A stretch of 64,000 nucleotides of DNA, taken from contig CM065650.1 in the NCBI GenBank assembly GCA_033220425.1, positions 806,001 through 870,000 of the forward strand, given 5' to 3'. This DNA is from Lepraria neglecta. Its lineage: Eukaryota; Ascomycota; Lecanoromycetes; Lecanorales; Stereocaulaceae. Positions 1-64,000 of this stretch are shown here, one piece after another. The position numbers and the translations under genes are program-made. Positions within the stretch are counted from its first letter, which is position 1. Every line of letters starts with the position of its first letter. Below the pieces are notes generated by a model. It saw nothing but the letters and a program-made list of their open reading frames with translations, did not search any database and had not been told where the DNA came from.

Positions 1-786
1 ATACTTCGTCACGCTCACTGGGCCCGCGGACCTAGAGTCACTACGCAATGAAGTGTTTCTCGAGCTTCGAGACTTCAATGAAGATCTATCGAGGTGTGAG
101 AAAACCAAAGAACAGACTTCAGAGATGTGTAGTCACAGGTCGAAGCAAAGAAATCTGACAAGGCTTCAGAAGGTCATAGACTGGATAGACTCAGATTCCT
201 CTCAGCTCCTATGGATTGATGGGAACAAAATTCTTCGCCGATCAAGACTTCGCTATATCATTTGCCGCACCTCTTATGATCCTTGGAGAGAGCAAGTACG
301 AGACGATACTCATCTTGGGTCACTTTTATGGCGATCATCGCCCGTCTCAGACCGGGAGCTATCGTCTGATGATTCAAGCGTTGTTATTCCAGATATTTGA
401 ACAACATCCACAACAATTAATCTGCAAGAGAGCAGCACTCAGTCGGGGAATGTTCACGTCATGTGGGAACTCTCTGGGATCTTTTCCTAGACTGCTTGGA
501 GGATGTGGGCGCCGATAGGACTTTTGTCGTTGTTGACAATATCGATGTGCTTGGAAAAGAGACCAAAGCGGACGCCGACGAAGGGGAGTTTGTGTTGCAG
601 AAGTTGAATTCCCTCGTTCAGGATGGAACGAAGCTTGTCAAAATCCTACTTACGGCTAACCTCGCTGGTGATCAGACTTCATTTCCTGACGATCGCGTAG
701 CTCTCGTGATCCCGCAACGGGTCAGCCCACTGCGTGAAGCTCAAGATGAGCTGGCGCTTGTCCCTCACAAGCTGAGCGAATTTTAA
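1..786 (+). pseudogene. NACHT/STAND-like NTPase fragment, frameshifted, cut by window edge
   Basis: Three overlapping stretches in different frames read like one protein: bases 2 to about 210 (QLLWIDGNKILRRS), about 216-400 (SKYETILILGHFYGDH, MIQALLFQIFEQHP) and 463-786 (LWDLFLDCLEDVG, TFVVVDNIDVLG, LVKILLTANLAGD). The order and motifs resemble the middle of fungal NACHT/STAND proteins, where a short hydrophobic strand ending in D (here VVVDNID) is the Walker B region. The P-loop part would lie left of the window. Two frame changes and no convincing splice sites argue for a pseudogene. The family call is from memory of such proteins and is only moderately secure. Confidence 0.42.
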
Positions 787-825
787 CAAAAGAGGCGCAA
801 AAATACCACCTTCGCAGAGCTTATC

Positions 826-2662
826 ATGCTTTACGTTCTGAATACCATAATCTACACTATTGAAAACAGGGAGCTTTGGGCTTGTGTTGTAGTCGAGCTA
901 AGTGGAATGGAACGCCGCTCATTTGAATCCTACAACCCTTTGCAGATACGCGCATGGTCTGTTGACCACAACGGATCAAGCCTTGGAAGGTTCTATGATC
1001 TCACGGTGCCACAATTCAGCGGCCAAAAGGCAATCAAAACTTTGCAGTACGTCCCAGCGGGGTACCTCCCTGATGAAAGCAAACAGCGTAGGAAATTGAC
1101 TGCTCGCGGAAAACTATGGTGGAAATATAACTTCGGCGTACATAATACTGTTACAGAAAAAGACAAAATACAGGCAAGTCAGATTTTCCACGTATACATG
1201 AATCAAGATCTGAGTGATTGTGTTGTATGCTATTTGCCATTTTCCTTTGCCATTTTCCTTTATCACCATTTCTTTGTCAACATTCTAGCGTCTTCTACTG
1301 TTTGACACTCCATCATGTATATTAGGAGCCTCATTCCATAGATTCTGGCTCCTCAGGCTGTTCACATTCATAGATCTCATTGATACATTGCAACGCTTAC
1401 ACCAAAGCGACAGATTGTTTACGTCTCCGAGTCATAGAAAATGGCACGTCAAAGACATTAAGATCTACACATTATCTGGTAAGATTAAGAGCGGAGACTC
1501 AGAGGCACAAGCCAAGACTAGAGAACATGACCATAGGAATACCAAGGCTATCGTAACATTATTATACTGTTATAGGCAATATTCGATCAACAAAGCCGAG
1601 ACCCAGCTGCTATTCAGCAGGCACAATTTGAAGACGAAGCCGTAAAAGGCATAGTATCACAATTGGTGTACGCGGGCCTGGAATAAATCCAATCGACCTT
1701 GAAGCCACTAAATCTCATAGTTTGTCCCTCCAATGTTGGACGTCTTCATGTTGCGTGACCTAAGATGGGGTATAATGCAAAAATTCATCATATTGGTCAT
1801 TATGATATTCTAATGAGTCGCATCGTCAATCAAAATCTCGGATGCCACCCGGTATAGATACTCGACCAGTGCTTTCGACAAATTGGTAATCCCAAAGGGT
1901 CATCTAAAAATCCTGAAAGCTAGATGTGATACTCAAAGGAACGGGGCCGTATTAACATCAAGCCGAACGTCCGGTCAACATAGCCTTCTGAGCAAAAGCA
2001 ATGGATCTATCTTTCTGTTATACGGCCCGTCTGGTAGTGGCAAGACACTCAGAGCGGGTGAGAGAATATACTTGGCCGGGTAATACGTAGCTAAAACTCG
2101 ACAGAATACGTTGCATAGCACACAAGACGCCCTTTGTTGGCCATTTCTGCTGGTGACATGCCCACGGAATCCCACGAGAGCTGGAAAAGGCTTTTTCGAA
2201 TTACTCCAAACTAGGGAAATCCTGGAGTGCAATTATGCTTCTGCAAGACGCTGATGTATATTTGCAAAGCAAAAATAAGGCAGACTTGGTTGGGAATGGA
2301 TTGGGAGCCGGTGAGTACCATGTGGGATTCTTCCCCAGTCCAAGCGAGACTCAAGGTATATAGCATTTATTCGCCTTATGGAAGATTTTGATGGGTAAGT
2401 TCCAACGTTTTGACAGATTTCAGCATGAAGCCGGTAACTAATTCTTCAGAATCATGTTTATTGAGACCAATCGAGGTAAGTGTCGACCATGACCACCAAT
2501 GAAAAGGTGCGATTGACTCTTGCTCTAGTGGGTTATTTTGATGATGCGATTATTGTCCGTATTCACGCTCGACTTGATTGCAAAGATCGCGACGAAGAAG
2601 GGCGGCATCGACTATGGGATGCCCTTTTTGAGTCCCTAGAGAAAAGATTTAGTGGTTTTTAG
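826..2662 (+). pseudogene. AAA+ ATPase relic with DUF7025-like N-terminal region
   Basis: Bases 900-1130 encode LQIRAWSVDHNGSSLGRFYD and LTVPQFSGQKAI, followed by a Pro/Tyr segment and TARGKLWWKY. This resembles the DUF7025-type region found before the ATPase domain of many ascomycete AAA proteins. A P-loop, GPSGSGKT, lies at 2024-2047 after SIFLLY. Next comes WSAIMLLQDADVYLQSK (about 2220-2265), which corresponds to the Walker B strand, where family members usually have LLLDEAD. Then RLMEDFDG and IMFIETNR follow, separated by a possible intron with donor gtaagt, and then a segment ending IIVRIHARL near 2570. The pieces lie in different frames with intervening stops, and the usual D-E pair is altered to Q-D. 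I read this as a decayed gene. Unusual splicing could rescue part of it but would not restore the changed motif. Confidence 0.48.
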
Positions 2663-2792
2663 CAACGCAATCCAGTTTACCGTGAAGCTCCCATTCTTCC
2701 AAAGTGTAAATTGAATTCTCGGCAGATAAAAGACGGTAAGATGACCTGCTTGAGCAGTCAATATTCTTACCTCGAGAACGATAGTAATTTTA

Positions 2793-4150
2793 ATGGCTAA
2801 TACTGTCTGCATGTTAGCTTTTAGGACAGCAGTCAATCTCGCAAACTACGACAATGCAGATCGAGGCTACTACCAAAAAAGCACCTTGGAAGCGAAGCTT
2901 TTTGAGACTGTTGCGAAGATATTCAAAGAGTTTGCAGAGGATATGCGCCGCACGCATTCGAGTGAAGAGGGTCTGGCCTCGGAGAATATGTGGATGCGAA
3001 ACCGGAAAGACTTTTTACTTGAGAAATCAGGGGAGGGTGAACAAATTAACATCACGAGCACCTAGAGAAGGACAGACCGGGCACAAAAACCCAGGACGCA
3101 ACAGGGAGTGAACCTAGAGGCTAAGACATCCACATAACGGTTCAAGCAGCCCCCCGTCTGCCCAATTTTGTGACATCGATACAAGTACAGTTTGGGATTA
3201 TAAGTAATTCTCCCCACTTGCAGCTATCTTCATGGTGCTGTGACTCTTGTAGATGCTGGTAATCGTTGGAGGCACGGTGTGCGCGTTGAACGTTGCTTTG
3301 TGACCTCGCACGGTATGACTGTTCGAAGAGCTTCGCTTATGTCAGTATCAGGAGCAGAGGAGTCGCAAGGTATACTTTTGACTGACCGGAGAGCTGGAGG
3401 CATGTTGATTCTAAATCTAGTGGAGCACGGAATGTCTAATAAAAGTGGGAATTAGTGGTATTTCAATGTCAAGACCAAACACAATGAAGCTGGAAAGGCA
3501 TCGATCTTGGCATCATCAGAGCAAGGAAGTCAAAGATCTTCATTTGAATTAGCGATGACTTGCCCAATCCTTGTTCTGATATTTTAAGTGATTTGCGGAT
3601 GTTCAACGCGTGTTAGCAACCAGTCACTGAATTTCAAAGTGTCTAGAATTTTCAGATAGCCAAGGACGTTTGTTAATGAGCGTTCGAAAATAGAAATGAC
3701 TGCCTTGAGACGATTAGAAATTAAATTGTCAGGAGTCTAAGCCTATAAGCAGAATATTACACTTAGCATCAATGTTCTATGTATCAGCGACCACTACGAG
3801 AAGTATTTCAGCTCGTGTATGATAAACAAAGAGATGGACTTGAGCTCTTTGTAAGTCAATTTTACCGGGGGTTGGAAGCTTCGCTGGTCAAATCTCTAGG
3901 CGATTTTGCTGAAGACCTGAGACAGGAAAATCCCATTTTTAATGAGAAAGAGCTGAAAGCATAGACTTGGAAGGCGAACATGGATTTCGAATATGCCAGT
4001 ACTGCGGTGCCATCCGCTTTGTTGTTTCACATGTGAATTTGGCTGGCCACTGGACCATGCACTTTGCCGATCCGTGGAAGAGGATAAACAGTGAGCTCTT
4101 TTTGCACGTTTATTGTTGATTAACGAGACACACACTCCATGGTCAATAAC
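2793..4150 (+). other. coding-like debris, including a C2H2-like fragment
   Basis: Two short open stretches look coding but are unrecognised: 2793-3065 (acidic, with LFETVAKIFKEFAEDMRR) and 3779-3964 (LELFVSQFYRGLEASLVKSL). Just beyond the second, in another frame, bases 3994-4075 encode CQYCGAIRFVVSHVNLAGHW and then TMHFADPW. This is a C-x2-C ... H-x-x-x-H arrangement like the C2H2 fingers common in fungal STAND-associated proteins. The rest (3066-3778) has only short, unconvincing frames. I see this as part of the same decayed block as the two fragments to its left. Confidence 0.28.
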
Positions 4151-4218
4151 CTTATTATGAAGGCTAGATAGCAATAGCTATCATACAAGAAACAGATCGG
4201 GGTATTCCATCGCAGACA

Positions 4219-5932
4219 TTACAGCACAAATCTAAAACCCCGTCGACTTGCCTCCCCAGGAATCGCATCCCCAACAGTAATAGCACCCTCCACAGGCTCG
4301 CCTCGATCGAGCTTCTTGTTGAGTCTGACAAGAATGAAGCGAAGTAATGTAGCCATGCATATTGCCATGAAGGCCATTATGCAGTTTACCGCCATTGCGA
4401 CAACTAGTCTTTTTCAGCATAATTCTATACCGATGGCAGCGAGAAATTGGGGAGGGCTTACTGTAGCGTGGTCCTGCACCCTCGGGATACATGTATGAAG
4501 CGTAGATAGAGGAGCAATTCGAGACAGCGTTGATGGCTGCAAGGGCGGCAGCACGCTATATCAGAATGTTAGCCAAGCTCTTGAAACAGTACAAGCAGAT
4601 GTTCTACCTTCGCAGGCGGTCTTGGTAGCGTATTTGATATCCAGCCCAAAGCCACTACGTATCCAGTGTAGACTCCAGCCGGCATCAGCATTATAGCAAA
4701 GTATCTGGGACCAACCGAGGTTGTCGTCGCAGCGATGATGTAGGCAATGACAGCAAAGTAGAGAGGTATAGTGATGTGGAAGTAGCGCTCGCCTGTCCGA
4801 TCGGCGTGCCAGGCGTTGCAGAAGGAGGTGATGACGGCTAGGACATATGGAGGGACTGTGAGGAGTAGGGAGATGACGTCTGAGTAGCCGAGGGTCGCAA
4901 CAACAGTGGGAAAGAGGTTCGTGACTGTTCCTGAAGCAACGAAGCCGAAGAGGAGGACCATCTATAACCTGTTAGCACTAGATATGGGCAGAGGGTCATG
5001 GATCGTACAAGGATCCACATCTTAATATCCTGAAAAGCGAGCTTCATCCCATGGAAGAAAGTCTGCTGCTTCGAATCCACCCAATCATCTTCCCCGATAT
5101 CTTCATCCAAACGCCAAATCGCCAATTGCCGTTCATTCTCCGTAAGCCAGCTCGTCGTTCTGGGGAAGTTTGGCAGTGCAAAGTATGCCAAAAAGGCAAT
5201 AAAAATCGTAATGACACCCTCAATAATAAATAGCCAGCGCCAAGCACGAAGTCCTTTCGCTCCGTCCAATCCATTCGTAATACCAGCGGATATCAAGCCA
5301 GAGAACGCCCCAGATAGCAGCGACCCAGAGTATAGCAAAGCAGTCCTGAAACCCAGCTCTGATCGTGTGTACCAGGAAGAAAGGAAGAACAAGCATCCGG
5401 GGAAGTATGCAGCTTCGACGAAACCGAGGAAGAACCTGATAGCGATCAAGCCACCATAGCTTTGCGCTCCAGCTGTAGCGGCGGAGATGATACCCCACAC
5501 GATCATTACGGTTGGCAGGTATAGAGCTGGCTTGCCGATTTTGTTGAGGAATAGATTCGAGGGTATCTGCATGAGGAGATATCCGACGAAGAGAATACTG
5601 AGGGCCGTCAAATACTGTGTGCTCGTGAGGTCCAATCCTCCTTTCGACAGAGGGTCCTGAAGGCCAGCTAGGCGCGCTGCTGCGATGTTATTCCTGTCCA
5701 AGTAGTTCATAATGTACATGAGAATGATCATAGGTAGGAGTCTGAAGTCGATTTTGCGGACCAATGCCTTCTCCAAACGTTGGCGCTCCTCGGGCGACAG
5801 GTCTCTGACGAGCTCTGGTGGTTGCCTTTTTGTTCTAGTGGTGGAAGCACGTTCGAGCGAAGCATCTGAGACATGCTCTGCAACCTTGTTATTGTCGTCA
5901 TCGCTGTAGCTTCTGATCTCTGGTGAAGCCAT
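4219..5932 (-). CDS. MFS transporter, anion:cation symporter family (Dal5/Tna1-like)
   Basis: Four exons are inferred: 5932-5009, 4961-4608, 4555-4462 and 4403-4219. All introns are GT-AG (47, 52 and 58 bases), giving 518 residues. A hydrophilic N-terminus of about 60 residues precedes DFRLLPMIILMYIMNYLDRN, the typical first transmembrane segment of fungal allantoate/nicotinate-type permeases. Hydrophobic helices follow, including IRFFLGFVEAAYFPGCLFFL and the loop YTRSELGFRTALLYSG. The second half begins after a hydrophilic loop (WRLDEDIGEDDW) and ends with MYPEGAGPRY, a family hallmark, then the last helix and a short tail. Length and layout suit a 12-helix plasma-membrane transporter of small organic anions. 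The substrate cannot be told from sequence. The upstream region is shared head to head with the macro-domain gene. Confidence 0.9.
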
Positions 5933-6498
5933 CTTTGAATACTAAGGGGGCTTCTGCAGGTATAGCGTTTGAAAGAGAGAGAGAGATTGAGAGAGTTGAG
6001 AAATGCGCAACCTCTCAAATCGAAGGGCCTTCTCGAAGCACATGCAATAATTCGCCGGCAGGCAATGACGGCATAGGGACCTGCCATACTTGGCTGGTGG
6101 TAGCTGCAGACAGAAAAGAATTGAGATGCACCAGTCAAAGACGAGGATTGCCGAAAGATATGCGGGTAGAGACCCTAGCCTTGTGGGGAAAAGATTGGCT
6201 TCGGCGCCAGAGAACGTTAGCCTAACGATTGAATCATCTTCACTTCTTGTGTTCCTGCAGCCATCGCCCTATGGCAAGCTCGCAAAGGACCTGCAAGACG
6301 AGGCAGCGGCGACAGCGAGTGAAGCTGTGGACGGAGTGAAGAAGGAGCTGTCCAGACGCCTGGTCTTGGCGTCTACAGCTCGAACTCGTCAACATGGATA
6401 CATTTCATTTGCTATACACATCACACACTGCATACAATGGGCGAAGGTTGAAGAATAAGCAGCTTATTGCCATCATTCCTTTCTAATATCCCTACACC
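5933..6498. promoter_or_regulatory. divergent intergenic region, MFS / macro gene 1
   Basis: These 566 bases separate the start codons of two divergent genes, so they should hold both promoters. A purine tract of mostly GA repeats lies at about 5969-6000, just upstream of the transporter start, probably in its leader. The open frames here show no family resemblance and I treat them as chance. Confidence 0.5.
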
Positions 6499-7423
6499 AT
6501 GAACATGATGGAATTTATTACCGAGTGGCTCGGCAAGATCTTCGAGACCCTACCAAACGGAATCCTCATACGTACCTCACCCCCGCCCATCTCCCATCCA
6601 GCCCCTAACTAACATCCACCAGATGCCTGCACTACAGAAGGCGCCTGGGTTACCGGCGTCGCCCGCGATTTCAAAGAGCTCTACCCAAGCGCCTACCACA
6701 AGTGCCGCGCCCATTGCACCGGACACCCCAAAGGCATCACACTCTCCCAACGCCAAGCCTCGCTCGTCAGCATTACCCTCCTGACATGGCTCCCGGAACC
6801 TTCAACCGCGTCATTAGAAGTGGGCGAGCAGGGAAAACATCAATGTATTGCATGTCTCTTCACGTCCGTCAAGAATATTTCGAAGCCGGAGGTGATATTG
6901 GGGAATACGCTGAAGGCGCTGAAGGACTTGACGAGGCAGCTTGAGCGCTTGAAGATAGGTGATCCCAAACCTGTGCCACGCGAATTATTGGACATGAGAT
7001 TCGAGGTGGGGGGTTTGCGTTAGCATTCCGTGGAAGGATACGGACGACGTTTTGGCGGAGGGCATGATTGATATGACTGTTCGTAGGCCCGGGCATGGGG
7101 ATGAAGGAAGTGGGTCTGGAGAAGCCTATTCTGAAGAAGCTGGAAGCCGAGAATCGGATTTTGGGCTGGCAGACCTTTTCGAAAGTTATTCTTTGGAAGC
7201 GACCTCCAAAGAAGCCGACTATGGAGAAGCAGAGTCTAGGGAATCGGACGAAGCAATCACGCCTGGAGAGGAGGCAGAAGTGGGGGCCGATGACATATGG
7301 GACAAGGAGGAAAGGAGCTTGGAAAGCAAGCTTGAAGCACAGGCTGATATCGAAAACGACGGCAATGGTGCGGGTCTAATCAAGCGACGGAAGAACGGGA
7401 CCTTGGATGGATTGCTGAAGTGA
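6499..7423 (+). pseudogene. Poa1-like macro-domain protein, copy 1, frameshifted
   Basis: Exon 1 is 6499-6571 and exon 2 begins at 6623 after a 51-base intron that splits a His codon. The join reads ILIHACTTEGAWVTGVARDF and then KELYPSAYHKCRAHC, a macro domain of the ADP-ribose-1''-phosphate phosphatase (Poa1) type. The frame ends at a TAG at 7021-7023. The next frame continues exactly where copy 2 does: VSIPWKDTDDVLAEG corresponds to FSVPWAQTKKVLEEG. One extra or missing base near 7012-7018 therefore breaks the gene. An intron is unlikely because the gap is under 20 bases. The nucleotide-binding loop also differs from copy 2 (TTEGAWVTG for NARGSWGAG), so the active-site Asn and Gly are lost. 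The acidic C-terminal tail (7100-7423) is rich in Glu and Ser. A sequencing error could explain the frameshift but not the loop changes. Confidence 0.72.
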
Positions 7424-7890
7424 TGGAAAAATGTCTGTAAGGAATTTAATAGCATTTTGCTATCCTGTCACGACATTATCACTCGTTAGATACCCAGAAC
7501 GCCAATATTCCTACACCAAGCCCCTAGACTCTCACGTAAACTCGTTGATATACATGCTTTAGGTACTGAGACAGACGAGTAGATTTAAGGCAGATTTTTA
7601 GTACCTTGGTATAAACCTCTATGGGGCCATTTAGCCTAAAGGTTTAATACTTCGACCTCTCGCCTCCGCGCCTCGTTCAAAGGCAACCGCCTGAATGCAT
7701 AGAAGATGTGACTAGCAATAGTGTTGATGAAGGATTGAGGGAGGGATGCGCTTCCAAGCCTGGTCTTGGATGCTTGGCATCAACACCCATTGACTTATCC
7801 GCCATCCGCCTTCTAAAAAATGGAGTGAAAGATGACTGTTAAAAGCCTAGCTAGCTCCCACCCCTAGGTAGCATCCTTATCACACCACCT
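7424..7890. other. intergenic, between the two macro genes
   Basis: These 467 bases lie between the end of copy 1 and the start of copy 2. I see no gene. They should contain the terminator of the first copy and the promoter of the second. The stretch just before the second start is C-rich. Confidence 0.4.
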
Positions 7891-8744
7891 ATGGCAATAA
7901 TAACAGAGCGCGTCGGCGACGTCTTCTCCGCCCCTCCCAACAGCATCATCATACGTAAGCAACAACACGTCTCCAGGGATCCGATCAGTCTCACAAAGAT
8001 ACACGACCGACTGACTGAGGTAACCTAGATGCATGCAACGCCCGTGGCTCCTGGGGCGCGGGCGTAGCTCTCGCCTTCAAAAAGAAATACCCAGCCGCCT
8101 ACCGCATCTACCACGCCCACTGCACCACCACCCCTTCCAAAGACACCAAACTCGCCACACATCAGGCCTCCCTTGTGGGGACGACACTGCTTATTTCGCC
8201 CGTGGAATCAAAAGGAAAATTGGGGAGGGAGAGGCATTGGATCGCTTGCCTGTTTACTTCTTTTGGGAATGGGAGGAATGTTTCGAAGCCTGAGGTAATA
8301 TTGGAGAATACAAGGCGTGCGGTGAAGGATCTGGGGACGCAGGTTGAGATGCTGAGGGAGAAGCAGCCGGGAAATAAGAAGGATGATGAGGACCATAAAG
8401 GAGAGATAGGGGCAGAGACGCCTGGGGATTGCTGGGCAGTGCGAATTAATAGCGGCCTGTTCAGCGTGCCGTGGGCTCAAACGAAGAAAGTCCTTGAGGA
8501 AGGAGGGGTGGACATTGTTGTCGTCAGGCCTGAGGGTGGGGATGATAATGATAATGACAATGACGTGGAGGCTAAGACGGGCGAGAAGAGAGCGGCGGTA
8601 GATCATATTGGAGTTGGGGAAAATATAGCCGACAAGAGGAAGAGTACTACTAAAAAAGGAGGCACCAAGCGGCCAGCACCTGTTCATGAGGGTTTGGAAA
8701 AGCGGAGGAAGAAGAGGGGGTTGGACGGATGGCTAAAGCCCTGA
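7891..8744 (+). CDS. Poa1-like macro-domain protein, copy 2 (ADP-ribose-1''-phosphatase family)
   Basis: Exon 1 is 7891-7954 and exon 2 is 8029-8744, giving 259 residues. The intron interrupts the same His codon as in copy 1, so the two genes are tandem duplicates. The macro domain occupies about residues 1-150: IIIHACNARGSWGAGVALAF is the ADP-ribose-binding loop with its conserved Asn and Gly, followed by KKKYPAAYRIYHAHC and later INSGLFSVPWAQTKKVLEEG, the C-terminal strand and helix of the fold. In the yeast family member Poa1 the reaction is removal of the 1''-phosphate from ADP-ribose-1''-phosphate, a by-product of tRNA splicing. Whether this protein does that or binds or cleaves ADP-ribosylated proteins is inference. 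A basic and acidic low-complexity tail of about 80 residues ends in RPAPVHEGLEKRRKKRG and could hold a nuclear localisation signal. Confidence 0.85.
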
Positions 8745-8923
8745 GTAATGCGAGGATGCATGCGAAAGCACTACGGCAATTTGTTTTCCTGTTATGAACA
8801 TAACGACCATCTAGATACCCACGACTCCGATTTCTTTCATACCGAGCCCACAGACTGCCTTTGCCCGAGAACTGTAATACCATGCCAGCCGTTGCGCCCC
8901 AAATCCATAGATGTACACAGCTT

Positions 8924-10019
8924 CTACTTCTCCATTGTCTCCCCCCTCTCTAATCCCCTAACAACACCTTCCAACTCCTCTACCTCCACCCTTCCTCTCC
9001 TCCCCCCACCAAATTCCTCACCCTCCACCGTCCCTCTCCGAATAACAACATTCTTGGTGCCAGCCTCGATATACGCTCTCCGTTCCTCTCTCCTGCTCTC
9101 CCAATCCACTTTATCTCTTGCTCCGTCTTTCAGTGACTGCATCTTCGGTCTCAACTCCGCGACGAGCTGGCGTAAGGCTGGTAATTGCGAGGTAGCGAAT
9201 TGTGCATTTGTTGTACGGGGTTTCGAGTCTTTGGACGAGGGTGCAAATGAGAGGTTGAGGGTTTGGGCGGCGGGATTTGTGGGGGAGGCGAGGAAGGCGA
9301 GGGAGGAAGGATCTGATTGGGTTGATGTCGTGGGAGGTGAGAGAAGGGAGGAGAGCTTCGTTACGAGCGCAGCGTTCTGGTTGTGTGTAGACCGCAGCGC
9401 CTGGTTCAGTTTCCGAGTTTCTTGGAGTTTGCGCCGCAGGAGCAGGATGGATTCCGGGGTTGGTGCTGAGGGCGAAAGAGGCAGTTGAAGATTCTGTAGC
9501 CCACAGCATTAGCTCTGTATCAAATAAGGCTCCGTGCTTTCTCGTGCTGGATTGCAAGTAGTAAAGAGCATGCCTCATAATGCCCCAACCGCATCCACGG
9601 CGCCAAATCATCCGGAATAGTCAAGATGTTCCTCAAAGTGTATATCTCAAATTTGTCAAATGCCTTGTCGACCGTAGCCTCCAGCAATGTCTCCAATCGA
9701 TGTACGCCATTTTCGATCTCGGCCGTGGGGTCAGGAGGCTCCGTGCTTCCATTACTGGCATCTTGTGTTGACAGAGAAGTAGACGAGTGGTCAGCCCTGA
9801 AGCCGAGCTCGCGAGGTGGAATGTGTAGGAGGCCGGTTTCTAGGCCTTCGACGACTTGGTAGATGATGATGTTTACGGCGTTGATTATGTCGTCGATTAG
9901 GGACTGGAGGGGGGTTAGCGGGCATTGAGCATCCTGCGCGGGGTGGGGGAGTTTACTAATGGGGTGTATTGAAAGTGCTCGGTGAGCAGCGCGTCTGCTT
10001 GTCTATTTGGATCCGTCAT
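8924..10019 (-). CDS. MTW1: kinetochore MIND complex subunit Mtw1/Mis12
   Basis: Three exons are inferred: 10019-9957, 9903-9574 and 9493-8924, giving 320 residues. Exons 1 and 2 join as LLTEHFQYTPLSLIDDIINA, the signature N-terminus of Mis12 proteins, followed by VNIIIYQVVEGLETGLL. Exon 2 ends PDDLAPWMRLGHYE. The second intron starts GC, not GT (GC-AG, 80 bases), and continues into NLQLPLSPSAPTPESILLLR, keeping the family's spacing. The C-terminal half is Gln/Lys/Arg-rich and helical, as expected for the coiled-coil rod. In yeast, Mtw1 pairs with Nnf1 and joins Dsn1 and Nsl1 to link Ndc80 and KNL1 to centromeric chromatin. A long open frame on the plus strand (8748-9488) is only its shadow. 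The neighbours are functionally unrelated. Confidence 0.88.
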
Positions 10020-10412
10020 CTTTGTATTGGAGGAGATGTGGTTCGAGGCGCAAAGTTGAGACGTGATGCTTGTTTACGGCCGAGGTTTGGAGATGGCGCT
10101 AGAGCGTCGATCATCTTGGCTGGTGGGGGCCTCTGGAAAATATTTGCAAAGCTTCAAAATACTTGGGCTTCCATGCATAGGGGGGAGAATGATGCTATAT
10201 TTCCCTTGAGTATCCATGACTGAGAGGCCTATCTATCCACGTAGCCTCAGTGCTCTCAACATAAAATATGTACCCTGGTAAAGCCAGCAGGAAGCAACTT
10301 CCTGTCGACCATGCCAACCAACCGGACCATAACCATCTCGCCATCTTATAGGTGCACCCTAGAGGAGAGTCTCAACCCTTCCAATGCCGCACGCAAGACC
10401 AGCAACCCAGTC

Positions 10413-11848
10413 TCAAACCCTCCCCGAACCAATCTGACAACTAGCCTCATGTCCATAAACACACTTCGGATCCTCACACTCCTTCCCCTTCCTCACCTTG
10501 AAGCACAAACCGTGTCTTGCAAGATACAACAGGTAGTCAAACTCCTTCGCCTTAAGAGGAGGGGGGAGTGATTCTTATCACAGCCTTCACACCTGCCACG
10601 CAGGTAATACCATTGACACAAATTGCTCTTGCGCAAAACATTGATGCACGACGAGCTAACGTCAATGTCCAATAACCTATCCACTCGCTTCCCATCACTG
10701 TTACGCAAAACAGGCCCAAGTCTATTGGAAAGCGCAAAAGGATTGAAAAATCCGCGTGCTGAAGAGGAAAATGGGCCGATTGTTGTAGTTGGTGTTGTTG
10801 CAGGCAAAGCCGGAACGGCAGAAGCCTTGGGAGGCGCAAAGACCGAGTCGAGCTTGAGAGTATACCGGAATCCTAATGCGGCAATTCTTGGATGGATTGT
10901 GACCCCTTGGAGAAGCGTGATTCGATCTCGCTTCAAAGGATCTGCTGCGAATTGTCCCAGATAGGGCGCGTAACCTGAGTCGTGACATGCACCGAAAACA
11001 ACGTGCTTGCACTGCCAATTATCAAGGTAGAAGCTCAAACACTCTGCTAAATGGGTCAGTGTTTACTAAGAAAGAGTTTCGAAAGCCAAAGCATACCCCG
11101 AATCTTGTTATCAGCCTCTTCTTTCCCAGCGCCGATGTCGACAAAATCAAACAAACCCTGGCGCTGATTGAAGCTGCGTGCAAACAAGTTGAGGCTCGAG
11201 CCCCTCTTCATCTTCCCATTTTTCACGCAAGTCGCTTGAAGGTTTTTGACATCTGCATAGGCTCGGACCACGATCTTCGTGTTGTCTGCATCAAGCTTAA
11301 GCTCCTTCAAATAGTCCTTGATTCTAGCATGCAGCTCATCAGCAGCGCCCTTGCCTCCCCCGTCATCCTTGTTAAGGAACCTCTCCCGGAACTGTTTCGA
11401 AGGGATGTAAGCCCTGCTATCTCTCAAAACTCTCGATTTGAAGGTCGAAGAGACTCACGATGTAGTCATCAGCATCAGCATCAATCAACACCAGCACGAA
11501 ACCGCGACCACGCTATTACCTCATCAGTAACATTCAACGAACCACATTATGCAGCGAAGTTGTCACCGTCAAAGTCTCAAGCTCTTCAACACGACCCTGA
11601 TGTCTACGGCGCTCAGCCCTCTCACTCTCCAGATCCAACGAAATCTGGCGGCACTCCTTTCTCGCGTTCTCAAGGTTCTCGATGAGCTCCTGTTATCAAA
11701 GCCGATTAGCTGTTGCTGAGGTAAGAATCCAGGCCGTTTGGGTGTTACTCACGTTGACCATCTCATTCTTTTCCGCATCAGTGTCTTTGAAGTAAGAGAG
11801 ACGTTGCCGGTAGTCTCCTGTAGGACCACCCTTAGATGTGGCTGCCAT
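10413..11848 (-). CDS. CCCH zinc-finger protein of a fungal-specific family, probable one-base deletion
   Basis: Five exons are inferred: 11848-11753, 11689-11567, 11512-11459, 11391-11097 and 11043-10413. The order is a coiled coil (LIENLENARKECRQISLDLE), the strand FVLVLIDADADDYI, then KIVVRAYADVKNLQ and GLFDFVDIGAGKEEADNKIR, which resembles a NYN/PIN-like fold seen in fungal CCCH proteins. The end holds two zinc fingers: CQWYYLRGRCEGCDKNH and LCFKVRKGKECEDPKCVYGH. The second finger is one frame away from the first. The shift coincides with a run of six G at 10561-10566 (six C in the coding sense). A seventh base would restore one frame, and the exon lengths sum to one less than a multiple of three. 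This is either a homopolymer sequencing error or a real lesion that removes the last finger. RNA binding is inferred from the fingers; the target is unknown. Confidence 0.75.
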
Positions 11849-12086
11849 GTTCAAAGGAGAGTGTTCGTAGTGTATTTAGAGATCAAATCGAGGCTGCTAG
11901 CAGCAAGTGAAGTAGAGTGAAGTGTTGCCGCAATCATGAGCAAAATGGAAACCATAGTCAGCCTTAGACAGGTCATGCATTTCCACCTAGGAACCCGTTC
12001 ATTCATCCCGTAAATCAAAGAAAATGCTGGAAGATTGAGGAAATCATTTATATTGAAGTGGGGTAATTCAAATTGGAAGGATGCAT
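11849..12086. promoter_or_regulatory. upstream region of the CCCH gene
   Basis: Non-coding, presumed promoter of the CCCH gene. The next 840 bases up to 12930 hold the duplicated segment and no convincing gene. Confidence 0.35.
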
Positions 12087-12305
12087 GAGAGAAGGGTGGC
12101 GATCACGTGACACCGCGCCAACCGTATAGGGTTAGGCCCTTAGCAAGCAGAGTTTTCATACCTAATCTCCTACTTTAGATAGGATAATATATAGTAGAGA
12201 GTAGGGCATTTAATAGAACTCCTTCGTACGAAGCTCTCTGAGTACTCATTTGAAGCTTGAATGATAGAAGTGGCTGCTGCTACAGTCCTTCATCCCTTTT
12301 CTGCG
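12087..12305. repeat. direct repeat, copy A (RIP-like divergence)
   Basis: About 200 bases, repeated 253 bases downstream in the same orientation. Shared blocks include gatcacgtgac/gatcacatgac, agggttag and a block around aactccttcgtacgaagctc. Most differences I read are transitions (cgtatag/cgcatag, cctaatctccta/cccaatctccca, tggcgatcacg/tagcgatcaca). This is the pattern left by repeat-induced point mutation on duplicated DNA. The core ttcgtacgaa is a palindrome. No coding capacity. Confidence 0.7.
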
Positions 12306-12339
12306 TGAAATCTAAGCCACTTAGGTATTAGCGTACTTT

Positions 12340-12555
12340 GAGAGAAGGGTAGCGATCACATGACAGCGCGCCAACCGCATAGGGTTAGACCCTTGGCAAG
12401 CAGAGTTTTCATACCCAATCTCCCACTTTTAGATAGTACAAGAGATAGCAGGGGAGTAGGGGGATCAATAGAACTCCTTCGTACGAAGCTCTCTGAGTGC
12501 CCGTTTGAAGCTTGAATGACATAAGTGGCTGCTGCAGTAGATCCTCCCTTTTCTC
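12340..12555. repeat. direct repeat, copy B
   Basis: Partner of copy A, with the same order of blocks and the same ttcgtacgaa palindrome. Divergence is greatest in the middle (around 12430-12470), where short insertions and deletions occur. It lies 390-590 bases downstream of the MIF-like gene's stop. Whether the pair is a simple segmental duplication or two solo ends of a lost element cannot be decided here. Confidence 0.7.
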
Positions 12556-12930
12556 AAAGACAAAAGGGAGTGGAAGTACGGGTTCCGGTATAGTTGGCAT
12601 TCTGATTATTGGGGTTGCTAAGGAAGGAAGAATGTCGGCGGAGGGCCTCTATTTACAATGCTTTTGCCAATCTCGGCAGACCTCCCTTCTCTCTTTGCCT
12701 CATTCAGCCGCAATGACAAGGCTTTGAGGTTGAGTGTTCATGAGTCAGTGTAGAAGGTGTCAAGCACTTCTTCTCAATGGAAAATGTTCCTTGTATTCGG
12801 TAAAAGTCTCTTACTGTTTCAAGGAACGCTCCTTTTGTGTATCTAAAAACCGTACAGGCTCTCTTAAACCAAAAGCGCCATGTTGCGTCGTATATCGCAA
12901 ATGTGTATATAGTATGAAACGAGACTAGGG

Positions 12931-14101
12931 TTATCCACACCCCAAATCCTTCCTCCCAAAAATATTAAAAAAGCTAAAGCTCTTCCTCTTCCCCAACCTC
13001 TGCACCTTCTCCGCCCTCCTATCCAGCGGACTCTTCTCAATCGGCATAGCCGGCAGCAACGGCGGACTGCCCACCCGACTCAACGGCACTGACTGACTCA
13101 CTAGCATCTTCCTCTGCGGAATCATTCTATAATTCTGTGTCACGCTATTACTCTTATGCAGCGTAGGTCCCACCTTCACGGGTCCATACTGTTCCTTCTC
13201 CTTCTCATCGCTCACCCGCTGAATATTATCAATCTGCCCTAACACAGTAGTGCCATTAAAGGCCAACTGTTCATCAGGTAAACTCATAAACCTGACAACC
13301 CCCCTCGCCGGACTAACCCCCAGTGAATCCGCCAAGAAAGCCTGCAGGAGAGCGGCGTTCCGTTTGTTGGTTGTGGGCTGGAGGAGGTAGGGGAGGGCGG
13401 TGATGGTGAGGATGTAGGCGGAGTCGAAGGTGCCGCCGAAGAGCATGCAGGCGGAGTGGTCGAGGTAGATGAATATGCTGGAGGTGGGGCGTTGGTAGCG
13501 CTGGGAGAGGTGCTGGGAGAGGTCTTCGAGGAGTTCGTATTCGTCTCGGACCTGTTAGGGAGGGTGGGGGTCAGCTGTGCTTTACTCAAGCTGGTTCTGG
13601 GATGGTGGTTGGGAGGGGATGGAGGCGTACTATGACGTTTGTTTTAACTTCGACGGTCACAATGGAGTCTTTGTATATGCGGTCTTTGGGCGTTATGTTT
13701 GGTTCTCGGTAGGCAAAGACTTCGTTGTAGAATTGGCTCCTCTTCTTCCTGATCTCGGTTTCTGGGGCGATGCTGCACATGTCGTTGCACATGTATCCTG
13801 CGGCTCCATCTACGGATTGTTTCTGCCCCAGGTCTATTGACGCTTTCCGCGATGGTGCTCTACTCTCGATTCGATGTGGCGTAGTAATAGCGTGGACAGG
13901 AGGTTCGTCGTCGTCTATAAAGGAAAAGGAGGATGATTGGGATGGAGAAACGAGGCCCTTATCCCGCTTCCTCACTGTGAAGTCTTGCCCGGCTGGTACG
14001 GGGAAGTCGTTGGCTGTAGGTGTAGTTGCTCTATTCGAAATGGGCGAGACACTGCCGCCTCGTATGGGGGAGACATTGCCTCCTCGTATTGACGAGTGCA
14101 T
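12931..14101 (-). CDS. MIF/tautomerase-like domain protein
   Basis: Two exons are inferred, 14101-13631 and 13551-12931, joined over a 79-base GT-AG intron, giving 363 residues. The first ATG in frame is at 14101; the frame is open further upstream but has no ATG there, so an extra 5' exon is possible. The N-terminus is disordered, with repeats RGGNVSPIRGGSVSPI. The domain starts about residue 120 and contains IFIYLDHSACMLFGGTFDSA, LLQAFLADSLGVSPARGVVR and FNGTTVLGQI. This is the helix-strand order of macrophage migration inhibitory factor family tautomerases (compare the family's helix L..RL.ISPDR then F...W...TF). The catalytic Pro that must follow the initiator Met in MIF cannot exist here because the domain is internal, so the enzyme activity is doubtful. 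The C-terminus is basic (RLGKRKSFSFFNIFGRKDLG). Confidence 0.7.
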
Positions 14102-15282
14102 GTTGTTGGTGGTGGAACGAGCCGCTGGAGACACTCGGCGGGGAAGCAGTTGATTTGAAATATGCAGCAATGCGAGATAAGAGCAAAGAAAAATCAAGTG
14201 AGGCCAATCATTGAGCAACGTACGCAACGGCCGTAAAAGCCAAGTGCAAGGCGCAGTAGTTGATTGAATGTCAAATTTAGGGGAAAGAGCAATTGGAAAA
14301 TGGTATTGGCAAATTAAATACAGCAGAAATGAACACCTCCGAAGAATTGTTGTAGTACAACCACATCTTCGTCACAGCAAAAGAGAAAAGGCAGCAAAGA
14401 AAAGGAAAATTGACAGGATCTGAAGTGCGGTCAGCGTCAGATTCGCTCATCCCACGCATGTTCCTGGCCCAATGGACAGCCACCTTACCTGTAAGAGGAA
14501 GGGGTGCAAGCTTGTGTAGAGTGACCAATACAAGAAACGAGGTCAAGCCCAGCGGAAATCTCAAACTCTCATTGCTAGCGAGCTAGATAGGTGCTAGCGC
14601 TTATTCTAGGGGCGCCTTACAGAGCTACCCGTATTTGAGTTTGAACGAGATTTACTATTCTGGCAGTGGGATTTGAAATCGCCTGTTTATGGCAACGCTT
14701 ATGAAGCCACAGCCATCATTGGGAGAGAAAGCGTTATGTGTCAGGAGGCTTAGTTTCACGCGTGCTCTTTCGGGGTTTGGGCTCTTTGTTGACGATACGA
14801 GAGCGTGCATATATTGGCATATATCATAAGTGAGGGGCCAAAGGAAGCTTTGAGTTTGGAGGTACCTGACTGGGCCTGACCGACAATCCCTTGATCCTAG
14901 AGGATCTAATGGCTCTTCCCATCGACGATCCCACCGCCGAGAGTTTAGTCTCAAAATCTCGAAAGCAACCCAAGACTCTGAGAGCTGGGAATAATGGTGG
15001 TGCTTCCGGCATCCAACGTTTTATAGCGACACAGGGGGCTCGCAATTCCCTGACTGCCAAAATGTGTCAGGCAAACAAGACGTTGGAGAAGAAGTATCAT
15101 GACCATGAAGCTTCAAATGTGACATCTGTGTACTGTAGTCTCATCAAATCGTCCTCTCCTCATGGTTATGTTTCTCCAAAGTTTTGCGCGCATTTGGGTT
15201 TGACTGTGTCATGCATTTCTTTGACGTAAAGCGCGTCACGTATGACGCTTACTCTGGGGTCCCGCTTTAAAGCTTCGATATA
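14102..15282. other. intergenic, no gene seen
   Basis: About 1.2 kb between the MIF-like gene and the small plus-strand gene. Short frames at 14277-14564 and 14891-15229 have no recognisable features. Presumed promoter of the MIF-like gene at its left end. Confidence 0.35.
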
Positions 15283-15819
15283 TTGCTGCCACCTGCTCTT
15301 CTGTCCCGTCTTCAATATCGCAACCAAAATAACGCCCCCGCATTTTACCATCCAGACCATCTACAATTACCCATTCGATCAACATGGACGGCGACCAACA
15401 CAGCCAAGACCTTCGAGCAAGGCGCCAACTCCGCCTTGAAGGAGTGGACAGAGATGAGTAGCGGTATTCATGAGAGCGTAAAGCAGACGCCTGCAGAGGA
15501 CAAAAAGACAATAGGTAAAAGGCGCATCAATTTTTTCGAAGGGTGTTGTAGGGTCGATATTCAATGGTATGATGCAGACGCTCAGACGCTCAGACTCTCA
15601 GACCCTCAGACCCTCAGAAGCCGGTGGATGCTGACGTCTGTGCCTACAGCCGACGGAGCAATAGGCGGCACAACACAGAAGGTCGGCGGGCCTCTCGACA
15701 AGGCAGGCGCTATCGATCAGCACTTCAATGCTGATGTGAAGATTGGTGGTATGGTGCAGGAGAATCTGGCGGATATAAAACAGAATATCACACAGCATGA
15801 TGCGATGACGGCATTTTAG
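15283..15819 (+). CDS. small conserved-looking protein with GPxxKxGAI-type motifs
   Basis: A 135-base intron (15515-15649) with good borders (ggtaaa ... ctacag) joins EDKKTI to ADGAIGGTTQKVGGPLDKAG and then AIDQHFNADVKIGGMVQENL. The two motif blocks GPLDKAGAI and GGMVQENL look like an internal repeat, reminiscent of small hydrophilic stress-type proteins of fungi, but I do not recognise the family with certainty. The start is unsure. ATG 15283 gives an odd basic N-terminus, and another ATG at 15384 is out of frame with the rest. The intron holds a short tandem run of cagacgct/cagaccct units (about 15575-15618). Confidence 0.45.
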   Translation: MLPPALLSRLQYRNQNNAPAFYHPDHLQLPIRSTWTATNTAKTFEQGANSALKEWTEMSSGIHESVKQTPAEDKKTIGKRRINFFEGCCRVDIQWYDADAQTLRLSDPQTLRSRWMLTSVPTADGAIGGTTQKVGGPLDKAGAIDQHFNADVKIGGMVQENLADIKQNITQHDAMTAF

Positions 15820-15896
15820 ACGGAATTGAATGCTTAGAAAGGATTGTATATATTGAACAGTCACACAATTGGGTGAAACCATTCATCATTACAACC

Positions 15897-17555
15897 CTAC
15901 GTCATCCTCCCCCTAGGATCAACAGCCTCCCTCTTCCTCCACTCCCTCGCCTCCCTCGTCCCCATCCCCCCACCACCCCCCTCACTCCTCCTCTCCCACC
16001 CGCCCAACCTAACCACAAGCGCCGTAGCATTATCCCCCTCAACAGAAACCTCATTAGCAAACCCCACAACCTCCCTCGCCCCTATCTCCGGCGTCTTGCT
16101 CTCCTTAACCAAATCCACGATCTCCTGATCCCCCACACTGCCCGTAACACCGTCACTGACTAGCACCATGAACGCGTATTCGCTGGGGTTTAGGTCAATG
16201 CGCCGGATTTCTGGCTCAGCGGATACCCCCATTCGTTTCGAGGACATGTCGCCGAAGGCGCGGGTGTTGGCTAGACCGGACATGCGTTCTTCGCCGAAGG
16301 AGTCGGTGACGAAGGAGGCGGCCCAGCGGCGGAGACGCTCGCTTTCGGAGGGGGTGGAGGGGTGGTGGTTTGTTGTTAGGGGAACCGCTGCACCATCAGA
16401 AACTCGTGAGAGTAGGATGCGAGTGTCGCCGCAGTGGGCTGTGTAGAGTGTACTTGGGGTAGAAGGATGCCAGAAGGGTGTTGGTGTGGGAGTAGAGAGG
16501 AGGGCGATGGAGGCTGTGGAGCCGCCTTTGAAGGACTTCTTGACTTGGGGATCGGAGGAGGGAAAGTGGGTGGGGGAGTAGAGGGAGTCGTTTGCGTTGA
16601 GGGGGGCGTCGGAGCGGACGGGGTCGGTGTCGTGGGTTGAGAGGCGGAGTTGGGCGAGGAGGAAGGAGAGGTCCTCTTGGAGAAAGGCGTGGGTTAAAAC
16701 CGTAGAGGTCGTGGGGGTTTCCGGTGGGGATGCGAAGGCGGTGGGTTTGAAGCGCCGGAAGTAGCCTCCTACTGTTGTTTTCCAGGAGTTTAAGAGGTTG
16801 TTTTGAAGCGTTGAGGCCTTTGAGATCGAGGGTTCCGGCATGCTACCTTTTGCCGGCTCTGTTGCACTACCAGCAGTGTCTTTCGCGGCTTCTTTTGAAG
16901 AAGAACTTGAGACTATAGCTGCGGTCTGAGGCTTTCCCTTTAATGTAGAAACCAGATCGTATTTCCTCGCCGTCTCTTCAATGGTCTCATGTAGCGTTTC
17001 CCTCAAGTAATCACTACACTCCGATCCTCCATGGCCATCAAACACTCCAAAGTAGAAGACTTGAGGATCCCCACTCGCGCTCTCCGCAGACGTGCCCTCG
17101 CCATCTCCACTGTCCTTCTCTTGCTCCTCCCTTTGTTTAGCTCGGTATGCTTCCAGTGGGCTATTCGCTGGTGCCCTGGTCAGATTTAGAGGCCTTGGCT
17201 TCGCAAACGCAGGCACTTCGATGACCCCAGCTTGGTATGTGTCTTCATTGTATGGGCGTGTCCCACGTGAGACCGAAACTCCAAAATGGTGCTTCGCACT
17301 CCTCAACGGAATTCGGACAACGGTAGTATCTCTCGTACCACCCAGTAGAGGCGCTGGTGAAGGCCCTTCGCCAGGCGTATGCGGTTTCGACGCTGATCGC
17401 GGCAGCTGATGATGTGGCCCAGACGAAGAGCGGGAGTCTGGATGAAGGGAGCTGGAGGGGAGGTGGGTCACGAAGTAGTCGTGAAAGGCGCGATAGAAAT
17501 TTGCATGGCTCTTCTTGAGGGTGCGGCTTGCTCTAATAGGTGTCGAGCCATGCAT
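15897..17555 (-). CDS. PP2C-type Ser/Thr protein phosphatase (Ptc6-like)
   Basis: Single exon, 552 residues from the first ATG in frame (17555); an extra upstream exon is possible. PP2C motifs occur in order: GVSVSRGTRPYNEDTY (metal and phosphate site), FYFGVFDGHGGSECSDYL (metal-binding DGHGG), STASIALL and AHCGDTRILLSRVSDGAAV, then SGLANTRAFGDMSSK, LVSDGVTGSVGDQEIVDLV (metal-binding D), and finally GDNATALVVRL (the DN pair). An insertion of about 130 residues, rich in Ser and Thr, separates motifs 2 and 3. The ECSDYL form after DGHGG and the long inserts recall the mitochondrial Ptc6/Azr1 branch. The mitochondrial location is inferred from the family, not from a clear presequence. Confidence 0.88.
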   Translation of the reverse strand: MHGSTPIRASRTLKKSHANFYRAFHDYFVTHLPSSSLHPDSRSSSGPHHQLPRSASKPHTPGEGPSPAPLLGGTRDTTVVRIPLRSAKHHFGVSVSRGTRPYNEDTYQAGVIEVPAFAKPRPLNLTRAPANSPLEAYRAKQREEQEKDSGDGEGTSAESASGDPQVFYFGVFDGHGGSECSDYLRETLHETIEETARKYDLVSTLKGKPQTAAIVSSSSSKEAAKDTAGSATEPAKGSMPEPSISKASTLQNNLLNSWKTTVGGYFRRFKPTAFASPPETPTTSTVLTHAFLQEDLSFLLAQLRLSTHDTDPVRSDAPLNANDSLYSPTHFPSSDPQVKKSFKGGSTASIALLSTPTPTPFWHPSTPSTLYTAHCGDTRILLSRVSDGAAVPLTTNHHPSTPSESERLRRWAASFVTDSFGEERMSGLANTRAFGDMSSKRMGVSAEPEIRRIDLNPSEYAFMVLVSDGVTGSVGDQEIVDLVKESKTPEIGAREVVGFANEVSVEGDNATALVVRLGGWERRSEGGGGGMGTREAREWRKREAVDPRGRMT

Positions 17556-17615
17556 TGTTGCTCCATCACTGGTACGTTGCGTAAGTGGAGTTGTAAAATC
17601 TGGGGAAGGAGCCAC

Positions 17616-18539
17616 ATATCGCCGAGAGGTGCCGGATATCTACCCGGACGGAGGAGATTTCAAGGGCTACAACCTGTCTTCCTCTTCACTTTCTAGCTCA
17701 TTGCGAATAGGACTCAAATTCATTTCGAGGATGTCGTCCGCCGATTTTTGGGCTTCCTTGGATAGAGCATACTTGAAATGATGCAAGCTTGGCTGCAATG
17801 CTAGCAGGATCGTGGCAAATCCTGGGGATGGTTCGGACCGGATGTTTTTGCATCAGTAAAAGCTCTTTACCCCAAGATACCAGTAGCTGTATGCGGTGCT
17901 GAGCTGACTGTTAAGGGTTGACTTCCAATGAAAAAGTAGATATTCGTGAAGAAATACGGAATCTTGCTCTAGAGTACCATAACGATGTCTCCGGCCTGAA
18001 GCAATTGACAAGACCTTTCTTGCTAATACCGTAGTAGAATTGCCTCACCAAAGAGGTGCCTACTCCAGCAACGTCAGCCAAAACTGGCTTTAGGAAGCTG
18101 AACAATGGCGGCGTATTTCGTTGCGAGAATCAAAAGACTTGCCAAAGTAAGGCCTTAAGTCAAAACTTTTGCATGCACACTCGGAGGATGATCCAGAAGG
18201 GAAACTCTGCTAGGGATATCGGACGGAAAGACTCGTAAGAGGATGGCTAGCAGCCTCAAAAAGACAATTGATTTTTGTTGATGCGAAACCGGAATCGAAG
18301 GACTGGATTGATGCGAGAGAAAGTTTCTTGTCAAGACATAGGCTCCTGCTCATGAAGAATAAGCCAAACATAGCGGATGTTATACTACCGGCCTGGTGTT
18401 AGGTTGTGTACAAGAGTGGAAGATTCACAGAGGTACGGGCTTGAGATCTTGACTTGTTAGCTTAGTGTAGCTGATATCAAGTGATAGACCACGAGATGTT
18501 GGGGACGGAAGTGTTTAAACTCTGCAGAGGTGCGGATTC
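17616..18539. other. intergenic, start of gene-poor region
   Basis: No gene seen. The first few hundred bases should hold the PP2C promoter. The gene-poor region with only one well-supported gene extends from here to about 42.3 kb. Confidence 0.35.
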
Positions 18540-19620
18540 TTTCCCTCTGAGCGTCAACAACATGAGCTGATGGAGGTCAGAATCCAAATACATAGCATGG
18601 AGTTGGCATATTGATGCGTGCAAGAGTAATGTGTCTTCCCCCAAATTGCGACCAATGTGTGGGCTAATTCCTCTAAAAGTATCTCATACTTTGGGGAAGA
18701 TCGCAATAAAACGCTGTGAACATTGGGAGCTGACATAATGATGGCTGCCAAAGTAAGGGTATTTCCCCAAAATACAGCCAACGTGTGGGCCAATCTCTAT
18801 CTAGAGTTCTAAGAGAATTCCAATGAAATGCAAGTGGAAGCGGGGACGAAAAAAATGCATGCCATTGATCATTCGGGCTATATTCCGCTAGAAATGTGCT
18901 CATACAGCTGAAAAGTAGAAAGAAAAGAGCTGTTTACAAGGGCAAAGTATCGTAATTCTTTACCACCCGAGCACAGGGCAGGAAAGAAAGCAGTATTCGT
19001 GAAGCAAATCTACTGCAGATTCGTGGTATTGGAACAAGATTTCTGAAGCTAATGCACCTGACCCATACCCGCCAGACCACCCATCTAGAAGTCGAGACGC
19101 AACTTCGAACGGCTGCAAGGGTAGGGGCACTTCCCCGGATTGCGGCCAGCATGTGGGCTAACCTCCAAGAGGACATATCAAAATTCGGGGGCAAAGACCA
19201 TGAAACCCACAAGTACGACGGATGGTTTAGATGAAAAGCAATAAACATAATTAGCTATATTCTGCTCGATATGTGCTCTTTTAACCCAAGGATAGAAGGC
19301 GAAAATTGCTTACCAAGGCATATACCGCGGATTTTTGGCACTGCCACCTCAGAGCACAAGGGAAAAGCTCAGACTAGAGACAGATAACAGTAAATATTGA
19401 CCATCTGCAGCAAATGCACCGCCAAATACCTATATGGTAGGGGCTCTTACCCTTCAAGTATCGATGAAAGTGGGTTTCAAGCCGGAAGTCAAGTACGATG
19501 TAAGGAGCCAGGCTGGCAAGAGTCTTCAAAGTAAGGGTTCCTATCCCAAGATATTAGCCAACACATCCAACTTAAAGCCGCCATGCGAGGGAATAACTAA
19601 CCTATAGTCCGGGCTGAAGG
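18540..19620. repeat. diverged 60-base repeat, four copies
   Basis: A segment of about 60 bases occurs near 18625, 18745, 19108 and 19510. Each copy has a purine-rich start (gcaagagtaatg, gccaaagtaagg, gcaagggtaggg, tcaaagtaaggg), then a C-run (cttccccc, tttcccca, cttccccg, ctatccca), then gccaacgtgtgggc-type sequence. Spacing is uneven (about 120, 360 and 400 bases). The copies are well diverged and do not code. Confidence 0.55.
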
Positions 19621-19809
19621 CACAGATTCTAGACGTTAAGACCATGCAAATGGTTGGTGTTTTGGGACATTGCCCACTGAAAGCACTGCTCCTCTGGCTC
19701 GTAGCAAAAAAACAAAAGCTAATTACAAAGACAATGTACCGCAGACGGTTTTCTAGCAAGGGAAAAGTACCGCCATTTATGACCATCTATCAAGCAAAGG
19801 TACGTTCGA

Positions 19810-21045
19810 TACCCATGACTCGTCGGACCCAGACCCGCCATCCAGAAAATTCAGAATTCTGGTAATACATTTGAATAGTGCAGAGTGCGGGGAATAATTC
19901 CTTGAGACAATGTCAATCCAGAAATCAAGTAGTTGATTGGGTATGAGTTCAATGACTATTGGCAAGGTAATAGTTCGTTCCCGAAATGTTGCAAACAAAA
20001 CATCGACTAAATCACCTACATGCCCGTAGAGCTTGGGAAACATCCCTACAAATTGTCTGGAACGTTGGGGGGTAAAGGAAAGAAATCCAGTAATCTTCGA
20101 GGCTATCTTCCATTAAATGTGTGCGCTTTGAGCTCATGAAAGAAGACAAAAGCTATCTACAAAGGCAAAATACCGTAAACATTTGCCATCAGTTAGCATA
20201 TCTTCTGCAAATCCGTGATATTGAAAAGAAGAGTAACCCACCTAGAAGCAAATGCACCGGACTCACGACCGCCAGGCAGCCTAGAATTCTAGCAACACGC
20301 TCGAATAGTACTTTACTGGTACGGGGTAAACCAGCGCGATTTCCCATGAAGTCGGTCTCAGTCTCGATCGGTGTGATGGATAAGTGGATAGTAACCGCCA
20401 TGGCAATTGTTGAGCACTCGAGATGGACGTTGAAGTGGCAAAAGATCAGGGATCCTACCCCAAAATAACAGTCACAGTATCCGATTTGGAATCAGCATTC
20501 TGGGTAAGTCAAGCAACTTGTTCATTCTGGGGGCTATTACCCGCTGTAAGTGTGTTCTTCTGGATAGTAGCAGAAGATGATTGCCAGTTGCAAAGACGAT
20601 TACCGCAAAGTCGTGCTATTGAAAGGGGAAATAGCCCATCTGCTAATCGGATGCATCGGACTCACACCCACCGAACTAGCCACTCAGAATTCCAGAAATA
20701 CACTGGAGTGGCGAAATGTATGGGATATTCCCCCAAGGTCTTTAAGCCAGTTTGGAAGCCAGCATTCGTTAAGGTCCGAGTAAGCATTGGATTTCAATTA
20801 TATAAGCTATGCAATTTTTTATTGTTTTGGGCTATTGCCCGCTGCAAAAGCTATATACAAAGGCTGACTACCACTGATGTTCGCCATGAAAGGAAGCAAT
20901 GCTATCGCTATTCGTGCTATTACTCGAGGAAATCACCCATCTATCAAGCAAGTATACAAGCAAGCATACCAGGCTCAAACCCACGAAACTACCCATTCAG
21001 AATTCCAGCAAGACATTTGAGTAGTGCAACGTACGGGGAACCACC
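19810..21045. repeat. diverged 300-440-base repeat array running into the next gene's 3' end
   Basis: The anchor is a block of type cc(a/c)ctcagaattc(c/t)agcaa.aca.ttgagtagtg.a..tacgggg. It is seen at about 19826, 20265, 20672 and 20975, spaced about 440, 410 and 300 bases, with a further copy near 23505. A second common block, caaaag(c)tatctacaaaggcaaa, precedes some copies. The last copy overlaps the final codons of the coiled-coil gene. One earlier copy (20330-20402) still encodes that gene's C-terminus (MAVTIHLSITPIETETDFMG against MAVTIRLSITPIVTETDFMG). Confidence 0.6.
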
Positions 21046-22634
21046 CCCCCATTTCCCATGAAGTCCGTTTCAGTCACGATAGGCGTGATGGATAGGCGGA
21101 TAGTGACCGCCATGTGGCCGAGTGACTGTGGATCCTGCTTGAAGTTGACATCCTTGCTCACCATATTGCTAGGGTTGAAGTGGGAGTTCGAACCGACAGG
21201 AGGGAAATCGAACGTGAAGGTTGACGCCTTGGACATCATAAGCATACCGATACGCGCTGCTTCGCTCCAGATGTGTCCAATGTCTTCCCAAGCCTCATTG
21301 CGAGCAATGCCGGGTGCGAAGAGTGGCTCCATGAATGCCCACATCTCATGAACTTGGTGAGATATGACGCCGTCCAGGAAGGGTTTAAAACCTTGTGCCT
21401 TCGTCATTTCCATAATTGTTTGGGCGGACGCGACAAGGCAAGCGCGGCGGACATGGAGGGGAATAGCGACTTCTTGTAGCTGGGCGCGGAGGTCGGCAAT
21501 CTTTTTGTCATAGAAGAGGGTGAATCCCTTGACCATGACGGGACGGAAGGCGAAGCCCACAAGCGTTTGGTTCATAACCTTAGCAACAGCAAAATAGCGT
21601 GTGCTCCCAGAGCACATGAGTTTGGGCAAAATGCTGGCATTCGTATGTTGTCTGAAGTATTGGACGAGTGCCGAAGGTAGGGCTTGGTCCTTGACCTTGT
21701 CTGGCACGTTGCAATAATTGCGAGCCCATTTCTCCACCATACTGAAGAGTGGAGCGTATTCAGGAAGTAGGTGGAAACTCATAGGCTCCGTGCCTTTTAC
21801 CATAGCCAGCTGATTGTTGCCGCCAAAAGAGTTGTAAGCAGGGCCATCTGTTATGCGCATATTTTCAGCGACGTTGCCGGGGTGGATCGTTGCCTGATAA
21901 GCTGACAAGCTTGGCTGACGCGACAATGGTGTTCCAAAGGCTGACGAGGCCGAAGACGGATCTCGAGACATCGGAGGTGGGTACGCGGGTGTGGACGGTG
22001 GAAATGCAGATGGCGGACCACTCTGAGGAGTGCCGTAGGTTGGTGGGGGTTGGCTGTAGATTTGGTTGAAGGCACCGCCGTGAGGACCAAGATGCTGAGG
22101 AGTGGTGACGCAAGGCTTGTTGGTCGTCTTGGGATTAGCGATCTGGTCGCTCTGGACCTTGATTGTCTTTTGTTGCTTTGCGACTTGTTCTTGGAGCTGC
22201 TGCATAGCAGCTTGCTGCTGATCTTTCTCCTTGTTGAGGCGAGTGATTTCGTTGATCAAACGGGTGCGTTCGGCGTCTGCCTTTCGCAATGCGTTCTTGT
22301 CACGAGACGCCTGGTCGTGCATGGCTTGGTTGGCTTGGTCAAGCAAATCTTTATCCGCCTGCAATTGACGAATTTGGGCATTCCCTTGCTCGATCTGAGC
22401 TCGGAGGCGTCCAAGCTCCTCAAAGTACTCCGCGAAGGACATGTTTGCGGCGGCCTATACCTCATGTCAGACGCGAATCAATGTGCCTCCATAAAGACAA
22501 CAACTTACGGGAGTTTGCGGACGCAATGGTTGCCTTGATGCACGACGTTCAAGGTCCATGCCGTGCATGACCGTTGCCAGACCTTCTTCAGTGAGGCGGA
22601 TTTGGGTACGGTTTGGGGTGCGGTTGCTCGCCAT
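20997..22634 (-). CDS. coiled-coil protein of unknown function, intact member of a local family
   Basis: Exon 1 is 22634-22509 (MASNRTPNRTQIRLTEEGLA onward) and exon 2 is 22454-20997, joined over a 54-base intron, giving 527 residues. Residues about 45-140 form a Gln/Lys-rich coiled coil (QIEQGNAQIRQLQADKDLLD, QQQAAMQQLQEQVAKQQKTI). Residues about 150-230 are Pro/Ser-rich and disordered. The rest is a globular region with EPMSFHLLPEYAPLFSMVEK, RYFAVAKVMNQTLVGFAFRP and VKGFTLFYDKKIADLRAQLQ. I do not recognise a named domain. The last 36 residues lie inside a repeat unit that recurs downstream, so the original C-terminus may have been replaced. At least five broken copies of parts of this gene lie between 24 and 32 kb. 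Confidence 0.75.
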
Positions 22635-24249
22635 GGTGTTGGACGAGCTTCGCGTCTGTGAGGTGAGGTGAGAGGGTGAGCAGGAGGCCTTGGTGATCTC
22701 GACGAGGAGGGACTTACTTGACTGCTCTGGGGGCTCGCCAGCGTGCTGGCTTTCGAGATGCTGGTTGTGTGAGATGGTTTGTACATCAAGTTTTGTTTTG
22801 GGGTACGCGTTTTCACAAGTATTTGTCACGATGTGTCGGAGGAGAAACCTCGTTTGTGGGAAAAAAGAAGCTAAATAGGCGCTGGCTATCTGTGCAGATG
22901 GGTCAAGAAGTGAAGGGAATCAAAACAACGCTAGCCGGCAAGGGGAATAGTCTCGGTGTGAACAAACAGATTCAGAGGCAAATTTGTTGATGATGCCCTT
23001 TGACACTTCACCTTAAATCAAATCTTCATCCGAAAGGAATATTCTGATCTTGAAGGTGTTGGATAGGAGATCAAAGTCGGGACGAGAGGCTGCTATATCA
23101 GTTTCATGCTTGGCAGCTCACCAGCACTGTTGCACAAGTAACCTCAGAGAACCGAGCTGTGATAGTTGAACTTCGTTTGTGAAGTCCTGGAGCTACTTCA
23201 GATATGTGCTAATGACTTTGTTGATCTAGTATCCCGAAAGGACCGACTACAAACTGTCACACCAGTCAGAATATCAAAGATCCCTCAACCAGTGGAAGAT
23301 GACCTACGATTCCCTTTCCTCCGATCTACTTCAGCTACACGTTGCTATCACCTGATCAACACCACTCAAGCTCGATGTCTCGTCATAGCGTCTAAGGGTC
23401 GTGAAACCATTCGAGTATGCATTATGCAAGCAGTGTCCGATACTGAGCCGCCAGCAGACATTCGATCTGAGAAACGATAGCCTCATCGCTAGGACACCGC
23501 CGAAACCCCATTTCACCGGACCAACACCCTCCTCACCACCCATTCACAAGTCTAGAAGCACGTTCGAACTGTGCAAAGCTGAAGAGATTCCTCACCGTTC
23601 CTGTACAGACCTACTGCTCCTCGTTCTACGCCGCGGGACGTTTGAGCCTTGGGAGAGACTGGGGAAGACTTCATGGGAGTTCTTGCGCACGAGGAAGTCT
23701 TCCGACAGAAGATCCCAAACATTGAGCGCTTTTTAGGGGTTTGTTGTTGCACTGGGATGTGCGACTTGATTTCGACAGCCTCCGAGCCAAGTCTTTTCTT
23801 GTGTTGACAGTGGAGGGCTTCCCTTTCCCTCTTCAGACTCTTCAGGAATGCCCTCGAGAAGGTCGCTCCCAGCTCTGCGCCGCGGGATGCGGGAGAACTA
23901 GTATGTGAATCTGTGCATGGTTTGCACGGTCTGGGGAACAGGGGGGATCGGGGATCGCTGATCGCTGGTGCTTGATGGCAAAGCAAATGCAGGCTCGCAT
24001 TTTGGGTTCGAGGGAACTGAATATGACGCTTACCTCGCGTCCCCCAGCGTTTGGCTGCACGCATTTGCTGATACTCTTTTTGACCCCTTTGAAGATTGAA
24101 GTTCCAGGCATGCCAGCTCGCCAAACAAAGCTGTCCCAGCCAACAAAGGCTCGGACCCTTCCCTTCCATGCCCGTCGAGGAGGATTTATGCTCGGATGTT
24201 GTCACAGTCCACGTATCTCTAACTTATATGCTGTAGATTGCGTGCCTTG
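22635..24249. other. upstream region of the coiled-coil gene; no further gene seen
   Basis: The first few hundred bases should be the promoter of the coiled-coil gene. A diverged copy of the downstream repeat unit lies near 23505-23572 (cacccattcacaagtctaga followed by gcacgttcgaac). A minus-strand frame at 23552-24205 has no ATG start and no recognisable domain; I do not call it a gene. Confidence 0.35.
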
Positions 24250-24352
24250 CTGTTGAGGCTTGGGATGGTGATTCTGGTCACTCGGGACCTTGATGGTCTT
24301 TTGCTGCTTTGAGACTTGTTCTTGAAGCTGCTGCATAGCAGCTTGCTGGTCA
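24250..24352 (-). pseudogene. fragment of coiled-coil gene family (coiled-coil part)
   Basis: Closely matches the coiled-coil segment of the intact gene near 22140-22215, in the same orientation: ttgctgctttgagacttgtt followed by cttgaagctgctgcatagca, against ttgttgctttgcgacttgtt and cttggagctgctgcatagca. The match ends abruptly on both sides. Confidence 0.65.
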
Positions 24353-24754
24353 TCACTTCGGCTTCTCAATCTACACTCCAGTCTCTACGATCTCCAGCAA
24401 AAGATGACCCATGTGGGGCAGGGAAAGAAGATCCTCGGCAGCTGCACCTTGTCGAAATAGGAGTCTGTCTGCATGGCTGCATGACGACGCTTGCCTGTGC
24501 TCGGCTCTCGCTTCACTTGAGGTCTTGGTGAGCCTGGTGAAGAGGCTTCACGATTGATGCTCCTCAGATTGGATGTGCTCATAGTCCGGGTGTGCTGAAA
24601 CTGGCTGACATGTGAGATGTTGGGTTGGAGTGCGTGTCACTCTAACCGCATTTCTCGTTTTATAAGCTTTGCGTACTCTCGAAAGTCCTGCAGCGAAACA
24701 AAATCGTCGAGGGTGTCAATGCAACACTTTGGTTGACAATGACAGTTGACAAGC

Positions 24755-24929
24755 CTCAACCATGTTGAAGAATGGCGCGTACTTAGGGAGTAAGTGGACA
24801 CTCATAGGCTCCGTGCCTTTGACCATGGCAAGCTTTCGACCATGCTGAAGACAAGGGGATAATCTGGGAGCAAATGGACATCAAGGGACTCAGTGTCTGG
24901 CACCATGGCCAGCTGGTTGTTACCCCTTT
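24755..24929 (-). pseudogene. two tandem fragments of the coiled-coil gene family
   Basis: Bases 24755-24836 and 24837-24929 both match the segment of the intact gene at about 21737-21815 (encoding EPMSFHLLPEYAPLFSMVEK). They are placed head to tail. The first is closer to the intact gene; the second carries several changes. Confidence 0.6.
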
Positions 24930-25086
24930 TCGAAGCTGCAGAGCCACAGGCGCAATCCTCCTCCCAAAGTGAATGTCGTGAGGCCCGGTATCTGGACCAT
25001 CACCCGGAGAGAATTTTTGTTCTTCTGCAATCCTCGAGCTCGATTCTCGAGGTCCTGGATCCACTCTCCTCTCTGGCTGGCCCCTT

Positions 25087-25292
25087 CCACGCTGATGTTC
25101 GCGACGGAAGGCGAAGCCAACGAGCGTTTGATTCATGACCTTTGCGATGGAAAAGTAACGTATACTGCCGGAGGACATGAGCTTGAGCTTTGGCAGTGCT
25201 GCAGCATTCGTGTGCTGTCTGAAGAAAGTCAGGAGGGTGGATGGAAGTTTTTAGTCTTTGACTTTGTCAGGGATGTTGCAATAATCGATTGG
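25087..25292 (-). pseudogene. fragment of coiled-coil gene family (RYF..AKVMNQTLVGFAFR part)
   Basis: Bases 25095-25180 encode SSGSIRYFSIAKVMNQTLVG and FAFRR, which pairs with SGSTRYFAVAKVMNQTLVGF of the intact gene. The match continues to about 25292 in shifted frames (relics of the segment around CNVPDKVKD). Confidence 0.65.
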
Positions 25293-26127
25293 TGGAAGTA
25301 TCCCGCCTGGTAGCTACTCTTGTAGCATGTCTTGCTCGATCTTTCGCTGCTCCAACTCCGAGCCTTCTTGTCGGCTCTTCTCCTCCTCTTAGCGTAAGAG
25401 GATCCCGGCTGCTTTGTGACCCACCAATGATTCAAGCTTGGCTTCTTTCAATTTTGCCCAGGAAGATAATGAGGCTGATACCAAGCTTGATAACAAACTT
25501 CAAGCTAGCTATGCCTCAGTCCATGCAACCACGACCATACCGATTCGTCTTGTCCTTGCCATTGTGTCGGCGCGATGGGTAGAGTACCCAGGGAGTGTGG
25601 ATTGGCGACGCTTGGATGCAGCAATGCCCATTTGCTTGCAATTCGATGACCCAAGGCTCTAGTCATTTCCCGGTTCTGTTCTCCGAAGTCTCTTCAGCAA
25701 TGCTTTGGGCTTCTTCCTACACAAGACTTTGACAAATCGCATCACGCATTATCTCCTCATAATATGGGGAATACCTGCGCTCTTGGCATTGAGCCTTTGG
25801 GGGACTCGGGGGCAAGCCGGGGGACCATCGTCGAAGCTTCTCCGAGAGGCTATTGTCTTGTGTGCCGCCTTAGAGATTTTAAGGAAGCTCTTCGGTTTTG
25901 GCGCCGGTCCAATCTCCGTCACCCTTTATCCAGTAGGTGTAGACTGTTCACTCTTCTTGCTTGGAATGTTCAGATTCATGGCGTATAGCAGCATGGATCG
26001 CTGCTGACCTACACTCATGATGCTATCCGCACCAGCAGCAACGGCAGGCATTCGTCTCCGGGCACACTTCGGGAGCTGGCATGGAAGATTAGAGCGACAT
26101 CCTTCGTCACCTTTGGCGTTGACTCTT

Positions 26128-26250
26128 CTGGTGCTGAGTCCTTTAGTGCTGACCCCATTGGTGCTGAAGCCGTTGGTGCTGAAGCCGTTGGTGTTGGACC
26201 CGTTAGTGCTGGACCCGTTGGTGTTGGACCCATTGGTGTTGATTCTCCGC
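26128..26250. repeat. 15-base minisatellite, about eight units
   Basis: Units of the form gtgctgaagccgttg / gtgttggacccgttg follow one another with point differences. Two to three more units recur at about 26288-26330. On the minus strand one frame reads as repeats of T-N-G-S/F, on the plus strand as LVLxP. I regard both as by-products of the repeat. Confidence 0.75.
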
Positions 26251-26337
26251 TTGATGATCATGACTCTCGGCCGCCAAATTGGACGATTAGTGCTAAACCC
26301 GCTAGTGCTGAAACCATTGGTGTTGATGCCCCGGATG

Positions 26338-27023
26338 ATGATGAAGAGTTAACTTGCCTACCGCATTGGGTGTCATGGAAAGGTGTCGGATTTAAACCTT
26401 CTTCATCCGAGTATGGAGAGGCAGCGCTGGATCCTGAAGTCATACTGGGAGATCTGAGGGGAGAGGTGAGGCTCGATGGTAGCTTTGGCATAGGCCTGCC
26501 GTCCATACGGTGTCTAGCGACGTCAACGAGCTCAACTCGACTATCTCTGAAGCTCTGTTGTGTAGGTGTCCTGAGCGGATCCCCGTTCCCACCGAGATAC
26601 ATTCTGTTGAAGCGCTGAGAGAACGAGAGCGGCGAATTATCCTCAGGATAGTCGTCGTCATCAAGAAAAATGGCCATTGCTGCTACTGCAAGACGAGATT
26701 ATGGTGCTAACGATGTGGTCGCAAATCGGGTAGCTTTCGAGGCTTGAGACACCTTGAGGAGTGCCATCTGACATATCATCGTCCTCGGAATCCTTATCCT
26801 CTTCTTCAATGCTGTCCAGCTTACCAACTCCAGCAACTTGGCTAGTCGCAGCTTGAGTGTCCGAGTCTGGCCCCCCACTCAGGTGCCATTCCGCCTGTTG
26901 CGAGTTCTGATCAGAATCTATTGTGGCTCGGACGAAGCTTGACACTGGAGAATCCGGGCGACTCAGATATCTCGGACGGTCATCCCCAATCCGCTTCTCA
27001 TTCGGCCTCTTCAGCGATATCAC
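26338..27023 (-). pseudogene. Ser/Asp-rich coding-like segment with a good intron, no start found
   Basis: An acidic, Ser-rich frame (27023 down to about 26750, ending EEEDKDSEDDDMSDGTPQ) can be spliced over a short intron beginning gtgtct and ending cttgcag. It continues in frame into VAAMAIFLDDDDYPEDNSPL and then SFSQRFNRMYLGGNGDP, reaching about 26338. The 3' part runs into the minisatellite. There is no ATG at the 5' end and stops lie just upstream. I do not recognise the protein; it is probably a partial relic. Confidence 0.33.
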
Positions 27024-27205
27024 TCACACCACTGGGGCTTCATCATCTCACGCTCCTAATTGGCTTTAGTTTGAGGAACTATCAATCTAATAGGGAGACT
27101 TCCTATGTTGTCTTTCTCCCCCTTGATCGAACGTCGTATTGCCTTCACGGCGAACATTCCGGCTGTGCGATTTTCTGACCTTTGTTCGCGGCAATCTCTT
27201 TACCC

Positions 27206-27308
27206 GGACCAGTTACGACCTGCTGAAGCTGGGCACGGAGGTCGGCGATCTTCTTATCGTAGAACATTGTGAAGCCTTTTACCATGATGGAACGGAAAGC
27301 GAAGGATC
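27206..27308 (-). pseudogene. fragment of coiled-coil gene family (FYDKKIADLRAQLQ part)
   Basis: Matches about 21476-21556 of the intact gene, same orientation. The reverse strand reads FAFRSIMVKGFTMFYDKKIA and then DLRAQLQ. It stops at cggaaagcgaag, almost exactly where the fragment at 25.1 kb begins (cggaaggcgaag), so the two look like separated halves of one ancestral copy. Confidence 0.65.
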
Positions 27309-27309
27309 A

Positions 27310-30300
27310 AGAATCATTGTCATGCGACCGGCAGCGCTGGTACCATCCACGAAGGGGTGTGATACCCCCGACAGGAGTAAGTCGATGGGAAAAATACCAG
27401 AGAGATTGGCTGAGTTGTAGGATGGAAGCCGTTTGTCCCCGCGTTTCGGATTGGATCTTGCTTCTCGCTTGATCTATGTTGGCTGCAAGGACGATCGACC
27501 TGTCTTCCCCCTCTCAACCAACACCTGCGAATATTTCTTGATCGTTGTTGTGGTTTGTGACATCGACCTTGCTGGGCAGTCCTCCATCGGCCCTTAAGCT
27601 GTACTTCAATTGACCATCTAATTCCTCAGTGGGTGATACATAGAAACCAGCAACGCCCGAATGGTTCATCATCGGAGTCATTCGAGTTATCGGGGTCATC
27701 GGAGTTATCTAGCAGGAGGAAAGGCCCCGAAGTGAGCCCCGAAATGTTGTGAGCAAGTCCTCCTCTTGCGCCCAAACTCTAGCCATGCACCGACCGGAGC
27801 GTGGTGCAAGGATGAATTGGGATTATGTACAGCCCCCTCTTCTATCAAGTGTTTGTAGATCGTCTTTTGAGTCTACAAGACATGCTCAGCAGGTTCAATA
27901 CAGAATTGATGTATTTAAACATAGTTTGAGAGCCTTGCAAAGGCCCCCAAAGCTCTGGCTCATTCTGACAGGTTGACCGCAAGGACCGTTGGAGAGGGTA
28001 ACGACACCTTCTTGCCTCCCGCCGCAGACATCAGATAGTGGAAGGTGATAGTGGGGGAGATGGGTCGCCCTCCATAAATACAGCCCCTGGAGCGTTCCAG
28101 AACCATTCAGTAAAGTAGGACATCATCTTGCTGGGAGAACGATGCGATACACGCTAATGATATACAATACGACAGCACGAACAGGAGGTGGGAGGTGGAT
28201 CGGTGTGCAGGCCGGAGAACCACACAGCAGGCGAAGTCCCCATCAACGCAGTCGAGATGTCCATTGGAGAGGGTCAAATTGCATCCGGTAGAGTCCCACT
28301 GGGTAGGCACATCCGGGCTCATTCTGACAGGCAACAGGCGGCTGGGCTGGTTGCAGTGGAGGCAAAGGTGCCTTCCACATAGGAGGGCACAGTGGCGATG
28401 TATTTGCCATCACGGGTCCTAAGTCCAGCATTGCGCTTCAGGGCGGTGCTCGCCGCGGACGGAACTTCAGGGCGCTGACACCCCGGCTGCTGACAATCTC
28501 AGTAGTAAATTCCTGACTGCGGTGTTTAATGACTTTGCTGAACGTATTCTTAATTGTATGACGGTAATTGTCGACGAAATGGCCTTCGACGGCCATAGTC
28601 CTTTTGGCCCGTATGTATCTACTTGTGTCTTCCGAAATCAGTTTCTCGCGACAAGAGCTGTGACCACTGCAGTCGAGAGAGCGCGAAGACGCGATGGCAT
28701 TGCCGATAGACTACTGGTTACCTGTCGTTGCTGTGGCTGGCTTCGCGGTCCCAACCTGTCGCTGATGCAGTTTAACGTCATGCTCAGGACAATCAGTAAG
28801 AGGACACCGGCTTCCAAAGAGATCAGCATAAATGGAAAATCACGCATCAGCACAAGGAAACGAATATCTGATCTTGGATCTTTATTGCCTTGCAAAACGC
28901 TATCAACGTCAAAGAATCAGAACCGGAACGCTAAACGAAAACCTCTTGCCCCCAAAAGCCTTTTCTTTGCTGTCAGGCTACGCCAGATTATCATGTTGTG
29001 GATGTACGTTCTTGATGTGATCTGTCGAGTCTCAGAGCGGAAGAGAAGAGAGAAGAGGTCGTTCTGAATATGACACCGTATCTTGATGAGTTCGCAGTTT
29101 GATTCAGTCAGCCAAGGAGTGACAAGCTGCCAGAGTCCGAGTTGTCGGCCAGGGAACTACCAGTGCGCGCTTGCGCCGTAATTTCCCCAGTGAGGCCAGT
29201 GCCGAGTTCTTTGATATCAGATACGGTCTCCCAGTCGTGATCCGCTTTGCTTAAAGGGTACGCCTGAGCTAAGCGGCCGTCCTTCTTTACGACAAATTGC
29301 TAGAGCCTGAATTGTCGGCTAGGTCTCACCTTAAGCGGATGCTTCAAAAAAGAATGCGAGGCTCAGCGTGAGGAGACACCCTGAGCACTGCAAATGCAGC
29401 CTCCAGGGCTCTTTCTGAACGATTGAACGATCGAGCAGGGGCAATTAAGCTGCTCATCTTGTATCTCGGACATCGCTTCGCCACTACGGATGCTTTCAAG
29501 AGGGGAGAGAAGCAGCAGTAGTCATTATTTCAACGAGAGCGAGGTAGGTAGATAGCGGCCTCCTGGAGCGTCGCATGTCCTTGGGTTCCGTCGACGAAGT
29601 GAGTCATTCAATGGACCATATTTTCTCTCTGGTCCATACCCAGCCCCTTTTCACGTTGACTAAGACGGTACCTCGGATCGTAGTCCTCTGCTGTCTCATA
29701 GCTTGCCAAGCATATTAGGCAGGTAGCGTAAATATCTGTCGAGCAGCCCAAAGACGATGAACCTTCATTCTTGCCAATTCGAACAAGTAAAGACTCTGCA
29801 TTTCGGTACAGCGCATCCCAGCGCGCTCCTCTCCCAGCCGAAAATTCGCCGGTGGGGCCAGTGCCGAGCTCTTTACCATGGCTTCTCAACCCTTACAGCT
29901 ACCTTTGCCCTCAGTGGGCCGGCTTACTACTCTGAACGGTATTGAAATATGATGTCCGCCAATGATAGTCTGCCAAACCTCCATCTTCATACAAATTCCC
30001 CTTCTTGACGGCCTGCTCGCTCAAAAATGACATCTTTGTCGTATTTGGGAGGGTCGATAGCTTTTGCCTTCCTTTTCTTATCGTTCGCCGGGAGTGGGAT
30101 CTCACCTAGGAGTGCTATGTCGATCTCGTCGAGCTCGTGGAATATTGCCCCTCACGAAATCTCTGTACTGTTCGAATGTGGTGGCTACAACCTCCTCAGT
30201 GTTGTGTAATCAATGCAAGAGTGCACAAAACGAGATGACTCGATTATAGCGGGACTCAGCCATGGCGCCACGTCGATTTCGTCAAGCTCGTGGGACATCG

Positions 30301-31956
30301 ACCGTTGTGTTGTCTAAGCCGGTAGCTCAGTCTACATGCTAACTTCTTCTCGTCGTCGGGCTCTTCGCCGGAAGGAGTCTCAACTAGATCCATGAACGCC
30401 GGCCGCTTTCTAGTATCCTTGAACTTGGGGTCTGCGTTGAGCGTACGTGCCTTTCGATGAGAATTGAAAGTTGGGGATGGTGTTGGATGGTTGAAAGCTC
30501 ATCATTAAGCGTTAGCTTTCGCTCAAGAAGTCGATCCGTATCCAGACTACCATCATCGGTAGTGAGGCCTATAATCAAGAAGTGATAGAGAGCCTAATAT
30601 ATCAACGGAGAGAAAACCCTGGGCCGTTAGGCCCAGTCGCTATGATTGACTCAGTTGTGACTGGAAGGGTATTTTCCTGTCTGGCCAATGTTACTGATGG
30701 CCACTGCTGACGGCAGCGGTAGTAGGACAATGCGCTTGATGTGTAATCAACGCAGTGACCAGATTCAGATCTGCGGCATTAGCGACCATCCGATAAGGCA
30801 GAGCTGAGTCAATGATAGCCTGTATGCCAGTACAGGTACGCCATGAACCTTGACTCATGTAAAAGGCACCAAAAGATTACTTTGTCTTTGCCGGACTTTG
30901 TGGCATTTTTGGCTTTCTGGGCGCGAGAAGAAGCCTGCTTCTTGGCGGGAGATTCATTTTTGGCCTTGGGATTAGAGCCAAGACGCTTCGCCGAGAATAC
31001 CTTTTGTGATGCTAAGCTCCATAGTCGAAAGCATTGACTGGAGCCCCAGAGTCGAGATGCGCAGAATGTACTGATTGCGAGTCTGGGTCCACGATATGAG
31101 GATATGTAGATGACTGCGTGAATGGAGAGTCAGTGCCTGCAGGACCTGTTAATGAGCTTGAATACAGTCGCTTGTGTGAGTGATAGCTCGTCTGATCGTT
31201 GTACTGCTGTTACGAGTTGGATGCTAGGTACGAAGTGTCTTGTGGGAAGCTGTTTCACAATGATTGCGCAAAGTCGTGCCCATCAACCGTCGGAGGACAT
31301 GCGCCGACGGCAGTCCTTTGTTCGGTGTTGGCTGCTGGGCACGAACCTGCGGCTACTGCGGTGGGTTGTTCTGCATAAATTGTGAATCCGAGAGACCCCA
31401 GCTTCCAGCTGAAGCTGCGCTCTGAGCTATGACGAAAATGTGTCAATGCTTGTAGGCTGCGATCAAATCCTCGTCGTGAGCGGGCTCTTTCAAGGTTCGG
31501 GTATGAGGCGAACATTCTCGCCTTGGGCTGGCTCGCTCTTGGTGCACTCCATCGAAGCCAACGAGGCAAGGAATTCTGGCCCTTGGTCAGACCCTCCGCT
31601 ACGCATGCTACTGCTCTGGCGACATGACTATGATATGAATGGATATTGCTGTGCCATGCCAGGCCCGGAGGGAGGGAGCCCCGCTTTGAGCTGTTCGAAA
31701 GATGCGGAAAACTCGTCGGCGATCAAGTAGCTCTGCTTCTGGATCTGCATCAGTCGCTGAGCTCGGACCTTGGTACAAGAGGAAGCATGCATGCACTTAC
31801 ACTGGATTTGATGGTAGAACTTCTCATAGCCTACATCACGCTGCACTTGCTCGGCTCACTCGAATTCTGGGACTTCTTAAAAAAAAAGGAAGAAAAAAAA
31901 GAGCGATCATCATGTACCTTTTTATCGAAAACCGCAATCTTGATGATTTGGCGTTG
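27310..31956. other. gene-poor stretch with diverged internal duplications
   Basis: No supported gene. Small duplicated pieces are visible. The block ccgagttgtcggccagg near 29135 and cctgaattgtcggctagg near 29303 are about 170 bases apart, and gtgaggccagtgccgagtt near 29191 recurs as gtggggccagtgccgagct near 29852. A segment near 28640-28825 recurs near 32870-33035. Short frames here are broken and unrecognised. Confidence 0.35.
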
Positions 31957-32064
31957 ATAATGAGCCGAAAGCCTTGGCCATATTGCGATGGCGAAGTAGC
32001 GTGTGCCGCCGAAGGACACGAGCTTCGGCAGTGCTGCAGCATTCGTGTGCTATCTTGAGACATT
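31957..32064 (-). pseudogene. fragment of coiled-coil gene family
   Basis: Resembles the 25.1-kb fragment more than the intact gene: ggcagtgctgcagcattcgt followed by gtgct occurs in both. The reverse strand reads SFGGTRYFAIAI, which pairs with SGSTRYFAVAK of the intact protein. Confidence 0.55.
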
Positions 32065-32621
32065 GGTGTTCAATCGTGCACTAGCTTCTGTGAAGCTGCA
32101 GTTGAACTCTTCTGCCATTTTCTTTCCGTCCCCGACGGGTAAAGATGCTGTGACATGCATCACTCGGAAGTGGATGATTCAACAGACTCCAGCGGGAAGG
32201 GGCAAGTATACCTTAGCTGGTAAGAGGGGTGTTTCTGGTGAGTCCCATGGAATGGGTGGGGCGTCCGTGGTCTCGCTCAGGCTCGTAGTAGACTTTTGGG
32301 AATCAAGGCCCTCCTCGGCTGGGTCTGAGCGGTGATTTGACGCAATTCCTTGATTTGGCTTTGTTTGCAAGTGACGTTCCTTCAATCATCTTAGAGCTTC
32401 GCGATATCTCTCAGGATCATTTATGCTTAGGCTCCAAAGCTAGCGAGAATCATCGATATCTCCGAATTTCTCCATTGGAAAGCAAGAGTCCTATGGCGTG
32501 ATCAGCTTCTGAAGCAGACACTTCTTAGGCATAGGCATACTGCTTACCAGTGACAGTGGTCGTGAAGAACGCTGGGCGGTCTTCATGGGATTCGAGGATG
32601 GCGGTGCGATAAGAATCCCTG

Positions 32622-32702
32622 GCTCGGTGTGAACAGAATAGTTCGGACTTGGCAGGTTTTAGTAGGGCTGAGATAGTCCGAACTATTTTGTTCACACCGA
32701 GC
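32622..32702. repeat. inverted repeat, 28-base arms, one mismatch
   Basis: The left arm (32622-32649) starts gctcggtgtgaacagaatag and the right arm (32675-32702) is its reverse complement except for one base. The loop is 25 bases. The arms could pair as a long hairpin in RNA or DNA. No terminator-like T run follows and there is no gene next to it, so a foldback or miniature element, or a small-RNA source, is more likely than a terminator. Confidence 0.75.
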
Positions 32703-32869
32703 CTGGGTATCGTTGCTGGTACCGCGGGGGTTTCGAAACACTTGAAGGAAGAGGCGGCGTGACAGTATGGCCACGCTCTAGATCACTGGATGGCCTATGA
32801 TGTGATGGGCTTCTGAATCAGATACTTCTCAGGTACAGGCATGATACTCACCAGCGATGCTGGGCTTTT

Positions 32870-33035
32870 GCTGCGAATTCTTGCAGGAGCAGGGACAAGT
32901 TTTCTTCGAATCACAGACTTGCTGTCGGTACGCTCTGGGGTTTCCAGTGCAAGAGGACCGATGCTGCAGCAGTTTAAGGTCATGCTCAGGACCGTAAGTG
33001 GTGCGAAAGCCCATTCCTGAAGATATCAGCCAAAC
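32870..33035 (-). repeat. second copy of the 28.64-kb segment
   Basis: Shares the blocks cagtttaa(c/g)gtcatgctcagga and the flanking gctgat(c/a)tctt on the reverse strand with 28640-28825. On the minus strand both read as VLSMTLNC followed by Ser-rich sequence. Relic of an unidentified gene or element. Confidence 0.4.
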
Positions 33036-36000
33036 TTTGCATGGAGACGTACAGCGGCCGTGCAAAAACATCTGAGATTGATTCTCCATTGCTCTATGGA
33101 CGACAATCTGCCTTACCTTCGCAGCGCCGTTCAGCAAAAGTGGTATAAACAGGCGAAGCCGGGCGCAGTGGGCTAAGACGACTTTCTCCCTCAAACGAAG
33201 ATCAATACTCCTCTTCTGGTCCGCAGTAATCTAGCTCCGAAGTGGCAAGTCAGATGGCTCGTGACGTAAACCTTGAGGGTCAAATTTGTGAATATCTTGA
33301 CCAAATAGGGAACGGAGGTGATTTGCCCCTGGTTAACACTGGCTTCATCCAGGGCGTGATTTCCATTATCATAAGATTGTGGTGGGATGTTCTGCTTATA
33401 GATCTCAACTGCTAACTCGTTGAAATCTTCGTCTGCAGGTTTGTCGGCAATGGGGAGTGTGGTCATCCGCCGAGCTCGCTCAATTGTCAGCAGAACAAGA
33501 ACTCGGTGAGTCATCCTGCGCTTGTGCTGATGACATATCTGCGAGAGAATCGATTTGTACTGGCGGCCGATGACCGGTTGTACCACGACGGCGAAAGTAG
33601 GCAATGGCATCATCCAGCTTCTGACACCTCTCCCTCCGCCAAGGTCCCCTTCATCAGCAAAGTTGAAAGCAACATCCGATGACATCTTTTCCAGCGTTTC
33701 AGTGGTTTCCAGCGTCCTGAACCCCATTCTCCGAAAACCTGGCAACGGGTTAGCTGTGTGCGATAACTCGAAGGAAAGGTTGCCAACTATTGTCGTCGAG
33801 ATAACTTGCATTGTTGAATTCTGAGTCTGTGCAGCCCATGTCAAGGGCGTACTTGACGTGCTCTGACAACTTGGCGTTAGCTGTTGATCGGACGGTCGAG
33901 AAAGACTTGGCGGCCAAGATGACACTCACGTGATGTGCATGAGAGAACGAGACTGCCAACATTGTCACCCTTTCCAATCGGTAACACAATATCCAAATCC
34001 ACCTAAGAAGGCTCCTTACCCCTCCAACAGCCGCCAGCGACCTCAGCTCAAGCAGGGGGAGCGACATGCCTATTGGTCTTAGCTTTCATCATCCACGAAT
34101 GTAGGCAGAGGCGAAGACTCACGAGGACGCCGAAGAAGGTGAATTAACCCCGCCTCTCATTCTAATAGCAGCTGCCTGAGGCGTGGTTCTGCCATAGGCG
34201 AATTTCCATACGAAGAAGTTGATCATGGCGGCTGTGGTCAAAAGCACGAGGATGGCACCCTGTAGTATATCAAAGTCAGCGATGATTGAGCCCGGAAGCA
34301 AGCTGATAAAGCAGGATAATGGAGTGGTATGTGAACAATATTGTGATTATGAACCTTGAAAGAAACTTGACATTGGTAAGATGGGGAAGTATAGCAGTAC
34401 CTGATTAGGCCTAGCTTTTGGAGTAATTGCCTGCTCTATGCTTTGTCAAGGGTTTGGAACCTGGCCCAAAAGGCGCAAGAATCGTCATGAATGTTGGCCA
34501 AAACCGATAGGCTGGGGCAAGATACGAGCGCACGAGAAGCTGAATGATCTGTGGAAGAAAGAGGTTGTTGCAATGTGGCAATAGGCTGGGAAGGATGTCT
34601 AGCTAATGGGTGCCCCCAGGGCCCCATATATGGCCAAAAAAGACAAAGAACGGCTAGCAACAGGCTTCTGGAATCGCATAGAAAGCAATCAAGCAACGGA
34701 TTGCAACATTTTGGAACTGATAATGAGGGGCGAAGATAGATTCTCAACTTACTGCCGCGACCTCCTCAATCTCCATAGCCTTCTCTGCCACCTTGGTTGT
34801 AGCCACCACCACGACCACCACCCCAGCTGCCCCCCCCCCCCCTTTTCCCTCCTTCTCCCCCACGAAAAGTAACGAAAGCAAAAGCAAGCAGAAACACAAA
34901 AAGGCAAAGATAAGCAAGAATACAGAAATGCAAAAACAGGCAAAAACGCAAAGAAACAAAACGCCGTCTATATATAAGATCTAGGCCTGTGGCTAGGCCC
35001 TTGCCATAAGACAAAACGTCGGCGCCAGGGAAGCCATCTGCAGTTCTTGAAGAGATTCACGCAGAGACTACTAATGTGCAAAGCCTTCGGCTGGCAGGAA
35101 AATATATCCCTCCAGCTTTCGACATCGAGGAAAAAGCCCCTCAAAGCCTGCAATGGTGCGAAGCACTCACATAGCAATTAGCTAGCGACCATGAGTAGCA
35201 GTATCTGGGTCTTTGTAGTTTGGAGGCGGGGAAAGGTATCTCTTCGAAAGTCGTGACTTCGTCCAGAGTTTCAAGATCGAGTAAGTGAGGACACAGCTTG
35301 TCGATGACCGGTCGAGTGGTAGAGGTAGGTCTGTGCATGGGGGCTCAGAAGATATTGCATTGACAATCAATTTGCCGTTGCTAGTATGTATGATTCTTTC
35401 TTTGGTTGTCTATTTCTTTGATCATCAAGATACTCTTTGGTGGCGATCTGTGTCTTCGCTAGCCGATGTCTTTTTGAGGAGTAAAATTGGCGGGACATTC
35501 TTGATGCAGAACAAAACCATGAAATAGCTGGGCTTGAGGCATGAAACGAATTCCATGTTGTGAAGAATGCAAAGACTGGATGCGGTATGTCTCACCAAAG
35601 ATTTTCTCTCTGGTGTGCAGTTCGAGCCCTTTGACACTGCCACAAGCTTGGACGATCTCTTTGGTGGTGGACTCAGCCGTTCATACCTGTCTGGCAGTCT
35701 GACGTCAGTGAGCTGGTCTCGCATGGTAAGAATGTCTTGGAGCTGATGACATACCTGGAATCATCATGCTTTCTAGCATCTCTGATGGTAAACTGCACGG
35801 TCGCATGCTCGAATAAGCTGGAAGTGTGTTGACGACTGCAGGTCTTCTGGGTGGTGAGCTTTGTTGTACGGACACTTCCGCCGTCATCATCGAGGTAAGC
35901 AGCCTCAGCTTCTCATTCTATGTCATGATGTCAGCGTGAGAGTTCATGATTTGGAGGTTGGTTCTGGCTGGCGTTTAAACATGAGTTTGTTCTAAAGCTC

Positions 36001-36623
36001 AACATCTAAGACTGGACAACAAAGGAAGACTTACCAGAGAGTAGAAAAATGCAGGTGAGTCACTAAAATCGGCTTCGTGTAGCTTCTACGTTGCAGTAGG
36101 TTGTTGACTCATCGTTAGGATGATGTTTGATGGCTGTGGTTGATGCTGCAAGGTGATTGCACAACTGCCTTGAGACTGCGACTGTGCTAAAGTTATCAAA
36201 GCTTACAAGCAGTCAGTGAAACATGTTTTAAACAGATGATTGAAGCTAAATACTGTATGAATATTGTTGTGATGGTTGAACTTGACGTTCAGAGCACTTA
36301 TGCCTCGACTTCAACCAGCAAGAAAAGGAACGTCAGACGGCTTACCACGTTATGGTGATACTATAAGCCATCAAGAAACAAAGCTTGTTGATACATAAGG
36401 ATATGAGGAAGCTCTTATTGTTGACGAGGTCCTTGGTGATCGCTGTTGTGGATGAGTGAGGTTGGCTGCAAACGCGTCAGAATCAACTGGTGAGCTAGGA
36501 TCAACATCTAACTCATCAGAGCACGAACGTATTCGAAGGAGCGAACGAAAAGTTCGTGCCAATGTCAGGTAGCTGCTGCTACTGTTGAAGTTGATGGAGG
36601 TGCTGCAGGATGTGGTTTCGGAT

Positions 36624-36652
36624 GAAGAAGGAGGAGGAGGAGGAGGAGGAGG
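36624..36652. repeat. (gag)n trinucleotide tract
   Basis: Nine or so consecutive gag units. They give a Gly or Pro run in the overlapping short frames, which I do not consider genes. Confidence 0.85.
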
Positions 36653-37221
36653 TTGGGAAAGCCTTTGCAATATCAGCCAACTAGCAAGAGCCAACAGTAT
36701 ACTTACCAGGCCTTACAGGCACGTGGATCAACTGTTGAAGTACAGTGGTTGCGGCCAAAGAAAAGTTTTGGCGCTGTGCGAGAGTTGATGAAGCTGATGT
36801 GTGGTGCTGTCGTGGATGAGGAAGGTGAGTTGGAGCCTGCCAAAGTCATGCTAGTCAACTCAAACGCGAAGATCAACAGAAGACTCACGAGCGACGCAGT
36901 ACACTCCGATAGTGGATTTGAGTACACTCAGATCGCTGATCTAAGTACACTCATTGCTATTTGAGGAGTCTCTTGATGCTGTAACAGTGTCTGAAGCTCA
37001 TAAAGATGATGGTCGTGAAAGCAGAAGGCAGGGTGGAAGGGAGGCAAGATCAGCCCACAAGTGAGGAAGAAGCGGCCGCTTTCAGCTCCAAAAATAGTTC
37101 CATTTGTCAGCAGATCTCATTCGCCGCGGCTCAAATAGCCCCTTGTCGTTCCTTGAGACTGTTGGTGTCATTTTATTGCATAGCTGTTTGTGAGTGAATT
37201 GCTTTGCAGCACAAAAAGGAT

Positions 37222-37560
37222 CGCTTTGGGAGACTAGCCACACAAAAGTCTCGGCACACAGCTTTTGCCGCTCAATTTACAAAAGAAGCTACTAGGGTCG
37301 CTTATTGGTCAGTCTCCTGAGGTGGGATAAGTCTTTTGGAGGTGTCTTGTTGCGTAGCTATTGATCAATGGCTCTGGTTAGGGGAGGGATTACTCGGGAG
37401 GACCGGTCTAATAAAAGTTTAGGCACACAGAACCTATGGTTCAAATTTCAAAGAGATTCCTGTCACCGCTAGTCCAACAGACTGTATTAGAATTGAGCCT
37501 TAGAAGGTGTCATGCTGTGTGGTTGTTGAATACTGATACCGGCTGTACTAGGAGACGGAA
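37222..37560. repeat. diverged tandem duplication, about 170-base unit
   Basis: Both halves show the order ggga(g)ga, ctag/ctaa, a block ending (g/a)ggcacacag, then aaag, and gtgtcttgttgcgtagctatt / gtgtcatgctgtgtggttgtt. The divergence is high and non-coding. Confidence 0.45.
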
Positions 37561-40500
37561 ATCACGATGGGAGACAGGGCCCGGATTCTACCCCTCAAAG
37601 TCCATGATGGAACTTTATTTTCAAAAAGGTTCTTTGAAATCTTTTTGAATATTCTGGTGGCTTCTTTTTGTATCCATTGGCTTGTTTCAAAGTTCAATAC
37701 AATGTTTATCACCATTTGTTCCTGAAGTTGCAGGGAAAGCTACATTGCCCTCTTTTTCTTCTTCCTCCGAGGAAGAGCATCGATCAGACTAGAGAAATCA
37801 AGACAATAATGTTACTGCTTCAATTTAGCGTAGCTTGCTGTAGCAGAAGTATCTGATGTAGGACAGATGCAGAATATCGCGGGCTTGTGGTAAGATTGAC
37901 ACGACATGGCGTGGCGGGTTGACTATCCATCTTGATATGTTATCAGAAAGACCCACGAAACGCCATTTGGCCATCCTTTCCAATATTTTTTCTGACGATA
38001 TGATAAGTGTCTTGATCGAGATGGTTGTCATGTCAGATCGAGTCAAATAAAATCGCTGAATTGATTGCAGATCCAACAGCAGGATCAAAGCTTCTGCTAC
38101 AGCTAATGCAGGCTATTTCGCACTTGAGCCTACATGTATTTTCATGTGAGTATGCTCCGGCGTATGAAGATCTTATTTTGTTAGTACTACAACGGCTCTG
38201 CAAGCATGTTTCTTCTACAGCTGGAAACACCACTCAATTACGGCTTGGCCAAACACTGACCGTAGGCATCTCATGTATAGCCCGATTATCAAATCACCAA
38301 CTGCTATTTTGGGAGAAACCATACAGAAGTTCACGACAACAACTCCTCACATCTGTCCTCCTCCTCCTCCTCCACCTCCTCATCCTTCCTCACCACTACC
38401 TCTGCTGGAATACGATCATCTCGTAGGATAAGCCGCAGACGGAGCCTACATCATCCGTCCCAGGCTAGCTATCACCTTTTCAATAAGTCAAGAGCCTAAC
38501 CAGTGTCAATTCAACTCCGAAGCATGGCTTTCTTGACGCAGGAGAGACATGGTAATCAGAAATCGGCCTCTCAATGCAGGAATACGTTCCAGAGACGGAA
38601 GACCTTAGGGTCGCACATTTATCACAAACAAGTCTCGCACAGTGCATATTCTTTTAGGAAAGCGCGCAACGACAACTCCTTCTTGCAAGGCATCGGAACA
38701 CTAAGGTAAAGTGTACACATCTCCCCATCGTTCATCATGGAGTGAAGCTCTCAAACATCAACAATCACGAATTTGGCCTTAGGATTGTAACAGGAAAGCT
38801 GACACTTTTAAGCATTGGCTGCATCCGGAGCTCATCATGGATTGGACCTACTTGCACAATCTCATGTGCATGTGCACTCGCTATATTAATCGCCACACAT
38901 CAAGATCAAAGCCTCCCGCCGTCCACAGAGTCCCGGAAAGGAGCAAATGACGACTCGTCATCTCTTCGATGCTTCCATGCTTGCCCGTCAAACTACACAC
39001 CCAATCTGTCGCGGTATAGCTGAACGAACGCGTCAGCGGCAATGGCAAACGACCATACGGGTATCAGCATCGATAGGGAAGCTTCAAATGATGGAATACA
39101 CAAGTACGTGGAGAAAATATCTGATAGCATGGCCAGGCATACAAGCTGATACTTTGTTTCAGAACATGAATCCATCTTTCATCCAAGCTATCAAGACATC
39201 CTCCATCCATGCTCCATATACCAGTCCGAGCGGACGGCAAATTGGATGAGACTTACATCTTGAAAAGATCATGCATCGCGATGGACCGGCCTCACAGTAC
39301 TACCAAGGAGCTTGGTCGTACTTCACAACATCCTGCCGAATACAAAACCAGCTCGCTGTACACGCCCTCGTGCTCTGACATCAAGAGCATGCTAGAGCCT
39401 CCAGCAGAGGAGCTTAAAGAAGAGCCAAAGCACTTCAGGATGGCGACTTCGCAGGATGTTCTGCTCTTGGAACACGCAATAGTGGCTACGCGCAAAGGTG
39501 ACACAGGGTGAAGTTGAAACAAGCTCTTTTTTTCGACTTCAGATCCACACCACTGCGCAAACAAATTCGAAAAGTCGTGGAAAGGCCGGCCTTTTCTATA
39601 TTCATACAGAATCCCAAGGTTTTGCGATCTTGTCTCGGGCCAGGAGCTCGTGCTTTGTCCTGCATTCATGTATCTCGAAAATGTCCCCATGACTGCTCAA
39701 GAAGTGATCGGCGACATTGGCGACAAGTCTCTGTGGTTTGAGATGATGAGTATAGACAAACCCTCCGTCGCTTCGAGGCGCGCGTGTGGAGCTTGCTATA
39801 CTTGAGCAATGTGTAGAGCTGTGACATTTGGCGTTGTCGACGTTAGAGAGATAATAGCCGGACAAGTGACCGCCGCCGATTCATTAGAGCCAACTGCGCT
39901 GTGGATTTATCTCTGGATCACGAAGGAGAAGGACAAGCTCCAAACCTCCGCTCGAAATTGATGCCTTGCAATAGGGTCACAATATTGCTATTTCAAGCCA
40001 TAGCTTGCTCTTTCAGGATCCAGAAAGAGCCTAAGACGCTGCCTTGCTCGCTGTGAGTGCCCCAGTGCTCTGATCCGAAGCTCTGCCGTTCTAACATTTT
40101 GCAATAGAATTCCAAACATCCTTCCGAGCAAATCTGGATTCAAGAAGTGGACGCTTTTACACGCCAGTCTATATTATTTCAGGGATTAATGGATATGACT
40201 GTTCATCGCGTGATTCAAAAAATGTGACAATTCTGTGGAATGGCGATTCATGGAGTAGAGGGGACATGGACTGAGAAAAAGATAATGTATAATATTGTAT
40301 ACAAACCATGGGATCAACGTGCATTGCTCCGCTTTTGGAGATTTCACGTTTGAGAGTTGATTAGCAAGGCCGTGTCTCTTTTACATGGCTCTCGAGCCAG
40401 AGCAAAGCTGTTGGATTCCATGCTTCCGCGGACTCGTCAAATGCCTCAGAGCCTAAGAGCATCCAGGCTTCAAGTTAACCAGGGAAGGAGCTGTTGAGGA

Positions 40501-41189
40501 TTGGTGCTGCGCCTATTCTGAATCGCTTCAATATGGAGCGGTAAAGTCCACCTCCTAAATATTCACACAAAGATGTATGGTACATTGCGTAGCCTTTCAT
40601 CCGCGTACCTCCTTCGGTCGAGATTCGAACATAACAGCTAATGATGATTATCGGGGCAAGCTGAGTGCGAGAACCGAAAATGGAGTTGTTCGAAATCAGA
40701 TGTAAGCCAATCAGTAATTGGCTTCAGACTTCTTGAGACGTCCGGCAAGATTTTTGGCTTTGGGGCGTGTTGTGGTAATGGACTTTGCGCAGATAGCCTG
40801 GTCGTAAGCAATTACCTTGATGACCGTAGCGTAGCCTTGTCAGGGACGTATATGGATGGATTCTACCGCGTGTCTCTTTGGATAGGGTTGGAAGGATGAA
40901 GATGGTAGGTGCGTCCCTAGTAAGTATGTTCATGGCTTCGTAGGCAAATTGCAAGTTTCTCAATCTTTGCACTTGAGGCAGAGCAATCTCGCAGTGGCCT
41001 CCCACGGCAGACATGCCGCTCGTCCCTGAATCGACAAGGCGCATATCTCAGGCAACAGCCCAATTCGCAGATGACCAAACCCAAACAATAGCGCCGCCAT
41101 GTCATTATACTAAGAACTCCTCCTCGCCCTCCAATTTCACGTGCCCAGCTCACATTGTCCAGAAACAAAATATCCCAAACTCTTATCTC

Positions 41190-41920
41190 CGGTCAAAATT
41201 TCGAGACATTTCGCCCGGATCTGATTCCTATACAGCCGTCACTGATCCTCGACCCAGCCACAGAATTGCCCAAAGCCACCAAAACCTCCCTAAATGGTTT
41301 TTCAGAGCCAATTGAGTTCAAGATTGACTGGTAGGACATCGGTGGGCTTTGGAACTGTGGGGTCGTAGGGGACTCTGCTTGTCAACGAGTATGTGCACTG
41401 GTGATGGCGAAGCTTTGACTATCGAAGAAGATCATTTCTGAACGCTAACCTTTCCCTAGGCCCGCTATTGATTTCCCGCGAGTTGGCCAGGTACGACTTC
41501 CGTATGAGACAAAATGCCGCCGCACGTCTTTCAGCACGTTCGTCGTCGAATCATCTCAGGTCCTCCAAACCCATGGTGGTAGCATACCGACCTGTCAACT
41601 TCGTTCGACCCCGGCGAACTGGCCAATCGCAACCTCTTGATGATCCGACGCCAAACGGAGGATCTGAGCCGTTAGAGAGAATCTTAGCAGAGCGTTGAGG
41701 AATCTCGACCCAGCCGACTATACCTTGGGCTGGTTGAAGCTTTGACTGAGGAGGAGATCAACATATATGTGGTACTAACTGGAATATTGGTCTATCAGCG
41801 AGGAGTTGGTCATTGCGGCTAAAGAACTATGGGAAGATGGACATTTGGGCTTTAGTGCAGCATGTCTTCGACTTTGGGCAGGGGCAGAAGAGTGGCGATG
41901 TATTAAAGTAAGGAGCTAAG
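41190..41920 (+). pseudogene. coding-like region of unrecognised family, frames broken
   Basis: Several short stretches in changing plus-strand frames look coding: PDLIPIQPSLILDPATELPK and GFSEPIEFKIDW (about 41215-41333); FDPGELANRNLLMIRRQTED (41605-41665); LDPADYTLGWLK, LTEEEINIYV and SEELVIAAKELWEDGHLGFS (about 41707-41860). The last stretch ends WAGAEEWRCIKVRS at a TAA near 41920. Splice-like borders exist (for example ccctag at about 41460), but I could not join all pieces into one frame. It is either a gene with several introns or a young pseudogene. Confidence 0.36.
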
Positions 41921-42352
41921 ACACCAAAGCTTGAGGGGTCGCTTGACATGTACCAGAGAGTCGTCTGGCTGGTCCATAGTCATGTAAGCATTGGATGAGC
42001 TGATATCGCGTACGAGAAGATGAGTCAAGTGATACTCGAGGGGACAAATGAGAAATGCAGCACCATCATCTTGATTCAGCTAGACTGTGGTTGTTACGAC
42101 AAGTGAATACAAGAAAGTCTAATCGGCGTTTTAGCATCATCTCCATTTTGTATGCCTGATTCTTCGGACCATGTTCTCTCTGACCATGAAACAATTGCAT
42201 GAATACTCGATGGGCGTGCGATCTCTACCACAAGCATTAGTAAAAAGCAAGGACTGCTGAAAGGGCCCATTAATCCTCCATGGCTCTTGCCTGGCTGGTG
42301 AGATGGAGAAGCCGTTGATGATTTGTATGGACTAGTAGCCGTCGTCAGTAGC

Positions 42353-44285
42353 TCAAAGAGCGGAAGTGCGGGAGAAGAGGGAGCTGTAGACGGCGTCGAC
42401 AACGGGCTGAGCGCTGATCTGGCGACCACCGAAGAAACGCCCGTTGAGACCTTTGATGGCATTCTCGCCGCCAGTGACGCGGTCAAATTTGAGGTAGATG
42501 TCGCCAGCGGTGTTCGGATCTAGAGCAATGTGAACGACTTTTCCGTACTTCTCGGTACACTCAGCTCGAACGTCGTCTTCGAGCTCCTTGACCCATGCTT
42601 CACCCTCCTCCCTGAGAACCATGTTAGCAATTGCAAGATGTGCTGGTGGTAGGAGGGCACGACGTACTCTTGGGGATTGAACATGTTTCTAAGTAGAACG
42701 CAACGACTGGCTTGATTGACGCTGACGGGTAGGGGCTTGTTCTCGGTCTTGGGTTTGGCGATGGGACGCTTCTGGTCGGTGCCGTTGGTTTCCGGTGTAG
42801 GGTCATCTGTTCGCGCAAGTTTCCTCATCAATGCATCTCTGCTGTAGTTATTGAAGTTCACACCGGCAACGTCTGTGTCATCTAGAGCGCTGGCACCTCC
42901 TCCACCTTTCTCATTGTCACGGCCGCCGGCACGATCGAATGCGCCGCCTGCACCACCGGCTTGTGAGCCACGGCCGCCATGTCCGGAGAAGGCAGATCCC
43001 TGATAGTTGCGTTGGTGTTCTTGCCCTTGGAACCGCTGGAGGAGATTTGCGGTAGATTCAGGGGTGAACTTATCGTTACCGAGGCCAACCCTAATGGGAC
43101 GCCCAGCAAGATCGAAGCCATTCATCTTTTCCAGAGCTTCCCTAGCCTGGTTCGGATCACGGAACCTGGAAGAATTTAGCAGAAAGATCTTCAACGGAGA
43201 TGAAGGGAAACTGACTGGACAAAACCATAGCCTCTACTACGCCCTTGTTCTTCCTTCTGTAGCTGGACAAATTCGAGCTCGCCGAAAGGTTCGAAGACAT
43301 TCTGTAGGTCACTCTCAGTGATGCTGAAGTGTATGTTCCCTACGTATAGCCTATGGAAGGGGATCTGGTTCGGGTTGCTGCTTGTAGCTTCGGGGTTGCG
43401 AGCTTGACGGTTCTTTTCCGCTTCGGTGAGCTGGGCGATGATGGGGATGCCTAGAAGCTTCTGGCCTGTAAGCTGGATAGCCATCTGTACCGATTCTTCT
43501 TGCTTGAATTCGACATAGCCAACACTGCGGGAGCCGATTAGCAGTGCTTAGAGAATAGGTCGAGATGCTCACCCTTTGGACCTGCCACTAACTCGGTCCT
43601 TGACGATCTGTGCCTCTTTTACTGGACCGACCTTCTCAAAGAACGCAATCAGCTCTTTAGTCCTCAATCGAGCAGCAAGTTGCTGCACAAAGACAGTTCT
43701 TCGGTCACGCTCGTCCTCAGTGGGCTGGGGTGTAGGATCTTTTGCCTTGGGGCTAGGTGTCCGTCTTCGTCCGCCAGCGCGGTCGCGGCGTGGGCTTCTG
43801 TCTCGGGTTCTGTCATCTTCATCGCGCCGAGCCCGACCTCCGGGCCGATAGTACCTATCACCGTCAGGCGATCTTGAGCGAGTGCGGGCACGCCCACCAC
43901 CACGGTAGAAGTCCCCTCCAGAAGAACGAATAGAGTCGTCGACATCTGCAGAGTCCCTATGACGACGTGAGTGACGTCTATCGCTGTCTCGGCTACGGCT
44001 TCTTCTCTTGCTTCGGTGGCCCTCACGTCCGTTTGTTCGCTCGCTCTTGGGGCTTCCCATGGCCACATCCCCGTCGACATCTTTCTCCTTCTTCACTCTA
44101 TCTCTGCTCCTATCACGGTGTCTTCGCTCCCTATCGCGGTCGCGGCTACGATCTCGGTAGCGGTCACGGTCATGACGGTCGCCCTTGTATCGATCGTTGC
44201 GGTCTTTGGAGCGAGAGTCCTTGGATTCGGAGGGAGCAGCGTTCGCTGTGGAATCTAGAAGTTCCTCCACGTTAAGACCCGACAT
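42353..44285 (-). CDS. splicing factor of the RBM39/CAPER (Rsd1) family
   Basis: Four exons are inferred: 44285-43573, 43524-43216, 43165-42668 and 42611-42353, with introns of 48, 50 and 56 bases, giving 592 residues. An Arg/Ser/Asp-rich N-terminus (RS-like, residues about 20-190) is followed by RRM1 ([20 protein letters not shown]; joined exon border GRSKGVGYVEF), RRM2 ([37 protein letters not shown]), a Gly-rich linker, and a C-terminal UHM-type RRM ([40 protein letters not shown]). This is the exact order of vertebrate RBM39 and fission-yeast Rsd1, which act with U2AF in 3' splice-site choice. The intron borders restore the RRM motifs, which supports the model. The mixed RD/RE dipeptides are common in fungal members. 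Confidence 0.93.
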
Positions 44286-45105
44286 TTTTCTGGGTTGATG
44301 GTGTAGATCTGCACGGTTGCAGGAGGCTCAACAGGAATGAGGTTGTTCACTTTGGGCGGTCAGAGATATCAAGGATGAGGCAGCGTTTGAGCAAACCCTT
44401 TATCAGTATTGTGCTGGCAGAGACTGGAGCCTATACTAGTGCCTAGCAAACAGCTATGCACGACAGTCCAGTCGCCCTGGGCTTTGGCAGTGTGAAAGAG
44501 GATGGTAGAAGACGAGGTGGTTGAAGATTCAGTGTGTTGGAGGCGCGGACGCTAATTGTGCTAGCTACCGGGTCATGTGATCTATCTGGGAAGAGCTTTT
44601 TATGGCTATTGTGGTTTCTTCCTGCTTTTCGGCAGGCAAAGCACATTCATTGTTCAATAACTGAGAGTCTTTTGCTGATTTTGGGGTTCATAATTTGTAG
44701 TATTTGCAAAACAGTACTGGTTCTTCCAAGGTGCCGTGACTTTGAAAGCTCCTTGCATATAACCTTCCCATGATCTCCAATGCCATCGCTCTGAAGAACC
44801 TCTACACGAAAGAAAAACATCCCCTACTCAGCTCAGCCAAGAAAATGTCTTCTTCTCCCCTAGATATTTCTCTAGGACGAGACTCTCTTTTTGAGACAGC
44901 ATAAATGACAGCCCGCAATCCGAAATTATGCTTCAGAAGCACAACAGCACGACCACATCCAACGGTGAACAACATCTTAATTAGGTATGGCGTTTCCCTG
45001 TCGCCCTGTTATACATCCCATCTATCCTTTACCATCCATGCATCACTACCCACACAGAAATCTATAGCTAACGGCAAATCCACCATCCCAACCCTTCCCT
45101 TACTC
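44286..45105. other. intergenic, promoter side of the splicing-factor gene
   Basis: 820 bases with no supported gene. The left end should be the promoter of the splicing-factor gene, the right end the 3' region of the next minus-strand gene. Confidence 0.4.
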
Positions 45106-45794
45106 CTACAAAAACAATAAAACTCCCAAAACTCCCACCAGACCCGCTCCAACCGCAACCAGGATGCCAGTAGGCTGACTCGCCCCATTCTTACTCTGCG
45201 TCTTCGGCGCACTAGTCGTAAACTTAGGCGGCACCATCGGGCCCGTCATCGGCTTCGTCCCATTTATCGAATTACTAATCCCCGTCGTCCCGGCCGTCCC
45301 ACTCTCAGTCATCTTACTCGTCACATAACTCGTCACTTTCGCCACAGAGCTCGTACTGGTGCCTGTGACAGTTGTCGTACCACTCACACCCCCAGTCCCA
45401 GCAGTAGGCGCCAAATCACTCGCCACAAGACTCGCCTCCGAGACCAAGAGTTCGCTCGCAGGTGTCACTAGGGGCGTTGGGAGATAGGTGAGGAAGCCGG
45501 GGATTGGGGCGGTGGTTTCGGAGACAAAAACGTCGAAGTAGTTGTCGAATTGGTTTTCGAGGACGTTGGTTGGGACGGAGGTTTCGGTGTCGGCCCAGGC
45601 GAAGACGGAGTTGGCGACGTCAGAGTGGACGTTTTCGAGGGAGGCGATGTCTTTTTCTAGTGTGCCGAACTAGTGGGGGTGTTAGTTTTGGGGGGTTGGA
45701 TTGGAGAGAGGGGATGGGGATTGCGTACCTGATCCGCTACTGCATAGCTCGTGAATGCCAGAAGGGCGAGTGCGAAGAGAGTCTGGGTATACAT
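45106..45794 (-). CDS. secreted, probably GPI-anchored Ser/Thr-rich wall protein
   Basis: Exon 1 (45794-45729) encodes the signal peptide MYTQTLFALALLAFTSYAVA. After a 59-base intron exon 2 (45669-45106) continues FGTLEKDIASLENVHSDVAN. Total 209 residues. The N-terminal domain of about 75 residues is helical and followed by a Thr/Ser/Gly-rich stretch (GTTTVTGTSTSS) likely to be O-glycosylated. The C-terminus is a hydrophobic tail (ILVAVGAGLVGVLGVLLFL) preceded by small residues such as NGAS, as in GPI-anchor signals. No enzyme motif is visible. Function unknown; a surface role is inferred from the layout. Confidence 0.78.
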
Positions 45795-46626
45795 GTTAAG
45801 GTTTCTGCAGGCAAGTGGTACGGTGATTGAGGTCAAGGAAAGCTTTGCGCAAGATGTTGAGGATGTCGCCAAAAGATGTGCTTTTGAGATGTTGTGAATG
45901 GGCTGGCTGAAAACGGAAAACGCGCACAAAGGAAATCGTCGAAAACGGACGCGGCCAACAAAGAAGTCGTGAAAAGTCTTCCCATTGACAATCAAATGAG
46001 TACAAAACATCACCGCATGCGTGTGAAGAGGTGTTAGTGAGATGTGTTTTGATCTTTGCCTGTCGATGGGCGGTCAGATCGTTGCCCTTTGTTCAGCCTC
46101 AAAACAGATAGGATTCGCAAGGTGCATGAAGCTGCAATGGGCTCGAAATACTATTCGCTAGCCTTGAGTGGAGTCTGAATTTTTCAGAAGCGAGTATGTT
46201 GAGGCTGAGCATGGTCAAACGTGGGAAGAGTCGAAGAATCTCAGCGTGGCGCAGCCACGGTTCTGCAGCGAACAATCGTCTTCCTCATGTCGTGGCAACT
46301 GCTAATCGCTGAGTCGAGTGTTGCGCAACGCAGATAGGACTTGAAAAGAACTCACTGGCTGTCATGCCCATGTGTTTCTCATGTTGAGCTGAAGTCAGTG
46401 AAGCGTCAGCATTGCGCTAGCCTGGTGACGCTAGTAATGCGTTGTTGACGAGATCAATCGCGAATACGCAGTCATAGAGTTACACGCGGTCTAGCATACA
46501 CATGTACACGAAAGGAATGAATAATTAAGTATCCTCCAATGCTCATCAATAACCCTTACCTATGCTCAAAGAATCCCAGGCGCCATTGCCATGCATTATA
46601 CCACCAAAAATATCCACAGTGAAATC
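45795..46626. other. intergenic, no gene seen
   Basis: 832 bases between two minus-strand genes. Holds the presumed promoter of the wall-protein gene next to its start codon and the 3' region of the hydroxylase gene. Confidence 0.4.
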
Positions 46627-47925
46627 TTATGCAGCTTTGGCTGCTTTCGCAGGAGGTTCGCCGAGTTCGGTGCCAAAGACTGTGTCCCAGAAGCGGCTCG
46701 TAACACCGAAGCCCAGCTCGAAGTTTGCGTAGTGGTGCTGAAGGTGGTATTTCTTGAGTTGCTGGTAGTAGGATGGAAGACTGTCAAGATGATTAGCTCT
46801 GGATTCGGCTGCTAAGACTCGTGAGAGACCTACTTCTTGTGGTGTAGGAAGTAGTGCGTAAGGTCATAGCATATGTAGCCGAAAATGCCGCCACAGAACA
46901 CGGCTGTCGCAGCGTACCAATCATAGAAGAAGACTGTGTGGGCGAGCTTGTAGAATGGTGTTGCGAGGGCGACAAAGAGGGTTGGTGGCATGACAAGGCG
47001 GTACTTGTCCATAGGAAGGTAGTGGTGGATGCCGTGAAGAAGGAAGTGACCTGTGACGCCGATCCTGTTGTCTGGCAGGTATCTTCACGAGAGTCAGCAA
47101 TAGCAACAGCGATGATTGCTAGCAGTCAACTTACTTATCGACATGGAACAGCCCTCGGTGAAGCCCGTACTCCACCAGTGTCCACAGGAAGAGGCCAATC
47201 ATCCAGTATGCCGCAGTCTGGAAGACCGACGGCAAGCCATGGTACGCGAGATATGTTCCGTACGCCACAGGCGGCAGCCAGACTATCGGTATAACATACC
47301 AAGCCGTTTTGCTCAATGGTTCCAAGAAGTTTCCAAACAGCGGCGCTGAGTCCCCTTTTGTGTAGTATCGCGGCCGGTGTACTTGCTCGAGATAGAAGTC
47401 TTTTGTGAAGCCACCATTCCACACTTGCATCAACAGAGGTTTATTGAGATCGAGGAACCTGTGGGTCTTGTAGTCGACGCTCACGTCGGTTTCTTTCGTC
47501 AGATCCTCAACTCCCGAGAGGCCTGTGGCGGCAAAGATCGGTCTGCTTTTGTTGGCTTCGTCCGCGGCGCCGTTGGCTTTTAATTCTTCCATTCCCTCTT
47601 CGTTTGGTGGTAATGGAACAATATCTTCTGGTCGATCATGTTCCACGACGGCTTTGATGATTGGTTCTTTGGCTACGAAGCCAATTAGGTGCTCGTTGAG
47701 GATGTCATAGGCGGCTTCGCTATGAAAATGTGATAGTTCATTGCGCATTATGTCCGAGACGTCTTTCCCTCCATATTCCAGTATCATGTCTCCTCCTCCA
47801 GGGTGGTCTTCCAGAAATGGTGTGATATCGTAGACATTGGCGCCAACGGTTACATAGCAGGACTTTTCTGTGCTCTGTTTCTCCACATCATGGGTCGGAA
47901 GGGTAGGGAGTGATATTCCAGGCAT
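46627..47925 (-). CDS. SCS7: sphingolipid fatty acid 2-hydroxylase (Scs7/FAH1)
   Basis: Three exons are inferred: 47925-47135, 47082-46834 and 46780-46627, giving 397 residues. The N-terminal cytochrome b5 domain has the haem ligand motif FLEDHPGGGDMILEYGGKDV. The hydroxylase half has four membrane helices and the conserved His clusters: EYGLHRGLFH, GHFLLHGIHHYLPMD (border of exons 1 and 2), LTHYFLHHKN (border of exons 2 and 3) and KYHLQHHYANFELGFGVTS. In yeast this ER enzyme hydroxylates C2 of the very long acyl chain of ceramides, using iron and electrons from its b5 domain. Length and order match the family and all ligands seen are intact. The splice sites rebuild two of the His motifs, which supports the gene model. 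A Lys/Ala C-terminus (PPAKAAKAA) might serve as an ER signal. Confidence 0.94.
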
Positions 47926-49203
47926 CGTGAGGGTTTTCTAGGTGTGAAAATTGAGGGATTGGACAATGCGGATGAAGAAGGGACTTAAGAATGTCAGGCA
48001 TCGAGGCTGTGATTGAAAGCTGAACTTCGCCCCACGCGGCATGGCGTGGCAAAAATGATGCACTAATTTTAAATCTACGCCAAGAAAACAGTCGGGCGCG
48101 GCTGTACGTTTTTCCGAAGATCTTCGTTACACCAACGACAACTTCATTCACTTTGCCTGCTCTCAGTGGCCATTGTTGTGTCCGCATGCGTGGATCGCGT
48201 TATCTTTGGCCTGGATCTAGTTATTCTTCCTTTCCTCGGGCATTTTTCTTGGAATTTACGGCTTCTGCAGATGTACAAGGCGACTGTTCTGGAGAAGGAC
48301 GTATCCTCCATGTATAACATGGCTATTGGGTAACGCCGGCTCTTCAAAAACGGCATGGTTAGCATTTGGACTTTTATAGTTGCAATTGTGCCCCATTTGC
48401 TCGTGGTTGTATGCTTTCTTGACATTCCACTTGTCATAGGCTTAGAGCGTCGTAGAGCGGACCTGCTGTCGACTGTGCCTTGAATGTGGTCGTAACGCTG
48501 GACTTACCCGCTTCGATCCTTCGGAATCTATTTTTCAATATGAATCACTGCCTCGATGAGCATTTCATTTGTCGAGGAATTGGCTAGCAAGGAAGTTCAA
48601 AGGTGTGAAAGTTCTCAGAGTATGTGCCACTAGAACAGCAGCAACGCTCGATGAGCATGATCAATAACTGGGCGGCTCTGAAATACGATAGTGTGTTGAG
48701 ACATTGCTTGATAGTGGATGAATATATCATCTATTAAGCCGTTTTCAGGATAACAGGTCGCCACCTCGAGGGGAGTACCGCCCAATCAAAATAGTGAATG
48801 GGATAGCCCCCTTCGTGGGTTGGTCTGGTGGGGAATTACCGCGCAATCAAATTAGTGAATGCGAAAGGTCCTCATCGTGGACTACGGGTTCCTGACAAAT
48901 CAAGCGATATTTCTTATTTTTGTTTGTTTTCTTTTTGCTTCTTCTATTGGAGCGCATTGTGGCATTTTAAGACGTCCTTCATAAGATGGTAACCGTTTTG
49001 GCTTTTTTTTGCCCTTACGGTTCTCTTTTTACGACGATTTTTGCAAGAAGGGGCGAGTTCCTTCGGCACGTGACTAGCTACAGGTAGTTGTCAAAATCAA
49101 CTCTTGCCAATTCACTCAACACTCCTTTCAATCCATCCGACAACACCATCCTATCACAAATCGTCGCTTTACTCAGGATAGGCCCCCTAGCAGTCTCCAA
49201 CTA
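47926..49203. other. intergenic with a short direct repeat
   Basis: No gene seen. The left end is the hydroxylase promoter. Two copies of a segment of about 55 bases lie at about 48770-48822 and 48827-48885: ggggagtaccgcccaatcaa and ggggaattaccgcgcaatca, each continuing into tagtgaatg. Confidence 0.45.
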
Positions 49204-49212
49204 AAATCTAAC

Positions 49213-50708
49213 TTGGCACCATCTGCAGCAGCTCGGAGACGTGCCAACACAAGAGCGAATGAGCTCAAACATATCCTGAACAAGATCGAGCATGACCATG
49301 TCTTTCTCTTACAGGAGGTCCCAGTACAGCTTGGAAGGATAGCACCAACAACTTACCGTTATTCGGAATGCTTCGAGCCTGATGCACACACGCGGTACGT
49401 ACATTTGATTGTCGTTCTTCCCCAAATAGGGACGCTGTCTAAGTCCTAAGACCTATTATGGGAATAATAGCTGAGGCTATACTCCCTAAGAATACCTCAT
49501 AACAATATCTTGTATCCGCCAAGAGTATGGCTGACTCCAATATCTCTGAAGTCCGGGCAGTCATCGTCTTAGTCTAGAAGAGCGTGAGCGACGCGACTCG
49601 CAGACTAATCACATTGGCTGAGGCTATTGACCCTCTCAATCAGGTCCTCCATACTCCAAAGGGCCTCAGTGGGAGCTGCGGACTCGGTGCTGATAGGCAA
49701 GGATGGTACCATGTCGTCAGTGTTGAAGCACTGCTCCAGCAAGCCGGACAGGAATTCTACGAGGCTCGCTCCATTACCACGCAGATCTTCCTCGCAATCT
49801 TCACGTTGGCCGACTACCTCTTTGCCGACGAACGCACAATACCTAACCTACCAAGCAAATTCACCCTACGACCCTTGAAACGTCATGCCTTGGACCTCTG
49901 GAAGGCCCGACATATGCACGATATGTGGGAGCTTGGTGATCTATCCATCAACCATAATAGCCTTCATCGCGGACGGGACTCTAAGACATTCTACTTAAAT
50001 GTTACTACGAGAGACTACAACGGCTACTATGATGATGGCACACTGGCGCAACTTGATTCAGATGAGGTCAGCAACTGTTCATTAGACGACGTCATGATCA
50101 ACATGAACCAACACAATTATGCCCATGTGCAGGCGCAGGTCACAGGGCACTTTAATAGTGCGAGTGTTCATCATCAGACTAGTAGGCCCGACATCCAAGT
50201 AGAAGAGCATAGTATTGTCATAGGAGGGGAAGAGGGCCCCAAAACCCCGGAAGATGACCAGAGTAACGTCATTAGGGAGAATTCTGAGACTCAAGCAGAC
50301 GACCAGAGCAACGTGACGAGGTACGAAGCCGAGATCCCGTCAGACGACCGGAGCAGAATGATGGGGCATGAAGAAGAACCCTCAGTGGACGACCAGAGCA
50401 ATATGATGGGAGAGGAAGAGGAGCCCGCCGCCAGGTTCGACACGTCGAAGTGCTATGCAAATAAGGGGACTCATACTGAGCCAGTAGTCACCCTTTTCAG
50501 CACTGGGCCTGGGTGGTATGAAACCCTTCTTCGTCTAAGCCGTGAAGCCGCTGGGCAAGCTGGAACAGCAGCTGCCCGCACGGGGTATCATGGATTTGAG
50601 TCAAGCAACACACCTATAGTGACACAGAAGATACGTGAAGATGTCATTTCTCGGGGTTTTAATGGCATTGGAGAGAACAGGTTGGTCAAGAGGAGGGATT
50701 CTTTATGA
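49213..50708 (+). CDS. orphan protein with a 15-residue repeat; 5' end unresolved
   Basis: A long open stretch (49578-50708, 376 residues and a stop) contains no ATG at its 5' end. An upstream frame (49213-49398, ELKHILNKIEHDHVFLLQEV) can be joined over a 179-base intron, but it also lacks an ATG, so a further 5' exon or a decayed start must be assumed. The protein has a helical first part (EAIDPLNQVLHTPKGLSGSC), a hydrophobic stretch SITTQIFLAIFTLADYLFAD, then four acidic repeats of 15 residues around DDQSN (starting at bases 50253, 50298, 50343 and 50388). The C-terminus is basic. I do not recognise a family; it could be lineage-specific. Confidence 0.45.
50253..50432 (+). repeat. 45-base in-frame tandem repeat, four units
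   Basis: The anchor gacgaccagagca recurs every 45 bases exactly (four times), keeping the reading frame of the orphan gene. The units differ by substitutions only. Confidence 0.85.
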
Positions 50709-52252
50709 GAACGCGTTTGGAAAGTGTTCGCTTTCTGGTTTTCTTCTCGGGTATGGATGTTGAGCAAGGATAATAAATCGCTTTCGGCGGTCAAAGGGTG
50801 TGTTTATTGCATATTCGTCGATTAAGGTAATATGTGATTGATTTAGCCCTTCGCTATCTTCGAGCGGAAGACTTCTGTAGTGAACATGGCCTACAATTAT
50901 GACTCTTTGGAGGTGTTATCATCAGTGGATATCACGAGTTGTTCACAGATGGCTGGCCTTCTTCACTGGCGCAATAGCAAAGCTCAATGTAAATTCATGC
51001 ATCTTTCCGTTCAGTGATTGGTTGTTCCTGTGGTAAAAGAGTCCCAGTGGATCCTTCAAGGTGTTGTTTTAAGTGACAATGAGTCAGAAGATCCCTGTTC
51101 ACTTCGTTAAGGCTACAGTCATGCTTTGCACTTCACAGCACCGGTTCCCTGTTTAACACGCTGCAAGAGCATCCAGAAGTACCCTCTACTACCGACCTTC
51201 TTCCTTCTCTCTTTTACTATCCACCTCGAAACTGGTACATTTAGGGGAGGGCTGGTGGCATTGATAAGCGGTTACGCAGCTAGATGACTTTTTATTATCA
51301 TGCAGAAACGAGTGAAAGCTGTAAAACTGCGTGTGTCTCATCGCTGATCTTCTTTCAACAACATTCCACCTTGATATTTCTAACCGGTTTTGCGGCCATC
51401 CCGGGCCAACTAAGCGAGTTCCTCCTTGACATCATTCTCTATGGTAAGCTTCAAGTCAGTCTTAAAATTTTGAACACGGAACTCCTTCTCTTTTCTAAAC
51501 ACACCTATAATACATACTGAAACCTACCTCCTCCACAGACATACATACACCTCATTACCCTCGAAAATCCCTGCAACGCGTCGAACAGCTTGTGGCGCCA
51601 ACTCTGACCTCGGAAAATGCAATCATCGACAGCTACGTCGCAAGACCATTACCGAGCAAGACAACTCGCCGCCGGGTTGGCAAAGGCATGTCAATGCAAC
51701 AGTTCCTTTTTTTTCCTTTGCCAATCTAAACGCCAAGGCTGAGTATTAAAAAATTCAAATTGTAATTACTTTACCAACAGATTGTGATAAGTACCTAAAG
51801 ATTTGCCGATTATTCCCAAGCTGCGCGCTATCATCCGATGTTAGCCGTCCTTCATTGCATAGGCGCTAGCTGTTAGTGTAATGTCAAGAACGCCTCAGTA
51901 CCTCTTCAACAGAAACCTTACGACCCATAAATAATAATGCTACCTAATTAGTTACTCTGTATTCTTGGTTAGTATTCTGAAGTATAGCAGGGTATTTACA
52001 CCACCAAGGCAAAACGGATTCAATACAAAACAGGCCAGTTTTTTTGACGACGTTGAAAGGTAGAAATCTTAAAACCTCAAACGGTTATGCTTCCTGGGAA
52101 TTTTGGCGGCGACGAGCTCTAGACTTCGAATTGAGCATCTTGGTACAGATGCTCTAAAGCGTGATATACGAATTCAAGCAATCTTACTTCACAACTCCCA
52201 AGTTTCTGAGTCATCAATCTAAAGGATTGGTCCTCCGAAATTTAATCTACCA
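50709..52252. other. intergenic, no gene seen
   Basis: 1.5 kb between the orphan gene and the transposon. Only short frames without recognisable features. Fairly AT-rich at 51680-52060. Confidence 0.35.
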
Positions 52253-52254
52253 TA

Positions 52255-52341
52255 CAGTCGATTGCAAAACCATTGGCGGGAACGCTAAGGCACTTTCGGG
52301 GTACCCCACCACACACCAAATTTTGGTGGCAGAAGGGGTAT
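52255..52341 (+). repeat. left terminal inverted repeat
   Basis: 87 bases beginning cagtcgattgcaaaaccatt. It matches the reverse complement of 56159-56245 at 85 of 87 positions. It contains smaller palindromic parts (ggggtacccc and ccaaattttgg), which may be transposase-binding sites. Confidence 0.92.
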
Positions 52342-52467
52342 CTAGGGAGGACTGTACTGTAGACCGTAGATGCAATTGAACATTTCTCAAAAAGGCAATA
52401 GTGAGGCCCTGTAGACGTCATTCCTTGGTGTTTTGCTTGCCCACAACCACCTCCCTCGCTGTCCACT

Positions 52468-53552
52468 ATGGTCCTACCTATAGACCCATACACCAGGGCT
52501 GCTATTCAGCGAGAGCTTGAGCTCGGTTTCGATAACGACACCATTCTGCTTGGTGGATATGATGTTAGCCTGCGGACACTACAGCGTATGAGGAGAAGCT
52601 GGAGGATATATGGAGAGGTGTATATACCCAGTGAGAACCGCGGTGGGAGGCCAAGGGCTCTGCACCAAGTGTACGAGGAAGAGCTTTTGGCGTATTTGGA
52701 GCAACGTCCTATGGCTTATCTGGATGAGATGGCGTTCTTCCTCCTGGATGAATTTGATGTCCAGGTTGATGAGGCTACAATCTGGAGAGCTCTTACACGC
52801 ATTGGTTGGTCTCGAAAGAAGTGCCGCAAGGTTGCTAAGGAACGCAACCAAGAGCTCCGAGACTACTGGTTCACCAAGCTCTCTGATTGGCGAGCTGACC
52901 AGCTTATATTTCTGGACGAGAGCGCTGCTTGTGAGCGTACAGGTGAGATCTCTTCTGATTGGCTGGTGCTTGCTAACAGTACTCAGGGGATCGAAAATTT
53001 GGATGGGGACCTCTAGGAAGAACACCGGCAGTTATACAGAACCTCAAGAGGAATAAGAGATGGAGTCTATTACCTGCCTTTACAATCGACGGTTATATCG
53101 ATTGGATAATATACCAGGGGCCCATTACCGCCGCGATGTTCAACGAATTCGTCCGAGATCGAATCCTCCCTCATTGCACTCCATACGAAAGCGGCGGTCC
53201 TATGTCTGTACTTATAATGGATAATTGCAAGATACACTGGAACTCTGAGTTGACAGAGATGTGCCAGGAAGCAGGCGTTCGGCTCGAATATCTCCCTCCA
53301 TATTCGCCAGATTTGAACCCTATTGAGACATCTTTCGCTGTGTTGAAGGCTTGGATGAAGAGACATCAGGACATTGGAGAGCTCTTTGCAACAGATAATA
53401 CATATGGAGAATTTCTAAACTTAGCGGTAGAGGCTCAAGATCCATGGCCCGATGCAGGCAATCTCTTCCGCTTAGCAGGGATCGAATATGAGGGCATCAA
53501 TAATGCAGTCAGACAAGTAGAGGAGTCAGACGAGGAAGAAGGAGACATATAA
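52468..53552 (+). CDS. Tc1/mariner transposase (DD34E)
   Basis: The plain reading frame stops at 53016. Removing a 44-base intron (52943-52986, gtgaga ... actcag, with a gctaaca branch-like site) joins SAACERTG to DRKFGWGPLGRTPAVIQNL and gives 346 residues. This border rebuilds the ERTGDRKxGW motif usual in these transposases. The N-terminal 100 residues are a paired-type helix-turn-helix (TLQRMRRSWRIYGEVY, NRGGRPRALHQVYEEELLAY). The catalytic triad is D in LIFLDESA, D in LIMDNCKIHW and E in LPPYSPDLNPIE, with 34 residues between the second D and E. All three are present and no in-frame stop remains, so the enzyme may be functional. It acts in the nucleus by cut-and-paste at TA. Confidence 0.92.
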
Positions 53553-53601
53553 TTGTGTATATAATAAGAGGGAAAGCTTGCAATCTAGGTTATATATAGA
53601 T

Positions 53602-55614
53602 TTAGGTCTTTGCTTGAGTCTCCAGCTGAGTCTCTGCAAAACAGTCTGAATCACTAAGATTCGCTCCACCGTATAGATCGTATATATCCGGGTCATCATC
53701 CTGGGTCTCATCTTCATAAGCTTTCGTCTCAACAGACGGAATTATATGTCCCTGCTTATAGGACGTCTGCTGAGGCCTGCTTGCTAAACGCTGCCGCGAT
53801 GGCGATAATGGGAGAGTTCTTCCTAGACCTCCAACATGAAGAGTCGTTTGAACCTGCCTCTCACGGCCCCATTTACTGACGTTTCTAGCCAATTGGCGGC
53901 CAATCCCAGGCTTAATACCAAGCTTACGCCACTGCTCCTCATGCTCGTCATTCTTCCAGGCTTGTATGATATCTGTAGTATAGCCCTGATCCATAAGCTC
54001 GTCCTTAGCCTCCTCATATGCTTTTATGTATTCAGGGTGCTTTTTGCTTAACCATCCAACGAACTCGGCTAGTTCGCCTTCGACAGGGCTGCTATTTCGA
54101 TAGGACGAGAGGCCTGGTGTTGCTGTGACTGAGCGAGAGATCGAGTGAGGGGGTCGAGTAGTTGTCTCAGTTGGATCCACGTCTCTAGAGCGAAGCTCTT
54201 TTATCAGATCTGACGTTCTCGTGTCTCTCAGCGACTGGGGCCCTGATATCAGTGGCTGAAAGCCAGGCTGGAAGCTATATCCGTAGGGATACAAAGGCGG
54301 TGGCTGTCCAAACTGCCCTCCTATAGTAGGATAAGCAGGTGTAGTTGTAGGCTGTGTTGGTGTCTCAGTGGTATGTCGTCTCTTTTCTTTACGAGCCTCC
54401 TTCTTCTGCGTCTGCTGTAGTTCAACAAGTAAAGACGCAGGAGGCTCGTCGTCACTTATTCGACCTGTAGTATCTCTTAGGATAGCAACTGCCCACATCT
54501 TCGACTGCCTTGGAAGGAAGGGTATATGCTCGCCCTTATGCAAATAGCAATAGTGGCCCGTATTGCTGCATATAGAACTTTTGCAAGCCCATCGATTGTG
54601 TATTTCCTGTTGTTTTTGCCTCCAAGGCTCCCCTGCATTCGTCTCATCCATCTCCCCAAGAAGCCTATTAGTTGGGATATGTGTAGAGCCTCTTGCTGTT
54701 CCTGAAACAATCGTCCCAGGCTTCTTCTCAGCTGCTTTGCCAACTACGGGGATCTCCCCCGTGCTGTTACGGGCCCAATGGTATATAAGGTCCACCTGTA
54801 GGCCCTTCTTTCCGTCCTTCTGCCACTCCCGAAGCTCGTCTTCAACACTATACCAGTCCTGCTGCGTCTCGGCGGTGGTAGAACGTCGATTCGGCCCTGT
54901 AAGCTTCTCATAAAATGGTGTTGCTTGGACTGAGACACGAAAGCAGGCGTGGCCTCTCTCTATAGCCCATTTAGCGGCGAATTCCTTCTGCTGATTATGC
55001 ATAGTTCTAATAAGAATGTCGTTACTGCCATCGACAGTATAGTCCCGGAAGGTCTGGCTGCGAATAATCGAACTTTGGATGTCTTTCTCCCAGAATGACC
55101 TGACAGCAAGCTTATATTTAAAAGCAACACGTCCTGGCGATTCGAGCTCGTCCTCACTATCCAGGTGTATCGAATTTGCCTTCCCCTTCTTCTGATTTGT
55201 AGTAGAACCGTGGGATTGCTGACCAGCCGTAGACTGCGAGTTATCGACATCCTTTGGAGTCTCCTCACTCTCACCGAAAACGTCCTCCCTACGAGATATC
55301 TCCTTCCTAGCCTGCGTCCACCTCTTATTCGATTCACCTTCGACGCCTACGAACAGGCTTTCAGACGAATGGCGTCTTATTTGGGGCTGCTGGGTATCGA
55401 AATACGTCTGAGTGTTGGATAACTGAGTCTCGGGCCCAGCTCCATCAGAATCGTCATCCTCATCGAGCAGATCATGTCGAAATGAGGTTATAGACGTTCG
55501 AGACGGTGTATCTGGCACCAAATCAATTGCCTTCTGAGCTCTTGCCCTGAGGAATAGCGCTGAGGACGACTGCTGGCTTGAAAAGAGGCTAGACGAGACA
55601 GGTGGCGGTGGCAT
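53602..55614 (-). CDS. transposon-borne accessory protein, Cys cluster plus SAM-like C-terminus
   Basis: Single open frame of 670 residues from ATG 55614, convergent with the transposase and ending 50 bases from it. Residues 1-160 are Ser/Asp-rich and disordered. About 160-300 look folded (FKYKLAVRSFWEKDIQSSII, FAAKWAIERGHACFRVSVQA, LQVDLIYHWARN). About 335-400 hold a cysteine cluster, RWACKSSICSNTGHYCYLHK, then SKMWAVAILRDTTGRISDDE, a possible zinc site. A Pro/Gln/Tyr-rich part follows. At about 530-600, LAEFVGWLSKKHPEYIKAYE, then DIIQAWKNDEHEEQWRKLGI and KPGIGRQLARNVSKW resemble a small SAM-like helical domain. Cys-cluster then SAM-like layouts occur in uncharacterised fungal proteins that I recall but cannot check. 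The role is unknown; helping transposition or being passenger cargo are both possible. Confidence 0.8.
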   Translation of the reverse strand: MPPPPVSSSLFSSQQSSSALFLRARAQKAIDLVPDTPSRTSITSFRHDLLDEDDDSDGAGPETQLSNTQTYFDTQQPQIRRHSSESLFVGVEGESNKRWTQARKEISRREDVFGESEETPKDVDNSQSTAGQQSHGSTTNQKKGKANSIHLDSEDELESPGRVAFKYKLAVRSFWEKDIQSSIIRSQTFRDYTVDGSNDILIRTMHNQQKEFAAKWAIERGHACFRVSVQATPFYEKLTGPNRRSTTAETQQDWYSVEDELREWQKDGKKGLQVDLIYHWARNSTGEIPVVGKAAEKKPGTIVSGTARGSTHIPTNRLLGEMDETNAGEPWRQKQQEIHNRWACKSSICSNTGHYCYLHKGEHIPFLPRQSKMWAVAILRDTTGRISDDEPPASLLVELQQTQKKEARKEKRRHTTETPTQPTTTPAYPTIGGQFGQPPPLYPYGYSFQPGFQPLISGPQSLRDTRTSDLIKELRSRDVDPTETTTRPPHSISRSVTATPGLSSYRNSSPVEGELAEFVGWLSKKHPEYIKAYEEAKDELMDQGYTTDIIQAWKNDEHEEQWRKLGIKPGIGRQLARNVSKWGRERQVQTTLHVGGLGRTLPLSPSRQRLASRPQQTSYKQGHIIPSVETKAYEDETQDDDPDIYDLYGGANLSDSDCFAETQLETQAKT

Positions 55615-55652
55615 ACTTGAGTGGAATGTACGGGGAGCATGCAAAGATCCGT

Positions 55653-56018
55653 CTATACTACAGGGGGGCTTTGCTCGGGCTCTGGGGAGGGCTGCTTTGC
55701 TGGTTGAGAAGCCTTTTTAGAGGCCTTCTTAGCAGCTGGCTTCAAAGCTCGTTGAGGAGCTGCCTTGCCATCCTTTTTGGGCGGCGGTGGACGCTTCTCA
55801 GCCTGCTCAGGCGCCTGGGGTGGCTTCAGCACCAGCCGTCCAGATGGGGGGGCTGGCGGGTTGAGGGTCAGACGTCCAGGTGTCTGAGGGGCAGCAGCAG
55901 CAGCAGCAGGGGCAGGAGGCTTCAGGGTCAGACGGCGAGGTGTCTGGGCGACAGCAGGCTCTCTATCGACGGCAGCATACCTGTCAAACGTACTGGAACG
56001 ACGCTTTCTGGGGCCCAT
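55653..56018 (-). CDS. small basic Pro/Ala/Lys-rich protein in the transposon
   Basis: 121 residues from ATG 56018, ending 38 bases before the ATG of the large accessory gene and in a different frame. Three repeats, TPRRLTLKPPAP, TPGRLTLNPPAP and SGRLVLKPPQAP, are followed by a histone H1-like tail (ALKPAAKKASKKASQPAK). A GCA/GCT run gives six or more Ala. No intron that joins it to the next frame could be found, so it is either a separate gene, an upstream frame on the same transcript, or the former N-terminus of the larger protein. DNA binding by charge is plausible. Confidence 0.55.
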   Translation of the reverse strand: MGPRKRRSSTFDRYAAVDREPAVAQTPRRLTLKPPAPAAAAAAPQTPGRLTLNPPAPPSGRLVLKPPQAPEQAEKRPPPPKKDGKAAPQRALKPAAKKASKKASQPAKQPSPEPEQSPPVV

Positions 56019-56158
56019 AGCGACAGCGACAATGAGGTCTACAGTCTACGAGCGCGGGGGGAGACAAAACACCATATATGGGGCACTGGCGGCTTCATCT
56101 TTGCCGTTTTAGGAAGACTACATGAGCACTACTGCAGAGACAACGCAGCACTTTCTAT

Positions 56159-56245
56159 ATACCCGTTCTGCCACCAGAATTTGGTGTGTGGTGGGGTACC
56201 CCGAAAGTGCCTTAGCGTTCCCGCCAATGGTTTTGCAATCGACTG
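56159..56245 (-). repeat. right terminal inverted repeat
   Basis: Inverted partner of 52255-52341, ending tgcaatcgactg next to the TA at 56246-56247. The two mismatches with the left end lie in its inner 20 bases. Confidence 0.92.
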
Positions 56246-56247
56246 TA

Positions 56248-57229
56248 AAACGAGTCTTCCGTGGATGAAGTCCTCTACATGTCACTATGACCTCGTAAAA
56301 CTAATTCTAAATGACTTTATTAATGGAACATGCGTGTAAATTAAGATTCTGATGGATAGGTGCTCCAGGGTAATAAGTCAAACATCCAGTCACCAGTGAA
56401 GACGTATTGCCTTTTCTGAAATCACTGTATTAGGCTGTAAATCCATTGAACCATGTTACAATCCACGCTTAGCTTCACTCGATGTCAGCCCGGCTACTGT
56501 GTTTCAAGTCAAATCGTGATGTTCTACGTGACTGCTTCACCAGTTTTGACCGGAACTTTCTGTACTTCATTGCTCTTTTCACGCCGGGCCGCTATCACAG
56601 CTTCTTCACAAGACGTTTCACTATCAGGTGGCTCGCATGATCAGCACTGGTGGGTATTTGAAGTAACCTAACCTCCCCATCTTCTTCTTCTTTCCATCCA
56701 CCACCTACCTCGGTCCTTCTTCTTCTTCCTTCTTTGTATTATTATCATCATCATCAACATTGTCATTATTCCTTCTTCCTTCTGTTTCTTGTACCAACAC
56801 ACCCATCCATTCTCCACCGCCACCAACCTACGACCTCCACCACCTCACTTCATCTACTTCCATCATCGAACACCAACATGTACCATCGATGATCGCCTTT
56901 GATCATCTACATCTTATGTAATATGTATGAGTACCATCTCTACATACATACATACATACAGTACACACCACACATTGTCATCCCTTTTGTCTTCAGGATA
57001 CAACACGTGGTGCTGTCCACAAACCTCTTGTGCGACTGCACGCCGGCAAGGCTGCATGATCCTCGATGAACAAACTCACATTGGGCGAGGGCAGCTTAGC
57101 ATCTCGGTGCTTTTTCAATATCGGCCATCCGTCTTGGTGTTTCCGTTATTTATCTCCGCCGAAGGAGCCCTCCTACTTCTTTCTTTTCTTGCCTCGGCGA
57201 AATTAGAAATGTGGAATCATGGAACCTGT
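56248..57229. other. flank of the transposon, no gene seen
   Basis: A pyrimidine-rich stretch (56680-56770: many ctt/ttc units, then tcatcatcatc) looks like a fungal promoter or leader, but no gene follows. A (cata)n tract lies at about 56942-56960. Confidence 0.4.
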
Positions 57230-57405
57230 GTCCTGGATGCTTTTTCTATCTCGACCAAACCGGGAACATGAAATCAAGAAGGAAGGTTCCTCAGGTGCTT
57301 CCTTTATCTCGACCAAATTAGAGATAGGGGATCATGGAGCCCATCCCCTCGATGGTTTTTTAATCTCGACCAAACTGGAAATGTGGAATCGGCCAGTAAG
57401 CATTG
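57230..57405. repeat. diverged tandem repeat with core tatctcgaccaaa
   Basis: Three units of about 60 bases, each with (t/a)atctcgaccaaa, then purine-rich sequence and ggatcatgga/ggaatcggcc. A weaker related copy precedes them (57150-57228). A further copy of the last unit lies at 60880-60925 (cttgaccaaattggaaatgt followed by ggaatcggcc). Confidence 0.65.
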
Positions 57406-60400
57406 ACCTTCCCTTCTGCTTGGCTCAAGCTGGTGCCTAAAAACGGCTCAAACAGGATTCGGACACCTCATCGAGCCTGCAGAAGGACTAACAGCTTCAA
57501 GACGAGCTTCAATCCCAGCTCACTGCTGATTTCCCAATTTGTGTTGATCGCAGTTTTGCTTTTCGACTCTGTTAGCACTCGACTAAGTGAGGTCAAGGAT
57601 CACTGAACAATAATATCAAGTACCTGTCTGTCCAATCATCTTAGCATGTCTACTTCCCCTGTCAAAGACTTACTTTGGGGTTTTTAGTCTGGACGAAATG
57701 AAAGCATTCTCGTGTTTTCTTCATGTGTGAGGTAGCACCGCGCGTTGGGTTGGTGCACGAGTTCAATCCCACGGTCGCATTTGTTCCAGGTACGTTCTAA
57801 TGCCCTATTTTACAGTTGGCGAGGTAGCTAATGTATTCAGCAACCACGTCGAGAACTCAGAGGAAGGGCAACTGCGAGCTCAGCAAATGTCTCAACTCAT
57901 GGACACTAGCTCACATTACACGCGTTGTGCTCATCCCCAGACTTAGTCGGACAAGTAAGCGTGGACTATGACCATCACAGCTTGACCGTCCCAGCTTCAT
58001 GACTCACTCCCACTCGAAACAGTGCTTCAACATAGCTCCACGGCTTGGTTGGATACTTACCGATACTTCTACATCTCTACACTCTGATGACTCCCTTGCT
58101 GTCAAACATCGACTCATTCTGATGCTCCAATCTCACAGCCTGGGCAACCTTGAAGACGAATGCCGCCAACGTAAGAGGGACCAGGAGCAAAGGCCGACCT
58201 CTTATGGCCAAGTCCCTTCAGAAACGGCATGAAAATCATTGCAAGTGTGTCGAAAACCCCAGGAATTGCGGATTCTTTGGAGATGGATCGCATCATTATA
58301 GGACAGAAGAAGAGAAATCTTTCGCAACCTCCGGTGTTAAGGCAAGAAACGGAAAGAGATCGCTAAGGCGCTCCTTCGTGGTGTTTTTCCCATTCCAACT
58401 CACCGCGTCCCATCAGACCTACCACTTCATTTATCAACAACCATCGATTTCATCCATATCTATGGTCAACAACACTTCTTTCCCACCGTTCTTAGCTCAG
58501 CACGGTCATAGATACCGCGAACGCCGCTCAGAATGTGCCAAACTCGCACAACCATATCCGCCTATTTGGTACTGTTCATCCGAGTCCTGCATATTTTCTT
58601 GAAACCGATCGGCGCATTTAGCTTGATCGGGTAACACTTGAAGACCCTTCTGGCAGCATTGCTGTAAGGCTACGGGTGCTAGTCGCTTTGCACCACAAAT
58701 AAGCCAGTCACAAGGCTCAATAGTCCTCCCCTCGATTCCAATTGTTCTAGTGTCACAAAACTCTCTACTACTGAAGATAGGATGACTTTCTGTCCCTGTG
58801 CCCGGGTTACCTTTCTTCGCCACCATCACAAATATCATTGGCAAACAACCTCCTCGATGATCACTTACTCTTCTCGATGTCGACAGCAAACGAAGTCCTC
58901 CGCTCGATCTCACTTGACTTGGTGCTACTCCACACTTCACTGGAAAGAATACGCCAACTTGTTGACAGTGTGTTTCGGTCCTTTCTCTTTACCACCATCA
59001 ACAATACTTACCTCACTGGAAGTTCTACTATTTCGACTTACGAACAGTCTCAACCTCATATGCTGATGATCTATTGGGCATACCTTGATAGCTCAAGCAG
59101 TACGTCGCGGCAGGCCGCAGCTCCTCCAGTGGACGTCACCGTCTGGATTGAAAGCAAGTATGGCTACAAAACACCTCTAATACGACCAACATTGAACCGG
59201 GAGGATTTTCCATGGGCGTCATCCACGGCCAATCCAGCAAAGATCCGACTCCTACCTGCATATCGACGCAAGCACTCACTGTGGACCAGCTTGGATAATT
59301 CGAATTCTTCTATTGGTGCACTGACCCAACACAAACCATACAAACATCATACATAAAGCAGCTCTCAACCGACGAGCCCCTCATTCTCAATAATTACATC
59401 AGCCTAGTCTCAAGCTAAGATACCACCACAGGACTTAGCATTCAAACAGTACGCTCGGTCTCATGCAGGTTCCCAGTGGCAACTCACCTATTTCATAAAT
59501 TACCTACTCGCCACTCTACGGAACGCCGGCACAATCTACTTCAATATCCGTGATACTGTTGGAGAGACCCATTCCACAATACCCGGAGATCTCACGACCG
59601 ACTAGGCATGTCTCCATACCTGCCAACAATTCAATCAGACACGATTGGCATCAACCAGAGCTGTAGGCTTCCTGGAAAGAGCAAGGGATACTCGACTCTA
59701 CGAAATTTGAGAAGAGATTCCTATGTCTCGATATACAGAGTACTGGCATGACATTGCTGAGAAGCTAACGGGCCACATCCCTGAAGATTGTCGCAAGTGC
59801 ATAGAAGAACCCAAATCGTCCGCGGCTTCTGAGAGATGGATCACATCCTCATTGGACAGAGAAAAAGGAATTGGAGCTCTGCCTAAGCTCAGCTCTTGCA
59901 GCATACACTTTCAGTCCCAGCACTTTGGACACCATGACTGGAAGCCCGGCTTCGGAATGGCGTCTTTTGGGTCAACAAAGAGCTAGGGCAACGCACTTCG
60001 AACGCGACAGGAGACCAAGCATACCAAAATTGCGACATCATCCCAGAAGTGTCGCCGAGTCAAGGGCCGCAGGACCATGACATTGAGTCCCGAATTTCCA
60101 CTTCATCGAGAAAGAGGATAACTTTCCAGCCGTGATTCCGGGTCTTTTTCTTCCCCACTTTCAACAACACCTTGCCTACAGGCTTCACTCTTTACTGCTT
60201 GTCTTGTCCCTTAGCCTGAAGCGAACGATCCCATAACTACAAAAACCATCTAGGGCAGCTCTCTCTTCTCCCCGCGAACTCCTCTCAGAGATATCCATTA
60301 CTCAATAAAGGCGGCGGATGTTCGAACACTTTAGCGGCAGTCGTAGGGCTCGAATTTTCATATACCGGCGTCTCCCCCGCTCCTATTGGCTCGTCAAGGG

Positions 60401-61257
60401 TGAACAACTCCATACGTTCGCCTTTCTAACCAACTCCATTCCGGACTTGAACGGTAAAGAAAATTAACAAGACCACTAGCAGTTCAATCGCGCTGACATT
60501 GTCACCAAGTTCGCTAGGCTGGTACTTACGATCGGCAACGAGCCCACTATCTCGACTATCTGACAAGTGAGGAGTTTACTTCTTTGCACAAGAAGTCCGC
60601 CACGAATGCGTTCAGCGTGTCTACCCGGCGCTATCAGTCTGTGGTCTCTTGGTTGACCTTGATGAGCATCCAACAACCCATCAGGCGAGAGGCTTCAAAG
60701 ACAGACTCTGGCTCCGATCGAAAGTGGCATCGGCGTCCTAACAGCCCTCTGGAGTAACTACCACGACCAGAGTTTCTCATTTTCGCGTACCATTTCTCCG
60801 ATCCCCGCAATGACGAGGATACATTCAATGGGTCTACCCGGCGCTACATGTATGCGGCATCTTGATGCTGGTTTTTTTTTATCTTGACCAAATTGGAAAT
60901 GTGGAATCGGCCAGGAAGCATGAGGCATTGAAATCGCTGGAGTTGAGCCTTGCAAGATGATGCCTTTGGAACACCGTGGGATGTGCGCTCACATTATTAT
61001 TTAGCCAACGATGTTTGCGAAAGGAATTTAGGTATGACGAGGGTTAGGGTTAGTGGAGCGAATTTCAATCCTCAGGAGGCGGACGGGGTGGTATATAGCT
61101 TTTGAAAGATAGCGGTGCGCAAAGCAAAGACTTATCTTACCTTTAATAGCATCATGTTCAATAATATTTAGAACTTCCTGTTTGAGGTTAGTTATATCCT
61201 AGACGTCCATATGGGAATCTCTGTCAAATGATGCTCAACGATGCAATCTCACCTGAT
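57406..61257. other. gene-poor stretch with relic frames
   Basis: No gene is supported. The plus-strand frame at 58838-59356 (173 codons) is the longest, without a recognisable domain. A duplicated piece (ctacccggcgctatcagtctg at about 60620, ctacccggcgctacatgtatg at about 60828) is visible. Two tandem ttaggg units occur near 61043. Confidence 0.35.
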
Positions 61258-61953
61258 CGTAGAACTTCCATCACCGTAGCTTCTGATGAGAAAGATGTCT
61301 TGTGCTTCCATCTATGCTCGAAGCAAGCTTAGAAAACCTCGCGCTCGACCACAAAGCCTGGCAACCAGCTTGCAGGGGAGCCGTCCACGAAGGCTAGTTC
61401 TGGGGAGAAAGCTCTGGATGAAAATGCCGGAGAGCTTAAGAAGCAGACCGGTCAGCTCAACGAGCCACTCCAATCGCAAGGCAAAGGGGCTCCAACCCAG
61501 CAAGAGCCTCCAAAGACAGGTGTCAAAGAGCCCAGTGGGCAGACTCCCAGCCTCAAAGAGTCTCCTCAATCTCACAAGTCCAGGGCTCAACGCCGCAAGA
61601 AAGGCAAGCAACACCGGCCTAGGCCAAGAGACAAAGGCCCAAAATTGAACTCGATAGGCGTGCCAATCCTCCGAACATCGGATAAAGCTCCACCAAACGA
61701 TGAGGAGTGACTTCTCGGGAGCTCTGGAATTCTTCGAAAGCCTCGCTCAAGTCCTCAGAAAAGCCAGAAACGGAAGGCCGATACAGCATCATTTGCCACA
61801 ATACTAACAACAGGCGGAGGGCAAATTGGTCAAGTTCCAGCGGCCAACAGCCCAGATTTCGCAGCAAGCGGCGGGTACGCTAGCGGAGAGGTGACTGATT
61901 TAGGCGGGAAAGAGGGCGAGCGGGTAGGGAAGAGGATGAAGACAGAACCGTGA
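61258..61953 (+). pseudogene. basic low-complexity protein, reading frame with in-frame stops
   Basis: One frame stays coding-like for about 230 codons but contains TAG at 61330-61332 and TGA at 61708-61710. Between them it reads KPGNQLAGEPSTKASSGEKA, GAPTQQEPPKTGVKEPSGQT and AQRRKKGKQHRPRPRDKG. After the second stop it continues in the same frame as ILRKPRSSPQKSQKRKADTA and ends KRMKTEP. No ATG is at the 5' end. Each stop could come from one C-to-T or G-to-A change. It could also be multi-exon with the stops in introns, though I see no good borders. Family unknown; Lys/Arg-rich motifs suggest a nuclear protein. Confidence 0.42.
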
Positions 61954-62416
61954 GAGGAGCGTTCCGTGGGCTTGTTGGTCATTATTATGGGGATGTCTGG
62001 TGTGAAGAAGTTTGGTGCTTAGTGTCTGTAAGACACGTTACTCGAATGGTGTAGGAGCGAGCGGAGAAGCTGTCAAAGCAGTAGTTGAAGACCTGGGGAT
62101 TGAGCAGGTTGATGGCTCATGTCAGAATGGATATCTTCGTTTGTGTCCCACTTGAAACTTCAGCGTGGGATAACAAGCAGTCTGATAGCTTGTTTGTTGT
62201 ATTCTTTGTGTGCGGAGGCGTCTGGAGACTGCCAGTATGGGGTCTGAAAGCCAACAGAGAAGCAAATTAACAAGCGTAGGATACCTTTAATGGCATAGTT
62301 ATAACTTTGATCAAAGCTTCCTATGTACCATTCAGCTAAGCACCAGACCTCCTGGTGGGGTATCTAGAACAAGGAAAAGCCCCAACATGACACTGTTATC
62401 ACTCAGCTCTGCCCTA

Positions 62417-63693
62417 TCACCTTGTCCCAATCCTCCCCTCATAAGCCTCCCATGCCGCTTTCCGGTACCTCTCAGCTTCCTTCGCCCTATCCACTTGCCC
62501 TAGTATTCCCCTCCCGACAATAACAACATCAATGCCATCCCTGCCAATCACCTCTTTCGGGCTCCTCCATTGCTGCCCTTTCCCATCACTCTTCACCCCA
62601 TCAGTCTCTCCCTCAACGGGCAGGCCTACCCCAGGCGCAAAACTCAGGAATGTATCATCCGCCTCCTCATTCAGACTCCTCTGTGAGACGAAGCCGAGCA
62701 CGAACTGCTTGTTCTCCCTCGCAGCCTTCACGCACGCCTGTGTATACTCCTTCGTCATCAGATTGCCCGCCGAGCTCATCTCCGCTAGCAATAACAAGCC
62801 TCGAGCATGTGGTGGCGGACCCAGCTCTTCTAGCAACTGGGCTTTATCATGCGGTTCTTCATTCTCGCCTTGCGAGATAGCGCGTATGAGGGAGGCTTGT
62901 TGCCGTGGCGAGGTGGGCTCGAAAGTCTGAGAAATGGTGGTGGTCGCCATAGTTAGACTCTCCGCCCTGCCCTTCCTCCGATGGTGCGAAAAGAGGGTCT
63001 GCGGCTCCGATGTCTCGGAGCTTGAGCGCGATTTGAAGGATTCGGTGGGTTTCAAGGAGTCAGAGGTGGAAGTTGTAGTTGTAATTGCAGAGTCCATGGG
63101 ATTGCTATCATTGCTGACACAGGGTGTACCAATTGGTGTGCCAACAGTGATTGTGGTATCGACCGATTGGTTGAGGGAGATGAGAATTTGAGCGGCGGCG
63201 GAGTGGAGGGCGGGGATTATGGCGGGGCCGGGGAGGAGGTGCGCGTTTGTTAGGTGGGCCCATCTTGCTATTGCTAGGGGCCCGCGGGTGTATTGGGATT
63301 GTACTGTGTCTGTAGGTGTGGAAGGGGTCAATTGGCTGTCCGAGTAAGATGAGGCGTGGGGATGGTGAAGGGCGTACTGCCTATATCTCCAAGTTTCCTG
63401 TCTTCGAAGAGCAGGAAGTGCTTCCGTTGTGATATCTCCTGCAGGCCTTTGATAGTCTTCTCCGAGAAATCATCGACGATGTCTGCATGGGTTTTGAGAA
63501 TACAGATGTAGTCGCCGACTTCTTCCGCTACATTGAGGAGGTCGTAGGTTGTATGTACGTCAGCTGAGACACAGAGGTTTGAGCGCTTTATGGAGATTAA
63601 GCTGAGTAGGTAGGTTGTTAAAGACGGTGTATTCGGCAGTTCGGCGCGGGTTGAGAAGGGGAGGGAGAGGGTTGAGGGGCCTTTGGATGCCAT
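62417..63693 (-). CDS. pyrG: orotidine 5'-phosphate decarboxylase
   Basis: Exon 1 is 63693-63378 and exon 2 is 63309-62417, joined over a 68-base GT-AG intron that splits an Asn codon, giving 402 residues. The active-site region reads LCVSADVHTTYDLLNVAEEV, ICILKTHADIVDDF and LLFEDRKLGDIGNTVQSQYT, with the catalytic Lys and Asp (K-x-x-D-I). Phosphate-binding segments RGLLLLAEMSSAGNL and DVVIVGRGILG are present. Compared with the yeast enzyme (about 267 residues) it has an insertion of about 100 residues (from about residue 165: SVDTTITVGTPIGTPCVSND onward), rich in Ser and Thr, as known from several other filamentous ascomycetes. It makes UMP, the last step of pyrimidine synthesis, in the cytosol. 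Neighbours are unrelated. Confidence 0.95.
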
Positions 63694-64000
63694 GATGACT
63701 GGTGAGGGAGGATGGAGACGTGTGTGTGAAGAAGGACGTTGGACATGCAGAAGTGGATGAGGACATGGCTTTGTGGCTTTGATATTAGTTTAGGGGCACC
63801 TGGATTGAAAGCAGGTTTTACCCAATGGAAATTTCGATGTTCACGAGGCTAGAACACTAATGCCTCTTGACGAGAAACACCGTTGAAAGCTTGTCTATCA
63901 TTTCACTGCCGCACCGCCGTGTGCAAATCCATATTGCTCATTGGAAATACGACTTCTATTCTGTTGGTACAGTCGACCTGAGCAACTACTATTCTACAGC
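63694..64000. promoter_or_regulatory. upstream region of pyrG
   Basis: 307 bases to the window edge. Presumed promoter of the decarboxylase gene. I see no clear TATA box or other defined site. Confidence 0.4.

Follow-up and report, generated by a model that had tools for sequence, protein, structure and literature searches.

A fungal Tc1/mariner element that carries an accessory gene beside its DD34E transposase

Tc1/mariner is the textbook case of a transposon requiring its transposase alone. In the fungus Pyrenophora tritici-repentis, a Tc1/Mariner element with a sequestered open reading frame (ORF) is described (Manning et al. 2013) with 46 members, 31 of which are near-identical and hold both coding regions, and a similar pair is reported on an Alternaria BAC (PMC3538342). 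DAHLIAE (PMC3441728) and the Cochliobolus elements (PMC4112212) share with the element presented here a TA target, terminal inverted repeats (TIRs) of tens of base pairs, and a transposase, but their intact forms are described as having a single ORF, DAHLIAE being ~1.9 kb long and of the DDE_1 type. Fungal DNA transposons with a TET/JBP dioxygenase likewise carry an accessory gene, which encodes a different protein, and the word “mariner” does not appear in the main text of the report on them (PMC12730594).

The element described below lies in a 64,000-nucleotide stretch of DNA (the window) from a 42-Mb, 11-contig genome, probably of a filamentous ascomycete, in which copies were counted. That genome holds two families of such elements: family 1, which includes the window copy, and family 2, whose transposase is 54% identical to that of family 1.

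Ends and transposase of the element

The 3991-bp Tc1/mariner element spans positions 52255..56245, and its outer bases read CAGTCG...CGACTG. It sits between two unstranded TA target-site copies (52253..52254 on the left and 56246..56247 on the right), and TA flanks both sides of all ten complete family-1 copies. The left TIR (52255..52345, plus strand) pairs with the right TIR (56155..56245, minus strand) over 91 bp with three mismatches, and over the first 87 bases with two. In a BLAST search of the element against the window, the two arms align to each other at E ~1e-37, far beyond chance, which bears out the ends named by an earlier, sequence-only reading of this DNA (CAGTCG, a TA duplication, and 87-base repeats with two mismatches). 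The same search reveals no second full-length copy within the 64 kb. Scanning the window for tRNAs and Rfam families gave no matches.

An inner TIR motif, CACACACCAAA, is common to both families and lies at 52310..52320 (plus strand), with the right-end motif following by symmetry at 56180..56190 (minus strand). Its distance from the end is 56 in family 1 versus 57 in family 2, and none of 20,000 shuffled versions of the family-2 TIR had an 11-mer match within two positions. The motif is a candidate protein-binding site and may possibly serve as one.

The transposase is a 346-residue protein encoded on the plus strand by two exons (52468-52942 and 52987-53552) that are joined across a 44-nt intron (52943..52986; GTGAGA...CTAAC...CAG); the family-2 transposase has a continuous frame at the site of this intron. 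Exon 1 encodes the helix-turn-helix part and the first catalytic aspartate (D150), while exon 2 supplies D237 and E272, which are separated by the 34 residues that define a DD34E triad. In Pfam, exon 1 passes the cut-off for HTH_33 and falls just short for HTH_32, and exon 2 matches DDE_3 with an E of 8.3e-26. The NCBIfam IS630 model matches exon 1 at 5e-16 and exon 2 at 1.8e-19, each below its curated cut-off for the whole protein. The triad, the DDE_3 match, and the spliced 346-residue frame thus confirm what had looked like an intact DD34E transposase. TA duplication, TIRs, and the 34-residue DDE spacing together place the element among the Tc1/mariner transposons, in the DD34E, IS630-like branch; the usual but non-defining trait of having the transposase as the only gene is absent from both families. 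The pogo/Fot1 branch, which is defined by DDE_1 and a CENP-B-type N-terminus (PMC7325037, PMC3441728), was considered and rejected, as only HTH_33 and DDE_3 score above cut-off. The family-2 exon does match DDE_1, at an E of 0.002 that is under cut-off and far weaker than its own DDE_3 match.

The accessory gene and its protein

Convergent with the transposase lie two minus-strand frames: (i) ORF B (53602..55611), which encodes 669 residues plus a stop from its first ATG, or 680 residues if counted from an upstream TTG, and (ii) ORF A (55653..56018), which encodes 121 residues and is basic and rich in Pro, Ala, and Lys. Together they cover 2417 of 3991 bp (61%). The sequence-only reading had taken them for two genes filling more than half of the element; the frames and their extent stand, and they are most likely parts of one 805-codon gene. 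In copies L040 and L042, the two form a single open frame of that length. The joined register at the A/B junction is also present in seven older copies (L045, L046, L047, L048, L049, L050, and L053) and in the partial copy L055, but not in the older copy L054; further frame-changing indels occur upstream of the junction in L053-L055. In the window copy, a length difference of one base breaks the frame. This split arrangement is found in six of the ten complete copies and in four of the six youngest, so that not every copy can depend in cis on a full-length fused product.

The prevalence of the split form would also fit a pair of distinct accessory genes, of which the larger would begin with the ATG at 55611, and this internal ATG is kept in five of the eight older copies examined (L045, L046, L047, L048, and L049) and lost in the other three (L050, L053, and L054). 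Such an arrangement is nonetheless unlikely, given the single frame of L040 and L042, the joined register of the seven older copies and L055, and the family-2 accessory protein, which is encoded in one frame and has a similar basic N-terminus. An intron linking ORF A to ORF B was rejected: one simple GT...AAG join, judged by eye, fails to bring the frames into register, and in two natural copies the frame is continuous without one. A homopolymer error in the assembly could conceivably be the sole cause of the split, although the run of seven C in the element has equal length in nine of the ten complete copies. The tenth, L046, differs there by a substitution, and the partial copies L054 and L055 also differ at this run.

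Comparison with six older copies, in seven aligned pieces, gives the accessory gene a dN/dS of 0.25-0.66 when no sites are masked and 0.35-0.53 when those of RIP type are; that of the transposase, from two copies, is 0.14-0.24. With RIP-type sites masked, ORF B has no stops in five of the seven pieces and one stop in each of the other two, so the frame was intact, or almost intact, until RIP acted. Measured by codon-position bias, ORF B shows no significant signal in the comparison with copy c10 (P=0.15) and a weak one with L047 (P=0.026); the transposase gives P=1e-8. These comparisons suggest moderate constraint on the accessory gene. Chance frames are ruled out by the retention of the frame across copies and by the masked dN/dS.

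Pfam yields no family at E<=10 for the accessory protein in its 805-residue form or for its family-2 counterpart. Combined Pfam and NCBIfam searches of the protein returned a single row, PLA1 at an E of 0.1, which is taken as chance, and the best PDB sequence match had an E of 0.64, with no match accepted. The best-conserved domain (53842..54117, minus strand; residues ~499-590) is predicted to consist of five helices and is 33% identical to family 2 over 89 residues (BLASTP, E 4e-8). The model of this C-terminal domain is weak (mean pLDDT 66.5); a five-helix SAM fold was considered, with no decisive fold match, and the model of the protein core is unusable (pLDDT 35.7). A Cys/His motif, C-x4-C-x6-C-x6-H (54526..54585, minus strand; C343, C348, C355, and H362), is zinc-like by pattern only. 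It is kept in copies c10, L047, and L051b and altered in the RIP-damaged copy c9.

Copies, a second family, and the origin of the pairing

The sequence-only reading proposed that other copies be searched for the same genes between the same ends and that empty TA sites be sought. In this genome, all ten complete family-1 copies carry the transposase and the minus-strand gene between the same ends, each at its own flank. Four are identical, and the others range down to 85% identity through RIP-like decay; in the older complete copies (n=4), 8-55% of CpA sites are changed versus 0.5-4% of CpT sites. Two complete copies are mosaics in which the transposase half has been exchanged. Copy L038 is inserted in a small element derived from the same family, and its joined flanks restore an unbroken TIR with a single TA; the locus is a paralogous empty site.

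No full-length family-1 transposase in this genome lacks the minus-strand gene (0/10), and fragments without it do occur. Full-length open accessory frames number 17 (6 in family 1 and 11 in family 2), and every one of them lies inside a complete element; none was detected apart from a transposase. The remaining accessory matches are short or stop-bearing, several being judged by coordinates only. These include C2:2512544 and C3:2104301, where weak, stop-bearing accessory matches have, by coordinates, no transposase match nearby.

Family 2 comprises 11 transposase and 11 accessory copies with 100% protein identity, paired in 11/11 cases and convergent as in family 1. The family-1 and family-2 accessory proteins are homologs (BLASTP 4e-8) that share a basic N-terminus and a colinear C-x4-C-x6/7-C-x6-H motif, which taken alone has an E of 0.08. 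In alignment they are 23% alike, versus 54% for the transposases. Nine older relatives of family 2 have transposase identities of 55-85% with at least 115 matched residues, and an accessory gene accompanies seven of them; the other two, C1:3607994 and C8:1787351, are both stop-bearing and have no accessory match within 4 kb. Searches of viral-contig, genome-contig, and phage collections, none of them fungal, gave no relatives.

Because family 2 has the same layout and a homologous accessory protein, the element is, on sequence grounds, a stable two-gene class in which the accessory gene belongs to the element and is not cargo. The two families occur side by side in one genome, and both have multiplied recently, as their near-identical copies show. 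The pairing in 10/10 copies of family 1 and 11/11 of family 2 bears out the stable element with accessory genes that had been entertained from the window alone, and the accessory gene was nowhere found to be confined to normal chromosomal loci in this genome. The alternative of a single capture event, in which the ends enclosed a host gene that was then amplified passively (transduplication), has a printed precedent in the reading given to the Pyrenophora element (PMC3538342) and would suit the finding that part of the accessory gene is weakly constrained. It is very unlikely here, as family 2 has a homologous gene in the same convergent place beside a transposase of 54% identity, and the matches found include no full-length open accessory frame outside complete elements.

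Proposed role and relation to known systems

The explanation that we favor, by a slim balance of probability, is that the accessory protein acts as a transposition cofactor in a two-gene element, a role suggested by its motifs and its retention. With its basic tail, Cys/His motif, and helical C-terminal domain, the protein may bind DNA and oligomerize. By binding DNA or the transposase, it would aid assembly of the transposase on the long TIRs or its access to DNA. Recombination close to the 3′ end of the transposase coding sequence could bring different transposases together with one accessory type, and RIP would subsequently destroy copies. Counting against the cofactor model are the moderate constraint on the accessory gene and its stronger divergence between families than that of the transposase, as well as the split frame in four of the six youngest copies, the two older family-2 relatives without an accessory match, and the lack of relatives in the non-fungal collections searched.

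The accessory protein could instead be an anti-silencing or regulatory factor, comparable to the VANC proteins of Arabidopsis VANDAL elements, that would shield the element's own copies or activate them and play no direct part in transposition. We regard this as possible but rather improbable. Consistent with it are the rapid divergence of the protein from one family to the other, which spares no more than a conserved core, the silencing pressure implied by the host's RIP history, and the spread of split-frame copies, which a trans-acting protein would explain. On the other hand, the protein has no known anti-silencing domain (no Pfam match at E<=10), and older gene-bearing copies were RIP-mutated all the same.

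A broader proposal, to which we give slightly less than even chances, is that of a distinct fungal Tc1/mariner clade that would be an obligate two-component system of a DD34E transposase and a dedicated orphan protein. The protein would recognize the shared inner TIR motif, either transposition or evasion of silencing would require it, and lineages would swap transposases while keeping the accessory module. No report of a Tc1/mariner clade with this accessory protein was found in the available text of the open-licence literature. The view that such elements are little described holds; they are not undescribed, since those of Pyrenophora (PMC3538342) and the TBEs of ciliates (PMC4724952) precede the present one.

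The Pyrenophora element, like the present one, is a fungal Tc1/Mariner with an extra ORF between its TIRs, but that ORF is described as recognized by Osmo_CC (PF08946) and read as transduplication (PMC3538342). Neither accessory protein described here matches a Pfam family. PF08946 has no match at E<=1 in this genome, and the same search was positive in five of 14 control genomes. Compared by description and domain matches, the Pyrenophora element may still be of the same class. The TBEs of Oxytricha are reported to carry three ORFs, a Tc1/mariner transposase and accessory genes, one of them reversed, under purifying selection; the report also describes a fast-evolving accessory gene and families that have the transposase in common and are distinguished by an accessory gene (PMC4724952). 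They differ in their ciliate host, and the likeness drawn here is one of description. PIF/Harbinger-type elements (PHIS) likewise have two ORFs, a DDE transposase and a DNA-binding protein, but belong to another superfamily with other target sites, and their second ORF is described as Myb/SANT or YqaJ, or as motif-less (Pangu) (PMC4482050).

If the proposal is true, the two families would offer a pair of natural systems for asking what the second protein does, earlier fungal cases of “transduplication” could be reread, from gene capture to standing genes of the element, and a second protein kept through deep divergence would mean that part of the Tc1/mariner superfamily became two-component, as PIF/Harbinger is.

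Architecture and genomic copies of the window element

The window element is a 3991-bp Tc1/mariner transposon (52255–56245) flanked by the target-site dinucleotide TA at 52253–52254 and 56246–56247, and its relatives are here designated family 1. The ends proposed by a sequence-only reading are confirmed: the terminal inverted repeats (TIRs) pair over 87 bp with two mismatches and extend to 91 bp with three. The transposase is encoded on the plus strand by exon 1 (52468–52942), which matches HTH_33 and falls just under the cut-off of HTH_32, and exon 2 (52987–53552), which matches DDE_3. Removal of the 44-nt intron yields a 346-aa protein with the triad D150, D237, and E272; the spacing of 34 residues between the latter two bears out the earlier DD34E assignment. 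Convergent with the transposase are the two minus-strand open frames that the same reading had described, ORF B (53602–55611, 669 aa) and ORF A (55653–56018, 121 aa), which together most likely constitute a single accessory gene. Elsewhere in the window, a 15-bp tandem repeat of 7.6 units (26129–26242) lies within the open frame 25989–26618.

The genome searched for family-1 copies comprises 42.0 Mb in 11 contigs (C1, C2, etc.), the window included, and contains at least 42 matches to the family-1 TIR. Paired by coordinates, 20 of these delimit 10 complete elements of 3972–4004 bp (L037–L046), two belong to a small derivative around L038, and 18 have no partner; two more belong to an old copy stretched across 16 kb (C7:4691164–4707224). 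The alignments of L037–L046 to the window element miss at most the outermost two bases per end, and thus both genes are present between the same ends in all 10, the arrangement that the sequence-only reading had proposed to look for in other copies. Four of the 10, the window copy among them, share one sequence; two others show a one-base difference in length, and the remaining four are 97.8, 94.7, 88.5, and 85.0% identical to the window element. All are flanked by TA on both sides, with different flanks in every case. A paralogous empty TA site, the kind of site also proposed earlier as a check, was found under L038, a complete copy inserted in the small derivative: its flanks, once joined, form a nearly ordinary TIR with a single TA. 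By eye, L038:915–5071 minus the element (1001–4991) shows, near the right end of the derivative, a match to the outer end of the TIR of family 2, a sister family in the same genome, followed by TA. This stretch looks like a remnant of a family-2 element that had inserted into a family-1 derivative, with most of the insertion subsequently lost.

Older family-1 copies display mutational decay (RIP), with C-to-T changes concentrated on CpA. Changed sites amount to 148 of 513 CpA versus 3 of 623 CpT in L043, and to 280 of 509 CpA versus 26 of 616 CpT in L045. The six youngest complete copies have no substitutions among them and therefore either multiplied once the last RIP was over or evaded it. 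Together with the introns, RIP suggests that the genome is that of a filamentous ascomycete.

A transposase without the minus-strand genes, named earlier as the observation that would speak against a stable element, is absent among the 10 complete copies and does occur as fragments and relics. Two transposase fragments have no accessory gene (C2:92437, C2:111636), and four family-1-like transposase relics (L057–L060; C1:3342233, C5:184598, C6:545972, and C6:1489637) share an identical internal deletion, with no family-1 TIR or accessory match in the 2.1–2.2 kb examined. This deletion eliminates the region that holds the entire catalytic triad; the repeat in which these transposases lie measures 1.5–2.2 kb or more. 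Accessory-side fragments without transposase also exist (L047–L049, L051, L054, and L055), the accessory frame of L047 being nearly full-length with two stops. Accessory search matches with no transposase match within 4 kb include loci with stops (e.g., C10:171505, C2:5807162, and C2:2017333), stop-free pieces of 34–51 residues (C2:5934618, C2:27506, and C1:4052538), and two weak matches with stops (C2:2512544, C3:2104301). At another locus (L061:1883–2139), nested inverted repeats cluster around the unit AGCTCGGCG..TTACAAAA and adjoin a truncated family-1 end.

Coding capacity and selection of the accessory gene

Where the sequence-only reading counted two separate minus-strand genes, there is most likely one, as both parts form a single open frame of 805 codons in the complete copies L040 and L042. 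The junction belongs to the joined length class in the partial copy L055 and in the older copies L045, L046, L047, L048, L049, L050, and L053, and to the split class in L054 and the complete copies L037–L039, L041, L043, and L044; L053, L054, and L055 carry extra frame-changing indels upstream. Because it is open in L040 and L042 and older copies have the joined length at the junction, the joined frame is probably ancestral; the split class may be genuine or may stem from the assembly.

Measured against seven aligned pieces from six older copies, the dN/dS of ORF B is 0.25–0.66, or 0.35–0.53 after masking of RIP-type sites, and with these sites masked the frame is stop-free in five of the seven pieces, with a single stop in each of the other two. 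Judged from these ratios and this openness, the accessory gene was under purifying selection, weaker than that on the transposase (dN/dS of 0.14–0.24 in two comparable copies). Codon-position bias alone is non-significant for ORF B versus L046 (P = 0.15).

In L045 and L046, masked dS relative to the window copy is 0.25–0.26 in the transposase half and 0.05–0.06 in the accessory half, with a divergence step near element position 1200 (Fisher P of 2e-10 and 5e-10). The strongly diverged transposase block spans element positions of about 200–1200. On sequence comparison, this mosaic is read as a transposase block exchanged between lineages with a common accessory type.

A second family with the same gene pair

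A protein search with the family-1 transposase retrieves 11 loci of equal score and 54% identity, each adjoined, according to the accessory search, by an open accessory frame of 647–656 codons. Genome-wide, this family 2 has 11 accessory and 11 transposase copies with 100% protein identity, paired in 11 of 11 cases, and 11 TIR pairs spaced by ~4.05 kb. The only family-2 locus read, L062, has perfect 88-bp TIRs with TA on both sides (arms including TA at 384–473 and 4343–4432) and carries the accessory frame on the plus strand, convergent with a minus-strand transposase. Among nine older relatives, whose transposases are 55–85% identical across 115 residues or more, seven have an accessory match within 4 kb, the distance taken as pairing. 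The two with no accessory match within 4 kb (C1:3607994, C8:1787351), both with stops, could, on coordinates and matched residues, each correspond to the front portion of an interrupted copy, the rear portion of which is paired and lies at C1:3632785 and C8:1800880, respectively. Five shorter family-2 transposase fragments are unpaired. None of the nine transposase matches at ≤42% identity has an accessory match within 4 kb in a search that a very divergent accessory gene would escape; these probably represent ordinary Tc1 families. By coordinates only, a 1.26-kb family-2 TIR pair (C6:1025831–1027090) encloses a transposase fragment with no accessory match and constitutes a short derivative.

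The accessory proteins of the two families are 23% identical in an overall alignment and 33% identical by BLASTP over 89 C-terminal residues (E of 4e-8), and in reciprocal genome searches either retrieves the other. Both open with a basic Pro/Ala/Lys-rich stretch and share a colinear C-x4-C-x6/7-C-x6-H motif, which, taken alone, has an E of only 0.08; among older family-1 copies, the motif is retained in L046, L047, and L051 and altered in the heavily RIP-damaged L045. Pfam yields no match to either protein at E ≤ 10. Five helices are predicted with modest confidence for the C-terminal domain, and the weak matches of its model include a SAM domain, unseparated from unrelated rows.

As a whole, the family-2 TIR matched none of the family-1 ends tested. 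Common to the TIRs of both families is CACACACCAAA, lying 56 bases (family 1) and 57 bases (family 2) in from the terminus, a match that arose in 0 of 20,000 shuffles. It may serve as a site for the transposase or the accessory protein.

Proposed mechanism and relation to known systems

The element has a cut-and-paste anatomy, inserts at TA, has multiplied recently, and maintains a standing second gene. In the proposed mechanism, the transposase would bind and cut the TIRs, while the accessory protein would bind DNA and oligomerize, thereby aiding the transposase. The main rival assigns the accessory protein an anti-silencing role instead; the reading of its gene as passive cargo is unlikely.

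A literature search returned no report of this accessory protein, nor of its being shared by two distinct families within a single genome. The general kind, a transposon with an accessory ORF, is already known because precedents are in print. They include a Pyrenophora Tc1/Mariner element with an extra ORF, present in 31 near-identical full copies and interpreted as transduplication (PMC3538342), the three-ORF TBEs of Oxytricha (PMC4724952), and the two-ORF PHIS elements (PMC4482050).
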